64,000 nt of DNA from assembly GCA_027619225.1 (NCBI GenBank), contig JAQCFW010000009.1:1-64000 (forward strand). The letters are read 5' to 3'. The notes beneath the pieces are model-generated. The model saw only the letters and a program-made list of their open reading frames with translations. It made no database searches and had not been told where the DNA came from. The position numbers were made by a program, and so were the translations under genes. The stretch is from Bacteroidota bacterium. Its GTDB lineage: Bacteria; Bacteroidota; Bacteroidia; Flavobacteriales_D; Sanyastnellaceae. This document shows positions 1 through 64,000 of this stretch, piece by piece. Position 1 is the stretch's first letter, and every line of letters starts with the position of its first letter.

Positions 1-1
1 T

Positions 2-3000
2 TATACAGCAGAATGTTCTGAATTCCACCCAATGGAAGAGGCTACTGCTTATGATGGATGTGGTGATGTAAACATGGAAGTAATTGAACAAACTATACCT
101 GGTTTATGTTCAGGAGAGTACACGATTTCTCGTACTTTCATTGCTACGGATGATTGTGGTAACGCTTCTGTTGCATCTCAACTGATAACTATTGTTGACA
201 ATACCGCTCCGGAATTCGTAAGTGTGCCTTCAAATTACACAGCTGATTGTACAGCTGAGATCATTAATGAAGAAGCTGTAGCATCTGATAACTGTAGTGA
301 TGTAACTATTGAAGTATTTGACAGTGAAATTCCTGGCTCATGTTCAGGAGAATACACAATTTCTCGTACGTTTATTGCGACCGATGATTGTGGAAACTTA
401 TCAATAGCTATTCAGACTATTACAGTAGTTGATACGAGAGCTCCTGTATTCACTAATATCCCCGCTGACTATACAGCAGAATGTTCTGATGACCTTTCAA
501 GTCAAGGAGCTTCAGCTACGGACGGCTGTGGTGAAGTAGATATTCAAGTTATAGATCAGGTAATGCCTGGTTCATGTTCTGGACAGTACACGATTTCACG
601 TGTGTTTATAGCAACGGATGATTGTGGCAATTCAGCGATCGCGACTCAGGTTATTACAGTAGTAGATACGACAGCTCCAGAGCTTACTATCCCAGCTGAT
701 TACATAGCTGAGTGTTCTGATGAACTTACATTAGAAGATGCTTCTGCTACTGATGCGTGTGGAAATGTTGAGATTACTTTAAACGAATACTCAATTGCAG
801 GAGGTAATGCGGATGGTAATTACATTATAACACGCGTATTCACAGCTACTGATGATTGTGGAAACTTTGCTTCCGCTACACAGACTATTACTGTAGCTGA
901 TACAACAGCTCCAGAAATTACAACTCCAGCGGATTACACAATGGAGTGTGGTTCGGGGATTATACTTGATGTCGCATCTGCTACAGATAACTGTAGTGAG
1001 GTTACAATGACAGTTACTAGTATAACTATTAATGGTATTTGTAGTGGTAATTATAATTTGCTAAGAACTTTTACAGCTACCGATGAAGCTGGTAATTCAA
1101 CATCTGTAACTCAAGTAATTAGTGTTGTAGATACTACAGAACCTGTGTTTACTTATGTGGAAGGCGGTGAAGCTTTAATACTTAATGCTCCTGATGGTGA
1201 TGTATTAAATAATGATCCGATTGTACTTATTGAAGATGGTTGTGACAACTCACCTTTATGGAGTTATGAAGATGTCGTTCTCGAAATAGATGGACCTACT
1301 AGTACAATTCAGAGAACTTTCACAGCTGTGGATGATTGTGGCAATTCATCTACGTTTGTTCAGATCATTGTCTTCACAGAAATTGTAGAAGGTTGTACCG
1401 ATGAAAATGCGTGTAACTATAATTCTTCCGCTAACAGTGATGATGACTCTTGTTTATATCCACTCCTCGCATATGACTGTGATGGAAACTGTTTAAATGA
1501 CGATAATAGTAACGGAATATGTGATGAGTTAGAGATATCAGGTTGTATGGATATTACAAACCCTGGATACAATCCATCAGCTAACATTGATGATGGTTCT
1601 TGTCTAGTTGGAGGCTGTGTGATCCCATACGCTTGTAACTACGATGTAGATGCAGATTATATGTTGCAGGGTTCTTGTGAATTCTCAAGTTGTGCGGGTT
1701 GTACAAATCCAGCAGCATGTAACTATGATTCTAGCTCAAGTCTTAATGACGGAAGTTGTTCTTATTCTGTTTATCCTTATGATTGTGATGGAAACTGTAT
1801 AAACGATATCGACGAAGATGGAGTTTGTGATGAGTTAGAGGTTCTTGGTTGTACAGATATAACTAACCCAGGATATGATCCATACGCAACTGATGATGAT
1901 GGTTCTTGTTTAGTTGGAGGTTGTACTCTTGTGTTTGCGTGTAACTATGATGGTAGTGCTGATTACTTAGCAATCGAGCTTTGTGACTTTACATCATGTT
2001 CAGGTTGTATGGACGAGACATCTTGTAGCTACGATCCTTCAGCAACAATAAATGCTCCTGGCAATTGTACTTATCCAATAAGTCAGTTTGTTGACTGTGA
2101 TGGACTTTGTAATAACGATATCGATAATGATGGCATTTGTGATGAGTTAGAGATATTTGGGTGTACAGATATTGCAGCGGTTAACTTTAACCCTAACGCT
2201 ACTGAAGATGACGGTTCTTGTATTGTTCAGGTAGGAGGTTGTTCTCTCCCATTTGCTTGTAACTACGATCCAACTGTTGATTACTACATGCCTGGATCTT
2301 GTGATTTCTCTTGTCTAGGTGGAATGCCTGGTGGTGAAGCTTGTGCTGATCCTCTAGCGTGTAATTACTTAGAAGAAGCTGCTGCTTGTAATTACTTCGA
2401 TTCAAACGGTGATTTATGCGCAATACTAGGATGTATGCATCAAGAAGCTTGTAACTACGATCCAGCTGCCGAGGTCGAGGTGCAGGATTCATGTGATTAC
2501 ACTTCATGTATAATTTATGGTTGTACAAATGATATCGCTTGCAACTTTGATGCGATTGCTACTACAGACAATGGTTCATGTGTGTACGACACCTGTTACG
2601 GATGTACAGATGATCTTGCAAGCAACTACGATCCAGCTGCAACTATAGATAATAGCAATTGTCTATACGATGTGTTAGGATGTATGAATATGATGTCTTG
2701 TAACTATGACGCTTTGGCTACTTTAAGCGATGGTACATGTGTATTCCCTGATACTTCAGGTATCTGTCCTACCATATGTGATTCAGATGTTGACGGTGAT
2801 GGTATATGCGATGTTGATGAAGTTCCAGGATGTATCTATGAGAAAGCTTTGAACTTCGATGATTCGGCAACGGATGACGATGGTTCTTGTATATTCTTTG
2901 GATGTGTAAGCGATGAGTACAATAACTACAACAAGTATGCAAATACAGATAGTAGTGACTGTATGAATACACCGATGTATGCAGACTTTAATTCAGATGG

Positions 3001-3370
3001 TATCGTTCAACTTGAGGATTTATTAATGTTCTTGATATCTTACGGACAAGCTGGACCTAACTGGTCTATTGATTGGGTTGATAGTGCTTGTGGAGTTGTT
3101 CCTGACGCTCTTGCTGATGTATTTACGGCAAATGCAAATGGCTGTACTTATCCAACGGCATCTAACTACGATCCTTCAGCTTCGATGGACATGGGCAACT
3201 GTGTGTTCACTGGGTGTACTGACAGTGTAGCTCTGAACTACAATCACCTTGCGAACACTGAAGATTCAAGTTGTACATACCAAGTGTGTCCAGATTTCAA
3301 TGGTGATGGAGTTGTTCAAGCTATAGATCTATTAGACTTCCTCCTAGCTTGGGGTACTGTATATGAGTGA
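2..3370 (+). CDS. Giant secreted repeat protein (HYR-like + Cys-rich repeats), 5' partial
   Basis: The reading frame is open from base 2, and the first codons already match the internal repeat, so the true start lies upstream of the window; 1122 residues are visible. The N-terminal ~450 residues are about six HYR/Ig-like repeats of ~75 residues (motifs YTAEC, SGxYTISRTFIATDDCGN, TQxITVVDTTAP). They are followed by ~18 cysteine-rich repeats of the form GCTDxxACNYDPxAxxDDGSC, interspersed with Asp/Asn-rich stretches (DCDGNC, DGICDELE) that resemble calcium-binding loops. Two dockerin-like segments (DFNSDGIVQLEDLL near base 2985 and DFNGDGVVQAIDLL at the C-terminus) end the protein. Such proteins are typical of Flavobacteriales cell surfaces; an adhesive or matrix role is inferred. 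No catalytic domain is visible. A strong terminator follows. Confidence 0.88.
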   Translation, partial: YTAECSEFHPMEEATAYDGCGDVNMEVIEQTIPGLCSGEYTISRTFIATDDCGNASVASQLITIVDNTAPEFVSVPSNYTADCTAEIINEEAVASDNCSDVTIEVFDSEIPGSCSGEYTISRTFIATDDCGNLSIAIQTITVVDTRAPVFTNIPADYTAECSDDLSSQGASATDGCGEVDIQVIDQVMPGSCSGQYTISRVFIATDDCGNSAIATQVITVVDTTAPELTIPADYIAECSDELTLEDASATDACGNVEITLNEYSIAGGNADGNYIITRVFTATDDCGNFASATQTITVADTTAPEITTPADYTMECGSGIILDVASATDNCSEVTMTVTSITINGICSGNYNLLRTFTATDEAGNSTSVTQVISVVDTTEPVFTYVEGGEALILNAPDGDVLNNDPIVLIEDGCDNSPLWSYEDVVLEIDGPTSTIQRTFTAVDDCGNSSTFVQIIVFTEIVEGCTDENACNYNSSANSDDDSCLYPLLAYDCDGNCLNDDNSNGICDELEISGCMDITNPGYNPSANIDDGSCLVGGCVIPYACNYDVDADYMLQGSCEFSSCAGCTNPAACNYDSSSSLNDGSCSYSVYPYDCDGNCINDIDEDGVCDELEVLGCTDITNPGYDPYATDDDGSCLVGGCTLVFACNYDGSADYLAIELCDFTSCSGCMDETSCSYDPSATINAPGNCTYPISQFVDCDGLCNNDIDNDGICDELEIFGCTDIAAVNFNPNATEDDGSCIVQVGGCSLPFACNYDPTVDYYMPGSCDFSCLGGMPGGEACADPLACNYLEEAAACNYFDSNGDLCAILGCMHQEACNYDPAAEVEVQDSCDYTSCIIYGCTNDIACNFDAIATTDNGSCVYDTCYGCTDDLASNYDPAATIDNSNCLYDVLGCMNMMSCNYDALATLSDGTCVFPDTSGICPTICDSDVDGDGICDVDEVPGCIYEKALNFDDSATDDDGSCIFFGCVSDEYNNYNKYANTDSSDCMNTPMYADFNSDGIVQLEDLLMFLISYGQAGPNWSIDWVDSACGVVPDALADVFTANANGCTYPTASNYDPSASMDMGNCVFTGCTDSVALNYNHLANTEDSSCTYQVCPDFNGDGVVQAIDLLDFLLAWGTVYE

Positions 3371-3428
3371 TATATCAATTGCTTGGTTCGAATGGAATTG
3401 AGATCAGGTAGTTGTTCACTATAATAAG

Positions 3429-3461
3429 AAAGGGTTAGTCAAATTGACTAACCCTTTTTTT
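3429..3461 (+). terminator. Rho-independent terminator after the giant repeat protein
   Basis: An 11-bp perfect stem (AGGGTTAGTCA / TGACTAACCCT, extendable by two A-T pairs) with a 3-nt loop is followed directly by a run of seven T. It lies about 60 bp after the stop codon of the repeat protein. Confidence 0.9.
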
Positions 3462-3531
3462 AAGTCAAAACATTTTTTAAATGTTGTTTTTAATGTATGC
3501 TTCAGTGTTATTTTTACAAAAAAAAAAGATT

Positions 3532-4752
3532 ATGAATCGTATTTTACAAGTAGTTGTCTCTTTAATGTTCGTGAATTTTGTGAGCATGGGAGCAGGGAGT
3601 GTGAATGGTCAAGTGGAAGTGGTCAATGCGGTGTGGGTAATGAACGAGGGTGGGTCTATAGAAATACCATCAGTGGGAGTGTATAATCCAACTGAAGCGA
3701 CTTTTACTCAGGTGATGGAATTTGAGGGGGCGGGGTTTACAACTGACGTAATTATAGCGGATGGAGCGGCCTTCGCGGCAGCAGATAATATGATCTATAG
3801 ATTCGACTTAGATACATACGAAGTGGAAGCATCTGTTGAAATGGAAGGGGTGCGCAAGCTTGCATACTATGAAGGGGCGATATATGCGACGAGAGGTGAA
3901 TACGATTCTGAAACGTGGGGTTCGGTAGAGTTTGAAACGTACTTTGTTTGGTTTAATTCGGAAACATTATTGTGGGAAGGAGAGTTGCCTGCAACAGAAG
4001 GAGTGGGGTTTGATGCTGAGGGCTTAGTTGTTAAAAACGGCTTTGCATATATTGCGATTAACCACGCGTTTACCTGGGGAGATGAAGTGGGTTTGTTGGG
4101 GGTTTATGACTTAGAATCCGGAGAGTATGAAGAGTACGATTTGGGAGAGGAGGGGAAGAATCCAGTCCATTTGAAAGTGACTGAGCACGAGGTTCTGATG
4201 GTGAATAACACGGATTGGTCTGCAACGAGTCTGTCCCGTGTTGAGTTGCCATCCTTAGGGGCTTCTGAGGCTTTAGTGACCACGATGACTGTGGCTGGTG
4301 TTTCGTCAGCCTGCAACGCCGCTACACTCATAGGCGATGAGCTTGTATTCCAAATCGAAAACGAGACAGGGATGCGCAAAGCGTCCGTTTCAGATTTGAC
4401 TCCTTCACCTGAGATGTGGGGGCCTGCTACGGATGTTTATTACAGCATGGCAGTGAATCCTGTAAACGGGAATGTTTATGCGACGGTTACAAATTTTGTT
4501 GATGCCGCTGAAGTCCAAATCTTAGATGTTTCAGGCAACCTAATCTCATCTTTCCAGGCGGGAGCGATTCCAGGTGGTATGGCATTCGATGTGAGGACTG
4601 TAGTTGGAATGACTGACCTTGATATGTTTGAGGGGAGTAGAGTAGTAGGGGAGTATGATTTGATGGGCAGGGTTTGGGCTCAAGGAAATAAAGGTCTCAA
4701 GATCGAAACAATGTCAGACCAGACCACCCGCGTTAGTTACGTAGCAGAGTAA
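3532..4752 (+). CDS. Secreted beta-propeller-like protein of unknown function
   Basis: A 406-residue protein with a signal peptide (MNRILQVVVSLMFVNFVSMG, cleavage probably after VNGQ). The ATG at 3532 is preferred over one at 3481 because the signal peptide begins there and the extension is encoded by a T/A-rich tract just behind the terminator, including a run of ten A. The mature part has recurring blade-like strands (MIYRFDLDTYEVEASVEM, GLLGVYDLESGEYEEYDLG, GNVYATVTNF) like YncE/DUF5074-type surface propellers. The tail around VGEYDLMGRVWAQGNKGLKIET weakly resembles a type IX secretion C-terminal signal. Its 3' end overlaps the convergent UbiA-family gene by 39 bp. Function is unknown. Confidence 0.72.
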   Translation: MNRILQVVVSLMFVNFVSMGAGSVNGQVEVVNAVWVMNEGGSIEIPSVGVYNPTEATFTQVMEFEGAGFTTDVIIADGAAFAAADNMIYRFDLDTYEVEASVEMEGVRKLAYYEGAIYATRGEYDSETWGSVEFETYFVWFNSETLLWEGELPATEGVGFDAEGLVVKNGFAYIAINHAFTWGDEVGLLGVYDLESGEYEEYDLGEEGKNPVHLKVTEHEVLMVNNTDWSATSLSRVELPSLGASEALVTTMTVAGVSSACNAATLIGDELVFQIENETGMRKASVSDLTPSPEMWGPATDVYYSMAVNPVNGNVYATVTNFVDAAEVQILDVSGNLISSFQAGAIPGGMAFDVRTVVGMTDLDMFEGSRVVGEYDLMGRVWAQGNKGLKIETMSDQTTRVSYVAE

Positions 4753-5619
4753 AAGCCCTGCCGCAAGAAGAAGTTTAAGCCAAGCAGATACCTGCGTTGC
4801 TTTCTTTTTCCATGTAAAATAGGCGATGCTGAGAGTGACTCCTGTGAATAAACCTAGGGTCACATCGAGTTCTGAGTTCATATTTATCCATCCGGCACTG
4901 AATACCAGTATGGCAACAAGTGCAGTGATTAGACGCCAACTCGCTTGAGGACTGTAAGCAATAGGGAAGGTGAGGTGGCCGGCCTTTTTATCTCCATCGA
5001 TATCTTCGATGTCTTTTGCCAATTCACGTGTCAAGACGATAATGAAAGTTAGTCCAAGTAATGCTCCAAATTCCCCAATAAACATTGTGAAATTCATCAA
5101 AGTCGTCATTGAGGTGTCGATTTTATCAGCATATGAAAATGGAATGACGGAGGATATTGAAGCTGCAACAGCAAAATTTCCGATAAGGACGCGACCTTTA
5201 AGTTTGGTAGAGTAGAAAAACAAAACAATACTAATGGCAATAGCTATCACAAGGGGGATGTAGTTTCCTATTTTCCAGGACAAAGATGCCGCAAGCACGA
5301 TTCCGACAGTTGTGAGTGTCCAATGGCTTACGAGTGCAATTCGTCTTTTTAGAACTCGACCAACTAAAGCTCGCTCTGGCTTGTTAATTCTATCCTCTTT
5401 AATGTCGAAATAATCATTGATAATATTTCCTCCTGCAGCTAAGAAAACCAAGGGAAGCATAATCAGGCACTCTAACAGCAAATCGACACCATTTGTAAAT
5501 GCGTCGTAATAACTCCATCTGAGAACGACAATTGCGGCAGCAATAATGATCAGGTTGAGGGGTCTTATGACTCTCCACCAAGCGAAAAACGGTGATGATG
5601 TAACAGGATCTTTAACCAT
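4714..5619 (-). CDS. UbiA-family prenyltransferase (geranylgeranylglycerol-phosphate geranylgeranyltransferase-like)
   Basis: A 301-residue integral membrane protein with about eight hydrophobic helices and both aspartate-rich UbiA motifs: NDYFDIKEDRINKPERAL (first, prenyl-diphosphate/Mg binding) and DIEDIDGDKKAGHLTFPI (second). The family transfers prenyl groups to lipid or quinone head groups. In Bacteroidota this variant is usually annotated as geranylgeranylglycerol-phosphate geranylgeranyltransferase, but the acceptor cannot be read from sequence. The start at 5619 (MVKDP) overlaps the upstream asparaginase stop by 8 bp; ATG 5628 or TTG 5631 are alternatives. It is probably translationally coupled to that gene. 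The 3' end overlaps the convergent propeller gene by 39 bp. Confidence 0.85.
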   Translation of the reverse strand: MVKDPVTSSPFFAWWRVIRPLNLIIIAAAIVVLRWSYYDAFTNGVDLLLECLIMLPLVFLAAGGNIINDYFDIKEDRINKPERALVGRVLKRRIALVSHWTLTTVGIVLAASLSWKIGNYIPLVIAIAISIVLFFYSTKLKGRVLIGNFAVAASISSVIPFSYADKIDTSMTTLMNFTMFIGEFGALLGLTFIIVLTRELAKDIEDIDGDKKAGHLTFPIAYSPQASWRLITALVAILVFSAGWINMNSELDVTLGLFTGVTLSIAYFTWKKKATQVSAWLKLLLAAGLLLCYVTNAGGLV

Positions 5620-6622
5620 GAGTAGCATCAATTAAATTCTCAGTTTTCAGAGTCGTTAAAGCGTAATTAAATCCAGAGTGGATTGCGTGAGCGCCATGAC
5701 GCCCTGATTTATCGAGAGCTAAATATCCTACCTGTAGGTTGCTTACGTCCATAGAGTCTATGATTCGCTTCACAGCAGTTTCACATGCCGCCTGGGGATG
5801 AAGTCCACCTCTCATAAGTTCTACAACTAAAAAGCTGCCCACTGTTCTCATCACGGCTTCTCCCAATCCAGTAGCGGTAGCAGCACCTACAGCTCCATCA
5901 ACAAAAAGGCCGGCTCCTATAATGGGGCTGTCGCCCACTCTGCCGTGCATCTTATATGCTACGCCACTTGTTGTGCAACCCCCTGACAGTCGACCTTCAT
6001 TGTCCAATGCAAGAATCCCTATTGTGTCGTGATTTTCAATATTGATGACGGGTTTGTATTCGTGTTTCTCCATCCATCTGAGCCATGCCTTGCGCGCTTT
6101 TTCAGTGAGGAGGTTCGTGCTTTTGAATCCTGAATCTAAGGCAAACATTTTAGCGCCTTCACCCACGAGCATAACATGTGGCGTGTTTTCCATGACTTTT
6201 CTAGCAACTGAGAGTGGGTACATGATGTCTTGCATTGCTGCTACAGAACCAGCTCTACCCGTATGATCCATACAACAGGCGTCAAGCGTCACGATTCCAT
6301 CTCTATCGGGCAATCCGCCAAGCCCTACAGAAAGACCCTCAGCATCTTCCTCAACCAATTTCGCTGCCGCTTCTATCATATCGAGGGCAGTCCCACCATT
6401 TGAGAGTGCATTAAACCCAGCCATGTTGGCCTGTATTCCATGATTCCAAGTGCTCACCATCGTCGCACCTGGTTTGTCTAAAGGAGTAATTGTGCTTACA
6501 GGTTTAGCAATTTCAGCACCTATCATTCTGTGAATTGCGAATGGAGCAAGGCCAAGTACGCCGCCTAATGATGCGAGCTTTCCGATGAAATTCCTCCTAC
6601 TTGGTTTATTTGATTGACTCAT
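5612..6622 (-). CDS. N4-(beta-N-acetylglucosaminyl)-L-asparaginase, Tat-exported
   Basis: A 336-residue Ntn-hydrolase of the aspartylglucosaminidase family, which cleaves the GlcNAc-Asn linkage of N-glycopeptides. The autoproteolysis site is HDTIGILALD; the Thr (about residue 200) becomes the N-terminal nucleophile of the beta chain. The beta chain carries the substrate loop GGCTTSGVAYKMHGRVGD and the glycine-rich GAVGAATATGLGE. The N-terminus has a twin-arginine signal (SRRNFIGKLASLGG), implying export after folding. The start at 6622 is favoured over ATG 6643: it puts the Tat motif in the right place and sits 4 nt behind a TACCTTGG box. The prenyltransferase gene overlaps downstream. Confidence 0.9.
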   Translation of the reverse strand: MSQSNKPSRRNFIGKLASLGGVLGLAPFAIHRMIGAEIAKPVSTITPLDKPGATMVSTWNHGIQANMAGFNALSNGGTALDMIEAAAKLVEEDAEGLSVGLGGLPDRDGIVTLDACCMDHTGRAGSVAAMQDIMYPLSVARKVMENTPHVMLVGEGAKMFALDSGFKSTNLLTEKARKAWLRWMEKHEYKPVINIENHDTIGILALDNEGRLSGGCTTSGVAYKMHGRVGDSPIIGAGLFVDGAVGAATATGLGEAVMRTVGSFLVVELMRGGLHPQAACETAVKRIIDSMDVSNLQVGYLALDKSGRHGAHAIHSGFNYALTTLKTENLIDATHG

Positions 6623-6626
6623 GCCT

Positions 6627-6634
6627 CCAAGGTA
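6627..6634 (-). promoter_or_regulatory. -7-type box TACCTTGG, 4 nt before the asparaginase start
   Basis: On the minus strand TACCTTGG is followed by AGGC and then ATG. It fits the Bacteroidota TAnnTTTG box at the same 4-nt spacing seen before several other genes here. The overlapping GGAGG resembles a Shine-Dalgarno site but is only 1-2 nt from the ATG, too close to work as one. Confidence 0.45.
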
Positions 6635-6726
6635 GTCAAACATTTGATTTGTATATTAATATTTATATTATAAGTCTACTATAAAGGTGAAGTTTATTAG
6701 TCACTTAACCAAACTATTTTAAACAA

Positions 6727-6753
6727 CAAAGGTCCCCGAAATGAGGACCTTTG
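6727..6753 (-). terminator. Terminator hairpin downstream of dnaK
   Basis: A 9-bp perfect stem (CAAAGGTCC / GGACCTTTG) with a 9-nt loop lies 23 bp after the dnaK stop and is followed on the minus strand by the T-rich TTGTTTAAAATAG. It separates dnaK from the asparaginase gene on the same strand. Confidence 0.75.
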
Positions 6754-6775
6754 TAAATTTTAAACGTTGCTAGTT

Positions 6776-8689
6776 TTATTTAGCATCTTCGTCTTTTACT
6801 TCCTCGAAGTCAACGTCTGTTACTTCTTGCTCTCCTGAAGCGCCAGAGTCAGTTTCAGTGGAGTCTTCGTCAGCTGCTCCAGCACCCTTGTCTGCATACA
6901 TTTCTTCGCTAGCAGCTTGGAATGCAGTATTGAGCTTTTCGATGCGGTCTTTGCATGCGTCAACGTCAGCAAGTTCGTGAGCTGTTTTGAGTTCTGTAAG
7001 CGCTTCGTTGATAGGAGTGAGTTTTTCAGCAGGAATCTTGTCACCGAATTCTTTGAGTTGCTTCTCAGTTTGGAATATCAAAGAGTCAGCTTGGTTGATC
7101 GTCTCAACCTTTTCCTTCGCCTCCTTATCTGCGTCAGCGTTTGCTTCAGCTTCAGACTTCATGCGCTCGATGTCTGCCTCAGATAGACCTGAAGAAGCTT
7201 CGATACGTACCTTGCTTTCTTTTCCAGTAGACTTGTCCTTCGCACTCACGTTGATGATTCCGTTCGCGTCGATGTCGAAAGTAACCTCGATTTGTGGAAT
7301 CCCGCGTTGTGCTGGTGGAATGTCAGATAGTTGGAATTGACCGATGCGGTGGTTGTCCTTAGCCATAGCGCGCTCTCCTTGGTAAACATGGAGGTCAACA
7401 CTTGGTTGGTTGTCAGCAGCAGTAGAGAAAGTTTCAGACTTCTTAGTAGGAATTGTAGTGTTAGCCTCGATGAGCTTAGTGAATACTCCTCCCATAGTCT
7501 CGATACCTAAAGAAAGTGGAGTAACGTCTAGAAGAAGAACGTCTTTCACATCACCTGAAAGTACACCACCCTGAATGGCTGCTCCGATAGCTACCACTTC
7601 GTCTGGATTCACACCCTTAGAAGGCTCTTTTCCGAAGAAAGCTTTCACAGCATCTTGAACAGCGGGGATACGTGTAGAACCACCGACCAAGATAACCTCG
7701 TCAATGTCTTTCTTGCTTAGACCTGCAGCTTTAAGTGCTGACTGACATGGCTTGATAGAGCGCTTGATTAGATCATCGCAAAGCTTTTCGAATGTCGCAC
7801 GTGTTAGAGAGCGGACAAGGTGCTTCGGTACACCATCAACAGGCATGATGTAAGGAAGGTTAATTTCTGTGGAAGTTGTGCTTGAAAGCTCAATCTTGGC
7901 TTTTTCAGCAGCTTCTTTAAGACGCTGTAGAGACATTGGATCTTTACTTAGATCAACCCCGCCATTCTCGTCTTTGAATTCAGCAACCAACCACTCAATT
8001 AAAATTTGGTCGAAGTCGTCTCCACCTAGGTGAGTGTCACCATCAGTAGAAAGAACTTCAAACACACCGTCTCCTAATTCGAGGATGCTCACATCGTGCG
8101 TTCCGCCACCGAGATCGAAGACAACGATTTTTTGGTCTATAGACTTTTTGTCTAAACCGTATGCCAAAGCAGCAGCAGTCGGCTCGTTGATGATACGCTT
8201 CACCTCAAGGCCTGCAATCTCACCAGCTTCCTTAGTAGCTTGACGCTGAGCGTCGTTGAAGTAAGCAGGAACAGTGATAACTGCTGCAGTTACGTCAGTT
8301 CCAAGGTGATCTTCAGCAGTGCGCTTCATCTTTTGAAGAACCATAGCTGCAATCTCTTGTGGTGTGTATGAACGGTCGTCAATCTTCACTCGTGGAGTGT
8401 TGTTATCACCTTTAATCACCTCGTATGGCATACGTCTAATGTCCTCAGCAACATCTTTGAACGATGAGCCCATAAAACGCTTGATACTAGAAATAGTCTT
8501 CGTAGGGTTGGTGATCGCCTGACGCTTTGCTGGCTCACCTACTTTTCTTTCGCCGTCAGCGATAAATGCAACGATAGAAGGCGTAGTACGCTTTCCTTCG
8601 CTGTTGTTGATTACTACGGGTTCATTTCCCTCCATAACAGCGACACAGCTGTTGGTAGTCCCGAGATCGATTCCGATGATTTTACTCAT
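6776..8689 (-). CDS. dnaK: Molecular chaperone DnaK (Hsp70)
   Basis: A 637-residue ATP-dependent chaperone of full family length. The nucleotide-binding domain opens with [18 protein letters not shown] and includes [19 protein letters not shown] and the phosphate/adenosine motif [14 protein letters not shown]. The substrate-binding domain starts around [14 protein letters not shown], followed by the helical lid. The C-terminal tail is acidic and ends in the usual EEVKDEDAK-type sequence. It acts in the cytoplasm with DnaJ and GrpE, neither of which is adjacent, so it is a monocistronic unit with its own terminator. A sigma-54-like sequence lies 37 bp upstream; no CIRCE element is visible. Confidence 0.98.
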
Positions 8690-8725
8690 AATTAAATTTA
8701 TTTTTTTAGTTTATATCTGCTCTTA

Positions 8726-8742
8726 GGCAAATCCCTTGCCAC
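8726..8742 (-). promoter_or_regulatory. Sigma-54-like -24/-12 sequence upstream of dnaK
   Basis: On the minus strand GTGGCAAGGGATTTGCC has the GG-N10-GC spacing of sigma-54 promoters and matches the TTGGCACG-N4-TTGC core apart from two positions. The GC element is about 38 nt before the ATG. The same bases form an inverted repeat (GGCAA-N5-TTGCC), so an operator or hairpin is an alternative reading. Confidence 0.3.
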
Positions 8743-8815
8743 TAAAAATTTCTTTGGCACGACGTTCAACTTGTCAGTTTTATATGTCATTTTATCTTTT
8801 TCTCATCACCCAAAC

Positions 8816-9922
8816 ATGCCACCCTGTCCGATTCCCCTTACTTTTACCCCCGTGAATACTCAAGATAACAATTCCACAGTCACCCCCGTTACATTCGCCG
8901 TTCTGGGTTACGGTCATATCGGGAAGCGTCACGCGGCTTCTATATCAGCCCATTCTGGTGCGACACTGCAAGCAATTGCAGATATTGCTCCAGTAGCGTT
9001 TGTGGCTCAGTCGGATTCAGAAATGCCTTCGGTTTTCGATTCCTTAGAATCTCTGCTTTCAAGTGCTGAATCTAGCTCTGTAGATCTCCCAGAAGTTGTG
9101 TGTGTATGTACTCCAAATGGACTTCATGCCCAGCATTGCATTGCGATTCTAAAATCTGGGTGTCATGTCGTTCTTGAAAAGCCCATAGCACTATCTCTTT
9201 CAGATGCTAAATTGATATCTGAAGTCTCAAGTTCTTCAGGGAAACATGTTTTTTGTGTGATGCAAAATCGTTTTGCTCCTCCATCTATTTGGCTTAAAGG
9301 GTTAGTGGATGCTGGATCTCTAGGCAAAATTCACCAAGTTCATATACAATGTTTTTGGAACCGCGACGATTCATATTACGCAGCCTCTGATTGGCGAGGA
9401 ACCCTTGCTTTAGATGGGGGTCCTCTCTTTACTCAATTTTCACATTTTATTGATGTGATGTATTGGATATTTGGAGGAATTACGTCTCCACGTGCCATTT
9501 TCCGCAATCAATCACATTTGCATAATACTGAATTCGAAGATTCCGGGTCAATCTCATTCGACTTTAAACGTCAAGGTTTTGGGACATTTACCTTTTCAAC
9601 AGCTCTTGATCGCGCCAACTTCGAAAGTTCACTCACCCTAATTGCCGAAAAGGGAACGATACGAATTGGAGGTCAGTATATGAATGAAGTGGTTCACTGT
9701 GATGTGCAAGGCTACGAATTGCCAACTCTTCCAGCCGCTGAGCCCCCTAACGATTACGGTTTGTACAAAGGTTCTGCTTCCAACCATCACCACGTGATGT
9801 CTAACGTCGTTGATGTGCTTCGCCGTGGCGCTACTCTATCAACTCCGATTTCTGAGGGGGTAGATGTCGTCGAAATTATTGAATCTATGTATGCCTCAGC
9901 TCCACGACCTTTGAAAAAGTAG
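8816..9922 (+). CDS. Gfo/Idh/MocA family NAD(P)-dependent oxidoreductase
   Basis: A 368-residue dehydrogenase. The N-terminal Rossmann fold shows VLGYGHIGKRHAASISAH, and the conserved EKPIALSLSDAK is present with its catalytic-lysine EKP motif. The C-terminal alpha/beta domain includes DWRGTLALDGGPLFTQFSHFID. In Bacteroidota, homologues near polysaccharide genes oxidise UDP-N-acetyl-glucosamine or -glucuronate derivatives (WbpB-like), but no partner gene is next to it, so the substrate is open. ATG 8816 is chosen; an in-frame TTG at 8771 would add 15 residues of non-conserved sequence. It diverges from dnaK across a 126-bp gap. Confidence 0.88.
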   Translation: MPPCPIPLTFTPVNTQDNNSTVTPVTFAVLGYGHIGKRHAASISAHSGATLQAIADIAPVAFVAQSDSEMPSVFDSLESLLSSAESSSVDLPEVVCVCTPNGLHAQHCIAILKSGCHVVLEKPIALSLSDAKLISEVSSSSGKHVFCVMQNRFAPPSIWLKGLVDAGSLGKIHQVHIQCFWNRDDSYYAASDWRGTLALDGGPLFTQFSHFIDVMYWIFGGITSPRAIFRNQSHLHNTEFEDSGSISFDFKRQGFGTFTFSTALDRANFESSLTLIAEKGTIRIGGQYMNEVVHCDVQGYELPTLPAAEPPNDYGLYKGSASNHHHVMSNVVDVLRRGATLSTPISEGVDVVEIIESMYASAPRPLKK

Positions 9923-9942
9923 CACTGGAATATCAAGCAGTC

Positions 9943-10842
9943 TCAGCGAAGCATTTTAGCCGATTCCACAAATGGCGATAAAGCCCAAACAACAGGTCGG
10001 AGCCACCACACAACAGCAACTAACCTCGCTCGAGGCACGAATTCCGCGCCGAACTCCTTGTAAAATCGATCAACCCCAGGATCTGAACTTCCTCCGAAGT
10101 CAAATGTAGATGCGCCTTTTTCAAGTGCATGTGCCATAGCGAAGGAAAGCATTAAAACCGAAGCAATTCCGGACTGTTGACTTCGGATTTGGCCTCCGAA
10201 GGAATAGAGACACGTGTCAGTAGAAGCGAACACAAACCCCCCAGCCGCGATACACTCGCCATTCGCATCGACAGCTTCTACGGCAAAGCTGAAAGCCTCA
10301 GAAGAAATAGCTGTCAGGAGCTTCGAAAGCTGAGCGTTGTTTGACTTTAAGTCCTTGCGACTTCGACTTTCAGCGTGGAGTTCAGTCACGTATCTCCAAT
10401 CATCTACAAGCTGGCATGTGATTCCAGCACGGTCCGCTCGGCGAATTTGCTTTCGGCGTGTGGGAGGAAGAGGAGAATGAAGATCGATTTGCCTGGTATG
10501 ACGCCACTGGGTTTTAAATCCCGTTGGCGCGTGATGTCTGACAAAAGTGGTGTTGGAGTTGGAGGGAGGGAGATCAATGAGTTTGATTGCCTCAGGCCTT
10601 GAAAGCCAACACGTCGTAAGAGCGATAAAATCTGATTGAGAGCAATTATTTGATAAACCACAGTCAAGAGCCCAAAGAGGGGTGGCAAGAACTTTTACGC
10701 CACGCAATGAAAACCTGGAGAGAGCGGAAAATGTGTTGTTGGTCTTAAAAACAGAATATTCAGCTCCACAGTTGTTTAGCCATGATGAGCATAGAAAGGG
10801 TTGGTCGTTAGTTGACGAATTGTCGACTACTTCAACCATCAT
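9943..10842 (-). CDS. FemAB/GNAT-like acyltransferase (acetyltransf_6 type)
   Basis: A 299-residue protein resembling the PF13480 GNAT fold. A central basic segment (RRKQIRRADRAGI) precedes a substrate-binding half, and the C-terminal GNAT core contains CIAAGGFVFASTDTCLYSFGGQIRSQQSG and a strand-turn FDFGGSSDPGVDRFYKEFGAE. That last block is typical of FemAB-like enzymes that add amino acids or acyl groups to peptidoglycan precursors or polysaccharides. The C-terminus (VVWWLRPVVWALSPFV) is amphipathic or hydrophobic and may touch the membrane. The start codon overlaps the stop of the upstream TPR-like gene by 4 bp (ATGA), so the two are translationally coupled. The acceptor is unknown. Confidence 0.72.
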   Translation of the reverse strand: MMVEVVDNSSTNDQPFLCSSWLNNCGAEYSVFKTNNTFSALSRFSLRGVKVLATPLWALDCGLSNNCSQSDFIALTTCWLSRPEAIKLIDLPPSNSNTTFVRHHAPTGFKTQWRHTRQIDLHSPLPPTRRKQIRRADRAGITCQLVDDWRYVTELHAESRSRKDLKSNNAQLSKLLTAISSEAFSFAVEAVDANGECIAAGGFVFASTDTCLYSFGGQIRSQQSGIASVLMLSFAMAHALEKGASTFDFGGSSDPGVDRFYKEFGAEFVPRARLVAVVWWLRPVVWALSPFVESAKMLR

Positions 10843-11642
10843 CCTCCGATACTGCGCTTAACGGCTTCGAATTCTTTGTCGCCACGGAAGAGGTCTTCGC
10901 CCAGCGCTAACCACTCTAAGGCTGCAGCTCGGTCAATGGTTGATAGAAGTTCTGCGTTGTAGATAATTGCATAGTGAAGAAGATCTGTTTGGACTTCGCG
11001 AAGACCTTTGCCACCTTGTTCAATGAGAAGATTCCTTGCGATTTCATAAGTTTCCGCCGCTTCCTTCTTAGAATTAATGAGTTGGTATGCCGATGCAAAC
11101 ATCAACCAAGCGCCAGGATCTTCAGGGTCAATGCTTGTGAGATATTTGTAATACGACTTGGCTTTTGTGTATTTTTCGTTGTCCATCTCTGTCTCCGCAG
11201 CGTTGGTAGCATGTTCCCACAAATCGTCATAGAATTCCATGAACTCGAAGTAGTACTCAGACTCTTTGTCCTTTTTAACAAATTTAGAAGTGTACTTTAA
11301 GCAGTCCTTTATTGCATTGTTTTTATCCGCTTGATATTGCTCCCTAAGATCGTGGTCATCACTTACGTGAATTCCTAAAAAAGCCTGGGCCATGTATATA
11401 TACGGAAGAGGTAGATTCTTAGTCTTCTCGTCTTCAGTATAGCGAATGCATTTGTACAAAACGTTCTCGTATTTCTCGTCAACAATCCACATTAATAGCT
11501 TGTTGTATTCATCCTGTGTGATGAGAGGTTTTTTATTCTTACTTTCATCATCTTGATTGTCTTTTTGGGCAGAAAGATTAGAGGAAAATAGAATTGAAGT
11601 AGCGAAAAGGATACAAAAAATCCAAGGAGTGCGAGTTATCAT
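10839..11642 (-). CDS. Exported TPR-like protein of unknown function
   Basis: A 267-residue protein with a clear Sec signal peptide (hydrophobic CILFATSILFSSNLSAQ, cleavage after SAQ). The mature part is helical and rich in Lys, Asp and Tyr, with helix pairs typical of tetratricopeptide repeats (KAKSYYKYLTSIDPEDPGAWLMFASAYQLI, NSKKEAAETYEIARNLL, AAALEWLALGEDLF). It probably acts as a periplasmic scaffold. It is the first gene of a two-gene unit with the FemAB-like acyltransferase (4-bp overlap) and is divergent from the TonB-dependent receptor. No enzymatic motif is visible. Confidence 0.7.
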   Translation of the reverse strand: MITRTPWIFCILFATSILFSSNLSAQKDNQDDESKNKKPLITQDEYNKLLMWIVDEKYENVLYKCIRYTEDEKTKNLPLPYIYMAQAFLGIHVSDDHDLREQYQADKNNAIKDCLKYTSKFVKKDKESEYYFEFMEFYDDLWEHATNAAETEMDNEKYTKAKSYYKYLTSIDPEDPGAWLMFASAYQLINSKKEAAETYEIARNLLIEQGGKGLREVQTDLLHYAIIYNAELLSTIDRAAALEWLALGEDLFRGDKEFEAVKRSIGG

Positions 11643-11679
11643 ATTTAGTTAAATACAGATTTCATGCCGAAAGATAATC

Positions 11680-11687
11680 TATCTTCG
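11680..11687 (+). promoter_or_regulatory. -7-type box TATCTTCG, 7 nt before the TonB-dependent receptor start
   Basis: TATCTTCG is followed by CGCAACC and ATG. It differs from TAnnTTTG by one base. A clear TTG -33 element at 19-21 nt was not found. Confidence 0.4.
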
Positions 11688-11694
11688 CGCAACC

Positions 11695-14043
11695 ATGCAA
11701 GAAACTAGAACAGGCTTTGTCTTAATATTCGCAGCGACGATTTTCACAACCCTGATTTCGTCCTCTATTTTCTCTCAAGGAACCGTGAAGGGTTTCATTA
11801 GATCGGAAGCTACAGGAGCTGCAGTTATGTTTGCCAGCGTGTCTCTTGAAGGTACTAGGCACGGTGTTGTTACAGATGTTTCAGGTTTCTATAGTATTAG
11901 TAAAGTTCCTGAGGGTGAATACAATTTAATTGTGTCAAGTATTGAGTATGAAAATTATAAAGATATAGTTTATGTAATCAACGGTAAGGTACTGACTAAA
12001 AGTTATTTATTAAAAGAAGGTGTGGTTCAGCTTGAGGGAGCTGAAGTGTCTGCTGACAGAGAAGAACAGCGCAACAGTGTTCGGATGTCAGTGGAGACGA
12101 TTAGGCCTGCTGATTTAAAACATATCCCTAGTTTTGGTGGTCAAGCTGACCTTGTTCAAGTGCTACAGGTTCTACCGGGTTTTGTTTCAACTGGCGATCA
12201 GGGAGGCCAACTTTATATCCGTGGAGGTTCTCCGATTCAGAATAAAGTATTGCTTGACGGAATGATTGTTTACAATGCATTCCACAGTATCGGGTTATTT
12301 AGTGTTTTTGATTCAGACGCTCTTGCGAACGCAGATGTTTATACAGGTGCATTTTCTGCCAAGTACGGAGGTAGAATATCGTCTGTTATGGATATTAAAA
12401 CCCGCGACGGAAATATGCTTGAGCAGAAAGTGATATTAGGTGCAAGCCCTTTCGGAGCTAAGATTATGCTGGAGGGCCCACTTATGAAAATGAAGAAAAC
12501 TTCTGGGGGGATCAGCTATTTGCTATCTATGAAACACAGCTATTTAGAGCAATCATCTCAGTTCTTGTACCCTTACATAGATGGTGGGAGGTTGCCATTC
12601 GGTTACACTGATACGTATGGGAAAATCACTTTTGGTGGAGCGGGGTCTAAACTGAGTTTATTCGGTTTCGGATTTTCGGACAATGCCAGTGTTTTAGATG
12701 ATTCAACAGGAGTTTCTTTTGCCAATTATAATTGGAGAAATGTTGGTGGTGGGGGTAATTTCACCATCGTTCCTCCTGGTAGCGCTGTTCTAGTTAAAGG
12801 TAATTTTGCGATCAGTCAGTACAGTATTGGACTTGAGGAGGGGGCTTTGAGTAACAGGTACAGTGATGTAAATGGATTTAATTTTGGGTTAGATTTTAAA
12901 TATATTTTAGGAGATGACAGAGTGGAGTATGGCCTAGAAGTGGTAGGGTTGGAGACGGATTTCCAGACTTTCAATGCACTTGGGGCAATCGTGGAACAAA
13001 CAGAAAACACCACTGAATTCGGAGGGTATGTCGATTATACGATTAGCCGCGGGGATTTGATTGTTCAGCCAAGTTTGCGAATGCAGTTCTACAGTTCTTT
13101 AGCGAAGTTCAGGCCTGAGCCGAGAATAGGAGTGAAGTACAAGTATAGTGAAAGGTTAAGATTAAAATTTGCTGCAGGGATGTACTCTCAGAATGTGATT
13201 TCTGCGAACTCTGATAGAGACGTAGTCAATCTATTTTACGGTTTCCTTTCTGGACCTGATAATCTTCAGTCTGATTTCGTGAACCCTGACGGTTCAGTCC
13301 GGGAAGTCTCGCACTCACTCCAAACGGCAAATCACGTTGTTGCTGGTTTCGAATATGATTTAACAGAATTCTTAAACCTGAATGTTGAAGGATATTTAAA
13401 AGATTTTACTCAGCTTACAAACACCAATCGATCTAAGCTGTTCCCGGATGATGCTGCACATAATGATGTGCCTGAATTGTTGCGCCTCGATTACTTGGTT
13501 GAGAGTGGATTTGCGCATGGTGTCGATGTGGTTCTCAAGTACGAGAAGCGTCACACATATCTTTGGTTCGTGTATGGATTAGGAAATGTTGATAGATGGG
13601 ATGGCGCTCGTTGGTACGATCCTGTTTTTGACAGACGGCACAATGTAAATCTTGTAGCTTCTCAAGATTTCGGTGATAAAAAAGAGTGGCAGGTTAGTGC
13701 ACGTTGGGCTTTAGGTTCTGGCTTGCCTTTTACTCAGAGTCAGGGTTACTACCAGTCGCCTAACATTGCAGATGGTATTTACTCGGATTACATCTCCCAA
13801 AATGCGGGTGAAATCACTATTTATTACGCTGGTTTAAACGAGGGGCGTTTGCCTTCGTATCACCGTCTAGACATTAGTGTACGTAGGACCTTCAAGGATG
13901 TTTACGGGGGCGATTTGGACTTCACTGCCGGAGTGACAAATTTGTATAGTCGTGAAAATGTTTTTTACATTAACCGTCTTACAGGCCAAAGAAAAAATCA
14001 ACTTCCCTTTCTTCCTTCAATCGCCCTTGATTGGAAGTTCTAG
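11695..14043 (+). CDS. TonB-dependent receptor with carboxypeptidase-regulatory-like N-terminus
   Basis: A 782-residue outer-membrane receptor. It has a signal peptide (residues 1-28, ending SSIFSQ), a CarboxypepD_reg-like Ig domain (about 30-110: GTVKGFIRSEATGAAVMFASVSLEG, DVSGFYSISKVPEGEY), and a plug domain (about 130-240: QVLPGFVSTGDQGGQLYIRGGSP, LLDGMIVYNAFH, AFSAKYGGRISSVMDIKT). The remaining C-terminal ~540 residues form a 22-strand barrel ending in the canonical aromatic residue (DWKF). It imports an unidentified ligand with TonB-ExbBD energy. There is no SusD partner, so it is not a classical polysaccharide-utilisation pair. It converges with recN across 24 bp. Confidence 0.93.
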   Translation: MQETRTGFVLIFAATIFTTLISSSIFSQGTVKGFIRSEATGAAVMFASVSLEGTRHGVVTDVSGFYSISKVPEGEYNLIVSSIEYENYKDIVYVINGKVLTKSYLLKEGVVQLEGAEVSADREEQRNSVRMSVETIRPADLKHIPSFGGQADLVQVLQVLPGFVSTGDQGGQLYIRGGSPIQNKVLLDGMIVYNAFHSIGLFSVFDSDALANADVYTGAFSAKYGGRISSVMDIKTRDGNMLEQKVILGASPFGAKIMLEGPLMKMKKTSGGISYLLSMKHSYLEQSSQFLYPYIDGGRLPFGYTDTYGKITFGGAGSKLSLFGFGFSDNASVLDDSTGVSFANYNWRNVGGGGNFTIVPPGSAVLVKGNFAISQYSIGLEEGALSNRYSDVNGFNFGLDFKYILGDDRVEYGLEVVGLETDFQTFNALGAIVEQTENTTEFGGYVDYTISRGDLIVQPSLRMQFYSSLAKFRPEPRIGVKYKYSERLRLKFAAGMYSQNVISANSDRDVVNLFYGFLSGPDNLQSDFVNPDGSVREVSHSLQTANHVVAGFEYDLTEFLNLNVEGYLKDFTQLTNTNRSKLFPDDAAHNDVPELLRLDYLVESGFAHGVDVVLKYEKRHTYLWFVYGLGNVDRWDGARWYDPVFDRRHNVNLVASQDFGDKKEWQVSARWALGSGLPFTQSQGYYQSPNIADGIYSDYISQNAGEITIYYAGLNEGRLPSYHRLDISVRRTFKDVYGGDLDFTAGVTNLYSRENVFYINRLTGQRKNQLPFLPSIALDWKF

Positions 14044-14067
14044 TCTGACGATTAACTCTTGATTTGC

Positions 14068-15726
14068 TCAACTATTTAAGAGCACCTCTGCCGCAGCGCG
14101 TGCTTCGTCGCTGATTTTTCTTCCACTGAGCATCGTGGCGATAGCTTCATTTCTTTCAGCTTTACTTAAATACTGCGCTCTTGTAATGGCAGTCTTTTCT
14201 GTTGTTTCCTTACTTATCTCAATGTGATTGTTGCCCTTTGCGGCAACCTGTGCAAGATGGGTGACTGAGAAAACTTGCTGTGTTTTTGCCATGTTTAACA
14301 TGGTTGTTGCCATGCGAGTAGCAACTTCGCCAGAAACACCGGTATCAATTTCATCAAGCACGATTGTAGGTACAGTTTTTCTGGTAGCAAGCGTAGCTTT
14401 AAAGGCTAGCATAACCCGACTTCTCTCACCACCCGAAGCTACTGAAGCAAGAGGTTGTGGATTGGTGCCAGGGTTGGCAGAGAACAGAAGTTCGACATCT
14501 TCAATTCCTAGAGAGTCTGGGGAAGGAAGTGTTGCAAACTCCCAAGACATAACAACATCTGGAAGTTTTAATGGAACTAGCTGCTTATTTACAATCTCTA
14601 ATAATTCTGAACCTGACTTTTTTCTCACCTCAAGCAAATTCTCCCCAGCAGAAATCATCTGATTATACTGGGCAGTCTTTTCATCTTTCGCCAACTGTAT
14701 TTCTTCACCAAGGCCTTCACATCTATCCAAATGATTTTGCAAATCAACCTCAACAAGCTTAAGAGCTTCAGTATCTGTTACATTGTGTTTGTGTAGAGCT
14801 TTCGACAAAGCCTCCATCTTTTCCTCTACAATGACAAGACGATTGGGGTCTTGGGATATACCATCAGCTAAATTATTTGCCTCCTGTGCAATATCAATAA
14901 GCTCTATTCTGCTGCTCGAAAGTCGATCTAGCAATTTAGATGCCTTCCCGCTATACTCAACAACCTCTTCGAGAGTTCGTAACGCCTTGTCGATCATTGA
15001 ACTCGCATCATTTCCTTCAGTTGAGCTATCTAACAACTCGTAGGTTGCATGCAACCCGTTTGCCAGCTCAGTCGCATGTAAAAGCTCGTTATACTCAGCC
15101 TCAAGCTCCACAAAATTTAAATACTTAAGGTTAAGCCCATCTAATTCTTCAAGTTGAAATGCCAAATAATTATTATCCGCCCTAGGCATACTCGCTTCTG
15201 CTTCTAATTTCTTAAGCTTATCCGAGGCAGTACAAAACGAGTCGAAGGAAAGCTGGTAAGCTTTGAAAATCTTTTCGTGTCCCCCAAATGAATCAAGTAG
15301 ATGTAGTCTTGTCACTCTATCTAAAAGGGCTCTTGTTTCGTCTTGACCGTGAAGGTCTACGAGTAAACTTCCTAATGATTTTAAATCGACTATGCTAACT
15401 TGAGAATCATTTATAAATGCTCGTGAACGACCTGTGGAACTAACTTCCCTTCGGATATTGATTTCAGAACCTCGGTTTTCTATATCAAGATGAGCCAGGC
15501 TTTTGCTGATGGTTTTATCGATGAATGTTGCTTCGACTACGCAAAGTTTAGCTCCTTGTCTGATGTTAGAGATATTTCCTCGCTCGCCTATTACTAAGCC
15601 TAAAGCTCCGAGTAGTATCGATTTTCCAGAGCCAGTCTCACCAGTTAAGACCGTTAGTCCTTTCTCTAACTCAAGAGTTATTTCGCTTATGAGAGCAAAA
15701 TTTTCTATGTGTAGACGAGTGAGCAT
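14068..15726 (-). CDS. recN: DNA repair protein RecN
   Basis: A 552-residue SMC-like ATPase for double-strand-break repair. The N-terminal half carries FALISEITLELEKGLTVLTGETGSGKSILLGALGLVIG with Walker A GETGSGKS. A central coiled coil follows (about 150-380), then the C-terminal ABC signature (LASVASGGERSRVMLAFKA), Walker B (PTIVLDEIDTGVSGEVA) and the H-loop (VFSVTHLAQVAAKGN). It is the last gene of the bamD-rpoZ-coaBC-DUF4835-recN operon, starting 7 bp after the DUF4835 stop, an order conserved in many Bacteroidota. Confidence 0.97.
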   Translation of the reverse strand: MLTRLHIENFALISEITLELEKGLTVLTGETGSGKSILLGALGLVIGERGNISNIRQGAKLCVVEATFIDKTISKSLAHLDIENRGSEINIRREVSSTGRSRAFINDSQVSIVDLKSLGSLLVDLHGQDETRALLDRVTRLHLLDSFGGHEKIFKAYQLSFDSFCTASDKLKKLEAEASMPRADNNYLAFQLEELDGLNLKYLNFVELEAEYNELLHATELANGLHATYELLDSSTEGNDASSMIDKALRTLEEVVEYSGKASKLLDRLSSSRIELIDIAQEANNLADGISQDPNRLVIVEEKMEALSKALHKHNVTDTEALKLVEVDLQNHLDRCEGLGEEIQLAKDEKTAQYNQMISAGENLLEVRKKSGSELLEIVNKQLVPLKLPDVVMSWEFATLPSPDSLGIEDVELLFSANPGTNPQPLASVASGGERSRVMLAFKATLATRKTVPTIVLDEIDTGVSGEVATRMATTMLNMAKTQQVFSVTHLAQVAAKGNNHIEISKETTEKTAITRAQYLSKAERNEAIATMLSGRKISDEARAAAEVLLNS

Positions 15727-15733
15727 TAAACGC

Positions 15734-16633
15734 CTAAAGTAGAGCCTCGTCGTATTGCGAGATGTTTCCGGGATCCATCTGTTTTAGTACAGGCAGAAGG
15801 CGTACGCGCTCGGCTTCAGGAGCGGGGCCGAATAGTTTAATGATTTCATCACTCTTAGCAAGGAAGAATACCTGAAGGTTGAATGAACCAGGTCGAATTC
15901 TGTTTGTAGAGCGCATTTCAATTAATGCGTCGGCGATATTTAGACGTGCCCCTTCGAGATCAGACTCTAACAAATCAAACCCTCTTCTGTGGTAATTATA
16001 CATGCAGAGTCTAAGAGGACGAAATGTTTGGCTCAGCAAGTTTTCGATCAGCCAGTATCTGTTCTGTTTGCCTTGGCTGGCGAGCCAACCTTGTCCGCCA
16101 GAATTTTGAGCGTTGGCAACAATGGTTTGGGCTTTTAAAAAATACTCAGAACCCGCCTCAAGCCCAAAGCTGTCATAGTCTAAACCTAAAATCATATACG
16201 CATAATACGCTAAAATAGAACTCAGATTATCTCTATGCTGACCAGGATTGAATAAAATAGCATCACCGTTTATCCAAACGAATTCGAAGTCTCCGTCAAT
16301 TACGAAAAGAATGGGTGTTTTGTAATCCGAGTTGTAAACAGGACGATTGCTTTGCACCTGAATTGATCCGCTAAATCTTGTGTTTCCTATAGATTCGCTA
16401 ATCGTAATCTGCATGGTACATTCGATTAACTCATCAAACTCATAGTTGTCATTGGTCCAACGGCGGCCATTCATAAATCCCCGAATTCCATCTTCTAAAC
16501 TCTCAAAAACGCTGGCTTCAACATTGGCGATTTGGGGAGCTATCACCTGAACGGTGCAATTGAGTTCCTGTGCTTTAGAGCTAGTAGTGAACACAGCTAG
16601 GATTAAAGTAAATATGGATAGTTTAAGTGTCAT
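15734..16633 (-). CDS. DUF4835 family secreted protein (PorD-like, T9SS-associated)
   Basis: A 299-residue protein with a Sec signal (LSIFTLILAVFTTSSKAQE). It shows the DUF4835 hallmarks NCTVQVIAPQI near the mature N-terminus, DGIRGFMNGRRWTND, LSSILAYYAYMILGLDYDSF and FDLLESDLEGARLNIADAL. This family is restricted to Bacteroidota; some genomes name it type IX secretion protein PorD. The biochemical function is not established from sequence. It sits 4 bp after coaBC and 7 bp before recN, the usual position for this family. Confidence 0.85.
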   Translation of the reverse strand: MTLKLSIFTLILAVFTTSSKAQELNCTVQVIAPQIANVEASVFESLEDGIRGFMNGRRWTNDNYEFDELIECTMQITISESIGNTRFSGSIQVQSNRPVYNSDYKTPILFVIDGDFEFVWINGDAILFNPGQHRDNLSSILAYYAYMILGLDYDSFGLEAGSEYFLKAQTIVANAQNSGGQGWLASQGKQNRYWLIENLLSQTFRPLRLCMYNYHRRGFDLLESDLEGARLNIADALIEMRSTNRIRPGSFNLQVFFLAKSDEIIKLFGPAPEAERVRLLPVLKQMDPGNISQYDEALL

Positions 16634-16637
16634 TTTT

Positions 16638-17885
16638 CTAAAATATCAGCAGGTTTACAATGTCTTTCGCGACTTCGCGTTTAGACTTTAACTCAAAAAC
16701 ATGCGTTGTATTATGTCCATCTATGTTTTGAAGGATGGTAACTTTATTTGTGTCGTGACTGAACCCCGCTCCATCATCTGACAAGGTGTTCATGACGATC
16801 ATGTCAAGATTTTTTCGTTTCAGCTTCTCCTCGGCACTTTTAAGGCTTTCTTCCAAAGAGTCCGATTCAAGTGCAAACCCTACTAACAGCTGCCCTTGGG
16901 TTTTCATGTTTCCTAATTCGAGTAGGGTGTCCGGCGTGTTTTCTAATTTCATAGAATCGGGCAAATCTCCTTTGTGTAGCTTTTCAGTTGAAGGGGAGGA
17001 TGGGCGCATATCCGCTACAGCGGCGCAAGCGATAGCAGCATGCATGTTAGGCCAAATCTCAACAGTGCTATCATACAATTCCTGAGCTGTAACGATGTCA
17101 ATTCGCCTTGTAACCCTCGGGGGGGTGGCTAAATTTACTGGCCCAGTAATCAAAGTCACTTCCGCTCCTAAATCTGCCAATCTCCCAGCAATCTCAAACC
17201 CCATTTTACCGGTACTTCTGTTGCCTAAAAATCTAACAGCGTCTATTGCTTCCTCAGTAGGGCCCGCAGTTACTAAAATTCTCTTACCAGCAAAAGGCAA
17301 TTCCTTTGTGAAGTATGTCTCAATAAAATTCGCGATTTCTTCTGGCTCCTCCATTCTGCCTTTGCCCTCTAACCCACTTGCCAATGCTCCGGATTGAGGG
17401 TCGATAATTTGCACGCCTCTTTCGCTTAATGTTTTAAGATTTGCTTGAGTAGCTTTGTTTGTGTACATATCTAAGTCCATAGCGGGGGCGATTGCTACTG
17501 GGCATCTTGAACTTAAAAAAACTGCTTGCAGCAAGTTGCTGCAAGTACCATTCACAAATGCGGAAAGTGTTGCTGCTGTACAAGGAGCTACTAAGTATAG
17601 GTCACCCCAAAGCCCCAATTCAACATGGTTAGTCCATTCTCCACTGTCTTTATTCTCGGTAAAATCTGAGTGCACAGGACTGCCAACCAATGTGGCAAGA
17701 GTTAAAGGTGTGATAAAATCAATGGCGCTAGGCGTCATAACAACTTTAACCTCAGCTCCTCGTTTTATTAACTCTCTGGCCAGGACGGCGGATTTGTATG
17801 CAGCTATACTTCCGGTAATTCCGAGCAAAATTCGGCGCCCCAGAAGTGCTTTTTGTTGATCCTGAGTTTCCGGTCGTCCGGTCAT
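16638..17885 (-). CDS. coaBC: Bifunctional phosphopantothenoylcysteine decarboxylase/phosphopantothenate-cysteine ligase
   Basis: A 415-residue bifunctional enzyme of coenzyme A biosynthesis. The N-terminal CoaC flavoprotein domain (1-190) has ILLGITGSIAAYKSAVLARELIKRG, the active-site region TNHVELGLWGDLYLVAPCTAATLS and the PAMDLDMYTN motif. The C-terminal CoaB domain (about 195-415) begins GKRILVTAGPTEEAIDAVRFLGNRSTGKMG and contains IACAAVADMRPSS and the KLKRKNLDMIVMNTL region. CoaB makes 4'-phosphopantothenoyl-cysteine and CoaC decarboxylates it. It lies in an operon 11 bp after rpoZ and 4 bp before the DUF4835 gene. Length is normal. Confidence 0.97.
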   Translation of the reverse strand: MTGRPETQDQQKALLGRRILLGITGSIAAYKSAVLARELIKRGAEVKVVMTPSAIDFITPLTLATLVGSPVHSDFTENKDSGEWTNHVELGLWGDLYLVAPCTAATLSAFVNGTCSNLLQAVFLSSRCPVAIAPAMDLDMYTNKATQANLKTLSERGVQIIDPQSGALASGLEGKGRMEEPEEIANFIETYFTKELPFAGKRILVTAGPTEEAIDAVRFLGNRSTGKMGFEIAGRLADLGAEVTLITGPVNLATPPRVTRRIDIVTAQELYDSTVEIWPNMHAAIACAAVADMRPSSPSTEKLHKGDLPDSMKLENTPDTLLELGNMKTQGQLLVGFALESDSLEESLKSAEEKLKRKNLDMIVMNTLSDDGAGFSHDTNKVTILQNIDGHNTTHVFELKSKREVAKDIVNLLIF

Positions 17886-17896
17886 TTTATAAGGTG

Positions 17897-18370
17897 TTAA
17901 GCTTCAGTCTTGTCGTTCGCCTTCTTCTCGCTCTTTCCCACCAAACCTTCCACCAACCCTTCCACCAACTCTCCCTTTACCTCGCTAGCGTCTGAAGATT
18001 TAGCTTCGATAGCGGGAGTTGTTTCAGCTGCTACAAATGTTAAATCTTCTTCCTTCTCCTTGTGAGTGAAGTAGATTTGACCGTCTTCTAATTCCTTCAC
18101 AGCAATGCTATGTGGCTTAGGTAGACGCTCGTAGAACTTAGAAATTTCAATTTGCTCGCGGTTTTCAAAAACTTCTTCAAGAGAATCATTCGGAATCACA
18201 AACTCATCCATTTTTTCAGCAAGTTCCTTTTTCAGGTCTGAAGAAAGTTGGTTGCTGCGTTTAGAAAGAATCACAATAGATTCGAAAATATTACCAGTTC
18301 CTTGGTCTTCGATGTCTTTTGTGTTGCGAGTAATGGTTGTTCTCTCTGCTTTTACGTTCTTAAAGTTCAT
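17897..18370 (-). CDS. rpoZ: RNA polymerase omega subunit, Bacteroidota type
   Basis: A 157-residue protein related to RPB6/omega, which helps assemble and stabilise RNA polymerase. The conserved core is IFESIVILSKRSNQLSSDLKKELAEKMDEF, followed by PKPHSIAVKELEDGQIYF. The C-terminal third is a lineage-specific low-complexity tail (VEGLVEGLVGKSEKK) encoded by an imperfect short DNA repeat near 17940-17970. It is the second gene of the bamD operon, 13 bp after bamD and 11 bp before coaBC. Confidence 0.85.
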   Translation of the reverse strand: MNFKNVKAERTTITRNTKDIEDQGTGNIFESIVILSKRSNQLSSDLKKELAEKMDEFVIPNDSLEEVFENREQIEISKFYERLPKPHSIAVKELEDGQIYFTHKEKEEDLTFVAAETTPAIEAKSSDASEVKGELVEGLVEGLVGKSEKKANDKTEA

Positions 18371-18383
18371 GTTCTAGGTAGTT

Positions 18384-19199
18384 CTAGTTTTCTTCAGATT
18401 CCAATGTTTCCACCGCTTTCACGCATGATTCATAGATACGTTGTGCATCATATAGGTATGAACTGTCGGCAAATCGGGTTGCAAAGATATGAAAAGCTTG
18501 CGTAGCATCGTTAAAACGTTCAAGTTTCCTTCGTTTTGTGCTTTGCAAAGCGTATTGATAGTGGCTGTCGAGAATGAGAAAGTGAAGATTCTCGCGAAAT
18601 GGAGAGTCGGGGAAATCTTTTAAAGCGTTCTCCATTGCGATGGTTGCGCTTTTAAATTGTCCTGTTTTATGATAAATAGCGGCCGACTCAAATGACTTTC
18701 GTTCGAGCTTGGACCTAAGATTGTCTAACATTGTTTGGCTAGAATCTCTGTAGGCTGATGAGGGATGTCTATCCATGAACAGTTGAAATTCTTGGATGGC
18801 TAACTTTGTGTCTGTTTGGTCTAAGGACCAATTGGGGGAGAGGAAGTAGCTGCAATTGGCCGCTTTAAACTCAGCCTCTTCAACTAGTTCACTGTTGGGG
18901 AAAGTTTTTGCATAAGCGCTGAAATAGTATCGGGCGAGATAGAAGTCATTCACGCAATAGTGTGCCGTAGCATACTTGTACTGAACGTCTTGTGCTCTTT
19001 GAGTGCCTCTTGTCAGTCCCACTAATTCTTCTAAAATCGGGAGTGCTCTGAAGCAAGATCCTGAGTCGAGTGCCGCCTGAGCGAACTCCCATTTAAGCTC
19101 TGCATCCGTACTCTTTAAAACCTTATTGTATTCAGTACAGCTATTAAATGCTGCCAGAATTGTCAGAGCAAAAATGAAAAGAAATGAATTTTTATTCAT
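18384..19199 (-). CDS. bamD: Outer membrane assembly lipoprotein BamD (YfiO)
   Basis: A 271-residue lipoprotein of the BAM beta-barrel assembly machine. The signal SFLFIFALTILAAFNSC ends at the lipidated Cys (~21). TPR helices follow (FAQAALDSGSCFRALPILEELVGL, AHYCVNDFYLARYYFSAYAKTFPNSELVEEAEFKAA, FQLFMDRHPSSAYRDSS, AMENALKDFPDSPF). ATG 19199 is chosen over an alternative start at 19226 because it begins the signal peptide and lies 5 nt behind a TAACTTCG box. It leads the five-gene operon bamD-rpoZ-coaBC-DUF4835-recN. Confidence 0.92.
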   Translation of the reverse strand: MNKNSFLFIFALTILAAFNSCTEYNKVLKSTDAELKWEFAQAALDSGSCFRALPILEELVGLTRGTQRAQDVQYKYATAHYCVNDFYLARYYFSAYAKTFPNSELVEEAEFKAANCSYFLSPNWSLDQTDTKLAIQEFQLFMDRHPSSAYRDSSQTMLDNLRSKLERKSFESAAIYHKTGQFKSATIAMENALKDFPDSPFRENLHFLILDSHYQYALQSTKRRKLERFNDATQAFHIFATRFADSSYLYDAQRIYESCVKAVETLESEEN

Positions 19200-19204
19200 G
19201 ACGG

Positions 19205-19212
19205 CGAAGTTA
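19205..19212 (-). promoter_or_regulatory. -7-type box TAACTTCG, 5 nt before bamD
   Basis: On the minus strand TAACTTCG-CCGTC-ATG. It is the presumed promoter element of the bamD-recN operon and favours ATG 19199 as the start. Confidence 0.4.
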
Positions 19213-19327
19213 CTAATACAGTTCACAATTTGCGAATGAAATTTGTGAAAAAAAATGTGTTAAAAGCTGCAGTCTATTCAGTAAATTTGCAGCTTCAACT
19301 AAAGCGTTAAGCTTAAAACTATTTCGT

Positions 19328-20572
19328 TTGGACATATTTGAACGCATTCGCAAAGACCGAGGACCACTCGGACAACATGCTCGTGAGAGTCACGGTTATT
19401 TTACATTTCCGAAGTTAGAGGGTGAGATTTCGAATCACATGACTTTTAGAGGAAAGAATGTGCTCGTTTGGTCTATAAATAACTATCTCGGTTTATCTAA
19501 CCATCCGGAAGTCCGCAAAGTTGATGCTGATGCTGCAGCGAAGTGGGGCATGGGTTACCCGATGGGTGCGCGTATGATGTCAGGCCAAACGTCAGAGCAC
19601 GAAGCTCTTGAGCAAGAACTCTCTGACTTTATGTTGAAGGAAGATTCATTTCTACTCAACTTTGGATATCAAGGTTGCCAGTCGGCAATCGAGGCGCTTG
19701 TAACTCGCCACGACGTAATTGTTTACGATTCTGAGTCACATGCTTGTATGGTAGATGGCGTGCGCCTCCACCTGGGAAAGCGCTTCGTTTTCCAACACAA
19801 CGATATGGAGAGCTTTAAAAAGCAACTTGATCGTGCACGTAAACTCACTGACATTTCTGGCGGCGGAATTCTCGTAGTTACTGAAGGTGTGTTCGGTATG
19901 GCTGGAGATCAAGGTAAATTAGCTGAGATCTGTGAATACAAAGATGAATACGGATTTCGCCTATTTGTAGATGACGCCCATGGATTCGGTACTGTGGGCA
20001 AGAATGGTCGTGGAGCTGGTGACGAGCAGGGATGTCATGATCAAATAGATGTTTATTTCGGAACTTTTGCGAAGGCGATGGCTACGATTGGCGCTTTTGT
20101 TTCGGGTGATGAAGATGTAATCGATTTTCTACGCTACAATATGCGTTCACAGACTTTCGCTAAAGCTTTACCTATGCCTATCGTAGTGGGAGCTCGTAAG
20201 CGTCTTCAGATGCTTCGAGAATCGTCAGTACATAAAGACAAGCTTTGGGCAATCGCTTCTTCACTTCAGTCGGGTCTTCGTGCTGAAGGTTTCAACTTGG
20301 GAGTAACGAACTCTTGCGTGACGCCTGTATTCCTTCATGGAGGATTAGGCGAGGCGACAAACCTCACCGTTGATCTTCGAGAAAATCACGGAATCTTTTG
20401 TTCTATCGTTGTATACCCTGTTGTCCCTAGAGACACAATTATGCTACGTCTCATCCCAACAGCTGTTCACACTCAAGAGGATGTTGATTTCACGATCAAA
20501 ACTTTCTCTAATGTGAAGGCTCGTTTAGAAGCCGGAGAATACAAGAGCGAGAAAATTGCTTCTTGGAGTTAA
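19328..20572 (+). CDS. Alpha-oxoamine synthase (serine palmitoyltransferase / KBL-like), PLP-dependent
   Basis: A 414-residue PLP enzyme of the serine palmitoyltransferase/8-amino-7-oxononanoate synthase family, which condenses an amino acid with an acyl-CoA. Motifs visible: NNYLGLSNHPEV, GYPMGARMMSGQTSEHEALEQEL, the cofactor-stacking His in SESHACMVDG (H138), VDDAHGFGTVGKNGRG (D215/216) and the Schiff-base Lys in FGTFAKAMATIGAF (K249). In Bacteroidota such proteins make the sphingoid base of sphingolipids, which fits, though other oxoamine reactions cannot be excluded. The start is TTG: no in-frame ATG lies upstream, and MDIFERIRKDRGPLGQ matches the N-terminus I expect for the family. It is 16 bp ahead of truA. 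Confidence 0.85.
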   Translation: MDIFERIRKDRGPLGQHARESHGYFTFPKLEGEISNHMTFRGKNVLVWSINNYLGLSNHPEVRKVDADAAAKWGMGYPMGARMMSGQTSEHEALEQELSDFMLKEDSFLLNFGYQGCQSAIEALVTRHDVIVYDSESHACMVDGVRLHLGKRFVFQHNDMESFKKQLDRARKLTDISGGGILVVTEGVFGMAGDQGKLAEICEYKDEYGFRLFVDDAHGFGTVGKNGRGAGDEQGCHDQIDVYFGTFAKAMATIGAFVSGDEDVIDFLRYNMRSQTFAKALPMPIVVGARKRLQMLRESSVHKDKLWAIASSLQSGLRAEGFNLGVTNSCVTPVFLHGGLGEATNLTVDLRENHGIFCSIVVYPVVPRDTIMLRLIPTAVHTQEDVDFTIKTFSNVKARLEAGEYKSEKIASWS

Positions 20573-20588
20573 TGCATAGCTAGGTCAG

Positions 20589-21368
20589 GTGCGCGTTTTC
20601 ATCGAACTTTCTTATGACGGAACGCGCTATCATGGTTGGCAACGCCAACCTGTTTCGTTTACTGTACAACAAGCTATAGAAGAAGCTTTAGAGCGTTTAT
20701 GCGGCACGAAAACGGCAATAGTGGGTTGTGGGCGTACAGACGCTGAAGTCCACGCCTCGTATTATGTGGCTCATTGCGACATCCCCTCGTTGTCTGAAGC
20801 TCAGCGTTTCGATTCATTAGATCAGCTTGCTTTTAAGCTCAACGGAATGTTAGATGATGATGTTGCAATAAGATCCATCACTGAGGTGTCAGATAAAGCT
20901 CATGCGAGATTCGATGCTTCCAACAGATCATACACTTATCTTATACATACAATTAAGAACCCGTTTCTTTCGGGTAGATCAGCAAGGGTTTTTGGAGGTT
21001 TAGAAGTTGCAGCGATGCGAAAGGCGGCTCTTCATTTAATCTTTCAGGGAGATTTTGCAGCATTTTGTAAAACTGGAACTGATGTTAAAACGACTATTTG
21101 TGATGTCCGAAAATTAGAAATTTTCGAAGACGCATTAAATGGTCAAATTCGCATAGAAATATCAGCTGATCGATATCTCCGCAATATGGTTCGTGCCATT
21201 GTGGGCACCTTGCTTGATGTTGGGAGAGGTAAGTTGTGCGAATCAGATTTTCAAGATGTTATTGCCTCTTGTGACCGCTCCCGTGCTGGGCGTTCCGCTC
21301 CTGGTTGCGGCCTGTACCTTTCGCGTGTAGAATATCCTTCAAACGTTTTCGTTTCCTCGTATCTTTAA
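20589..21368 (+). CDS. truA: tRNA pseudouridine(38-40) synthase TruA
   Basis: A 259-residue enzyme that isomerises U38-U40 in tRNA anticodon arms. The catalytic Asp is in GCGRTDAEVHAS (D51); the family consensus is GRTDxGVHA, so Glu replaces the usual Gly. IELSYDGTRYHGWQRQP opens the fold, and RYLRNMVRAIVGTLLDVGRGK closes it near the C-terminus. The start is GTG at 20589, the only start matching the family N-terminus. It sits 16 bp after the oxoamine synthase and 7 bp before the ABC exporter. Confidence 0.95.
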   Translation: MRVFIELSYDGTRYHGWQRQPVSFTVQQAIEEALERLCGTKTAIVGCGRTDAEVHASYYVAHCDIPSLSEAQRFDSLDQLAFKLNGMLDDDVAIRSITEVSDKAHARFDASNRSYTYLIHTIKNPFLSGRSARVFGGLEVAAMRKAALHLIFQGDFAAFCKTGTDVKTTICDVRKLEIFEDALNGQIRIEISADRYLRNMVRAIVGTLLDVGRGKLCESDFQDVIASCDRSRAGRSAPGCGLYLSRVEYPSNVFVSSYL

Positions 21369-21375
21369 GGACGCG

Positions 21376-23115
21376 ATGATCAAAAACAAAACCCTTAAAT
21401 TGATACTGAGTGAGGTGAAGCCGTACAGGACTCGCTTCACCATCACTGGCGTATTGATTTTATTTCTATCGAGTATCGTTTGGGTTAGACCAGCATTGAT
21501 ACAACATGCGGTTGATGTTGAAATGGCAAATGGAGATTATCAAGGTATGCTCAACATTTTCTTGGCCATTGTTGGGATTTTATTCCTGGAAGCCTTTCTA
21601 AAATATCGAGTTACTTACTTGGCAAATTGGGTTGCCCTGAGTGTTTCTCTAAATCTTAGGACCAAACTTTTTAGGCATCTCATGGCTTTCCGCCTCAGGT
21701 TTTTCGACAAAACCCCTGTGGGTAAGCTTGTTACTAGATTGGTGAGCGATGTTGATGGCATCGCAAATGTGTTTTCGAACGGACTTCTAAACGCAATTGG
21801 AGATATACTCACTTTGATCGCTGTACTAGTCGCTATGGTAATCATTGATTTGAAACTAACTTTTTTCGTGATTCTACCGATTCCGATTCTGTTAGTGGCT
21901 ACACGCATCTTTCAAAAACATATCAAGAAATCGTTTGCTGATGTTAGAAATCAGGTTTCTAATATGAATGAATTTGTGCAGGAGCATGTTACAGGAATGC
22001 ATATCGTGCAGGCATATAGCAGGGAGAAGGAGGAGGAAGATAAGTTTGCTGATTTAAATAAGAAGCATCAGGATGCAAATGTGAGTTCAATAAAAGCGTT
22101 CAGCATTTTCTTTCCAGTAGTGGAAATGCTTAGTGCGACTAGTGTAGCTCTGTTGTTGTGGTTAGGGATAGGAGGTGTTGTTGAAGGAGATATAACCTTA
22201 GGAGTGGTTCTTCAATTCGTGCTTTATGTTTTCATGCTATATCAACCTATAAGGCAGCTTGCTGATAGATTTAACGTGTTGCAAATGGGTGTTATAAATG
22301 CTGAAAGAGTATTTAAGCTGTTGCTCCAAAATGAATCTGTAACTGATGAAGGAGAAAATGGAAATGTAACGTTTGAGGGGAGGATAGAATTTGAGGATGT
22401 TTGGTTTTCGTACGACGATAAGAACAGTGCAGAGAACTGGGTTTTAAAGGGGGTTTCGTTTACAATTGAGCCTGGAGAAACGGTGGCTTTTGTAGGTGCT
22501 ACGGGGGCGGGAAAGAGTTCAATTATCGGATTATTGTCAAGGTTTTATGAGTTTCAGAAAGGGATAATTCGAATAGATGGAGTTGATCTTCGTGAAATAC
22601 CGCTTGCTAAGCTCAGAGAAAATGTGGGAGTCGTTCAACAGGAAGTGTTTCTGATGTCAGACAGCTTAAGGGCAAATGTTTCATTGCATGATGGAACTAT
22701 AACGGATGATGAAATTATGGAGGCGGCTGAAACAGTTGGAGCAGCTGAATTTATAAGTCAATATAAAGATGGTTTAGACCTTCAGGTTCGTGAGAGGGGG
22801 GCGATGTTGTCGGTGGGGCAGCGCCAACTAATTGCTTTTATGCGAGCTTACGTAGCGAAACCCAGCATCCTTATTTTAGATGAGGCGACATCCTCTATAG
22901 ATTCTGAATCGGAAAGGCTTATTCAAAAAGCAACAGCTTCTATTACAAAAGGAAGGACTTCACTGATTGTTGCACACAGGCTAAGCACAATACGCTACTC
23001 AGATAAAATTTGTGTTGTAAAGGATGGAATCATTGTAGAAAGTGGGACTCATGAAGATCTTTTAGAGAAAAATGGAGTTTACCACTCTTCTTTTTTTCTA
23101 TACCCAGTCGATTGA
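21376..23115 (+). CDS. ABC exporter, fused permease/ATPase (MsbA-like)
   Basis: A 579-residue half-transporter with six transmembrane helices in residues ~15-300 (e.g. FTITGVLILFLSSIVWV, LTLIAVLVAMVIIDL) and a C-terminal nucleotide-binding domain. The NBD has Walker A GATGAGKSS, Q-loop VGVVQQEVFLMSDSLRANV, signature LSVGQRQL, Walker B ILILDEATSSID and H-loop VAHRLST. The family exports lipids or drugs as a homodimer or heterodimer; the substrate cannot be read here. It is the third gene of a unit with the oxoamine synthase and truA, and lipid export would be consistent with the first gene. Its 3' end overlaps the convergent thioesterase by 37 bp. Confidence 0.92.
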   Translation: MIKNKTLKLILSEVKPYRTRFTITGVLILFLSSIVWVRPALIQHAVDVEMANGDYQGMLNIFLAIVGILFLEAFLKYRVTYLANWVALSVSLNLRTKLFRHLMAFRLRFFDKTPVGKLVTRLVSDVDGIANVFSNGLLNAIGDILTLIAVLVAMVIIDLKLTFFVILPIPILLVATRIFQKHIKKSFADVRNQVSNMNEFVQEHVTGMHIVQAYSREKEEEDKFADLNKKHQDANVSSIKAFSIFFPVVEMLSATSVALLLWLGIGGVVEGDITLGVVLQFVLYVFMLYQPIRQLADRFNVLQMGVINAERVFKLLLQNESVTDEGENGNVTFEGRIEFEDVWFSYDDKNSAENWVLKGVSFTIEPGETVAFVGATGAGKSSIIGLLSRFYEFQKGIIRIDGVDLREIPLAKLRENVGVVQQEVFLMSDSLRANVSLHDGTITDDEIMEAAETVGAAEFISQYKDGLDLQVRERGAMLSVGQRQLIAFMRAYVAKPSILILDEATSSIDSESERLIQKATASITKGRTSLIVAHRLSTIRYSDKICVVKDGIIVESGTHEDLLEKNGVYHSSFFLYPVD

Positions 23116-23498
23116 ACATCGGCAACTCTAATCCCATCTTGGTTGAGTATGATGGCATCGACGTTCGCAACGCGATGTTTCAGCTTTGTTACAGTAGCTT
23201 CGGCAGTAATTACATCTCCCACTCGGACAACTGATAAATGACGGATAGATGTGTTGAGGCTAAGCGCATGACGGCCATGGGCATTTGAAGCAAAGGCGAT
23301 GGCGCTGTCAGCGAGTGCGAATGTAATCGAGCCGTGAATAATCCCAAACCCGTTCGCCATCTCTTCACGAGTCGTCATTTGAAGTTTGCAAAACCCTGGG
23401 CGAGACTCAAGAACTTCTGCTTTAAGCCACTTTGTCATCCTGTCACCTACAAGGAGTTTTTGCACAATGGGATGTATGTTTCCGTAATCTTCGCTCAT
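23079..23498 (-). CDS. paaI: Hotdog-fold acyl-CoA thioesterase (PaaI-type)
   Basis: A 139-residue hotdog-fold thioesterase. The conserved block NGFGIIHGSITFALADSAIAFASN contains the HGG-like loop (here HGS) and catalytic Asp of the PaaI clade, and SLNTSIRHLSVVRVGDVITAEATV follows. PaaI hydrolyses dead-end hydroxylated phenylacetyl-CoA thioesters and so frees CoA when the paa pathway stalls. It is the last gene of paaABCD-paaI, 29 bp after paaD, and overlaps the convergent ABC exporter by 37 bp. Confidence 0.88.
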   Translation of the reverse strand: MSEDYGNIHPIVQKLLVGDRMTKWLKAEVLESRPGFCKLQMTTREEMANGFGIIHGSITFALADSAIAFASNAHGRHALSLNTSIRHLSVVRVGDVITAEATVTKLKHRVANVDAIILNQDGIRVADVQSTGYRKKEEW

Positions 23499-23527
23499 GA
23501 GTTAAAGACTTGTTTAACAGGTCAGTT

Positions 23528-24052
23528 TTAAATGCATTTAAAGTGTTCGAATGGTTCTAAGCATGTATTGCAACTAAAAGAAGCTTTACAGGCTGTGGAG
23601 CCGAAGGGAGACACGAGATTTGTATCTCTGCTTTTGCAAATAGGGCAGGGGATGATGCGGTCATCTCCCGTTAGGAAAGCTCTGTCGTGGCTTAAGCCCT
23701 CTGGAGGTGCAATGCCATTCTGAGTCATTTTTTCGCGTGCTTTGTCTGAGATCCAATCTGTCGTCCAGGCAGGGCTCATTGCAATTCGTACTTCAGACCT
23801 TGGGTCCATCACTCGCGCCGCTGCGAGTACATCTTTTGAGATGACCTCAGTTGCTGGGCAGCCTGAATATGTGGGAGTGATGATGCAAATAGTGTGACCG
23901 TTCTCGAAGATAACATCACGTAGTATTCCCATATCGCTAACACTAAGGAAGGGGAGTTCTGGGTCCATAACGTCCTCAAGCTGGCGTTTTACAGCCTTGA
24001 CTAATGCAAGCTCCTCAAGAGATTCTCTGATATCAGCATCTTCTTCCTTCAT
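23528..24052 (-). CDS. paaD: Phenylacetate-CoA oxygenase subunit PaaD (Fe-S assembly, MIP18-like)
   Basis: A 174-residue protein. The N-terminal MIP18/DUF59 domain has LEDVMDPELPFLSVSDMGILRDV and TPTYSGCPATEVI. The C-terminal zinc-finger-like part has CPICKSRDT and CNTCLEPFEHFKC. PaaD is thought to help mature the metal or Fe-S centres of the phenylacetyl-CoA epoxidase rather than take part in catalysis. Its start overlaps the paaC stop by 1 bp at 24052. Confidence 0.93.
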   Translation of the reverse strand: MKEEDADIRESLEELALVKAVKRQLEDVMDPELPFLSVSDMGILRDVIFENGHTICIITPTYSGCPATEVISKDVLAAARVMDPRSEVRIAMSPAWTTDWISDKAREKMTQNGIAPPEGLSHDRAFLTGDDRIIPCPICKSRDTNLVSPFGSTACKASFSCNTCLEPFEHFKCI

Positions 24053-24813
24053 TACCAGGTTGCGTCAGGGTAGGTGCGGGGAAGGCTTTGCATCTCGGCG
24101 AGTAAAAACCCGAATGATTCAGTATGTATACCACTGCGCCCTCCTTTTTGCATCCATCCATCTTCTGGACGATGAAGGGTCGCTTTTTTTAAGACAGAGT
24201 CAATTGCTAAGTCCCACTTGGTTTTGATAGTATCGAGGTAGGGTAGGAGGCCGGAGTCGGCTGCGGCGATGTCGATTTCATCAGCGGTGAACATCTCTCC
24301 CGTAAACTTCCACAATTCATTAAGAGATTTCTGAACACGAGAATGGCTTTCGGTTGTGCCGTCTCCGAGGCGTATGACCCACTTGCTACTGTGATCTGCA
24401 TGGTATCGAATTTCCTTTATCGCTTTTGCGGCAACAGCTGCAGTATCTAAGTCGAAGGTTTGAGAAGCGATATGTTCTGCTCTAAATAAAGCGTAGTAGT
24501 CGAAAAGAAACTGACGAACGATCGTATCGCCGAAGTCGCCATTGGGTTGCTCTACGAGTAGTAAGTTTTGGAAATCTCTTTCTATTCTGTGGAACGCAAG
24601 TTGATCGTCAGTTTGTGTGTCGCCTTCATTGAGAGATCCGGCGAGGGAGAGGTATGACTGGGTTTGGCCTATGAGATCTAGAGCGATGTTTGTGAGCGCA
24701 ATATCCTCTTCTAGGGCAGGAGCGTGGCCACACCATTCACCAAGGCGTTGGCCTAAGATGAGAGCGTCGTCACCTAGGCGTAAAAGAGTCTGTTTGTGCT
24801 GAGATTTATTCAC
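24052..24813 (-). CDS. paaC: Phenylacetyl-CoA 1,2-epoxidase structural subunit PaaC
   Basis: A 253-residue ferritin-like subunit. It pairs with PaaA as the structural, non-catalytic partner in the epoxidase core. Characteristic segments: LRLGDDALILGQRLGEWCGHAPALEEDIALTNIALDLIGQ, LLVEQPNGDFGDTIVRQFLFD and KEIRYHADHSSKWVIRLGDGT. Spacing to paaB is 21 bp; paaD begins at its stop codon. Confidence 0.94.
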   Translation of the reverse strand: MNKSQHKQTLLRLGDDALILGQRLGEWCGHAPALEEDIALTNIALDLIGQTQSYLSLAGSLNEGDTQTDDQLAFHRIERDFQNLLLVEQPNGDFGDTIVRQFLFDYYALFRAEHIASQTFDLDTAAVAAKAIKEIRYHADHSSKWVIRLGDGTTESHSRVQKSLNELWKFTGEMFTADEIDIAAADSGLLPYLDTIKTKWDLAIDSVLKKATLHRPEDGWMQKGGRSGIHTESFGFLLAEMQSLPRTYPDATW

Positions 24814-24834
24814 GTTCTTAGAGATACAGTTTGA

Positions 24835-25128
24835 TTACATGTGGTTCACCTCGTCAGGGAGGACGAAGAAAGTGGGGTGACGGTACACTTTGTCGTTAGC
24901 CGGATCGAAAAGCGCTTCAGAATCTTCAGGAGAACTTGCTGAAATACTCTCTGATGGTACAACCCAAATACTAACACCTTCCTGTCTACGAGTGTAGACA
25001 TCGCGGGCGTTTCCGATAGCCATTTCTGCGTCAGATGCGTGAAGGCTTCCAACGTGTTTGTGTCCGAGGCCTTGTTTGCTCCGTATGAAAATCTCCCACA
25101 AAGGCCAATTGTTTTTAGTGTCGCTCAT
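24835..25128 (-). CDS. paaB: Phenylacetyl-CoA 1,2-epoxidase subunit PaaB
   Basis: A 97-residue subunit of the usual length. Conserved: WEIFIRSKQGLGHKHVGSLHASDAEMAIGNARDVYTRR and IWVVPSESI. PaaB bridges PaaAC heterotetramers in the multicomponent epoxidase. It lies 20 bp after paaA and 21 bp before paaC. Confidence 0.95.
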   Translation of the reverse strand: MSDTKNNWPLWEIFIRSKQGLGHKHVGSLHASDAEMAIGNARDVYTRRQEGVSIWVVPSESISASSPEDSEALFDPANDKVYRHPTFFVLPDEVNHM

Positions 25129-25148
25129 CTTATTCTGCTTTTAGGCTT

Positions 25149-26075
25149 TTATTTTCTGTTTTTTTTTTTCTCGGCGTATGCTACGGCCGCTTCTCTTACC
25201 CAAGCTCCATCATCGTGGGCTTTGTTTCGCACCTCAAGTCTTTCCTTATTACAAGGCCCGTTTCCTGCTAACACATTGTAAAACTCGTCCCAATCTATCT
25301 CGCCGAAATCATGATGTCCTGTATCCTCATTCCACTTCAACTCTTTGTCGGGCATCTTCAGTCCGATGCACTCTGCCTGCGGAACGGTCATGTCAACCAT
25401 TCTTTGGCGTAACTCATCATTCGTAAAGCGCTTAATCTTCCACGTCATATTCTGCGAACTGTGTTCACTGTCCTTGTCACTTGGGCCAAACATCATCAGA
25501 GATGGCCACCACCAACGGTTTAGAGCATCCTGAGCCATCTCCCTTTGGGCTTCATTGCCTTTCATAAGCTCCACCATGATTGAATATCCCTGTCTTTGGT
25601 GAAAACTCTCCTCTCTACAAACCCTCATCATAGCCCTAGAGTAAGGACCGTAGCTACACCTACAAAGAGGTACCTGATTCATAATTGCCGCACCATCTAC
25701 AAGCCAACCAATCGCTCCAATATCTGCCCATGTTAACACGGGGTAATTAAAGATGCTGCTGTACTTTGCCTTGCCACTCAATAAATCGTCGACAAGATCA
25801 GATCTCTCTACTCCAAGAGTCTCCGCTGCTGAATACAGATACAACCCATGCCCGGCTTCATCCTGAACTTTAGCTAGTAAAATTGCCTTTCTCTGTAAAC
25901 TAGGTGCTCTTGTAATCCAATTCCCCTCAGGTAACATTCCCACCACCTCAGAATGAGCATGCTGCGAAATTTGTCGAATCAAAGTCTTTCGATAACCATC
26001 TGGCATCCAATCTTTTGGCTCAATCTTTTTTTCTGCTGCTACGTAGGCGTCAAATTGTTCTAAAGTTTGAATCAT
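25149..26075 (-). CDS. paaA: Phenylacetyl-CoA 1,2-epoxidase catalytic subunit PaaA
   Basis: A 308-residue di-iron monooxygenase subunit that epoxidises the aromatic ring of phenylacetyl-CoA using O2. Motifs: [40 protein letters not shown], the carboxylate/His ligands in [19 protein letters not shown], and the second EXXH in [11 protein letters not shown]. The start at 26075 matches the family N-terminus. It is the first gene of paaABCD-paaI. A TATCTTTG box lies 4 nt before the ATG. The divergent paaE encodes the matching reductase. Confidence 0.97.
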
Positions 26076-26079
26076 CTAT

Positions 26080-26087
26080 CAAAGATA
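26080..26087 (-). promoter_or_regulatory. -7 box TATCTTTG, 4 nt before paaA
   Basis: A perfect TAnnTTTG match on the minus strand followed by ATAG and ATG, implying that transcription starts at or next to the start codon. No TTG element at 19-21 nt upstream is evident. Confidence 0.5.
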
Positions 26088-26106
26088 CTGCTAACATTTT
26101 TTTTCT

Positions 26107-26122
26107 TTTGATTTAGATCAAA
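26107..26122. promoter_or_regulatory. FNR/CRP-type palindrome between paaA and paaE
   Basis: TTTGATTTAGATCAAA is a perfect inverted repeat (TTTGAT-N4-ATCAAA) containing the TTGAT-N4-ATCAA consensus of FNR/ANR-type regulators. It is centred about 40 bp upstream of paaA and 45 bp upstream of paaE, in the only space the two divergent units share. An oxygen- or redox-responsive CRP/FNR-family protein is the inferred binder. Confidence 0.55.
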
Positions 26123-26147
26123 TCATTATAAATTACTTTTCCCTCTC

Positions 26148-26155
26148 TACCTTCG
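26148..26155 (+). promoter_or_regulatory. -7-type box TACCTTCG, 4 nt before paaE
   Basis: TACCTTCG-CGCC-ATG mirrors the arrangement before paaA and differs from TAnnTTTG by one base. Confidence 0.42.
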
Positions 26156-26159
26156 CGCC

Positions 26160-27230
26160 ATGTCTAAATTCCAAACACTCCGAGTCGCAGAGATCTGTCG
26201 TGAAACTCCTGACGCAGTTTCGATTTTACTCGAACCCGTTTCGGGCGAATCTATCAGCTTCCTTGCAGGCCAGTACCTCACGCTCCTTGCTCAAATAGAT
26301 GGGGAGGATGTTCGTCGCAGTTACTCACTATGTTCAGCTCCTTCAGAAGGAATTCTACGTGTTACAGTTAAGGAAGTGCCAGGAGGTAAATTTAGCACAT
26401 TCTGTAACCGCTTACTTGCTGTTGGCGATACACTTGAGTCTCTCCTTCCTGAAGGTCGTTTCACTCGCGATTTCAACGCCTCCGTTAAAAACCACCTTGC
26501 CATCGCTTCCGGCTCAGGAATTACTCCTGTTATTTCATTAATAAAGGACGTCCTTTCCACCGACCACTCAGCTAAAGTTGCCCTTTGTTATGTTAACAAA
26601 GAGACTTCGAGTATCATATTCAAAGACGAACTGTCTGACCTAAAAGACACCTACTTAGAACGTCTTCAGCTCTTCAACTTTCTCACGCGAGAACCTGTCG
26701 AAATCGAACTCTTCTCAGGTCGCCTTGACTCAGAGCGTCTATCGCGTCTTTTTCCAGAAGTTATTTCCCCAGCATCTTTTGACGTCGCCTACTTATGCGG
26801 CCCTGAATCTATGATTTCAGATTGTAAATCAGCTCTCACAGGGGCAGGTATGCCCGACTCAGCTGTGAAGTTTGAACTCTTCACAGCCTCCTCAGATCCC
26901 GTTAACGAAGATCGTATCGAAACCACATCGTCTGCTTCTGCTGATGAGGTCGATGTTTCCATAGTTCTTGATGGCATTACAACTCGAGTTTCTGTAAAGC
27001 GCTCAGGTAAATCTATTCTCGAAACTGCTTTACAAGCTGGAATCGATGCACCATTCTCGTGCCAAGGAGGAGTTTGCTGCACTTGCCGTTGTAAAATGAC
27101 TTCCGGTCGCGCTTCGATGGATATCAACTTTGCTTTAGAAGAAGAGGAAGTGGAGAATGGTTATGTTCTTGCATGTCAATCTCATCCCGAAGGAGATGGG
27201 CCATTTGTAATGGACTTCGACCAGCCTTAA
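26160..27230 (+). CDS. paaE: Phenylacetyl-CoA epoxidase reductase PaaE
   Basis: A 356-residue flavin/ferredoxin reductase that passes NADPH electrons to PaaA. The N-terminal FAD domain has RRSYSLCSAP, the NAD(P) domain has HLAIASGSGITPVISLIKDVL and AYLCGPESMI, and the C-terminal plant-type [2Fe-2S] domain has Cys ligands in APFSCQGGVCCTCRCKM plus the distal VLACQSHP. It is transcribed divergently from paaABCD, sharing the FNR-like site. Genes for phenylacetate-CoA ligase, ring-opening and beta-oxidation (paaK, paaG, paaZ, paaF/H/J) are not in the window. Confidence 0.95.
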   Translation: MSKFQTLRVAEICRETPDAVSILLEPVSGESISFLAGQYLTLLAQIDGEDVRRSYSLCSAPSEGILRVTVKEVPGGKFSTFCNRLLAVGDTLESLLPEGRFTRDFNASVKNHLAIASGSGITPVISLIKDVLSTDHSAKVALCYVNKETSSIIFKDELSDLKDTYLERLQLFNFLTREPVEIELFSGRLDSERLSRLFPEVISPASFDVAYLCGPESMISDCKSALTGAGMPDSAVKFELFTASSDPVNEDRIETTSSASADEVDVSIVLDGITTRVSVKRSGKSILETALQAGIDAPFSCQGGVCCTCRCKMTSGRASMDINFALEEEEVENGYVLACQSHPEGDGPFVMDFDQP

Positions 27231-27279
27231 TGTTTATTTAGATTTATATTTTCCCTCGTGTGATGGTCCATGCTGACTC

Positions 27280-27616
27280 TGTGCTCACAGTGTAAACACT
27301 ATTTTTCTTAGTGCTAGAATTTTTATCAGTGTAGTTAGGTTGTAAGAGAGCTATTTTTCAAATAAGTGTGCTGACACGTTAGCACACTTATTATTATTAA
27401 AAAATCGCCGGCAGCTATATTTTAAAATAAGTAAATAATAACATGCGAAATCTTATAAGGACAAAAAATGTGCTATCACAGTTAACTATTTAGTCCAAAC
27501 GGCAATTGCTCCAAAAGTTGAGGTGACTTGTAACCACATATTTTTTTCAGTTTTCACAGAGTTTTGTGCCTGTTCAAAGGTTTTCGCGAAAAGTGCGGTT
27601 ACACTGTCAGCAGATA
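27280..27616. repeat. Composite inverted-repeat element, copy A (337 bp), in the 441-bp paaE / ABC-F gap
   Basis: The gap 27231-27671 between two convergent genes has no credible gene. It holds four ~24-bp sites in the order L1 27280-27306, L2 27367-27392, R2 27519-27548 (inverted) and R1 27588-27616 (inverted). L1 reads TGTGCTCACAGTGTAAACAC, L2 TGTGCTGACACGTTAGCACA, R2 (minus strand) TGTGGTTACAAGTCACC and R1 (minus strand) TCTGCTGACAGTGTAACCGC. Compared with copies B and C there are ~125 extra bases between L2 and R2, containing a partial site (TGTGCTATCACAGTTAAC, 27469-27486). No target-site duplication is obvious. It is probably a MITE or decayed transposon. Confidence 0.7.
27361..27392. 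terminator. 12-bp perfect hairpin, possible bidirectional terminator for paaE / ABC-F
   Basis: AATAAGTGTGCT and AGCACACTTATT form a perfect 12-bp stem with an 8-nt loop, within site L2 of repeat copy A. A-T-rich sequence lies on both sides, but there is no long T run. It is the only strong hairpin between the two convergent genes. Confidence 0.4.
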
Positions 27617-27671
27617 GTTGTGCTCGACCTTCATTGATTTATAGTAAAACCTCCACCTACTCTCTGCGATC

Positions 27672-29552
27672 CTACGCTCTTTCAGCCAACTCAAGCCATC
27701 GCATCTCTGCTTCGTCTAAATCTGAGGTGACCTGACCTAGTTCATTCCCCAGTTTTATTAAATCTTCGTGAGAATTACACGTTTCAAGTTTAGCGGATAA
27801 CGTGTCGCGCTTCACCTCGAGCTGTTCAATAAGAGGTCCGAGTTTGTCAAACTCAAATTTTTCTTTGTACGATAGTTTAGCGGTGTAATCGCCTTTTACT
27901 TCAAGAGGCTTCGAAACAGAGTCAGAGCCAGCAGTCTCTGCTCGAGCTACGGCAATCTTTTCATCGCGTGATAACCTATACTGTGTGTAGTTGCCAGGGT
28001 AGTCACGTATTGAAAGATCTTCGTTTTCGCCGAGAGCCCAAATATGCTCTACGATTTTGTCCATAAAATACCTGTCATGAGATACTACAAGAAGGCAGCC
28101 GGCAAAATCTAGGAGAAACTCTTCTAACACAGCGAGGGTGAAGATGTCAAGGTCGTTCGTGGGCTCGTCTAGGATAAGAAAATTAGGATTACTCATTAAC
28201 ACCCTGAGAAGGTGAAGTCGTTTACGCTCTCCTCCGCTCAGGACTTTAATGTACTGGTGATGCATATGTCGGGGAAAGAGAAAGCGTTCTAGGAGTTGAG
28301 CTGCTGATAGCTGAGCCCCTCCTTTAAGAGGGATATAATCGCCTATTTCACGAACAGCATCGATCACCTTCCATTCCTCACTGAAATCACCGCCCTGCTG
28401 GTGATAATGTCCGAATACGACTGTGTCGCCTACGACGACTTTTCCAGAATCAGGCGCTTGTTCGCCTAATATCATTTTTAAAAGCGAGGTTTTGCCAGAG
28501 CCATTAACTCCAACGATACCTATGCGCTCGCCTCTAAGGAAGTGATGAGTAATGCTTTCGAATAAAATCCGGTTGCCGTATGCACACTTGATTTTATGCA
28601 GTTCCACAATCTTCCCTCCAAGACGTGATGGGATGACACTTATATGCATAGGGTCTTCCTTTAGACGTATAGATGCCTCCTTTTTTATCTCGTAAAAGCG
28701 GTCTATTCTGCTTTTGCTTTTGCCGGTACGGGCTGAAGGAGTGGAGCGCATCCAAGCCAGTTCGCGTTTCATCGCTTTCTGCGAGCGGTCTTTAGAAGCG
28801 AGTGCATTTTCTCGCCTTTCGTCCCGCTTTTCTAGGTAGTAGCTAAAATTCCCTTTGTAGGGGTGTAGCTTTAAGTTTTCGAGTTCTAGGATACGATCAC
28901 ATACATTTTCGAGGAAATATCGGTCATGAGTAATCATGAGGATGGTAGAATTCATGGCGGCGAGCCGCTTTTCAAGCCAATTAATCATGTCTAGATCGAG
29001 ATGATTTGTAGGCTCGTCTAGGAATAGGAGGTCGGGGGCTTCGAGTAGAACGGCCGCGAGAGCCGCCCTGCGTCTTTCACCACCACTTAGAGATCCGACT
29101 TTGCGGCTCAAGTCGTGGAGGTTTAGTTGGCCTAGTATTTCACGGGCGCGGGCTTCATAATTCCAAGCTTCTGTCCTGTCCATAGCATCACTGGCCTCCT
29201 GAAATTTTACACCTTCGGCATCACGTTCCAATTCTCGCTCGTAGTTCCTAAGAGCTATCACAGCTGGATTGTCACCTATATATAGTGTATCAAGAAGCGT
29301 TGCCTTCGGGTCTAAATCCGCTTCTTGCTTCAAATAAGAATAACGAATACCCCCCGCAAATGCAATCCGTCCCTCATCTGCGGGCTCAAGATCACAAAGG
29401 GCTCGCATAAGCGTACTCTTCCCTGTACCGTTACGTGCAACAAGCGCCACCCTTTGGCCTTTGCCTATTCCGAATGTAAGATTCTCAAAGAGTTGACGCT
29501 CTCCATACCTTTTCGAAAGCCCCTCAACCGATAAAATGTTCTTTTCTGCCAT
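27672..29552 (-). CDS. ABC-F family ATPase (Uup-like)
   Basis: A 626-residue soluble protein with two ABC domains and no membrane segments. First domain: Walker A ARNGTGKST, signature GSLSGGERRRAALAAVLL, Walker B LLFLDEPTNHLD. A linker (about 230-320) with a basic stretch follows. Second domain: Walker A GVNGSGKTS, signature LSGGERKRLHLLRVL, Walker B FLILDEPTNDLD. The C-terminal ~70 residues form a coiled coil (LEVKRDTLSAKLETC...LDEAEMRWLELAER) as in Uup. ABC-F proteins act on the ribosome, and Uup also affects DNA or branched intermediates. A TACCTTGC box lies 4 nt before the ATG. Confidence 0.92.
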   Translation of the reverse strand: MAEKNILSVEGLSKRYGERQLFENLTFGIGKGQRVALVARNGTGKSTLMRALCDLEPADEGRIAFAGGIRYSYLKQEADLDPKATLLDTLYIGDNPAVIALRNYERELERDAEGVKFQEASDAMDRTEAWNYEARAREILGQLNLHDLSRKVGSLSGGERRRAALAAVLLEAPDLLFLDEPTNHLDLDMINWLEKRLAAMNSTILMITHDRYFLENVCDRILELENLKLHPYKGNFSYYLEKRDERRENALASKDRSQKAMKRELAWMRSTPSARTGKSKSRIDRFYEIKKEASIRLKEDPMHISVIPSRLGGKIVELHKIKCAYGNRILFESITHHFLRGERIGIVGVNGSGKTSLLKMILGEQAPDSGKVVVGDTVVFGHYHQQGGDFSEEWKVIDAVREIGDYIPLKGGAQLSAAQLLERFLFPRHMHHQYIKVLSGGERKRLHLLRVLMSNPNFLILDEPTNDLDIFTLAVLEEFLLDFAGCLLVVSHDRYFMDKIVEHIWALGENEDLSIRDYPGNYTQYRLSRDEKIAVARAETAGSDSVSKPLEVKGDYTAKLSYKEKFEFDKLGPLIEQLEVKRDTLSAKLETCNSHEDLIKLGNELGQVTSDLDEAEMRWLELAERA

Positions 29553-29556
29553 GTTC

Positions 29557-29564
29557 GCAAGGTA
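29557..29564 (-). promoter_or_regulatory. -7-type box TACCTTGC, 4 nt before the ABC-F gene
   Basis: TACCTTGC-GAAC-ATG on the minus strand, the same layout as before hutH and paaE. Confidence 0.38.
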
Positions 29565-29713
29565 GGTGTCATGATGTTAGTTAGCGCTCTAGTGTCAGTA
29601 GATATTGATAATTTGCTTTGAATTAACACTTTAACGTTGATATGTATTTTTAATCGTTTATTTTGGAATTATAATTAAGTCGCATATTTACCCCGAACTA
29701 AAAACATAGTTAT

Positions 29714-30142
29714 ATGAAAAATTTATTTACTTTATGTGCGTGTGCGTTTTTAACTTTCACGCTTTCAGCTCAATCTGAGCAAGCAGCCGGGTCTTATTAC
29801 CTAGGTACAGGTGATGCGACTACTATAATGAACGTCTTTTCAACTGGCGTTATGATGAGCCCTACTATCGGGTACGCAGTAATTGATGATCTAGTTGTTT
29901 CAGGATCATTAAATGGTCTTACAGACGATTTAAATCTAAATTTAAATGTCCGTTACTTTTATAACGGTGTATTCTTTCAAGCTGGTGCAGATGATGTAGC
30001 TGGCGATATGAGTATCTCTTTAGGTGCTGGTAAGTATTTTCAGTTAAATGCTTTAAATGATCGTTTGTATGTTGATCCACAGATCAATTACAATCTGGAT
30101 ACTGGATTTAATACTATGATTGGATTTGGAGCGCGCTTCTAA
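29714..30142 (+). CDS. Small outer-membrane beta-barrel-like protein
   Basis: A 142-residue protein with a signal peptide (MKNLFTLCACAFLTFTLSAQ). The mature ~120 residues alternate hydrophobic and polar residues in strands separated by short turns (SPTIGYAVIDDLVVSGSL, LNLNLNVRYFYNGVFFQAGADD, SISLGAGKYFQL, NTMIGFGARF) and end in Phe, as expected for a small outer-membrane barrel. The ligand or role is unknown. A strong terminator follows, so it is monocistronic, and it is probably well expressed. Confidence 0.75.
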   Translation: MKNLFTLCACAFLTFTLSAQSEQAAGSYYLGTGDATTIMNVFSTGVMMSPTIGYAVIDDLVVSGSLNGLTDDLNLNLNVRYFYNGVFFQAGADDVAGDMSISLGAGKYFQLNALNDRLYVDPQINYNLDTGFNTMIGFGARF

Positions 30143-30166
30143 GCTGCTTTAAGAAATATTATTATG

Positions 30167-30199
30167 AAAGGGCTAACCTGCGGGTTGGCCCTTTTTTTT
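30167..30199 (+). terminator. Rho-independent terminator after the small OM protein
   Basis: AAAGGGCTAACC / GGGTTGGCCCTTT forms a GC-rich stem (with G-T pairing) and short loop, directly followed by eight T. Confidence 0.88.
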
Positions 30200-30212
30200 A
30201 TTTATAAATGTT

Positions 30213-30220
30213 TATTTTTG
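30213..30220 (+). promoter_or_regulatory. -7 box TATTTTTG upstream of the ElaA-like gene
   Basis: A perfect TAnnTTTG match 26 nt before ATG 30247, just after the terminator of the preceding gene. It gives a conventional ~20-nt leader. Confidence 0.45.
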
Positions 30221-30246
30221 CAATCAAACTGCTTTTTATTAGTTAG

Positions 30247-30720
30247 ATGTATTCATTCCACAGCTCTTCTTGGTCGGATCTCACGAGAGACCAGTTTCAT
30301 TCAATAGTAAGACTTCGCATTGATGTTTTCGTAGTTGAACAGGATTGTCCGTATCCTGAACTTGACGCTAAGGATTTAAAATCTATACAAGTCTATGCAT
30401 TAAAGAGTGACGAGAATATTGCCTCAGGAGATTCAGCAGCTGCTTGTGTTAGAATATGCGCTCCAGGAGTTAGCTATCCTGAGCCGAGTATAGGCCGAGT
30501 AGCGACACGTCCTGATTGCAGGAAAATGGGGCTCGGAATAGAGATAATGAAAAGAGCCATTGATGCGTGTGAGTCTGCTTATCCCGGTCAGGGAATCCGT
30601 ATTTCTGCTCAGTGCTACCTTGAAAAGTTCTATGCTAACCTGGGGTTTTCCTCCACTGGCGAAACCTACTTAGAGGATAATATCCCCCATATCCAAATGT
30701 TTCGACCTAGCTCGACCTAG
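30247..30720 (+). CDS. ElaA-like GNAT N-acetyltransferase
   Basis: A 157-residue GNAT protein. The ElaA signature is clear: LRIDVFVVEQDCPYPELDAKDL, and the acetyl-CoA P-loop region appears as GRVATRPDCRKMGLGIEIMKRAI. The C-terminal strand GIRISAQCYLEKFYANLGFSSTG is family-typical. The substrate of ElaA proteins is not known. It is a single gene, convergent with pyrG. Confidence 0.9.
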   Translation: MYSFHSSSWSDLTRDQFHSIVRLRIDVFVVEQDCPYPELDAKDLKSIQVYALKSDENIASGDSAAACVRICAPGVSYPEPSIGRVATRPDCRKMGLGIEIMKRAIDACESAYPGQGIRISAQCYLEKFYANLGFSSTGETYLEDNIPHIQMFRPSST

Positions 30721-30755
30721 CTCAAGTTGATTTTAACGACTAGTCGCCCCAATTG

Positions 30756-32429
30756 CTAATCAGCATCAATCAGTCCAGGGCCTGATAAAACAGTGGCCTT
30801 AACAAATGCCATAAAGAGGGGGTGAGGTGCGAGTACAGTAGATGCGTATTCTGGGTGAAACTGTGTCGCTACAAAGTATGGGTGAGAAGGTATCTCAATA
30901 ATCTCAACCAATCCGTTAACCGGGTTGATTCCCGTAGCGATCATACCTGCATCTTCAAACCTAGTTCGGTATGCCTCGTTAAATTCATATCGATGTCTGT
31001 GGCGTTCTTCAACTGAATCTATTCCGTAGATTGATTTCGCTCTTGACCCTTCTTTTAAATCACAAGGGTAAGCTCCGAGCCTCATGGTTCCACCCATGTT
31101 TTTAACGGATTTCTGTTCCGCCATAATGTCAATGACTGGGTGAGGCGTGTATTGTTTAATTTCAGAAGAATGAGCCTCGGTTAAACCGAGTACATTTCTA
31201 GCAAATTCTACAACGGCGCATTGCATTCCGAGGCAAATCCCGAAGAATGGAATTTCGTTTAAGCGGGCGAATCTTATCGCTTCAAGTTTCCCATCTATCC
31301 CCCTAGATCCAAATCCAGGAGCGACCAATATTCCATCTAACTTTCCAAGAATCTCTAATGAAGTTTTAGGTGTAACTTTCTCGGAGTGAATCCAATGAAT
31401 CTCCACCTTGTTTTTCAAGTGAGCTCCCGCATGGGCAAGAGCTTCTGAAATACTTTTATAGGAGTCCTTTAGCTCCACATACTTCCCAACTAGTCCAATA
31501 TGAACTGTTGAGTCTGGATTTTTATATCTGTATAGGAATTCTTTCCAATCTTTTAAATCGGGCTTATCGACAGTGCTATAGTCAATTCCTAACTTACTCA
31601 TAACCACCTCATCAAGCCTCTCTTCTTGCATTAATAGTGGAACGTCGTAAATGGTCTCTGCATCTATTGATTCAATGACAGATTCTATATTTACATTACA
31701 AAATTGAGCTAGCTTAGACCTTATGCTGTGGGTAAGGTGATGTTCTGTTCTGCAAACGAGAATATCGGGTTGAATGCCCAATTGTAGTAGTTGCTTTACT
31801 GAGTGCTGAGTGGGCTTCGTCTTTAACTCACCTGCAGCACTCAAATATGGAACGAGGGTTAGGTGAATGACTAAAGTATCATCAGGACTTTCCCACTTCA
31901 TCTGTCTCACAGCCTCGATATATGGCAAAGATTCAATATCTCCCACTGTACCTCCAATTTCTGTAATCACAAAGTCGAATTCAGATTCAGAACCTAAAAT
32001 CTGTACACACCTCTTAATTTCGTCGGTGATATGAGGGATGATTTGGACTGTCTTACCGAGGTATTCACCGCGCCTCTCCTTATTTATTACCGACTGATAG
32101 ATCCTCCCAGTAGTAATATTATTTGCCTGAGTAGTGCATACGTTTAGGAATCTTTCATAGTGCCCTAAGTCCAAATCGGTTTCCGCACCATCAACAGTCA
32201 CATAACACTCCCCATGTTCATACGGGTTCAAAGTACCAGGGTCAACATTGATATACGGATCGAGTTTCTGAATGGTAACTCTGTAGCCACGAGCTTGCAA
32301 AAGCTTGGCCAAAGAGGCGCTTACAATACCCTTCCCCAAACTCGAACTAACGCCCCCAGTCACAAAAATATAACGACTGTTGCTCCCTTTTGAGGAGGGG
32401 TTAGATGAAGAAGATTGTGTTAATGGCAT
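30756..32429 (-). CDS. pyrG: CTP synthase
   Basis: A 557-residue enzyme converting UTP to CTP with glutamine. The N-terminal synthase domain contains RYIFVTGGVSSSLGKGIVSASLAKLLQ, KLDPYINVDPGTLNPYEHGECYVTVDGAETDLDLGHYERF and ITEIGGTVGDIESLPYIEA. The C-terminal class I glutamine amidotransferase has the nucleophile in FFGICLGMQCAVVEFARN and the His/Glu pair in ATQFHPEYAS. ATG 32429 is preferred over 32477: the N-terminal extension is unlike the family, and a TAACTTTG box lies between the two candidates. Confidence 0.97.
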   Translation of the reverse strand: MPLTQSSSSNPSSKGSNSRYIFVTGGVSSSLGKGIVSASLAKLLQARGYRVTIQKLDPYINVDPGTLNPYEHGECYVTVDGAETDLDLGHYERFLNVCTTQANNITTGRIYQSVINKERRGEYLGKTVQIIPHITDEIKRCVQILGSESEFDFVITEIGGTVGDIESLPYIEAVRQMKWESPDDTLVIHLTLVPYLSAAGELKTKPTQHSVKQLLQLGIQPDILVCRTEHHLTHSIRSKLAQFCNVNIESVIESIDAETIYDVPLLMQEERLDEVVMSKLGIDYSTVDKPDLKDWKEFLYRYKNPDSTVHIGLVGKYVELKDSYKSISEALAHAGAHLKNKVEIHWIHSEKVTPKTSLEILGKLDGILVAPGFGSRGIDGKLEAIRFARLNEIPFFGICLGMQCAVVEFARNVLGLTEAHSSEIKQYTPHPVIDIMAEQKSVKNMGGTMRLGAYPCDLKEGSRAKSIYGIDSVEERHRHRYEFNEAYRTRFEDAGMIATGINPVNGLVEIIEIPSHPYFVATQFHPEYASTVLAPHPLFMAFVKATVLSGPGLIDAD

Positions 32430-32459
32430 GTTCCGAATTCGAAGTGTGAATACGGGGTA

Positions 32460-32467
32460 CAAAGTTA
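32460..32467 (-). promoter_or_regulatory. -7 box TAACTTTG upstream of pyrG
   Basis: A perfect TAnnTTTG match on the minus strand, 30 nt before ATG 32429. It would lie inside the coding region if the gene began at 32477. Confidence 0.4.
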
Positions 32468-32533
32468 GGAGAAACATTCGTTACAAATGACTTTCCTAAG
32501 ATATTTATCGGTTAACAATTAAATAGACAAACC

Positions 32534-33622
32534 TCACATTAACTTTCCAGTCAAGGCATCGACGATCTTGAACCCAGAAAGGAATTCTCTGGCGACTATA
32601 CGTAGCAGGGTGTAGCCCGGGATGGCCAGTACCATACCGGAAACCCCTCCGAGGAGGCCGGCCATACTAATGATTATGAATATCTCGAGTGGGTGTGCCA
32701 TTACTCTATTGGAGAATATAAATGGTTGTGTGAAGAAATTGTCCACGAGTTGCGTGATGCCGTAGACGATAGCGGCATAGAGGATGTGGAAGCCCCATCC
32801 CGAGGGGTCGCCCTCGTATGTTGTTGCCACGATGGTGAGGCCGAGGACCGTGGAGGCGAGTGGGCCCAGGTAGGGAATGAGGTTAAATAGACCGGCGATA
32901 AAGCCCAAAATGAGAGCGTTCGAGGCTCCGATGATGGCCAGACCAGATGAGACCATGATGGTGACTATTGTCATTTGGACTATAAGACCGGAAAAATATC
33001 GGGTGAGAAGAAGGGAAGAGGACTCCATTACGTGCTCCATCTTTTCGACCTGAGACTCGGGGGTGAGGGCGAGGATCATCTTGTGGAAAAGGTCAGCGTC
33101 CTTGAGGAAGAAGAAGGTCATAAAGAGGATGCTGAACAGGGCGATGAATGCACTGCCCAGGAAGTTAAAGAATCCCGAGAAGATGCTTCCAACTCCGTCA
33201 AGTCCTATGAGGTTTTGGATTTGGGAGGTGAGGAGGGAGGTAGCACTTTGATCGGAGAGATTAAGGCGAGCAGAGAGAGAGTCGGCAGAGGCCAACCACT
33301 TTTGAACGGTGCTCGTGATGTGCTCAGGGTCGAGAGAGCTAAGGACTTTCGCCTCAGCTGCAACAAGCGGCCCAAACATCCCCAATACAACTCCCCCTAA
33401 CGTAATAAAACTCACTAAAGCCACTACAGCTCCCACCGAAGAGGAAATATTCTTTCCTTTAATTTTCCCTTTAGAAACAAGGTTTACGATAGGTCTTCCT
33501 GCGAAGCTGAGGGCTACAGAAACAAGAAGATATCCCAATAACCCTCGAAAGAAGTACAGTGCGTAAAGACCTAAAAGAACTCCTATAACTTGTAGAATAT
33601 TGCGGGTGGTGGAATTTTGCAT
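32534..33622 (-). CDS. AI-2E family transporter (PerM-like membrane protein)
   Basis: A 362-residue membrane protein with about eight helices. Family landmarks are the long periplasmic segment (residues ~90-170), VGSIFSGFFNFLGSAFIALFSILFMTFFFLKD, the LFNLIPYLGPLASTVLGLTIV block and the C-terminal NRVMAHPLEIFIIISMAGLLGGVSGMVLAIPGYTLLRI. Members export autoinducer-2 or act as Na+/H+ or permease-type transporters; the substrate is not predictable. The gene stands alone. Confidence 0.92.
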   Translation of the reverse strand: MQNSTTRNILQVIGVLLGLYALYFFRGLLGYLLVSVALSFAGRPIVNLVSKGKIKGKNISSSVGAVVALVSFITLGGVVLGMFGPLVAAEAKVLSSLDPEHITSTVQKWLASADSLSARLNLSDQSATSLLTSQIQNLIGLDGVGSIFSGFFNFLGSAFIALFSILFMTFFFLKDADLFHKMILALTPESQVEKMEHVMESSSLLLTRYFSGLIVQMTIVTIMVSSGLAIIGASNALILGFIAGLFNLIPYLGPLASTVLGLTIVATTYEGDPSGWGFHILYAAIVYGITQLVDNFFTQPFIFSNRVMAHPLEIFIIISMAGLLGGVSGMVLAIPGYTLLRIVAREFLSGFKIVDALTGKLM

Positions 33623-33680
33623 AAGAAGTTAGAATAAGATTAAATCGGTTTAGATGGGTACCTGTTATTTTGATTGCAAG

Positions 33681-34151
33681 TTAAGGTGTGTAGATTTTAA
33701 CGACTACCCCAGTATTGTCAAAGATTTCTCGCCACTCGTTGATGAGTAAATCGATCACAACTCCAGTTCCTGGGGGCATGGGGATGTCTTCGCCGGTGAG
33801 TCTTTTGACGAGGTTCATGATTCCTGGGTTGTGCCCTACGATGATGCATGTTTCGAACTCTTCAGATAACCCTTCTAAGTATGTAAGCCAAACCTTGTCT
33901 TCCGCCAAATATCCGTCTTCTAAAAATATGAATGACACATTGTGCGATCCAAGTTTGCTTTGTAAAATTTCCGATGTCTTCACAGTCCTTGTAGATGGGG
34001 AGCTTACGAGTATCCCCTTATGTATGTGCTGTTTCGAGAATTCCTCACTCACTCTTTCTATATCTGACTGTCCTTTGTTTGTAAGTGGCCTATCGAAATC
34101 GGGGCTGCTGATGGCTGCTTCGCCATGTCTGAAAACAAAAAGATTAGGCAT
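33681..34151 (-). CDS. SixA-type histidine phosphatase
   Basis: A 156-residue phosphohistidine phosphatase. The catalytic RHG motif is NLFVFRHGEAA at the N-terminus; the second histidine lies in CIIVGHNPGIMNLVKRLTG. RPLTNKGQSDIERV and VSSPSTRTVKTSEIL are typical of the SixA branch. ATG 34151 is chosen because the RHG motif normally begins within ten residues of the start; ATG 34193 adds an unrelated extension into the divergent promoter. It is divergent from the DtxR/MntR-type regulator. Confidence 0.9.
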   Translation of the reverse strand: MPNLFVFRHGEAAISSPDFDRPLTNKGQSDIERVSEEFSKQHIHKGILVSSPSTRTVKTSEILQSKLGSHNVSFIFLEDGYLAEDKVWLTYLEGLSEEFETCIIVGHNPGIMNLVKRLTGEDIPMPPGTGVVIDLLINEWREIFDNTGVVVKIYTP

Positions 34152-34177
34152 GACTAAATTTTCGGAGATATTGTGAT

Positions 34178-34198
34178 TAACTTTGTACCTCACAAAGT
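34178..34198 (+). promoter_or_regulatory. -7 box TAACTTTG overlapped by a 19-bp palindromic operator
   Basis: TAACTTTG (34178-34185) perfectly fits TAnnTTTG. It overlaps ACTTTGTACCTCACAAAGT (34180-34198), an inverted repeat with 7-bp arms and a 5-nt spacer. Length and symmetry suit DtxR/MntR-family operators. The downstream gene encodes such a regulator, so autoregulation is inferred. It lies between sixA and the regulator gene. Confidence 0.5.
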
Positions 34199-34208
34199 AC
34201 TCATTAAA

Positions 34209-34877
34209 TTGATTTCATCCACTACATCAAGCAACAGGCAAGATTATTTAAAGGCGATTTTGTCTTTTGAATTACGTGGAACTAAAGCGAGTACTTCAGC
34301 AATTTCGGACAGACTCAGCACCAGGCCAGCTTCTGTGACTGGGATGTTCAGGGTGTTGGCCGATAGCGATTTAATCGAATACATACCTTACGAAGGGGCT
34401 AAACTTACCATAAAAGGTCGGAACGAAGCGGTCTCTCTATTGAGGAAACATAGATTGTGGGAAACTTTTATGGTGGAAAAATTAGGGTTTAGTTGGGATG
34501 AAGTCCATGAGGTGGCTGAGCAATTAGAACACGTAGATTCTCTAAAACTAATTTCTAAGTTAGATGCCTATCTCGGATTCCCGAGGTTCGATCCACACGG
34601 AGATCCTATCCCAGATTCGAAGGGTGTTTTCTCTGACAGATCAACCTTGGTAGGGGTGTGTGAAATCGCGATTGGCAAAACAGCATCTATTCGGGGAGTA
34701 CTGAGCAGCAGTGATTCTTTCCTAAAGCATCTCGATGATTTAGGGATTAAGCTGGGATTAGTATTTACTGTTGTTAAGGTATTTGAGTATGATGGTAGTT
34801 TGCAGGTAAGTGTGAGTGGTAAAGAGGTGGTTTGGTCTAAAAAATTAGTGGAACAGCTTTTAGCTGAAGTTAAATAG
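34209..34877 (+). CDS. DtxR/MntR-family metal-dependent transcriptional regulator
   Basis: A 222-residue protein with an N-terminal winged helix (NRQDYLKAILSFELRGTKASTSAISDRLSTRPASVTGMFRVLADSDLIEY), a dimerisation/metal-binding domain (VSLLRKHRLWETFMVEKLGFSWDEVHEVAEQLEHV) with typical Cys/Glu/His ligand positions, and a C-terminal FeoA/SH3-like domain (VCEIAIGKTASIRGVLSSS...). It should sense Mn2+ or Fe2+ and repress metal uptake. The start is uncertain: GTG 34173 opens the longest frame, but the promoter/palindrome at 34178-34198 argues for TTG 34209. A ZIP transporter gene follows after 18 bp. Confidence 0.86.
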   Translation: MISSTTSSNRQDYLKAILSFELRGTKASTSAISDRLSTRPASVTGMFRVLADSDLIEYIPYEGAKLTIKGRNEAVSLLRKHRLWETFMVEKLGFSWDEVHEVAEQLEHVDSLKLISKLDAYLGFPRFDPHGDPIPDSKGVFSDRSTLVGVCEIAIGKTASIRGVLSSSDSFLKHLDDLGIKLGLVFTVVKVFEYDGSLQVSVSGKEVVWSKKLVEQLLAEVK

Positions 34878-34895
34878 TAAAGTAGATTATAGGAA

Positions 34896-35765
34896 ATGAT
34901 GACATATGATTCTTTATTAACATGGCTGGAGACGATAGGGCCTATTCGCCAAGCATTATATGCTGGGTTATTTACATGGGGGTTAACAGCAATAGGTGCT
35001 GCCCTGGTCTTTTTATTTAACGCATCAAATCGCAAGGTGTTAGATTGTGCGCTTGGATTTACTGGAGGTGTAATGATTGCTGCAAGTTTTTGGTCACTGC
35101 TATCTCCTGCAATCGCTTATGTCGAACTCCAAAATGAAATGGGATTAAGTACAATGCCACCGTGGTTGCCTCCTGCTATTGGGTTTTTTCTCGGAGCGTT
35201 GTTCTTATTTGTTTTAGATAAAATTATTCCTCATCTACATTTATTTGCCAAAAGGGAGGAGGCAGAAGGGATATCTACAGACTGGAGAAAAACTATTTTA
35301 TTAGTGTTGGCCATTGCACTGCATAATATCCCAGAAGGATTAGCTGTTGGAGTTGCCTTTGGTGCCCTTGCTAATCCAGAACTTTTAGGAATGGATGGCC
35401 ATTCAGTTTTCACAATAGGTGGTGCGGTTGCTTTAGCTATTGGAATTGGAATTCAAAATTTTCCGGAAGGATTTGCTGTCTCTATGCCTTTAAGAAGAAT
35501 GGGGGTCAGTAAATGGAAATCTTGGAAATGGGGTCAGCTGTCAGCTATTGTTGAACCCATATTTGCGGTAATAGGAGCTGCTATAGTCATGACGGTTTTG
35601 CCAATCCTTCCCTATGCTTTAGCTTTTGCTGCAGGAGCTATGATCTTTATTGTAGTAGAAGAAGTGATTCCTGAGAGTCAACGCGGGGGGAATACAGACC
35701 TTGCTACAATGGGATTAATCGTTGGATTCATCGTCATGATGTCGCTTGATGTTGGACTTGGGTAG
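34896..35765 (+). CDS. ZIP family divalent-metal transporter
   Basis: A 289-residue membrane protein with eight predicted helices. The metal-path motifs are HNIPEGLAVGVAFG (helix IV), QNFPEGFAVSMPLRRMG (helix V) and VVEEVIPESQRGGN near the C-terminus. LGFTGGVMIAASFWSLLSPAI is the typical first-half signature, and a His-containing loop (PHLHLFAKREEAEG) follows helix III. ZIP proteins import Zn2+, Fe2+ or Mn2+. The 18-bp gap to the regulator makes an operon likely, so metal-dependent control of this importer is inferred. Confidence 0.92.
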   Translation: MMTYDSLLTWLETIGPIRQALYAGLFTWGLTAIGAALVFLFNASNRKVLDCALGFTGGVMIAASFWSLLSPAIAYVELQNEMGLSTMPPWLPPAIGFFLGALFLFVLDKIIPHLHLFAKREEAEGISTDWRKTILLVLAIALHNIPEGLAVGVAFGALANPELLGMDGHSVFTIGGAVALAIGIGIQNFPEGFAVSMPLRRMGVSKWKSWKWGQLSAIVEPIFAVIGAAIVMTVLPILPYALAFAAGAMIFIVVEEVIPESQRGGNTDLATMGLIVGFIVMMSLDVGLG

Positions 35766-35770
35766 CGCTC

Positions 35771-37126
35771 TTATTGAGGAATTTCTGCTCCCCCAAACCT
35801 TCCGGAGCTCATCATCAGCACACAGTGGTTTTCTTTAGGAATAGCGTTAAGTCTTTTCTCCAGAGAATCTACTGATGTAATAACTTCAAGATCTTCTCTC
35901 CCAAAGGCATCTTTAACTTCTTGTATAGAGATCGCGGGCAGGCGTTTATGTTCTACAACTTTAGGGTCATAAAATACGATGGCTTTGTCTACAGCATCCA
36001 TGCTGTGAGAGTACTGAGGCAGGAATTCTTTGTTTAAGCTTGAAAAAGTATGAAGCTCAAAAACCGCAGTCACCTTCCTTTCAGGAAATGACCCAACAAC
36101 GCCTGATTGTGTCGCCTTGAGTTTAGAAGGAGCGTGAGCGAAATCTCTAAAGACAGTGAATTTTTTTTGCGGCCGTTCTACAGCCACTTCTAATCTCCTT
36201 GCAGCTCCTGTAAAACCTTCAATCGCTTTGTCGAACTGTTCTGCTGAGATAGATAGCGATTTGCAAATGGCTCTTGCTCCCGCTAAGTTTTGGAAATTGT
36301 GAGCCCCCACGAGTTTAGATATTGCGGTTGTGTTGTCAGAGTAGGTGATCACCGAGCTGCCATTGCCCGGAATACTAGAAGGCGTGAAATATGGCTCACA
36401 GTAAATGTCAGGTCTTTTGTTAGAAGCCTCTTTAATGAGGCTTAAAAGTTGAGAATCTTCACAGCAGTACACGAGTGTTGCTCCTTGTTCTAAAGTCTCA
36501 ATAAATTTCCGAAAAGTGTCTAAGTAGCTTTCTTCTGTTGGAAAAACATTTATGTGATCCCAGGCAATGCCCGTGATTATCGCTATGTGCGGTCTGTAGT
36601 GGAGAAATTTCGACCTGCTGTCAATGGGAGAGCTCAGGTATTCATCTCCTTCAATCACTGCCAAATCATTTTTTTTGTTCAATTCGAGCATGCGGTCGAA
36701 CCCCTCGAGTTGAGCACCAACCATATAATCAGCATTTCTCCCTAAAGCGCTCAAGACATGAAGAAGCATAGATGTAATGGTCGTCTTTCCATGAGAACCC
36801 CCAACGACTAAACGCTTTTTATCTTTGGTAGCGTTGAATAGAAATTCGGGATATGATTGAACGCTTAACCCTAGCTCTCGTGCCCGTGCAAGTTCAGGGT
36901 TATCTTTTCTCGCATGCATCCCCAGAATAACTACGTCTATCTTGTTAGTGAGATTCTCAGGGTGCCAACCCTCGCTATTAGGGAGCAACCCCGCTTTCTC
37001 AAGTCGACCTCTACTTGGCTCAAAGATTTGGTCATCACTCCCTGATACATTATGCCCGCTGTCTTTTAGCGCAAGGGCGAAATTGTGCATAGCACTTCCT
37101 CCAATTGCGATTAGGTGAATTCTCAT
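35771..37126 (-). CDS. mpl: UDP-N-acetylmuramate:L-Ala-gamma-D-Glu-meso-DAP ligase
   Basis: A 451-residue Mur-ligase family enzyme that recycles cell-wall tripeptide onto UDP-MurNAc. The N-terminal Rossmann-like domain is MRIHLIAIGGSAMHNFALALKDSGHNVSGSD, the ATP loop is VVGGSHGKTTITSMLLHVL, and VIEGDEYLSSPIDSRSKFLHYRPHIAIITGIAWDHINVFP is characteristic of Mpl rather than MurC. VFRDFAHAPSKLKAT and AVFELHTFSSLN lie in the C-terminal domain. Only 5 bp separate its stop from the convergent ZIP gene. Confidence 0.95.
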   Translation of the reverse strand: MRIHLIAIGGSAMHNFALALKDSGHNVSGSDDQIFEPSRGRLEKAGLLPNSEGWHPENLTNKIDVVILGMHARKDNPELARARELGLSVQSYPEFLFNATKDKKRLVVGGSHGKTTITSMLLHVLSALGRNADYMVGAQLEGFDRMLELNKKNDLAVIEGDEYLSSPIDSRSKFLHYRPHIAIITGIAWDHINVFPTEESYLDTFRKFIETLEQGATLVYCCEDSQLLSLIKEASNKRPDIYCEPYFTPSSIPGNGSSVITYSDNTTAISKLVGAHNFQNLAGARAICKSLSISAEQFDKAIEGFTGAARRLEVAVERPQKKFTVFRDFAHAPSKLKATQSGVVGSFPERKVTAVFELHTFSSLNKEFLPQYSHSMDAVDKAIVFYDPKVVEHKRLPAISIQEVKDAFGREDLEVITSVDSLEKRLNAIPKENHCVLMMSSGRFGGAEIPQ

Positions 37127-37194
37127 AATGGTAAAGTTGAGGATTCATAGGCGGTTTTTTATGAATTTTAAAATGTTTTTCCCACATTGCAACT

Positions 37195-38013
37195 ATGAAA
37201 ATTCGTGATGGTGTTTCAGCAACTTTTAGGGCCTTGCCTTTTATGGCTTCGAACGGTCTTTTAATTTGGTTTCTTCCAGCATTTTTTCTGACTATAGCCT
37301 TAAGTTTTGGAGCTTTTACTCTAATAGATATGGCAGTTGATGGTGCAGATCATCTGTATACAACAACGTTTGGGGAACATTCTTTAGCTGTATGCGGTGA
37401 AGGTATGATCGCAATGGATTGTATTGAGGAAATAATCAGAGCAATAGGTTCTTATATGTTGAGTATAGTTGTGTGGATTGGGCTTTTTTGGTTAAAAGTC
37501 AAACTCATGAAATACTTGGTGCTTATTTTCCTGGGCCCCGTAATGGCTATGCTGTCTGAACTTACAGAGCAGAAGATTACGGGTGTTGTTCGTCCATTTT
37601 CTTTGGGTAATTTTTTGCGAGAGGTGTTTCGAGGAATACGCACGGCCTTGCTTTATTTAATTATTGAGCTTTGTCTTGCGATTTTGCTTTTGATTGTGGC
37701 TCTCGTTGTTGGTTTTATGTTTCCTATTTTACTTCCAGTGATTGCTCCACTTGAGTTGTTAATTGCTTTTGTTATGGGGGCCTTCTTTTACGGTGCTGCT
37801 TCTATGGATTATGTTTGGGAGCGAGAAGGGGCCGGAGCTGTTGAATCTATTCGTATGGCTTTTAAATCTCGCCGTCTTGCAGTAGGATTAGGTATTGTAT
37901 TCTCGGTTTTAATGGCTATTCCCATTTTGAACTTTACACTTGCTCCAATCTTTGCCCCTGCGGTTACGGCTGTTGCAGCATCACTTGTGTTGAAAGGAAG
38001 CGCAGGAAATTAA
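37195..38013 (+). CDS. EI24/CysZ-like membrane protein
   Basis: A 272-residue EI24-domain protein with about six hydrophobic helices, including LLYLIIELCLAILLLIVALVVGFMFPILLPVIAPLELL. The YGAASMDYVWEREG motif precedes SIRMAFKSRRLAVGLGIVFSVLMAIPILNFTLAPIFAPAVTAVAASL at the C-terminus, which is family-typical. CysZ members move sulfate; the Bacteroidota group is uncharacterised. A CACATTGC sequence lies 4 nt before the ATG (one base off TAnnTTGC). It is divergent from mpl. Confidence 0.87.
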   Translation: MKIRDGVSATFRALPFMASNGLLIWFLPAFFLTIALSFGAFTLIDMAVDGADHLYTTTFGEHSLAVCGEGMIAMDCIEEIIRAIGSYMLSIVVWIGLFWLKVKLMKYLVLIFLGPVMAMLSELTEQKITGVVRPFSLGNFLREVFRGIRTALLYLIIELCLAILLLIVALVVGFMFPILLPVIAPLELLIAFVMGAFFYGAASMDYVWEREGAGAVESIRMAFKSRRLAVGLGIVFSVLMAIPILNFTLAPIFAPAVTAVAASLVLKGSAGN

Positions 38014-38062
38014 AGTTGAGTTTAAGTTTGTGATATTTTTTCGGCAGAGAGTGTCGTGGGTC

Positions 38063-38274
38063 TGTGCGGACAGTGTCGTCGCACTTTTTTTTAATTTATC
38101 TATTACATCTGTTAATGCTAGATAAATTCAGACACTGCTGTGTTTACATGTTAGCGCACTTTTGAATTGTATTTCTGCGTTAACGTGTAACCGCACTTGT
38201 GATTAGGTTTTTTAAGATTATATAGGGGTTGCGAGGGTGATTTTGTGTAAGAACGTTTACACTGTCGACACACA
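38063..38274. repeat. Composite inverted-repeat element, copy B (212 bp), in the 309-bp EI24 / aroA gap
   Basis: The gap 38014-38322 between convergent genes carries four sites: L1 38063-38092 (TGTGCGGACAGTGTCGTCGC), L2 38139-38163 (TGTGTTTACATGTTAGCGCA), R2 38176-38200 (inverted, TGCGGTTACACGTTAACGCA) and R1 38249-38274 (inverted, TGTGTCGACAGTGTAAACG). The element starts TGTG and ends CACA. L2 begins 76 bp from the left edge, exactly as in copy C. A T8 run follows L1. No gene or target duplication is visible. Confidence 0.72.
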
Positions 38275-38322
38275 GTGGTGTTGTATCAACCCACAGTACA
38301 TAGTGAAATGGAGTTGATCAAG

Positions 38323-39606
38323 CTATGGGACCTCACACATGCAACCACCTATGCTGGCGAGATCATCAAAAAACATAGGATAGCTTTTGGCAACGCAATC
38401 AGCGTCTAAGATCTCGATGTCAGCCGCGCCAGCACAGCCTAAGATAGCCGCAGCCATAACGATGCGGTGATCGCCATGAGGGTCAATACGGCAAGCTGTC
38501 GTTTTTTTACAAGGGTGAATAACCAATGTATCATCCTCTCTTTCTATTCTTACACCGGCTTTAGCGAACTCAGAGATGAGTACTGAGGCTCTGTCTGATT
38601 CTTTTGATGAAAGTCTGTTGGCGCCGCTTAAACGAGATGGTTTGTTGCTAAAGGCTGCGAGAGCGCATAGAACAGGGAAGAGGTCTGGCGAATTCGACAA
38701 GTCTAGGTTAATTGCGCGAGGTCTCTTTTTCTTCAAGTTTAGGCCGTCATCTGTTCCAAGTATATGATAACCGGCGAAGAGCATAGCTCCTTTGATGGCC
38801 GAGTCGGCTTGCGTAAATATTCCACGTATGCCCTTTATTTCTAAATCGGGGCGAGCACATAGTCCACCAAGAACGAGGAAGGTGGAGGCGGCGCTCCAAT
38901 CTCCGTCTGTTGATAGAGGGAGAGATCGAGAGGTTTGGCCTGCAGGGATGAGGAAGGTGTCGCAGGAATCGAGCGTTTCATGAGTGAAATCAAGGTCGAA
39001 CGCCCGCATCACTTCAAGGGTCATTTCAATGTAGGGCCGGGAGGTTAAGTTGTGCACCAAGACCTTTGAATCCTTTTCAGCATAAGGCAGAGCAAGCAAA
39101 AGGCCGGTTAGAAATTGGGAGCTTATGCTACCGTCAATTTCGATTTCACCGCCAACCAATGGTCCTTCAATTGTAATGGGCAATGTGTTGCCGCCAGTCG
39201 TTTTTACGCCAAGAGCAGCGAGGCCGTTAGTGACCATTTCAAATGGGCGATTCATCAATGAGCCTTCACCAGTTAAGGTAAGTGTGTCAAGTGAAAGAGC
39301 GGCAATGGGGGCAAACAAGCGTGCTGCAAGGCCAGATTCGCCAGCATGTAATTTTTCACTTCGTGGGCGAGGGATGCTGGATTGGCAGGGTGTGATCCTA
39401 ACGGAGTCGCTGCCAAGTTCTATTTCTCCCCCAAGAGCGGCGGCAATGCTTAAAGCGATGTTCGTGTCGTCACAATCACTGATTCCATGAAGCATTGTCG
39501 GGGAGTCTGCCAATAGGGCAGCAGCAATAAAGCGTGCGCTAAGACTTTTCGAAGGGGGAGCTGTGACTTCACCTGAAAGCGTGCTTGGCGAAACGCGAAT
39601 TATCAT
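38323..39606 (-). CDS. aroA: 3-phosphoshikimate 1-carboxyvinyltransferase (EPSP synthase)
   Basis: A 427-residue enzyme of the shikimate pathway. Landmarks: TAPPSKSLSARFIAAALLAD (PEP/shikimate-3-phosphate binding), HAGESGLAARLFAPIAALS, LTGEGSLMNRPFEMV, the SSQFLTGLLLALPY segment and the C-terminal DPHGDHRIVMAAAILGCAGA. It transfers enolpyruvate from PEP to shikimate-3-phosphate. It is the last gene of the minus-strand run from the symporter at 45885, overlapping the ubiE stop by 4 bp (ATGA). Confidence 0.96.
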   Translation of the reverse strand: MIIRVSPSTLSGEVTAPPSKSLSARFIAAALLADSPTMLHGISDCDDTNIALSIAAALGGEIELGSDSVRITPCQSSIPRPRSEKLHAGESGLAARLFAPIAALSLDTLTLTGEGSLMNRPFEMVTNGLAALGVKTTGGNTLPITIEGPLVGGEIEIDGSISSQFLTGLLLALPYAEKDSKVLVHNLTSRPYIEMTLEVMRAFDLDFTHETLDSCDTFLIPAGQTSRSLPLSTDGDWSAASTFLVLGGLCARPDLEIKGIRGIFTQADSAIKGAMLFAGYHILGTDDGLNLKKKRPRAINLDLSNSPDLFPVLCALAAFSNKPSRLSGANRLSSKESDRASVLISEFAKAGVRIEREDDTLVIHPCKKTTACRIDPHGDHRIVMAAAILGCAGAADIEILDADCVAKSYPMFFDDLASIGGCMCEVP

Positions 39607-40358
39607 TTTTCAGCGCCAGGTTTACGGCCAAGATAAATGCTTGCTATTCCTCCTGTAAGTGGGATGGCACGGAGGTCGATAAAGCGAGCAGTTTTGAGAC
39701 GTTCTAAGAATTCTGCGCCTTCTGGGAAGGCCTTTACACTTTCAGGAAGATAGGTGTATGCGGCTGGATCTCGAGAGACCAATCGACCTATTACGGGCAT
39801 GATATGCGTAAAATATAATGCGAATAATTGCTTGACAGGAAATGATTTAGGTTTGCTAAATTCAAGTATTACTGTAAGAGAGCCGGGTGTCAAGACTCGA
39901 TACATTTCTGAAAGCCCAAGGTCTAAATTTTCGAAGTTTCTAACACCGAAGGCCACTGTGTATGCATCGAATGATTCGTCCTGAAATGGTAGATTTTCAG
40001 AGTCGCCTTGGATTAAAGTGATGCGGTCATTGAGACCTTTTGCAGCCACCTTTTTTATACCAACATCTAACATCCCCTGTGAGAGATCCATAGCTGTCAT
40101 ATGAGATGGTAGTCCCATGCGCACTGCTTCTATCGCGAAATCTCCTGTTCCGGTTGCCATATCTAGAATTGTTCTAGGTGTGCGCGTTTCGCGTTTCAGT
40201 ATCCTTATGCATTTTTTACGCCATAGCACATCAATTCCCATTGAGAAGAAGTGATTCAGGAAATCGTATTTGGGAGCTATACTGTCGAACATACGCTCGA
40301 CTTGTTTCTTTTTAGTTTCTTCGGAAACTGCTGTATATGGTGTGACTTTTGTGCCCAT
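39603..40358 (-). CDS. ubiE: Demethylmenaquinone/ubiquinone methyltransferase
   Basis: A 251-residue SAM-dependent methyltransferase. MFDSIAPKYDFLNHFFSMGIDVLWRKK is the UbiE/MenG N-terminal signature, ILDMATGTGDFAIEAVRMG is the SAM motif I, and DAYTVAFGVRNFENLDLGLSEMYRVLTPG and EFSKPKSFPVKQLFALYF are family blocks. In Bacteroidota, which use menaquinone, it should perform the last methylation of menaquinone synthesis. It sits 20 bp after trkH and overlaps aroA by 4 bp. Confidence 0.95.
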   Translation of the reverse strand: MGTKVTPYTAVSEETKKKQVERMFDSIAPKYDFLNHFFSMGIDVLWRKKCIRILKRETRTPRTILDMATGTGDFAIEAVRMGLPSHMTAMDLSQGMLDVGIKKVAAKGLNDRITLIQGDSENLPFQDESFDAYTVAFGVRNFENLDLGLSEMYRVLTPGSLTVILEFSKPKSFPVKQLFALYFTHIMPVIGRLVSRDPAAYTYLPESVKAFPEGAEFLERLKTARFIDLRAIPLTGGIASIYLGRKPGAEK

Positions 40359-40378
40359 TGTCTATTTGACTTTGTTAT

Positions 40379-42205
40379 TTAGCCAATCATTGTGTGGCCT
40401 TCAGGATATTTGAAGTGTGTTTCTATTAGGTTGCCGCCAATAGCAAACGCTACAGTAAGTGTTCCTACTCGTCCGATGAACATAGAAATTAAAATGATAA
40501 GCTTCCCTGCTGGTGTAAGAAGTGGTGTAAGGCCTGTACTTAATCCCACTGTGCCCATGGCGCTGATTTGTTCGAAGGCGAGGTCTATAAAACGGTACTC
40601 ACCCTTAGCCAGTAATGAGGCTTCTGTTATAGTGAGTAAAAACAGAAAGATCATATTTCCTAGGATAAAGAACATAAGAACGCTGTAAGCTCGGGATCTT
40701 AGAGTAGGGTGAATTGTTCGCTTGAAGAGTTGGACATGGTCGAATCCTCTCACAGTACGCCAAACGTCACTTAATATAACCGAGAACGTAGATGTTTTAA
40801 TCCCACCTCCCGTTGATGAAGACGAGCCGCCAATAAACATCAAGGCTATAAAGATAAAGATCATGGGGAGGCCCACAGAGTTTATGTTTACTGAGTTAAA
40901 GCCGGAAGTTCTGGTAACGCTTTGGAATACTGACGTCGTGAATTTCCCGAAACCAGACATGCCAGAGAGTACACCATTCCATTCAAGAATGGCGAAAGCA
41001 ACAGACCCGAACACAACCAATATAAGTGAGAAATAGAGAGCGATTTTCGTAGCGAACCCTATTGTCTTCCAAGGGTAGATGAGTCTGCTGCGAAGACGAG
41101 CGGGGTCAAATATGTCGAAAAGAGCTACCGTACCTAAAGCGCCTAAGAAAACAAGTGCCGTTATCACCCAGTGAGCCAGCCAATTTGTGGAGACCCATGG
41201 ATGAGTGAATCCGTCAGTAAACAAGCTGATTCCGGCATTGTTAAATGCGGATACACTGTGAAAAATAGAGGAAAAGACCCTGTCGCCTAACCCAGAAAAA
41301 GGTATTTCGGAAGACCAAACAACACCGAGTGCAATCGCACCAAGAGCCTCAATTACCAGACACCAAATGACAACCCTTCCAAGGGTGCCTTTCCCGCTTA
41401 GGAAGTTGTCTCGATAGACGAAATCTTCGATGACATCGTGTTGGCTTACAGATACACCGAAGCGGGCTGCGAGGGCGAGAACGGATGCGAATGCGATTAC
41501 ATTCAGGCCTCCGAGCTGGATGAGGGCGAGAATGACAATTTGGCCTTTAAAAGTGAAGAAATGCATAGCGTCCTCAACCATCAATCCTGTTACACAAGAA
41601 GCGGAAGTAGAGGTAAAGAAGGCGTCCAATGCATTCATCCCATTGCCGCTGGAGGTCATCTCGGGCATCATGAGAAGGAGTGTTCCGACTGTGATAATAC
41701 CTAAAAAACTGAGAATAAAAATAACGGCGGGATGCATCTTTATTTTTGGGATAACGCTCCCTTTGCGCGTAAGCTCGGCGATGATAACGATGAAGAAGTA
41801 ACCCTGGATAAAGATTAAACTGATATCTTCTCCAGACGAGATAGAGAGTTTCTCCAGTAGCGGGACAAAAAGCAATTCGCCTGTTATAATGTGGCTTGCC
41901 CCTTCGATGATTAAAATGAACATTACGAACCCTTCAAACCAAGTTTTTTTGAGGTATTCCCAAGGATGAAAATCGTAAATAAATTTTATGAGGTAGAGAG
42001 ATACGTAAAACCCGAAGCTGTATCTCATCACATTCATCATATTTACATCACCATGAACAGTGTGAGGGAAACCGTAATAAATTGTTAGCGTGATAAGGGC
42101 TGTAAAAGAAACAAATAGGTTAAGTATCTTTAATACACGAAGGTTTTTTGCCTTCGATTTATAGAGGTAAACATTTCCTATTTCGCGGAATTCGTTAAAT
42201 GTCAT
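40379..42205 (-). CDS. TrkH/KtrB family potassium transporter
   Basis: A 608-residue K+ translocating subunit. An extra ~150-residue N-terminal membrane region (about four helices) precedes the Trk core. The core has four P-loop repeats, visible as ALDAFFTSTSASCVTGLMV, FHSVSAFNNAGISLFTDGF, VTRTSGFNSVNINSVG with FIGGSSSSTGGGIKTST, and EQISAMGTVGLSTGLTP. The glycine of each selectivity-filter loop is present. No TrkA/KtrA regulatory gene is adjacent. The start overlaps the stop of the rfaE1-type kinase by 4 bp. Confidence 0.92.
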   Translation of the reverse strand: MTFNEFREIGNVYLYKSKAKNLRVLKILNLFVSFTALITLTIYYGFPHTVHGDVNMMNVMRYSFGFYVSLYLIKFIYDFHPWEYLKKTWFEGFVMFILIIEGASHIITGELLFVPLLEKLSISSGEDISLIFIQGYFFIVIIAELTRKGSVIPKIKMHPAVIFILSFLGIITVGTLLLMMPEMTSSGNGMNALDAFFTSTSASCVTGLMVEDAMHFFTFKGQIVILALIQLGGLNVIAFASVLALAARFGVSVSQHDVIEDFVYRDNFLSGKGTLGRVVIWCLVIEALGAIALGVVWSSEIPFSGLGDRVFSSIFHSVSAFNNAGISLFTDGFTHPWVSTNWLAHWVITALVFLGALGTVALFDIFDPARLRSRLIYPWKTIGFATKIALYFSLILVVFGSVAFAILEWNGVLSGMSGFGKFTTSVFQSVTRTSGFNSVNINSVGLPMIFIFIALMFIGGSSSSTGGGIKTSTFSVILSDVWRTVRGFDHVQLFKRTIHPTLRSRAYSVLMFFILGNMIFLFLLTITEASLLAKGEYRFIDLAFEQISAMGTVGLSTGLTPLLTPAGKLIILISMFIGRVGTLTVAFAIGGNLIETHFKYPEGHTMIG

Positions 42206-43188
42206 ACCTCAGCGATGAGTTGTTCTAAATCAACGGTTACTACCCCACTGTGTTCACAGACCTGACCGGCAGCAATATTTGCGACCTCTGCTATTTGTAA
42301 AGGTGTAGCGCCAGCAGCGAGCATCAGAGATGCTGTTGCGATCACTGTGTCACCAGCTCCACTAACGTCTATGACGTTGCTGGGTCGTGATTTGATGTGT
42401 AGGTGACTAGTTTCCTCGGTATTTTCACCTTCAGGACAATGAATCCACATGCCATGAGATCCCAATGTTGTTATAGAAATCTTAGGTGAGAGCTTGTTGT
42501 GTAATTCATTTAAGGCATCGGGAAGTCCCATAGGAAGATCAATGTCACGTTGAAGACCTTCACGTAATTCTTGAATGTTGGGTTTGAAAAGATCGACGCC
42601 CGGGTAATTGAAAAACCCTCTTAATTTAGGGTCTACAGTTACGGGAATGCCGCGCTTTTTTGCTTCATCAGTAAGGGCCTTAATAATTTCGGGGGTGAGT
42701 ACGCCTTTGTCGTAGTCCTCGAAAATAACAACGTCAATCTTTGAGTTGTTCATGATTTTAAGACAAGCTTCGATGAGTTTTTTAGCTGTTTGATTGCTTA
42801 TCGCTTTGTCAGATTCTTCATCAACCCTGAGCATATGTTCGTTATCTCGAATAATTCGAGTTTTAATTGTTGTAATACGCCCCTCCTCATAAAGAAAGGC
42901 AGAATCTCCCATCGAGCTTGCTCGAAAAAGATCCTGTAGTCTCTCACCGGCTGAGTCATTTCCTATGACGGTTGCAATGTGAACTTTGGCACCTAGAGCT
43001 TGCACGTTTCGAGCTACGTTACCTGCTCCGCCAGCTCTTTCGTCTCGGCCTGACATCAAGACTACCGGCACAGGAGCTTCGGGAGACAGTCGCTCTACGG
43101 TCCCGAATAAGTACGAGTCGAGCATCACATCACCCACCACCAAGGCGGAGAGATTAGCGATGTTCTTTATGGCTTCTTTTTTTGTCAT
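42202..43188 (-). CDS. PfkB-family sugar kinase, RfaE1/HldE N-domain type (heptose-7-phosphate kinase)
   Basis: A 328-residue ribokinase-fold enzyme. RLSPEAPVPVVLMSGRDERAGGAGNVARNVQALGAKV is the substrate-binding signature of the HldE kinase domain, and NVIDVSGAGDTVIATASLMLAAG carries the catalytic Asp. VTVDPKLRGFFNYPGVDLFKPN is also typical. It would phosphorylate D-glycero-D-manno-heptose-7-phosphate in lipopolysaccharide core synthesis. The nucleotidyltransferase half of HldE is absent and not adjacent, as often in this phylum. It lies 29 bp after the aminotransferase and overlaps trkH. Confidence 0.86.
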   Translation of the reverse strand: MTKKEAIKNIANLSALVVGDVMLDSYLFGTVERLSPEAPVPVVLMSGRDERAGGAGNVARNVQALGAKVHIATVIGNDSAGERLQDLFRASSMGDSAFLYEEGRITTIKTRIIRDNEHMLRVDEESDKAISNQTAKKLIEACLKIMNNSKIDVVIFEDYDKGVLTPEIIKALTDEAKKRGIPVTVDPKLRGFFNYPGVDLFKPNIQELREGLQRDIDLPMGLPDALNELHNKLSPKISITTLGSHGMWIHCPEGENTEETSHLHIKSRPSNVIDVSGAGDTVIATASLMLAAGATPLQIAEVANIAAGQVCEHSGVVTVDLEQLIAEV

Positions 43189-43217
43189 TTGATTTTTAGG
43201 CCAAACCTTAACTCCGA

Positions 43218-44414
43218 TTACACTAATTTACTGACAGCAGCCTCAATTCTTCGCACAGCTTCCTCAAGAACTTCATCTGCTGCGGCATACGAGATACGGA
43301 TGCATTCTGGGGTTCCAAATGCTGCACCACTTACTGTAGCTACGTGAGCTTCCTCGATGAGGAACATCGCAACATCATCAGAGTTGTTAAGAGTTGTCCC
43401 ATTGAAGCTCTTTCCGAAAAGCTTACTTACGTCAGGGAAAAGATAGAAAGCGCCCATGGGAAGGTTGAGGTTGATTCCAGGGACTTTTGATAGGCTTGCG
43501 TGCATGGCGTTGCGTCTTCTGAGGAACGCGGCAACCATTGAATGGGCGATGGAGGGGTCAGCTTCTACGGCCGTTGCCGCAGCCGCTTGAGCGATGCTGC
43601 ATGGGGCAGATGTAAATTGGCCTTGTATTTTCGTGCAGGCATCAGCGATCCACTTTGGTGCACCGATGTATCCCAGTCTCCATCCTGTCATGGCAAACCC
43701 TTTAGAAACACCGTTTACCGTAATTACTCTGTCCATCATCCCCGGTTCTGCAGCGAGACTCGCGTGCTTGGAAGTGAAGTTAATGAGCTCGTAAATCTCA
43801 TCGGAGATTGTGTACATGTTGTCGTGCTTTCTAAGGACATCAGCAATTTTAGATGTTTCTTCCTTTGTGTAAACTGAACCTGAGGGATTGCATGGTGAGC
43901 TGTAAATCATCATGCGAGTTTTCTCATTAATGGCAGCTTCTAGCGCCTCGGGGTTAATCTTGTAATCCTCTTTGATACCCGTAGGTAGAATTACGGGTAC
44001 ACCTCCAGCGACCTTAATGAGTTCAATATAGCTAACCCAAAACGGAGCGGGCAAGATTACTTCGTCACCAGGATTCACAAGACTGAGAATTACGTTAGCG
44101 AGAGATTGTTTAGCTCCAGTGCTAACTACGATTTGGTCTGAATTGTAAACCAATCCATTGTCACGCTTAAATTTCTTAGAAATCGCCTCTCTTACACGTT
44201 GTGTGCCCGGAACAGGCGTGTAATGAGTTTCATTTGCGTTGATCGAATCTATCCCAGCCTGTTTCAGCTCTGAGGGAGTGTCAAAGTCAGGTTCGCCTAA
44301 AGAAAGCGAAATGACATCAACTCCGGAATCTTTGAGTTCACGAGCCATTTGAGCCATAGCAAGGGTGGCCGATTCAGAAAGGCGGTCGAGAAGATCCGAA
44401 GTGCGTTTTTTCAT
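43218..44414 (-). CDS. PLP-dependent aminotransferase, aspartate aminotransferase family
   Basis: A 398-residue class I aminotransferase of the Ib aspartate aminotransferase type. SLGEPDFDTPSELKQAG, YTPVPGTQRVREAI, APFWVSYIELIKVAGG and YSSPCNPSGSVYTKEE are canonical. The PLP lysine is in NGVSKGFAMTGWRLGYIGAP, and the carboxylate-binding Arg lies in IRISYAAADEVLEEAVRRI. It probably transaminates aspartate/oxaloacetate with glutamate. A perfect TACCTTTG box stands 4 nt before the ATG, so it can start its own transcript although the symporter gene is only 13 bp upstream. Confidence 0.93.
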   Translation of the reverse strand: MKKRTSDLLDRLSESATLAMAQMARELKDSGVDVISLSLGEPDFDTPSELKQAGIDSINANETHYTPVPGTQRVREAISKKFKRDNGLVYNSDQIVVSTGAKQSLANVILSLVNPGDEVILPAPFWVSYIELIKVAGGVPVILPTGIKEDYKINPEALEAAINEKTRMMIYSSPCNPSGSVYTKEETSKIADVLRKHDNMYTISDEIYELINFTSKHASLAAEPGMMDRVITVNGVSKGFAMTGWRLGYIGAPKWIADACTKIQGQFTSAPCSIAQAAAATAVEADPSIAHSMVAAFLRRRNAMHASLSKVPGINLNLPMGAFYLFPDVSKLFGKSFNGTTLNNSDDVAMFLIEEAHVATVSGAAFGTPECIRISYAAADEVLEEAVRRIEAAVSKLV

Positions 44415-44418
44415 TCGT

Positions 44419-44426
44419 CAAAGGTA
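44419..44426 (-). promoter_or_regulatory. -7 box TACCTTTG, 4 nt before the aminotransferase
   Basis: A perfect TAnnTTTG match; TACCTTTG-ACGA-ATG on the minus strand. It is in the 13-bp space after the symporter stop. Confidence 0.5.
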
Positions 44427-44427
44427 G

Positions 44428-45885
44428 TTATTTCTTAGGAAGAAGGGCGAGTCCGAGCGCTGTAATTGTTCCATTAACTGGAAGTAGAGCAAAGCCAAAA
44501 CTAAAGCCGTATTTCGCCTTCAAAGAGTATTCTAAAAAGTAACATAGAATAGGCGCACTTATTGCAACATACGGGATCAGTTTGTCGGCAGGCATACGCT
44601 TCGACAAGAGTCCGAAGAAGAACAACCCCAATAGCGGACCGTAAGTGTAGTTTGCAGCTGTGAATAATGCTGCGACCACACTGGTGTCGTTTGCCGATTT
44701 AAATAGCATTATGGAGATGAACAGCACTCCGGCCATCGCTATATGAACTCGAGATCGAGTTCGTTCAGCTCGATTTTCATCCATGCTTGGCGTGTCTAAA
44801 AGATCCACACATGCCGAAGTAGTGAGGGCAGTTAAGGCCGAGTCTGCCGAGCTGAACGCCGAAGCAAGCAGCCCAACTAAAAACACACCGCCCATCATCA
44901 TCCCAAGCGTCCCATCTAAAGCCAGCATCGGAAACAACTTGTCAGCTTGCTCCGGTATAGCGATTCCATTTGAATTTGCGTGCATGTACAAGAGTGCTCC
45001 AAGTGAGAGGAACAATATATTCGCTAGGAACAGTACGATTGCGAAGCTTCCCATATTCCATCTCGCCGCTTTGAGGTTTTCGCACGAAAGATTTTTCTGC
45101 ATCATATCTTGGTCTAAACCCGTCATTGCGATGCAGACAAACGTCCCAGCTAAGAAATGTTTCACGAAGTGATTTCCGGCTTTCCAATCATCGAAAACAA
45201 ATATTTTCGTCATGCCAGAGGATTTTACGAGTTCTGGAATTTCCGTCCAGTGTGCACCTTGCGTATTCGCTATGGCAAGGACGGTCAGGATGACGGCGGT
45301 GAGCATAGCGGCAGTTTGGACTGTATCCGTCCAAATTACTGTGGCCATCCCACCTTTGCGAGTGTAGAGGTAAATTACGGCCAAAACCACAGCTACAATC
45401 ACGGCGAACGCCCAGCTAGGCACGCTTTGTGAGAACATAGGTTCCAAGATGGCAAGCTCCACAACGATCGCCACTAGGAAGAGGCGAAATGACGCACCTA
45501 TTATTCTTGAGAGCATAAAAAATGACGCGCCTGTTTTGTACGCATAATTCCCAAACCTACCCTGTAGATAGGTGTAGATACTCGTTAGTCCAAGTCTGTA
45601 ATAGAGGGGGAGGAGTACGGCCATGATAAAGACATATCCCGCCATAAACCCCATCACCATTTGCAGGTAAGTAAAGTCTGCAGTCCCCACCATTCCAGGA
45701 ACGGAAATAAAAGTCACTCCACTTAAAGAGGCTCCCACCATCCCAAACGCTACCACATACCAAGGTGCTTTTCGCCCAGCTAGAAAGAAGTCAGCTGCTT
45801 TTTTATTACGCCCAGTATGGTGAGCGATTATAAATAACAGACCTATATAGAGGCCGGAAATAAGTAAAAAAGTGGTCTGCGACAT
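44428..45885 (-). CDS. Sodium:solute symporter (SSS family)
   Basis: A 485-residue membrane protein with about 13 helices. Family features include AFGMVGASLSGVTFISVPGMVG near helix 2, YYRLGLTSIYTYLQGRFGNYAYKTGASFFMLSRIIGASFRLFL, TGLDQDMMQKNLSCENLKAA and the Na+-site region VGLLASAFSSADSALTALTTS. It drives uptake of an organic solute with Na+, as expected for a marine organism; the solute is unknown. ATG 45885 (MSQTTF) is preferred over 45894 and is preceded at 5 nt by TATCTTGC. Confidence 0.92.
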   Translation of the reverse strand: MSQTTFLLISGLYIGLLFIIAHHTGRNKKAADFFLAGRKAPWYVVAFGMVGASLSGVTFISVPGMVGTADFTYLQMVMGFMAGYVFIMAVLLPLYYRLGLTSIYTYLQGRFGNYAYKTGASFFMLSRIIGASFRLFLVAIVVELAILEPMFSQSVPSWAFAVIVAVVLAVIYLYTRKGGMATVIWTDTVQTAAMLTAVILTVLAIANTQGAHWTEIPELVKSSGMTKIFVFDDWKAGNHFVKHFLAGTFVCIAMTGLDQDMMQKNLSCENLKAARWNMGSFAIVLFLANILFLSLGALLYMHANSNGIAIPEQADKLFPMLALDGTLGMMMGGVFLVGLLASAFSSADSALTALTTSACVDLLDTPSMDENRAERTRSRVHIAMAGVLFISIMLFKSANDTSVVAALFTAANYTYGPLLGLFFFGLLSKRMPADKLIPYVAISAPILCYFLEYSLKAKYGFSFGFALLPVNGTITALGLALLPKK

Positions 45886-45890
45886 GGTGT

Positions 45891-45898
45891 GCAAGATA
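45891..45898 (-). promoter_or_regulatory. -7-type box TATCTTGC, 5 nt before the symporter
   Basis: TATCTTGC-ACACC-ATG on the minus strand. It would lead the six-gene run symporter - aminotransferase - rfaE1 - trkH - ubiE - aroA. Confidence 0.38.
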
Positions 45899-45937
45899 CT
45901 TGTTGGGTTCTTGTTTCGATGCGCGCGATATGCAGTT

Positions 45938-45945
45938 TATATTTA
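45938..45945 (+). promoter_or_regulatory. -7-like box TATATTTA, 4 nt before recR (GTG)
   Basis: TATATTTA-CGGC-GTG; one base off TAnnTTTG, and the spacing supports GTG 45950 as the recR start. Confidence 0.35.
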
Positions 45946-45949
45946 CGGC

Positions 45950-46561
45950 GTGCAACAACTACCATCACGCCTCATAGAAGCCGCAGTAGACCAAATCGCT
46001 ACTCTTCCTGGAATAGGTCGCCGCACGGCATTGCGTCTGGCACTGAGCTTGTTACGTAGGGATACAGAGCGAGTGAGGGCGCTTTCAGACGCGTTGATTT
46101 CTATGAGTGAAGGGGTGTCGCCTTGCAGGGTTTGTCACAACCTCACAGAGCAAGATGTTTGTTCTATTTGTAAAACTCCAGAAAGGAATAGGAAGCTCAT
46201 TTGTGTCGTTGAGGACATTAGAGATCTTATCGCCATCGAAAATGTAGGAACGTACCGGGGAGTATATCACGTGCTTGCAGGCGTAATAAGTCCCATGGAT
46301 GGTGTGGGTCCAGCAGATATAAATATAGCAGCTCTCGTCTTAAGAATTTCGGAATTAGATCAAGACACCGAAGTTATTTTCGCTCTTCCTTCTACGATGG
46401 AAGGAGATACGACCTCGTTTTACCTTTATAAAAAATTGGTCGAGTTCGATATAAAAGTTACCACTTTAGCTAGGGGTATAGCTGTCGGCGAAGCTTTACA
46501 GCATGCTGATGAAGCCACATTAGCTCGCTCTATGGACAACAGAACTCTTTACGAAATTTAG
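45950..46561 (+). CDS. recR: Recombination protein RecR
   Basis: A 203-residue RecFOR-pathway protein. The HhH segment is IATLPGIGRRTALRLALSLL, the zinc finger CRVCHNLTEQDVCSIC has the four Cys, and the Toprim domain follows (LICVVEDIRDLIAIENVGTYRGVYHVLAGVISPMDGVGP). The start is GTG 45950: upstream in-frame ATG codons (45872, 45884) would overlap the divergent symporter and add ~22-26 non-family residues. The next gene starts 3 bp after its stop. Confidence 0.95.
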   Translation: MQQLPSRLIEAAVDQIATLPGIGRRTALRLALSLLRRDTERVRALSDALISMSEGVSPCRVCHNLTEQDVCSICKTPERNRKLICVVEDIRDLIAIENVGTYRGVYHVLAGVISPMDGVGPADINIAALVLRISELDQDTEVIFALPSTMEGDTTSFYLYKKLVEFDIKVTTLARGIAVGEALQHADEATLARSMDNRTLYEI

Positions 46562-46564
46562 TTG

Positions 46565-48448
46565 ATGCAACTGTCGGTAATCATAGTCAGCTATAACGTT
46601 GAGGCATTCCTTGCCCAATGCCTTGTTTCTGTCGAACGGGCGATAACACACTATTCTGAAGCTTCAGGTAACTATGATGCTATAGAAGTGTGCGTAGTCG
46701 ATAATATTTCTGTGGATGGCACCACTGAGATGGTGAAAACTAAATTCCCTTGGGTTAAGCTGATTGAGAATACAGAAAACGTAGGTTTTTCTATTGCAAA
46801 TAACCAAGCTATAAAAATATCTGAGGCCAAATACGTTCTGCTCCTCAACCCCGACACCGTAGTCCAAGAAGACACCTTCACCGAGTGCATGGCTTTCGCC
46901 AACGCCACCCCTAAATTGGGATGTTTGGGCGTCCCCATGTTCGACGGCTCAGGGACGTTTTTACCTGAGAGTAAAAGAGGGATTCCTACGCCTTGGGCAT
47001 CATTTTGTAGGATATCCGGACTTTTTCACCTCGCTCCTGCAAGTAAGAACTTGAACAGTTATTACGCCGGTCATCTTAGCGCTAACGAGATAAATAAAAT
47101 AGATATCCTATGCGGCGCCTTCATGTGGATGCGACGTGAAACCCTCTTAGAAGTGGGACTGTTGGACGAGGATTTCTTTATGTACGGAGAGGATATCGAT
47201 TTGAGTTGGAGGATTATAAAAGGAGGTTGGGACAATTATTATTTCTCAGGTACTCGTATAATTCACTACAAAGGCGAGAGTACTAAGAAAGGTAGCCTCA
47301 ACTATGTGACGATCTTTTACAACGCGATGCTCATTTTTGCAGCCAAACATTTTGAGGGCTCTCAGGCGAGCATGTTTAACATGTTCATACGTATCGCTAT
47401 CTATGCTAGGGCAGGGATTTCTATCATTCGGAGAGTATTGACAAAAATAAGTTGGCCCGTTCTTGAAGGATTGGCTCTTCACATAGGACTCTTTATTTTG
47501 CTTGGCTTTTACTCAGATTATTCGGGCATTCTGTACGATAAATCCGTAACTATAAAGGCGCTTTGCATCTATTCGGTTTTCTGGGTTTTCACGCTTTACC
47601 TTTTCGGTGGATATGATAAACCATGGATCCCACGAAGAGTAATCCGAGGAATCGCAGTCGGTTCGTTGGTTTTAATTGCAGGATATGGACTGCTTCCAGA
47701 AGCGCTTCGATTTTCTAGAGCCATCCTCCTACTGGGGCCGTTTTGGTTTGCTGCTGTTGTAATTTCGGGGCGCATCTCCCTTGGTGGTTGGCGTTTAAAT
47801 GCCAAACCGACTTCTCGCCTCATCATTGCATCTCCCACGGAATCCACAGCCATCTCAAATATGCTCGACTCTGTCGAACTTCGAGGGAACATCTCCGAAT
47901 CCACAACTGTAATAGGCCCAGATGAAATCAACACTGTTTCTGAATTGGTAAGAATAAAGTCGATTGGTGAGGTCGTCTTTAGTGGTAGAGATGTAAGCGC
48001 AACAGACATCATTACCGCTCTCTCTTCTCTTGTTAATAAAACGGTGGTGTGTAGAATTGCCTGGACTGATGACGGATCCGTTATGGGTGCAGGCGGCCCA
48101 GGTCCAGACCCCGTCACCGAGCTCGACCGAGCTATTTACGGCCCCTCGGCCCGACGCTCAAAACGCATTTTAGATCTCCTTTCGTCATTAACTCTCCTTC
48201 TTTTTTCACCCCTCCTTATCCTCTCGGGCCGATCCCCATGGATATCTCGCTCCTTCAGAGTCCTCCTGGGAAAAGCGACTTGGGTAGGCATTGACGCTCC
48301 AGGCAAAGAATCACGACCTTCCGTCTTTAATGCCGTTGAAAACGATGACGATAGAATAAAGGAGAGAATGAACTTGGCTTACGCTCGAAAATACAACTGG
48401 TTCGAAGACTTGAAACTTGTTTTTCGTGCGTTATTTATTCGTTCATAA
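46565..48448 (+). CDS. GT2 glycosyltransferase fused to a degenerate sugar-transferase-like membrane module
   Basis: A 627-residue protein. Residues 1-~240 are a family 2 glycosyltransferase of the rhamnosyltransferase type (LSVIIVSYNVEAFLAQCL, VVDNISVDG, LLNPDTVVQED, CGAFMWMRRETLLEVGLLDEDFFMYGEDIDLSWRI). Several membrane helices follow (~295-400), then a nucleotide-binding-like segment, and at ~535-560 RRSKRILDLLSSLTLLLFSPLLIL, the membrane helix that opens polyprenyl-phosphate sugar transferases. Their catalytic core after that helix is mostly missing; only the typical tail YARKYNWFEDLKLVFRALF remains. It probably acts in surface polysaccharide synthesis. It is 3 bp after recR. Confidence 0.85.
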   Translation: MQLSVIIVSYNVEAFLAQCLVSVERAITHYSEASGNYDAIEVCVVDNISVDGTTEMVKTKFPWVKLIENTENVGFSIANNQAIKISEAKYVLLLNPDTVVQEDTFTECMAFANATPKLGCLGVPMFDGSGTFLPESKRGIPTPWASFCRISGLFHLAPASKNLNSYYAGHLSANEINKIDILCGAFMWMRRETLLEVGLLDEDFFMYGEDIDLSWRIIKGGWDNYYFSGTRIIHYKGESTKKGSLNYVTIFYNAMLIFAAKHFEGSQASMFNMFIRIAIYARAGISIIRRVLTKISWPVLEGLALHIGLFILLGFYSDYSGILYDKSVTIKALCIYSVFWVFTLYLFGGYDKPWIPRRVIRGIAVGSLVLIAGYGLLPEALRFSRAILLLGPFWFAAVVISGRISLGGWRLNAKPTSRLIIASPTESTAISNMLDSVELRGNISESTTVIGPDEINTVSELVRIKSIGEVVFSGRDVSATDIITALSSLVNKTVVCRIAWTDDGSVMGAGGPGPDPVTELDRAIYGPSARRSKRILDLLSSLTLLLFSPLLILSGRSPWISRSFRVLLGKATWVGIDAPGKESRPSVFNAVENDDDRIKERMNLAYARKYNWFEDLKLVFRALFIRS

Positions 48449-48485
48449 ATTTCTTTGTGTTTTTTATCGAAGGGTTCGACATAAC

Positions 48486-48699
48486 TGTCTGCTTACAGCG
48501 TAAACGTTGATTTTGCTCTTTTTTGAGGAATCCCTTACTTACCTATGCCTTCAGGGCCAATCGATGAGAAATGTGTGGTTACAAGTTACCACAGGTGCCA
48601 ATGTGTGGCAACGTGTAAGCACATGCTAATTGTGATTTTGTTTGTGTCATCAAGACTTAATAAGGTTTTTAAAAATAGTGCGACAACACTGTCCACACA
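48486..48699. repeat. Composite inverted-repeat element, copy C (214 bp), opposite orientation, in the 380-bp GT2 / E2 gap
   Basis: The gap 48449-48828 holds a copy inverted relative to A and B. On the minus strand: L1 48671-48699 (TGTGTGGACAGTGTTGTCGC) and L2 48600-48623 (TGTGCTTACACGTTGCCACA). On the plus strand: R2 48568-48593 (TGTGGTTACAAGTTACCACA) and R1 48486-48514 (TCTGCTTACAGCGTAAACG). L1 is nearly identical to L1 of copy B, including the following T-rich run. L1-to-L2 distance is 76 bp, as in B. The element lies between the glycosyltransferase stop and a duplicate of that gene's 3' end. Confidence 0.72.
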
Positions 48700-48740
48700 T
48701 TTCTGTGTTACCTCTATCAGATTTAACTGCATGATTTTTA

Positions 48741-48812
48741 GAATTTGGCTCAAGTAAAAAATACAATTGCTTTGAAGACCTCAAGCTTATCCTGAACGCA
48801 TTACTTTTGTAA
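48741..48812 (+). pseudogene. Duplicated, frameshifted 3' end of the upstream glycosyltransferase gene
   Basis: Bases 48741-48812 read KKYNCFEDLKLILNALLL-stop, matching the preceding gene's tail RKYNWFEDLKLVFRALFIRS-stop; the DNA similarity starts at GAATTTGGCTCAAG versus GAACTTGGCTTACG near 48369. Relative to the intact copy one base is missing after the AATTTGGCTCAA block, breaking the frame. It is a remnant of a second copy or paralogue whose body is gone. Confidence 0.65.
48802..48809 (+). promoter_or_regulatory. -7 box TACTTTTG upstream of the E2 gene
   Basis: A perfect TAnnTTTG match 19 nt before ATG 48829, inside the pseudogene tail. It gives a leader of roughly 12 nt. Confidence 0.38.
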
Positions 48813-48828
48813 CCTGTAAACTGATTAC

Positions 48829-50193
48829 ATGGCAATCATAGAAATCCTCCTCCCTAAAATGGGCGAAAGTGTGGCAGAGGCCACTATAATTAAATTTCTA
48901 GTTGATGCTGGGGCAAATGTCGAGGCAGACCAGGCCGTAGTAGAAATAGCAACTGACAAGGTTGATAGTGAAGTTCCAGCTCCAGAAGATGGAGTGCTTG
49001 TTGAATGGCTAGTCTCAGAAGATGACGTAGTTCAGGTTGGAGATCCAATTGCCCGATACGAGATTGGCGGTGAAGCTACTTCTTCAGCATCTGCCTCAGT
49101 TTCTTCTCCAGCTCCCAAATCTGAACCTTCTCCAGTTCCCTCTCAAGATGTTGTTGAAATGGTTTCCGCTCCTCTTGCAGCGGCAGTAGTTGTCACATCT
49201 CCTGCAAGAACAGGTAAATCTGGGCGTTTCTACTCTCCACTTGTAAGAAGCATTGCTTTGGAAGAGGGAGTAAGCATGGAAAATCTAGAGTCTATACATG
49301 GTACTGGTGCTGAAGGTCGTGTGACGAAGAAGGATATGATCGCGTATTTAGCGAACCGTGGTGGTACAACAGTTACAACAGCAAAGCCGACACCAGCTAA
49401 TCTCACTAAACCGGCTATAGCATATAAAGTCTCTGCTTCATCTGATGAACCGCATCCTGCATTCAAATCTGTTTCTGGTGGATATGAAATTGTTGAGATG
49501 GATAGGATGCGTAAGATGATTGCCAAGCACATGGTTGATTCTGTACAAACATCTCCACACGTTACTTCTTTTGTTGAAGCGGATGTGACGAGTTTGGTGC
49601 TTTGGAGAAATAAGAATAAGAAAGAATTTCAAGAGAAATTCGGTGAGAAATTAACTTTTACTCCTTTAATTGCGGAAGCTATTGTTAAGGCTATTGGTGA
49701 TTTTCCTGGAGTGAATGCGAGTATTGATGGGGATAACGTTGTGATTCATAAGGGTATTCATCTCGGGATGGCTGCAGCTCTGCCTACAGGTAATCTGATT
49801 GTTCCAGTGATTAAAAATGCCAACTCATATAACCTCCAAGGACTCGCTCGTGCAATTAATGATTTAGCAAATCGTGCAAGACTTGGGAAATTAGGTCCGG
49901 ATGATATTTCTGGTGGTACCTACACGATGAGTAACGTGGGGACTTTTGGAAATGTAATGGGAACTCCTATTATTAACCAACCCCAGGTTGGAATTCTGGC
50001 ACTTGGAGCTATACGTAAAAAACCTGCTGTTATTGAAACTCCTGAAGGAGATGTTATTGCAATACGTCATATGATGTTCCTTTCTCACAGCTATGACCAC
50101 AGAGTTGTTGATGGTCAATTGGGAGGTAGTTTCGTTCAACGAGTAGCTGATTACTTAGAGGCGTTTTCTTTAGATCGCCCATTAGAAGGATAA
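48829..50193 (+). CDS. Dihydrolipoamide acyltransferase (E2) of a 2-oxo acid dehydrogenase complex
   Basis: A 454-residue E2 protein. The lipoyl domain (1-80) has its Lys in EIATDKVDSEVPAP (K44). A Ser/Pro/Ala-rich linker follows, then the E1/E3-binding domain (~138-175: YSPLVRSIALEEGVSMENLESIHGTGAEGRVTKKDM), a second linker and the catalytic domain (~220-454) with HRVVDG (H424, D428). It moves acyl groups to CoA. The subtype is not certain: branched-chain or 2-oxoglutarate are both possible, and no E1 or E3 gene is adjacent. The exonuclease gene begins 3 bp downstream. Confidence 0.92.
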   Translation: MAIIEILLPKMGESVAEATIIKFLVDAGANVEADQAVVEIATDKVDSEVPAPEDGVLVEWLVSEDDVVQVGDPIARYEIGGEATSSASASVSSPAPKSEPSPVPSQDVVEMVSAPLAAAVVVTSPARTGKSGRFYSPLVRSIALEEGVSMENLESIHGTGAEGRVTKKDMIAYLANRGGTTVTTAKPTPANLTKPAIAYKVSASSDEPHPAFKSVSGGYEIVEMDRMRKMIAKHMVDSVQTSPHVTSFVEADVTSLVLWRNKNKKEFQEKFGEKLTFTPLIAEAIVKAIGDFPGVNASIDGDNVVIHKGIHLGMAAALPTGNLIVPVIKNANSYNLQGLARAINDLANRARLGKLGPDDISGGTYTMSNVGTFGNVMGTPIINQPQVGILALGAIRKKPAVIETPEGDVIAIRHMMFLSHSYDHRVVDGQLGGSFVQRVADYLEAFSLDRPLEG

Positions 50194-50196
50194 GAC

Positions 50197-51048
50197 ATGA
50201 TGGATTTAGAAGCAGCTCTCAAAAATTTACATCTCAAGAGGCCTCTCGTAGTTTTCGATCTGGAAACTACTGGAGTACAAGTTGGGAAGGATAGAATCGT
50301 TGAAATTGCAATGATTAAGGTTTCTCCTGATGGATCTGTGGTGCGTAAGCCAGAGAAAGCAGGGAATGATTATAGAATCCTTGTAAACCCAGAAATGCCA
50401 ATTCCGCTTGAGTCTTCTCTTGTTCATGGTGTTTATGACGAGGATGTAAAAAGTAAGCACACCTTTGGAGCTATAGCTCCGGGGTTAGTGAAATTTCTTC
50501 AAAATTGTGACTTAGGTGGATTTAATAGCAACCGTTTTGACGTTCCTATGTTGGCTGAGGAGTTTTTGAGGGTTGGAGTAGATTTTGGATTAGAAGGCCG
50601 AAATCTCATAGATGTCCAAAACATCTTCCACAAAATGGAGCAACGCACCCTTAAAGCTGCCTACAGATTTTACTGCGACAAAGAACTCGAGGGAGCGCAC
50701 GAAGCATACCCCGATACTGCCGCAACATTAGAAATTCTTGTAAATCAACTTGAAAAATATGCTGAGGCAACTATTAGCGACAGCCGAGGCGAAAAAGTAG
50801 GGCCTGTACCTTCAGATATGGATGAGCTCCATAAATTCTGCCAACGAACTCGCAACGCAGATCTCGCTGGTAGACTCATATATAATGACGACGGTGTAAT
50901 TGTATTCAATTTTGGTAAGAACAAGGGAGTTTCTGTAAAGGAACTTATTGAGCGTGATCCTGGATATTTCGGATGGATGATGAAAGGAGAATTCCCTCGT
51001 TACACGAAGCGTGTCTTAGAACAAATTAAAGAGGGCACCCTTAAATAA
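50197..51048 (+). CDS. DnaQ-like 3'-5' exonuclease with ExoX-like C-terminal domain
   Basis: A 283-residue DEDDh exonuclease. ExoI motif: VVFDLETTGVQVGKDRIVEIAMI (D21, E23). ExoII lies in LGGFNSNRFDVPMLAEEF, and ExoIII in EGAHEAYPDTAATLEIL with the catalytic His and Asp. The C-terminal ~90 residues (LIYNDDGVIVFNFGKNKGVSVKELIERDPGYFGWMMKGEF) match the exodeoxyribonuclease X C-terminal domain, which binds DNA. A proofreading or repair role is likely. It lies between the E2 gene (3 bp) and a glycosyltransferase (7 bp). Confidence 0.92.
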   Translation: MMDLEAALKNLHLKRPLVVFDLETTGVQVGKDRIVEIAMIKVSPDGSVVRKPEKAGNDYRILVNPEMPIPLESSLVHGVYDEDVKSKHTFGAIAPGLVKFLQNCDLGGFNSNRFDVPMLAEEFLRVGVDFGLEGRNLIDVQNIFHKMEQRTLKAAYRFYCDKELEGAHEAYPDTAATLEILVNQLEKYAEATISDSRGEKVGPVPSDMDELHKFCQRTRNADLAGRLIYNDDGVIVFNFGKNKGVSVKELIERDPGYFGWMMKGEFPRYTKRVLEQIKEGTLK

Positions 51049-51055
51049 TCGGGGT

Positions 51056-52162
51056 TTGAAAATTGCAGTCCTTGTCTCTAACGACCTCACATTCGATCAA
51101 CGTGTAAGGAAAACCTGTGAGGCAATGATTGCCGCTGGACACGAGCCCATTTTAGTTGGACGTGAACTCCCCGAATCAATTCCTTACGATGGCCCCGGCA
51201 GTGCTGTACGCTTGCCTTTGTTGTTCAAGTCTGGACCGCTTTTCTATGCGGAATTACAACTTGCCTTACTGAAATGGTTAGGCAAAGCTGAGGTAGATAG
51301 GATTTGGGCAAACGATCTTGATACGCTGTTGCCGTCTATTGTCGTGGGGCGTCATAGAAAGATCCCTGTAGTTTATGACTCCCATGAATTTTTTACTGAG
51401 GCCGCTGGACTCACCGGGAAGCCATTGAGAAGGAAGGTTTGGATTTTTATAGAGAGATATTGCATACCTAAGTTAGGTAAGATGCTCACCGTCAACGAGT
51501 CCATAGCTAGGGAGTTTCGACAGCGCTACGGTGTTAAAGTCGATGTCCTACGCAATATGCCTGTTCTAAAGTCAGTTCCGGAAGTGACTCCACGAACTGC
51601 CTTTTTAGAATTTGGTATCCCCACAGATTTACCCATTCTTCTTCTTCAAGGAGCATTTATGGATAGAGACCGTGGCACCTCTGATGCTGTCGATGCCCTT
51701 GCTGTTATGACTGACGTAAGGTTAGTTCTGGTTGGAGCCGGAATCGAGTTCGATGAATCGTCTGAGCGAATTAATGACCCGAGATGGAAGGGTAGACTCC
51801 ACTGTATCCCTCGCTTGCCCTATGAAAAGCTTAGAATACTCACTGCTTCTGCAGACGTGGGTCTTTCATTAGACAAAGGCCTTCACACAAATTACCTACT
51901 CAGTCTGCCAAACAAACTCTTCGATTTCATTCATGTTGGATTGCCGATCGTGGCGAGTCCCATGGTCGAAGTTCGCCTTGTGGTTGAGGAAAATGGAGTA
52001 GGGGTAGTGTTGAAGGACGTGACCTCAGAAGCTATTGCGAAAGGAGTTGCAGAAGTTCTTTCTAAGCCACGAGAGTTTTGGTTTTCAAAATGTATGGCCG
52101 CCAGAGAAAACCTCCATTGGGGCGCTGATTCTCACTTGATTAACGAGTACTTGAAGGGGTAG
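51056..52162 (+). CDS. Glycosyltransferase family 4 / GT-B fold
   Basis: A 368-residue GT-B glycosyltransferase. The N-terminal half has MKIAVLVSNDLTFDQRVRKTCEAMIAAGHEPILVGREL (typical FDQRV motif) and VVYDSHEFFTEAAG. The C-terminal nucleotide-sugar domain has LLQGAFMDRDRGTSDAVDAL, LVLVGAGIEFDE and the E-rich motif replaced by LLSLPNKLFDFIHVGLPIVASPMVEV. The start is TTG 51056, the only start placing the conserved first strand correctly. It probably contributes to surface glycan synthesis. Its 3' end overlaps the convergent GT2 gene by 23 bp. Confidence 0.9.
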   Translation: MKIAVLVSNDLTFDQRVRKTCEAMIAAGHEPILVGRELPESIPYDGPGSAVRLPLLFKSGPLFYAELQLALLKWLGKAEVDRIWANDLDTLLPSIVVGRHRKIPVVYDSHEFFTEAAGLTGKPLRRKVWIFIERYCIPKLGKMLTVNESIAREFRQRYGVKVDVLRNMPVLKSVPEVTPRTAFLEFGIPTDLPILLLQGAFMDRDRGTSDAVDALAVMTDVRLVLVGAGIEFDESSERINDPRWKGRLHCIPRLPYEKLRILTASADVGLSLDKGLHTNYLLSLPNKLFDFIHVGLPIVASPMVEVRLVVEENGVGVVLKDVTSEAIAKGVAEVLSKPREFWFSKCMAARENLHWGADSHLINEYLKG

Positions 52163-52970
52163 TTGTTTTGATTTGATGAGGTTTTGTATTTTCCGCTAAG
52201 GCCCCCCCTTTTTTCATAATCCACTTGGCCCGAGTCCAAACTTCCTGCACCATATTCTCCCATCCCGATAAAACATCTCGCTTCAGAGTCCTTTCTTCCT
52301 TGTAAAGGGATCGCGAGAAGTCTCTGCTGACTCCACCCGCTGCAACTTCAGCAATTATTGCAGGAAAACAAGAGCACTCAACGCCTTTCTTCCAAATCCT
52401 CAAGTGCAGATGATAATCTGCTAAGACTTTAAACCTTAAATCATAAGCATCGCCTTTAAAGAGCTTTCTCGAATAAATAGCACCCTGATGGTGTATTGTG
52501 TTTCTCCAAACAAGTTTGGCATTCCATACTGGGTTGTAATACTCTGGCACTCCCGGTTCACGAGGAGCGAGTAAGTGAACTCCAAAGGCAAGCATTTCAG
52601 GGTAAGACTCCCCGATAAGACTCGTACGTCCCTCAACCACTCCTAATACTTCCTCAACACCTTCGATGACAGGTAAATCTCCAGTTCCCATAAACCAAAC
52701 CCAGTTACCCTTTGTGAACTTAAGGCCTTTATTCATAGCATCGTAGATGCCTGTGTCGGGCTCAATTAAAATATGATCTATATCTGAAGAGTTTGAATGA
52801 ATCCACGCTGAACTGCCATCGGTTGATGCACCATCAACTACGATTAACTCTATTCCTCTTCTACGTAAGCTTGAAAAGGCCTTAATTGTTTTCTGCAGTC
52901 CCTCAAGTTGATTGAAAGAAGGGATGATAACGCTGATGCTGGGCAGTTTTTTAGATGACGCAGAATTCAT
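52140..52970 (-). CDS. GT2 glycosyltransferase (WcaA/colanic-type)
   Basis: A 276-residue GT-A enzyme. PSISVIIPSFNQLEGLQKTIKAFSSL, ELIVVDGASTDGSSAW and LIEPDTGIYDAMNKGLKFTKGNWVWFMGTGD carry the nucleotide- and metal-binding residues (VDGASTDG; the DTG...GTGD block replaces DXD). WRNTIHHQGAIYSRKLF is typical of the acceptor side. The C-terminal ~25 residues are low-complexity (KPHQIKTTTPSSTR) and are encoded partly by a C7T6 tract at 52202-52214. It overlaps the ftsE-like gene by 4 bp, so it is coupled to it. Confidence 0.9.
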   Translation of the reverse strand: MNSASSKKLPSISVIIPSFNQLEGLQKTIKAFSSLRRRGIELIVVDGASTDGSSAWIHSNSSDIDHILIEPDTGIYDAMNKGLKFTKGNWVWFMGTGDLPVIEGVEEVLGVVEGRTSLIGESYPEMLAFGVHLLAPREPGVPEYYNPVWNAKLVWRNTIHHQGAIYSRKLFKGDAYDLRFKVLADYHLHLRIWKKGVECSCFPAIIAEVAAGGVSRDFSRSLYKEERTLKRDVLSGWENMVQEVWTRAKWIMKKGGALAENTKPHQIKTTTPSSTR

Positions 52971-53692
52971 ACAGATTCATAAGTTTTTTTAACTTGGTGT
53001 ATTTTGCCATTCTCACATTTCAAGATTTTGCCAGGAAATTCCTCCACAGATGCATGATCGTGGGTAGCCATAATAACGCTGCAGCCAGAAGTGGTGAGTC
53101 CGTGCATAAGTGTAAGAATTTCTCTTGTGGTTTCTGGGTCGAGGTTGCCGGTGGGCTCGTCAGCAAGGACGAAGTCGGGAGAGTTGAGTAACGCGCGAGC
53201 TATGGCTACACGTTGTTGCTCTCCTCCGGAAAGTTCGTGTGGAAATTTGTACCCTTTGTGTGGCAAGCCAACGGTTTCAAGTACTTCGTCTATGCGGTTT
53301 TTAATTTCATTTTTCAACCTCCAACCTGTAGCTTTTAAAGCAAACTTCAAGTTGTCACTCACGGATCTGTCTGTAAGTAATCCGAAATCTTGGAATACGA
53401 TTCCCAGTTTGCGACGCAGTTTGTGAACGTTTCTTCTGTTCAGATTAGACAGGTCAGTATTGCACACTTCACCTGATCCGCTTGCGAGATTTAAATCTCC
53501 GTAGAGAGCTCTTAAGAGACTGGATTTTCCACTGCCGGTTTTCCCTATCAGATACAGAAACTCACCAGGGTCGATCTGGAGGTTGACGCCACTAAGAACT
53601 TGGTGTTCTTGATGATTCAGGCAGACATCTTTTAGGATGACTAAGGGTGAGATGGACTTGTTCAAATCAGACATCTTAATCTCGTCTGTCAT
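52967..53692 (-). CDS. FtsE-type ABC transporter ATP-binding protein
   Basis: A 241-residue ATPase. Walker [11 protein letters not shown]-loop [10 protein letters not shown], signature [17 protein letters not shown], Walker [16 protein letters not shown]-loop [10 protein letters not shown]. The LSGGEQQR...[10 protein letters not shown] arrangement marks the FtsE/LolD/MacB class; the context without a membrane partner and the short length favour FtsE, which works with FtsX in cell division. FtsX is not adjacent. Its start is 1 bp after the M16 gene stop; ATG 53674 is an alternative start. Confidence 0.88.
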
Positions 53693-53693
53693 C

Positions 53694-55796
53694 TTAGTCG
53701 AGTTTAAAGATTGATGGATCGATTTCTGGGTTGATGGTGATTGAACCTAACCGAGTTGACATTTGTTTGGGACCGTCAAGTGTAACAACTTCAATCGGGA
53801 ATGAAAGGCCGTTTCCATACTCGATGTATTTCTTGTAAGTAGTCGTTGTGGTTGTGGGCCCATCAGGTCCGTCGATTGTAGATTTAGAAAACGATAGGGT
53901 TTCTAGATTAAAGTCGAAATAGCAAATCATGTTGATTGACCCATCAAAGGAGAATGAGATCACGTGGTATTTAACTCCATTGATTTCTTCTACGCCTTGG
54001 AGTTCTGTGGTTATGCCTTTTTCTGAAGTATGAAGCATAAATACAGGATCGAGTTCTTCCCACTGTGAACGAAAAAGTTCAGGGCCATCATATATAGATT
54101 TAGAACCTATTTTCTCAATGAAGCCACCTTTGTCAGTGACTACATTAACATCTATATCATATCCACTTAAACTCATGGTGGTCCTTGAACCTCGCGTTTT
54201 TTTGTTGTAATTGTTCGTTTGCAAGTATTGGAGGTTCATGCCGCCAGGCATTTCCACAGAGCCGTTGAGCTGAACGCCCTTAAGTTTGGAAAACGCTTTT
54301 ACACCGCCTAGAGCTTCGTAATGGGCGGTAATAACACTATTTGCGGTAACTCCTTCTGCTGCAGGGGACCTTTCTATTAAAGGGCGGCCGTATGCGTCGT
54401 AAAGTTCAACAATTCCAGAAGTTGAGAATTGTTTTAGTGATTCTGTGATCGAGGGGTTTCCAACACAAGCAATGTTTATTTGGTCTGGGTGGATGTATCT
54501 TTTAGCGACTCTGTAAACGTCTTCAACAGTAATTTCAGAGAGCTTTTGAAGGTAGGTAGAGTAGTAGTCCTCAGGTAGCTTGTAGCGTTTGATATTAAGG
54601 GCAAACAAAGCTGCCGTATTTGGGTATTCTAGTGTGCGAGCGAAACTTCCGCTCATGTAGTTTTTAGTTAAAGCTAGAGAAGCACTGTCTACAAGTTCTA
54701 TAGTGATTCGTTTGATTTCGTAAAGTAATTCTACGATTGCGCTATCGGTGACTTCATTTCTTACATCGGCGTAAGCTGTAAACGTACCAACCAGTGGATC
54801 AGGAGAGAAGCTTGAGCGTGCGCCATAAGTGAAGGCTTTATCTTCTCGCAGGTTCTGCATCAGTCTTCCCGAGAAAGCTCCTCCTCCAAGGATGCTATTC
54901 ATCACAGATGCTGCTATACCATCTTTATGGCCTGGAGGCATATTTATGGTGTGGGTGACCTTTATAGAGGTTTGGACTGCACCTTCTACAGGTGCAAGAC
55001 AAACGCGAATATCCCTGGGTCTGTCAGGAGAGTCCCATCGTTTATAAGGAATATCGGCTCTTTTCCATTTGCCGAAATACGTGTTCGCTTTTTCAAAAGC
55101 GGTGCTTGAATCAATATCTCCAACGACAACTAAGTAAGCATTGTTAGGGTGGAAATATGTGCTGTGGTAGTCCTGAAAATCTTCAGGGGTGATGGAGCCC
55201 AATGTCTCAGCCGTGGTAATCTCTCCATAAGGGTGGTTGTTCGTGAAGTTAATTGTTCGAGTAAGGGCATCAGAGATGTCCGAAGGCGAGCTCTCAGAAG
55301 CGAGTAATCCTGAAAGAGCTTGTGTTCTCAGGCGCTCCCATTCGCTTTCTGGAAAAGAAGGGCTAAGTATAACCTCAGCCATTAAGCTGAGGAATTCATC
55401 TGTATGTTTTGTTAGAGAAGAGCCACGGATTCCTTTAGCGCTAGCGCTTAAAGATGCACCTATGAAATCCACAGCTTCGTCAAGCTCAGCCTTAGATTTT
55501 AACAAAGTTCCAGATTGCATAAGGTCTCCAAAAAGATCTATCATACCGGCTTTATTGCCTTCGAACATTGGCTTATGTTCAAGCGATAAAGTCCAACTTA
55601 CTTGAGGGAGTCTGTGATTTTCGACAACAATAAGTTGGATTCCATTTGCTAACTTGAGCATGGTTGATTCACCAAGTTCTATCGTGGGTGCCGGGCCAGG
55701 TTCTGGAGCGTGGCTTCTATCGACTTGTGATAGTGTTGCAGTAGAAGTTATCGCGAATGATAGTGCGGCTACGAATATGTTTTTTAAAGTCTTCAT
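53694..55796 (-). CDS. M16-family peptidase-like protein, non-catalytic partner
   Basis: A 700-residue exported protein (signal NIFVAALSFAITSTATLSQ). The first ~450 residues are an M16 tandem, but the zinc motif HxxEH is absent: the aligned position reads GMIDLFGDLMQSG. The second-half features are present, such as MNSILGGGAFSGRLMQNLREDKAFTYGARSSFSP, which supplies the R/Y substrate residues. The last ~220 residues (ALGGVKAFSKLKGVQLNGSVEMPGG onwards) are an added domain seen in Bacteroidota M16 proteins. It is 21 bp after the catalytic M16 gene, with which it probably forms a heterodimer. Confidence 0.9.
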   Translation of the reverse strand: MKTLKNIFVAALSFAITSTATLSQVDRSHAPEPGPAPTIELGESTMLKLANGIQLIVVENHRLPQVSWTLSLEHKPMFEGNKAGMIDLFGDLMQSGTLLKSKAELDEAVDFIGASLSASAKGIRGSSLTKHTDEFLSLMAEVILSPSFPESEWERLRTQALSGLLASESSPSDISDALTRTINFTNNHPYGEITTAETLGSITPEDFQDYHSTYFHPNNAYLVVVGDIDSSTAFEKANTYFGKWKRADIPYKRWDSPDRPRDIRVCLAPVEGAVQTSIKVTHTINMPPGHKDGIAASVMNSILGGGAFSGRLMQNLREDKAFTYGARSSFSPDPLVGTFTAYADVRNEVTDSAIVELLYEIKRITIELVDSASLALTKNYMSGSFARTLEYPNTAALFALNIKRYKLPEDYYSTYLQKLSEITVEDVYRVAKRYIHPDQINIACVGNPSITESLKQFSTSGIVELYDAYGRPLIERSPAAEGVTANSVITAHYEALGGVKAFSKLKGVQLNGSVEMPGGMNLQYLQTNNYNKKTRGSRTTMSLSGYDIDVNVVTDKGGFIEKIGSKSIYDGPELFRSQWEELDPVFMLHTSEKGITTELQGVEEINGVKYHVISFSFDGSINMICYFDFNLETLSFSKSTIDGPDGPTTTTTTYKKYIEYGNGLSFPIEVVTLDGPKQMSTRLGSITINPEIDPSIFKLD

Positions 55797-55817
55797 TTTC
55801 TTAGTATTTCTTCGAAC

Positions 55818-57149
55818 TTAGTCTTTGTTATTGTCGTCCTGGAAAAGGAAATAGATGGTGGCGCGTGAATCTGGTGTGTAGTATGTATTTGCAGCGCGAC
55901 GAATATCTTCAGGGGTGATCGCTAGGTAGCGATCTATTTCGGTGTTGATGAGGTTCGCGTCGCCGTAGTAAGTGTGGTAGTTTGCAAGCTCTTCGGCGAT
56001 TCCTGCCATTGTAGAGTTTGATGAGACGAACTGAGTCTCGATTTGGTTTTTAAGTTTCTGGAGTTCACGCTCGGAAATGAGGTCTTTCTTCATGTTCTCG
56101 ATCTCCTCATTCATCGCCTCTTCAACCTCCAATGGCTCGACGCCCATATTCACCATAGCAAACGCAAATGTTACTCCGGGATCTTCTAAGCCAAAGCTGA
56201 ATGCCCCACAATAAAGAGCCAATTGCTTTTCGTCGACAACAGCTTTGTTGAGTCTGCTTGAAGCTCCACCTGAGAGAACTTGGTTAAGCAGATCTACGGC
56301 GTAGTAGTCTGGGGTGCCTTGAGCTGGGATAGGGTACGCCTGTATTACAACAGGGAGGCGATCTTTTCCGTACACGATGCTTCTGCGCTCCTCTGTTCTG
56401 ATGGGTTCTACCTCGGTAGGACGCGGAATAGACCTCTTGCCCTTAGGGATCCCAGAAAAGTACTTGCTTACGAGGGCCTTGGTTTCATCGATATTTAGGT
56501 CGCCAGCTATACTCAGTGTGGCATTGTTAGGGACATAGAATGTTTTGTAAAACTCCATAAAGTCCTCGTGAGTAGCAGCGTCTAAGTGGTCCATAGATCC
56601 AATGGGAGTCCACTGATATGGGTGCACATCATAACATGCGTCCATCGTTTCTGCGATCATTGAGCCGTAGGGTTGGTTATCCACTCTTTGTCGTTTTTCT
56701 TCTTTAACGACTTCATTTTGCGTGTCGATACCTATCTGCTGAATCTTCGCGTGAAGCATTCTTTCAGATTCTAACCAAAGCCCAAGTTCGAGTTGATTAG
56801 ATGGGAGCAACTCGTAGTAAAATGTGCGGTCTTGTGAGGTGTTCGCGTTTAGAACTCCCCCGGCATTTTCTACATAGTGGTCGAACTCCCCCCGTTCTAT
56901 GTTTTCAGAACCTTCAAATAGTAGATGCTCGAAAAAATGAGCCATCCCAGTTTTTGAAGGGTCTTCATTTTTAGATCCCACATGATACATTACTGTAACG
57001 GCAACGATGGGCGTGGAATGGTCCTCGTGAAGAATTACGTGGAGACCGTTATCGAGGTCGAATTCGGTAAAGTCGATGGAGGTTGCCGTTTGGCCTAAAA
57101 GAATAGGCTGCAGGGCGAAAGTCGCTAAACAACTGAGCAGGAATTTCAT
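55818..57149 (-). CDS. M16-family zinc peptidase, catalytic subunit
   Basis: A 443-residue exported protease. The signal is MKFLLSCLATFALQPILLGQ, and the inverted zinc motif is HFFEH (H71, E74, H75), with the distal Glu downstream in the ESERMLHAKI region. NQVLSGGASSRLNKAVVDEKQLA is the typical second-half block. ATG 57149 is chosen because it begins the signal peptide; a longer frame to 57347 would run through the divergent hutH start. It is followed by the inactive M16 partner, an ATPase and a GT2 gene (gaps 21, 1 and -4 bp). Confidence 0.92.
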   Translation of the reverse strand: MKFLLSCLATFALQPILLGQTATSIDFTEFDLDNGLHVILHEDHSTPIVAVTVMYHVGSKNEDPSKTGMAHFFEHLLFEGSENIERGEFDHYVENAGGVLNANTSQDRTFYYELLPSNQLELGLWLESERMLHAKIQQIGIDTQNEVVKEEKRQRVDNQPYGSMIAETMDACYDVHPYQWTPIGSMDHLDAATHEDFMEFYKTFYVPNNATLSIAGDLNIDETKALVSKYFSGIPKGKRSIPRPTEVEPIRTEERRSIVYGKDRLPVVIQAYPIPAQGTPDYYAVDLLNQVLSGGASSRLNKAVVDEKQLALYCGAFSFGLEDPGVTFAFAMVNMGVEPLEVEEAMNEEIENMKKDLISERELQKLKNQIETQFVSSNSTMAGIAEELANYHTYYGDANLINTEIDRYLAITPEDIRRAANTYYTPDSRATIYFLFQDDNNKD

Positions 57150-57190
57150 GTATATAACTGTTAAGTAATTGGGTGACAAGTTAACCCCAA

Positions 57191-57208
57191 CCGGCGGTAT
57201 CTTGCCGG
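57191..57208 (+). promoter_or_regulatory. Inverted repeat with a -7-type box in its loop, directly before hutH
   Basis: CCGGC-N8-GCCGG is a perfect 5-bp inverted repeat whose loop and right arm hold TATCTTGC (57198-57205), followed by CGGT and ATG. A dyad over the probable -7 element suggests an operator; an mRNA hairpin is possible only if transcription starts upstream. Confidence 0.35.
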
Positions 57209-57209
57209 T

Positions 57210-58748
57210 ATGAAAGCGGATAATTTTATGGTTGATTCCGAGTGGTGGACGCTCGAGGATGTGTATGATCGTTTGCCTAATTTCTATTCTGGTGAATTCA
57301 TTTCTGATATGTCGCCTCAGGTGCTGGAAAGAGTTGAGAAATGTCACGCATATTTAGCGAATCTCATTGCTACAAAAGACGTCACTTTATATGGTGTAAA
57401 TACTGGGTTTGGCTCACTCGCAAGCACGCGTATTCCCGATGATAAACTTTCGGAACTACAGTATAAACTCCTCATTTCCCACGCTTGTGGAGTAGGTGAT
57501 GATGTTCCTGAGTTTATAGTGAGGATGATGCTTCTTCTTAAAGCAAAGGCTTTAGGCCAAGGTCATTCAGCCGTCAATCCGCGAACTATTGAAAGGCTGT
57601 TAGATTTTCTTGACAGTGACGTTATCCCTGTTGTCCCCTGTCAAGGTTCGCTTGGAGCTTCAGGCGATCTTGCTCCACTTTCTCACCTTGTGATTCCAAT
57701 GATAGGAGAGGGAGAGGTGAGTATTCGTGGTGGTGAGCCAGTTCACGCTTCAGAAGCATTAAAAGAATTCGGGTGGGAAAAATTACATCTCGGTCCTAAA
57801 GAAGGTCTTGCTCTTATTAACGGTACCCAACTTATGCTCAGCTATGGCGTTGCTTCTATGTTGCGGATAGACAATCTTATGGAGTGGGCGAACGCAATTG
57901 GAGCTTGGTCCTTAGAGGCTTGGAGTGGCCTGGAGTCTCCATTTGATCACGATATTCACAGAGTCAGAAATCAGGAGGGAGCTATGGATGTAGCTGCTTC
58001 TGTAAGAGACTGGATAGAAGGGTCTGAGAAAATGAAATCTCCAAGGGCACATGTTCAAGATCCATATTCTTTCAGATGCATCCCTCAAGTTCATGGAGCT
58101 TCCTTGGATGTATTTATCGAGGCAAGAGATTTATTCGAGAATGAAATCAATGCTGTTACCGATAATCCACTTGTTTTCCCAGATGAAGACAAGGTTATTT
58201 CTGGTGGAAACTTCCACGGGCAACCCTTAGCTCTAACCCTCGATAGACTTACTCTTGCCGTTCATGAGATAGCTTCTATTTCAGAGCGTAGGGTTTTTAA
58301 GTTGATGAGTGGAACTCGTCACCTACCTGCTTTCCTTGCGAAAGATCCCGGCCTTAACTCAGGTTTAATGATCGTCCAATACACAGCAGCTAGCCTTGTT
58401 TCTCTCAACAAACAGCTCACTACTCCAAGTTCAGCTGATAACGCAGACAGCTCAAACGGGCAAGAGGATCACGTAAGTATGGGGGCGAATGCGGCGCTTA
58501 AACTTTGGCAAGTCATTGAACAAGCTGAGCAGGTGCTTGCTATCGAGGCGCTCTGTGCGGCTCAAGCATCAGACTTAGGTTCTCTTGCGGGCCTAGGTAA
58601 AATGTCTCCCAAGCTTCAAAAACTTCAAGATGCCTTTAGAGTTGAGATACCTTTCTTGGAGGAGGACGCCTACATGTCTCCACTTATTGAAAGTGCTCAC
58701 GAGTTTATCGCGTTTAACTCTCCCTTAGAACTCTCTATATGCCATTAA
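57210..58748 (+). CDS. hutH: Histidine ammonia-lyase
   Basis: A 512-residue MIO-type lyase converting histidine to urocanate and ammonia. The MIO triad A150-S151-G152 is in GSLGASGDLAPLSHL, the catalytic Tyr in LYGVNTGFG (Y61), and His91 in ISHACGVG matches the histidine-specific branch rather than the HS/HL pairs of tyrosine lyases. GQEDHVSMGANAA carries the Glu that binds the substrate imidazole. ATG 57210 gives full family length; ATG 57228 is possible. No hutU, hutI or hutG is adjacent. It overlaps the following methyltransferase-like gene by 10 bp. Confidence 0.92.
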   Translation: MKADNFMVDSEWWTLEDVYDRLPNFYSGEFISDMSPQVLERVEKCHAYLANLIATKDVTLYGVNTGFGSLASTRIPDDKLSELQYKLLISHACGVGDDVPEFIVRMMLLLKAKALGQGHSAVNPRTIERLLDFLDSDVIPVVPCQGSLGASGDLAPLSHLVIPMIGEGEVSIRGGEPVHASEALKEFGWEKLHLGPKEGLALINGTQLMLSYGVASMLRIDNLMEWANAIGAWSLEAWSGLESPFDHDIHRVRNQEGAMDVAASVRDWIEGSEKMKSPRAHVQDPYSFRCIPQVHGASLDVFIEARDLFENEINAVTDNPLVFPDEDKVISGGNFHGQPLALTLDRLTLAVHEIASISERRVFKLMSGTRHLPAFLAKDPGLNSGLMIVQYTAASLVSLNKQLTTPSSADNADSSNGQEDHVSMGANAALKLWQVIEQAEQVLAIEALCAAQASDLGSLAGLGKMSPKLQKLQDAFRVEIPFLEEDAYMSPLIESAHEFIAFNSPLELSICH

Positions 58749-59509
58749 TTGAAGATATGGAACGCACTGGTGGATGGCTTTTTCGCTGGCGCAGTTTCCT
58801 CCCGGCTTTCCTTGTTCCGATTGCCTTGTATGTAGCTTTTATTGATGACAATAGACCTGCTTTTAACGATTCTAGTTGGCTAACAGCCTGCCTTGGAGTT
58901 GGTTTTTTAGGATTAATCATCCGCGCCTTTACCATTGCTTATGTACCCAAGGGGACCTCTGGACGCAACACTTCTGCAGGTCAAGTAGCTCTCACTCTTA
59001 ATTCAACGGGGATGTATGGCTATATGCGTCATCCACTTTATACAGGAAATTACTTTATGTGGCTGGGTATCGTTATGCTTACAGGTAATTTATTTTTCAC
59101 AGTTGCTGTGTCTGTTGCTTTCTGGGTTTACTATACGCTGATTGCGATGACTGAGGAAAGATATTTGAGAGGCAAATTTGGACAAGAGTATTTAGATTGG
59201 GCTTCGGGCATCCCCGCCTTTCTTCCTCGTACTCTAAAGTGGCATTCGCCTGGCGTATTCTTCTCTTTCCAAAATGTTCTTAAGCGTGAATACAATGGCG
59301 CTTATGCTATGATTGTTTCTTTCTCGGCGATTGATTTGGCACACTCAGTAAGGGAAGGTTTTTCTTCAGAGCTAAAATTGCAAGAAGTTTTCAGCCTCAG
59401 CCCATTTATTCTGTATTTATTACTTGCAAGTACTTGTGCATTCCTGGGATTGCGTTTTGTTAAAAAACGCACTAAATGGTTAGATGTTGAAGGACGAGAA
59501 TATACCTAG
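58739..59509 (+). CDS. ICMT-like membrane methyltransferase
   Basis: A 256-residue membrane protein with 5-6 helices. The isoprenylcysteine-methyltransferase/phospholipid-methyltransferase signature is visible: GMYGYMRHPLYTGNYFMWLGI followed by EERYLRGKFGQEYLDWA, the RHP and EE motifs that bind SAM. Related proteins methylate lipid head groups, for example the lipid A 1-phosphate in LmtA; the substrate here is unknown. The start overlaps the hutH stop by 10 bp, so co-translation is likely although no functional link to histidine breakdown is evident. The 59-bp gap to the convergent SDR holds nothing I recognise. Confidence 0.83.
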   Translation: MPLIEDMERTGGWLFRWRSFLPAFLVPIALYVAFIDDNRPAFNDSSWLTACLGVGFLGLIIRAFTIAYVPKGTSGRNTSAGQVALTLNSTGMYGYMRHPLYTGNYFMWLGIVMLTGNLFFTVAVSVAFWVYYTLIAMTEERYLRGKFGQEYLDWASGIPAFLPRTLKWHSPGVFFSFQNVLKREYNGAYAMIVSFSAIDLAHSVREGFSSELKLQEVFSLSPFILYLLLASTCAFLGLRFVKKRTKWLDVEGREYT

Positions 59510-59568
59510 AGACGACTTCTTTTAAAGGTAACAGATTAAAGCCAGAAGATTTAGGGCAACAGAATACC

Positions 59569-60378
59569 TTAAGTTACTGCTGCTTTACGCATAATTCGGC
59601 GCAATATCCCCGGAAAGAATCTCTTTAAATAAACGCCTAGAAGCTCTGATCTGCCAATAAATATTTCGGGTCTGCGTTTCTCCACACCATTTGCGATTCT
59701 CTTTGCGCATTCAAGTGGAGTCATCCCAGCGCCTGTCTTCTCATCCATCGTCCCCTGTTTGCTCCCATCTCCGATCACTGCGTTGAGTGATATATCAGTG
59801 GCTATAAATCCTGGACAAACCATGGTGATTCCTATCCCATCCTCATAATGTTCTGCCCTCAAAGCTTCAAAAAATCCGTGAAGAGCGTGTTTCGCACCAC
59901 AATATCCAGATCTCAGAGGGGACGAGAAAACCCCCATCAAGCTAGTCACCACAACAAATTGTCCGGCCTGTCTTTTCACAAAGTGGGGCAGGAGTGACTT
60001 GGTGAGCGCTACGGTACCGAAATAGTCAATCTCCATCACACGCCGATCTACCTCAAGCGAAGTGTCAATTGCTAAAGAACGTTGGCTTATTCCCCCACAG
60101 TGAATTACAATATCGACAGTTTTGACATCGCTCAACACTCTTTTTACGACACCATCAAGGGAGTCTGTAATCTCTAGATCTAAAGGTGCAATAACAAAAG
60201 TCTTCTCACGGTTAAGCTTGAGGCGATACGATAAATCGTCAGCTACTTTCTTAAGCGCGTCCTTTCTACGAGACGATAAAACAACTCTTGCTCCCTTAGC
60301 AGCATAGACTTCCGCACACGCAAGGCCTATTCCGCTACTTGCTCCAGTAATCCAAACTGTGCCAGGATTTTTATTCAT
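59569..60378 (-). CDS. Short-chain dehydrogenase/reductase (DHRS7-like SDR)
   Basis: A 269-residue classical SDR. Nucleotide motif TGASSGIGLACAEVYAAKG, DIVIHCGGISQRSLAIDT (NAG-like), the catalytic Ser in VVTSLMGVFSSP and YxxxK in SGYCGAKHALHGFFEAL. The C-terminal MTPLECAKRIANGVEKRRPEIFIGR resembles membrane-associated DHRS7-type SDRs. The substrate is unknown. It is 26 bp downstream of gyrB on the same strand. Confidence 0.92.
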   Translation of the reverse strand: MNKNPGTVWITGASSGIGLACAEVYAAKGARVVLSSRRKDALKKVADDLSYRLKLNREKTFVIAPLDLEITDSLDGVVKRVLSDVKTVDIVIHCGGISQRSLAIDTSLEVDRRVMEIDYFGTVALTKSLLPHFVKRQAGQFVVVTSLMGVFSSPLRSGYCGAKHALHGFFEALRAEHYEDGIGITMVCPGFIATDISLNAVIGDGSKQGTMDEKTGAGMTPLECAKRIANGVEKRRPEIFIGRSELLGVYLKRFFPGILRRIMRKAAVT

Positions 60379-60404
60379 TTGTAGGCAGATCTCCGGCTTC
60401 GCGC

Positions 60405-62420
<2,016 letters not shown>

Positions 62421-62594
62421 TTAAAAATACTAGAATTGGGATGAAAATCAGTTACAAATTTCGGTGTAAATAAGATTTTTTTACAAACAAATTAAAGGTT
62501 ATTCACATATATCGTATGAATTGGCTAAATGCGTTGGCGTATCTAGTGTTTAACCTCAGATTACTACATCATAATGTCTCAATATTCAAGAGAA

Positions 62595-64000
62595 TTAAAA
62601 AGAATAACTGCCTCCGAAAAGTGCCTGAATTCCCTGAACCGGATAACCTACCCAATGTCTGTACGATGAGTTGGTCAAATTACTGCACTTGGCCCAAACA
62701 GATGTTCTCGAATTATATCGATACTCCAATCCGATATTTGCATCAACATAAGAGGGTAGTTCAATGTTGTAGTAATTAACATCACCGTCTTGCATAAAAC
62801 GTATCGCATTCTGTCCAGGATCTATTTGAGAAACAGATGAACGAATTCCGGAATAGGTAACTGAAGCATCAACATAGAATTTATCAAGCAAGGAGTAACT
62901 TAAATCAACAGACCACTTTGTGCTCGGGAGATTCCAAGCAGCATCTTGACCATTTTCATCGTAATCATAGATCGCTCCGACCAATCTAATGTCAAGGTTT
63001 TCAATCAGATTAAGTGATAGGTGACCGCCAACTGACCTTACTTTTAAATTGTCGTAAAACTCTGTGAAACGAGAGCCTGTAGTGTTTATTAAAGTGTCAT
63101 TTACAAAATAAAGAAAATCCTCATATTTGGTACTTGAAACATTTATTTTAAAGCCAATCGCTTTAGTTAATGTACCTCGCATCCCTATTTCTAAATCGTT
63201 AGAGCGACTTGTAGTGCGCATGTCTGATTCGGGTGATGCGTAATAAAATGGGTTTTCATCAACAATGGAAGCAAACCAATTTTGTTCTAAGCCACCATCA
63301 AGACGGATATAAGGAATGAATACATCACGAAGAACACGAATAGATGCTTCAACCTTGGGGTAGAATTTGAAAGTTGAACCAGAGCCATTTCTACTTTGCG
63401 TATCAGCATCAACCCACAAACCAGCACCAACAGTAACTGTGAGTGGCCCTCTATAGGATGTAGCAGTAGGAATCAGACTTGCGATAGCAGCATCCGTTCT
63501 TAGCGTGTCAGGGTTGTTCAACCCCATTACTAGCCTGTCGAGGTTCATAGAGCCCGCTAACGAGAATCTCTCGTTTCCTACAAATTTCCCCACGTCAAAA
63601 GATCCATCGAAATTGTTTTCAACGGTTCCTGTTAAATCTCTCAATTGATACCAACCAATCTCCACCTCATGATTCATTAAAGTGCTGTCCCTTTGGTGAC
63701 TTTTGAAAGCCATCTCGGCTTCAAACCTTAAATAACTCTCGTAAGTGTTCATCGTTATATCTGGAGCAAGCGACTCACCGTTAGCATTTCCGTAAAACAC
63801 AATCTTGTCCCTTGAAACGTTCGCGGTTAAGTCAACACGTTCTTTGCCTATAAATCGACTTAACCAAACCCCACCATCACTATACTGGAATCTGTCGTCA
63901 ATAAAATCAGATGGAGCATCCGTAGCAAAGTGAGAGGCTTGAAATCCCCATGTTCCTTCTCGGGATCTTAGGTCAGTCATACTTAGCTCGAGTAGGGGAG
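62595..64000 (-). CDS. Outer-membrane beta-barrel protein (TonB-receptor-like C-terminal part), 5' partial
   Basis: The frame is open to the right edge of the window (codons upstream of ATG 63980 read PLLELS), so the start lies beyond it. The visible ~465 residues are alternating beta strands with aromatic girdles (ESYLRFEAEMAF, YRGPLTVTVGAGLWVDADT, FKFYPKVEASIRVLRDVFIPYIRLDGGLEQNWF, VSSTKYEDFLYFVND, YNSRTSVWAKCSNLTN) and end in the barrel signature FGGSYSF. The size and C-terminal pattern fit the barrel of a TonB-dependent receptor, but the plug is not in view, so another large barrel is possible. It lies upstream of gyrB on the same strand, separated by 198 bp. Confidence 0.78.
   Translation of the reverse strand, partial: PLLELSMTDLRSREGTWGFQASHFATDAPSDFIDDRFQYSDGGVWLSRFIGKERVDLTANVSRDKIVFYGNANGESLAPDITMNTYESYLRFEAEMAFKSHQRDSTLMNHEVEIGWYQLRDLTGTVENNFDGSFDVGKFVGNERFSLAGSMNLDRLVMGLNNPDTLRTDAAIASLIPTATSYRGPLTVTVGAGLWVDADTQSRNGSGSTFKFYPKVEASIRVLRDVFIPYIRLDGGLEQNWFASIVDENPFYYASPESDMRTTSRSNDLEIGMRGTLTKAIGFKINVSSTKYEDFLYFVNDTLINTTGSRFTEFYDNLKVRSVGGHLSLNLIENLDIRLVGAIYDYDENGQDAAWNLPSTKWSVDLSYSLLDKFYVDASVTYSGIRSSVSQIDPGQNAIRFMQDGDVNYYNIELPSYVDANIGLEYRYNSRTSVWAKCSNLTNSSYRHWVGYPVQGIQALFGGSYSF

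Follow-up and report, generated by a model that had tools for sequence, protein, structure and literature searches.

Six short, gene-less insertions with paired palindromic sites at both ends in the genome of a marine Flavobacteriales bacterium

What is the composite unit that occupies the gap between two convergent genes at 38063–38272 of the window (the whole stretch of 64,000 nucleotides analysed here) and recurs at two other places in it? An earlier note on this DNA described a dispersed element with four sites in a fixed order, regarded it as a MITE or decayed element and pointed to IS21- and Tn7-type transposons. The genome examined (G000, 2.03 Mb in 49 contigs, 97% complete) belongs to a marine member of the Flavobacteriales and contains six short insertions without genes, about 200–335 bp each, every one of them carrying four palindromes of protein-binding type. 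In our opinion, the three copies in the window (A, B and C) and the three copies elsewhere (D, E and F) are slightly better explained than not, with a probability of about 0.55, as insertions of a single old family of non-autonomous mobile elements that are short, contain no genes and resemble MITEs.

Architecture of the half-elements

Each copy consists of two inverted half-elements, and each half-element of an outer and an inner dyad; all 12 ends align when read from the outside inwards. The outer dyad, TGYGNNNAC-AGT-GTNNNCGCA, comprises 21 bp: two half-sites of 9 bp each flank a centre of 3 bp, which usually reads AGT, though ACT, ATT and AGC occur too. The inner dyad, TGTGNTKAC-AY-GTNNNCACA, is of the same kind, has a length of 20 bp and a 2-bp centre, mostly AC and in some cases AT or AA. 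The common half-site is TGYGNTKAC, in which G4, A8 and C9 never vary across the 48 half-sites of nine bases, and the outer ends tend to start with TG. The sites of about 24 bp described previously are real, but each is a dyad rather than a directional site, and outer and inner sites differ in their centres.

The sites in the window were found where they had been reported. Copy A extends from outer dyad to outer dyad over 27280–27614, between the convergent FNR-like (26160–27230) and ABC-F (27672–29552) genes. Its left outer dyad, TGTGCTCAC-AGT-GTAAACACT (27280–27300, plus strand), belongs to a long-type end together with the left inner dyad, TGTGCTGAC-AC-GTTAGCACA (27367–27386, plus strand), and its right inner (27519–27538) and right outer (27594–27614) dyads, both on the minus strand, form a short-type end. 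The left inner dyad of this copy is lengthened to a nearly perfect palindrome of 15 bp, AATAAGTGTGCTGAC/GTTAGCACACTTATT (27361–27392), which could serve as a bidirectional terminator between the convergent genes. Copy B (38063–38272) is situated between the convergent EI24/CysZ-like (37195–38013) and aroA (38323–39606) genes and includes the plus-strand dyads TGTGCGGAC-AGT-GTCGTCGCA (left outer, 38063–38083) and TGTGTTTAC-AT-GTTAGCGCA (left inner, 38139–38158) and the minus-strand right inner (38176–38195) and right outer (38252–38272) dyads. Copy C (48488–48699) lies between a family-2 glycosyltransferase gene (46562–48448) and an odhB-like gene (48829–50193). Its long-type left end contains TCTGCTTAC-AGC-GTAAACGTT (outer, 48488–48508) and TGTGGTTAC-AA-GTTACCACA (inner, 48574–48593) on the plus strand, and its short-type right end contains the inner dyad at 48604–48623 and the outer dyad TGTGTGGAC-AGT-GTTGTCGCA at 48679–48699, both on the minus strand. 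The nearly identical pair of outer sites that had been noticed in B and C exists, but it is formed by the left end of B and the right end of C, read from the other strand.

The start-to-start distances between outer and inner dyads in the 12 ends are 87, 76, 76, 77, 86, 76, 75, 76, 86, 88, 85 and 75 bp. Instead of the single value of 76 bp proposed for both B and C, the spacing therefore takes two values, 75–77 bp (7 ends) and 85–88 bp (5 ends), which are about 10–11 bp, or approximately one helical turn, apart. It is periodic (Rayleigh p ~1e-4 for a period of 10.5–11 bp), whereas the distance between the two inner dyads of a copy (22–152 bp, start to start) shows no phasing. Long and short ends are combined in A, C and F; in B and D both ends are of the short type, and in E both are of the long type.

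The dyads are most likely double-stranded binding sites and not hairpins. At the variable positions, the two halves of a dyad match each other no better than they match halves of other dyads, and folding clearly above that of shuffled sequence was found in only 2 of the 24 dyads, both of them left inner ones (copy A, z −7.2; copy C, z −3.0). This scarcity of folding and the lack of excess stem complementarity favour protein sites in double-stranded DNA. Since, in addition, neither the window nor copy B matched an Rfam family, the reading of the dyads as hairpins or RNA elements was rejected.

Copies D (C31:36473–36695), E (C49:49798–50021) and F (C9:2855–3056) were found in a whole-genome pattern scan as pairs of inverted outer sites with starts about 180–205 bp apart. 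The pattern of the outer sites was derived from B and C, so that D, E and F played no part in its definition; with at most 1 mismatch it gave 4 + 4 matches genome-wide versus 0 + 0 for the reversed-pattern control. Although only outer sites were used in the scan, each of the three new copies has inner dyads at the expected positions. The inner-type consensus (at most 3 mismatches) occurs 9 times in the window versus 0.36 times expected, with a maximum of 3 across 100 shuffles. The idea of a composite unit with a fixed site order, whose sites are commoner than in shuffled DNA, is hence borne out by six copies of the same architecture, and the count of three copies and 12 sites, correct for the window, doubles for the whole genome to six copies with 24 sites. 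A whole-element BLAST search within the same genome returned only faint partial matches, because the spacers are unrelated between copies.

Four of the six copies sit between convergent genes. Copies A and B are separated by about 10.8 kb, and B and C by about 10.4 kb (window 27280–48699). If the copies were placed at random, three of six would fall within 21.5 kb with P = 0.006, a value biased by the choice of the window for its three copies. GC-skew gave no clear turn that would indicate an origin or terminus near the window.

Insertion into short gene gaps and occurrence in one species

Comparison of gene gaps with those in related genomes explains how the copies came to their places. The nearest relative, SZUA-1004/G010, has about 91% DNA identity around aroA. 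At locus A, the gap is 441 bp here versus 10–38 bp in three congeners and 1–2 bp in G010; at locus B, between the EI24-like gene and aroA, 309 bp versus 15–49 bp in G005, G001 and G009 and about 20 bp in SZUA-1004/G010; and at locus C, 380 bp versus 10, 10, 180 and 135 bp in congeners. At all four testable loci (A–D), the same gene pairs with short, element-free gaps were found in G010 and other comparable congeners, as the empty-site comparison suggested in the earlier note would have it. When some 50 pairs of adjacent genes in the window were compared with those of three congeners, the gaps proved nearly equal in almost all cases, and only the three gaps with elements have grown, by 200–400 bp. 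From these short element-free gaps and the restriction of expansion to three places, it follows that the window copies are insertions into previously short gene gaps.

Copy E adjoins holA at a synteny break. Beside it, after holA, a protein of 235 aa with only the N-terminal DUF1016 domain is encoded (L069:8075–8782, i.e., G000 C49:50074–50781); this looks like a truncated YhcG-type nuclease gene. Another local peculiarity concerns window 50193–50197, where two adjacent genes are separated by 3 bp here and in G009, and their orthologues lie about 2.2 kb apart in G005 and G001.

The search for target-site duplications at a constant offset gave nothing above shuffled controls. Two candidate repeats, GATTTATA at A (8 bp) and AGTTGA at B (6 bp), were discarded, their offsets being inconsistent and their occurrence not above controls. 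As no duplication was found and the insertion is maybe old, the element is not classified as a proven MITE.

A profile of the half-element, based on sequence only and built from the 12 copies of it, finds exactly 12 half-elements in the genome (50–69 bits), all of them paired and inverted; the next-best match anywhere reaches 22.6 bits and overlaps a known copy. The scores of the 12 are circular, because the profile was trained on them, and the absence of matches elsewhere is free of this circularity. There was no credible match in 13 congeners and 106 other members of the family and order, nor in 395 genomes drawn from the phylum (the two sets overlap by a few genomes; about 500 in total), and the profile search proposed earlier for genome and relatives has thus been productive in the former only. 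Among the genomes searched, the element is restricted to this species. In IMG/VR, strict half-element and single-site patterns revealed no half-element; the 43 single outer-site matches gave a best profile score of only 18 bits. Distant BLAST against plasmids and phages yielded nothing or T-rich matches at chance level, and a literature search by the letters of the half-site retrieved no relevant motif.

Age of the family and its possible mode of movement

The spacers are nearly unrelated among copies, conservation being far stronger in the sites that they separate. The five ends with long spacers nevertheless bear a faint resemblance to one another in these spacers: of all 792 possible groups of five ends, theirs ranks first, with a mean z of 1.9. 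The reversed control was negative, and the short-spacer ends have no comparable excess. These data are consistent with one old family having two end types of common descent, whose spacers would have drifted almost past recognition. Had the copies transposed since G010 diverged, their spacers should still be about 60% identical, as we estimate from the alignment of the gap at locus C. The combination of drifted spacers with zero change at G4, A8 and C9 leaves two options: the copies differed from one another before they arrived, or selection has maintained the sites since. It is mainly on this account that the probability of the mobile reading is kept at the value given above. What speaks against mobility is the lack of a parent gene and of a target-site duplication, along with the almost unrelated spacers.

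If the elements are mobile, a recombinase or transposase that acts in trans and binds DNA as a dimer would probably contact the outer dyad near the terminus and the inner dyad 7 or 8 helical turns inward, on the same face of the helix. The bound protein would bend or loop the 52–64 bp between the dyads, the two ends would be paired and the unit would then be inserted into gaps behind genes. Two phased dimer sites at both ends of an insertion are expected of a nucleoprotein complex that pairs ends and bends spacers; a dimer, a looped spacer and an enzyme acting in trans are our inference. It may be that the copies no longer move.

In the assembled 97% of the genome, the profile found neither a gene flanked by half-elements nor a lone half-element, so this part holds no autonomous copy, and no genes were found between paired half-elements. 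Three genes of large serine recombinases (514–528 aa) are present at C21:3772–5346, C49:1681–3225 and C19 ~30477–32063 (L227, L228 and L229). Full-length enzymes of this type occur in this genome only within the genus: 11 of the 13 congeners have no resolvase-domain match, and 2 have short ones. At least two of the three genes have 3′ ends, or C-terminal tails, resembling tRNA-gene integration ends, which makes it probable that several integrative elements have entered the genome. No credible profile match was found around 7 of 8 resolvase- or integrase-domain matches. The large serine recombinases were rejected as parents, no element sites being present in the surrounding stretches, and for this reason remain candidates only.

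Alternative explanations and known systems

The same strongly kept sites and nearly unrelated spacers may be read as working clusters of binding sites, regulatory, centromere-like or nucleoid-organising, for a host DNA-binding protein, two dimers of which would be bridged by a phased loop; such clusters, also an alternative in the earlier note, would have arrived by insertion and now be kept by selection. Helical phasing of the dyads and the biased clustering of three copies fit this explanation. We consider it unlikely on balance, though worth keeping, since promoters are not expected between convergent genes, the setting of four of the six copies, the sites occur in no congener and the protein is only putative. 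It is tentatively suggested, too, that the copies represent an undescribed class of mobile element or chromosomal anchoring site, with ends reduced to two phased dimer-binding dyads (3-bp and 2-bp centres) and spacers of unconstrained sequence, moved or bound by a kind of protein not yet linked to such sites.

Ends of the Mu, Tn7 and IS21 type have more than one binding site, and these sites are directional; Mu possesses a bent spacer between outer and inner sites. Our element shares the multiple inverted sites per end, the tendency of outer ends to begin with TG and two end types one helical turn apart, as internally deleted remnants of such a DDE transposon might. However, its sites are dyads, and it is unusual for a DDE transposase to have palindromes at both positions of an end; with neither a constant-offset target-site duplication nor a transposase gene between flanking half-elements in the profile search of the assembled genome, this origin is improbable, and the IS21/Tn7 parentage proposed before is unsupported. 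Equally doubtful is a serine or tyrosine site-specific recombinase system, in which crossover would take place at the outer dyads and the inner ones would be accessory sites. In res sites of Tn3-type resolvases, one half-site forms mutually phased dyads with different central spacing, and our dyads likewise share a half-site, differ in their centres and are phased; the three large serine recombinases, in a genus where most members lack a resolvase-domain match, add to the resemblance. Against it, these genes are unaccompanied by element sites, at least two have the tRNA-type 3′ ends mentioned above, and the central bases vary between sites and copies, although recombining sites normally must match there.

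REPINs and REP doublets (PMC3116915, PMC3733652) are also extragenic inverted palindromes with variable, diverse sequence between them, and movement of single-stranded hairpins by a RAYT (Y1) transposase would be conceivable. REPs form hairpins with GTAG or CGTC tags, whereas the dyads here are mostly without stems, only two fold clearly and their halves show no extra mutual match; two dyads per end, positioned by helical phasing, complete the difference and make a REPIN-like nature very improbable.

MITEs have been reviewed elsewhere (PMC2229807). Like them, the mobile elements that we favour are short, gene-less and intergenic, and have several copies, inverted ends conserved in 12 of 12 cases (50–69 bits) and element-free gaps at A–D in relatives. 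Unlike them, our copies share only four dyads and their spacing, while MITE copies usually share the whole sequence, a simple terminal repeat and target duplications. The earlier suggestion of a MITE or decayed element accordingly agrees with insertion into short gaps, but neither a target duplication at a constant offset nor, in the assembled genome or IMG/VR, an autonomous parent was found with it.

If the elements are mobile, they demonstrate that phased dimer sites can be all that is left of a transposon end; if they are kept by selection, the copies mark a recently gained system of sites in a bacterial chromosome. With only about 80 of 210 bases in common, distributed over four dyads, such elements are missed by ordinary repeat finders.
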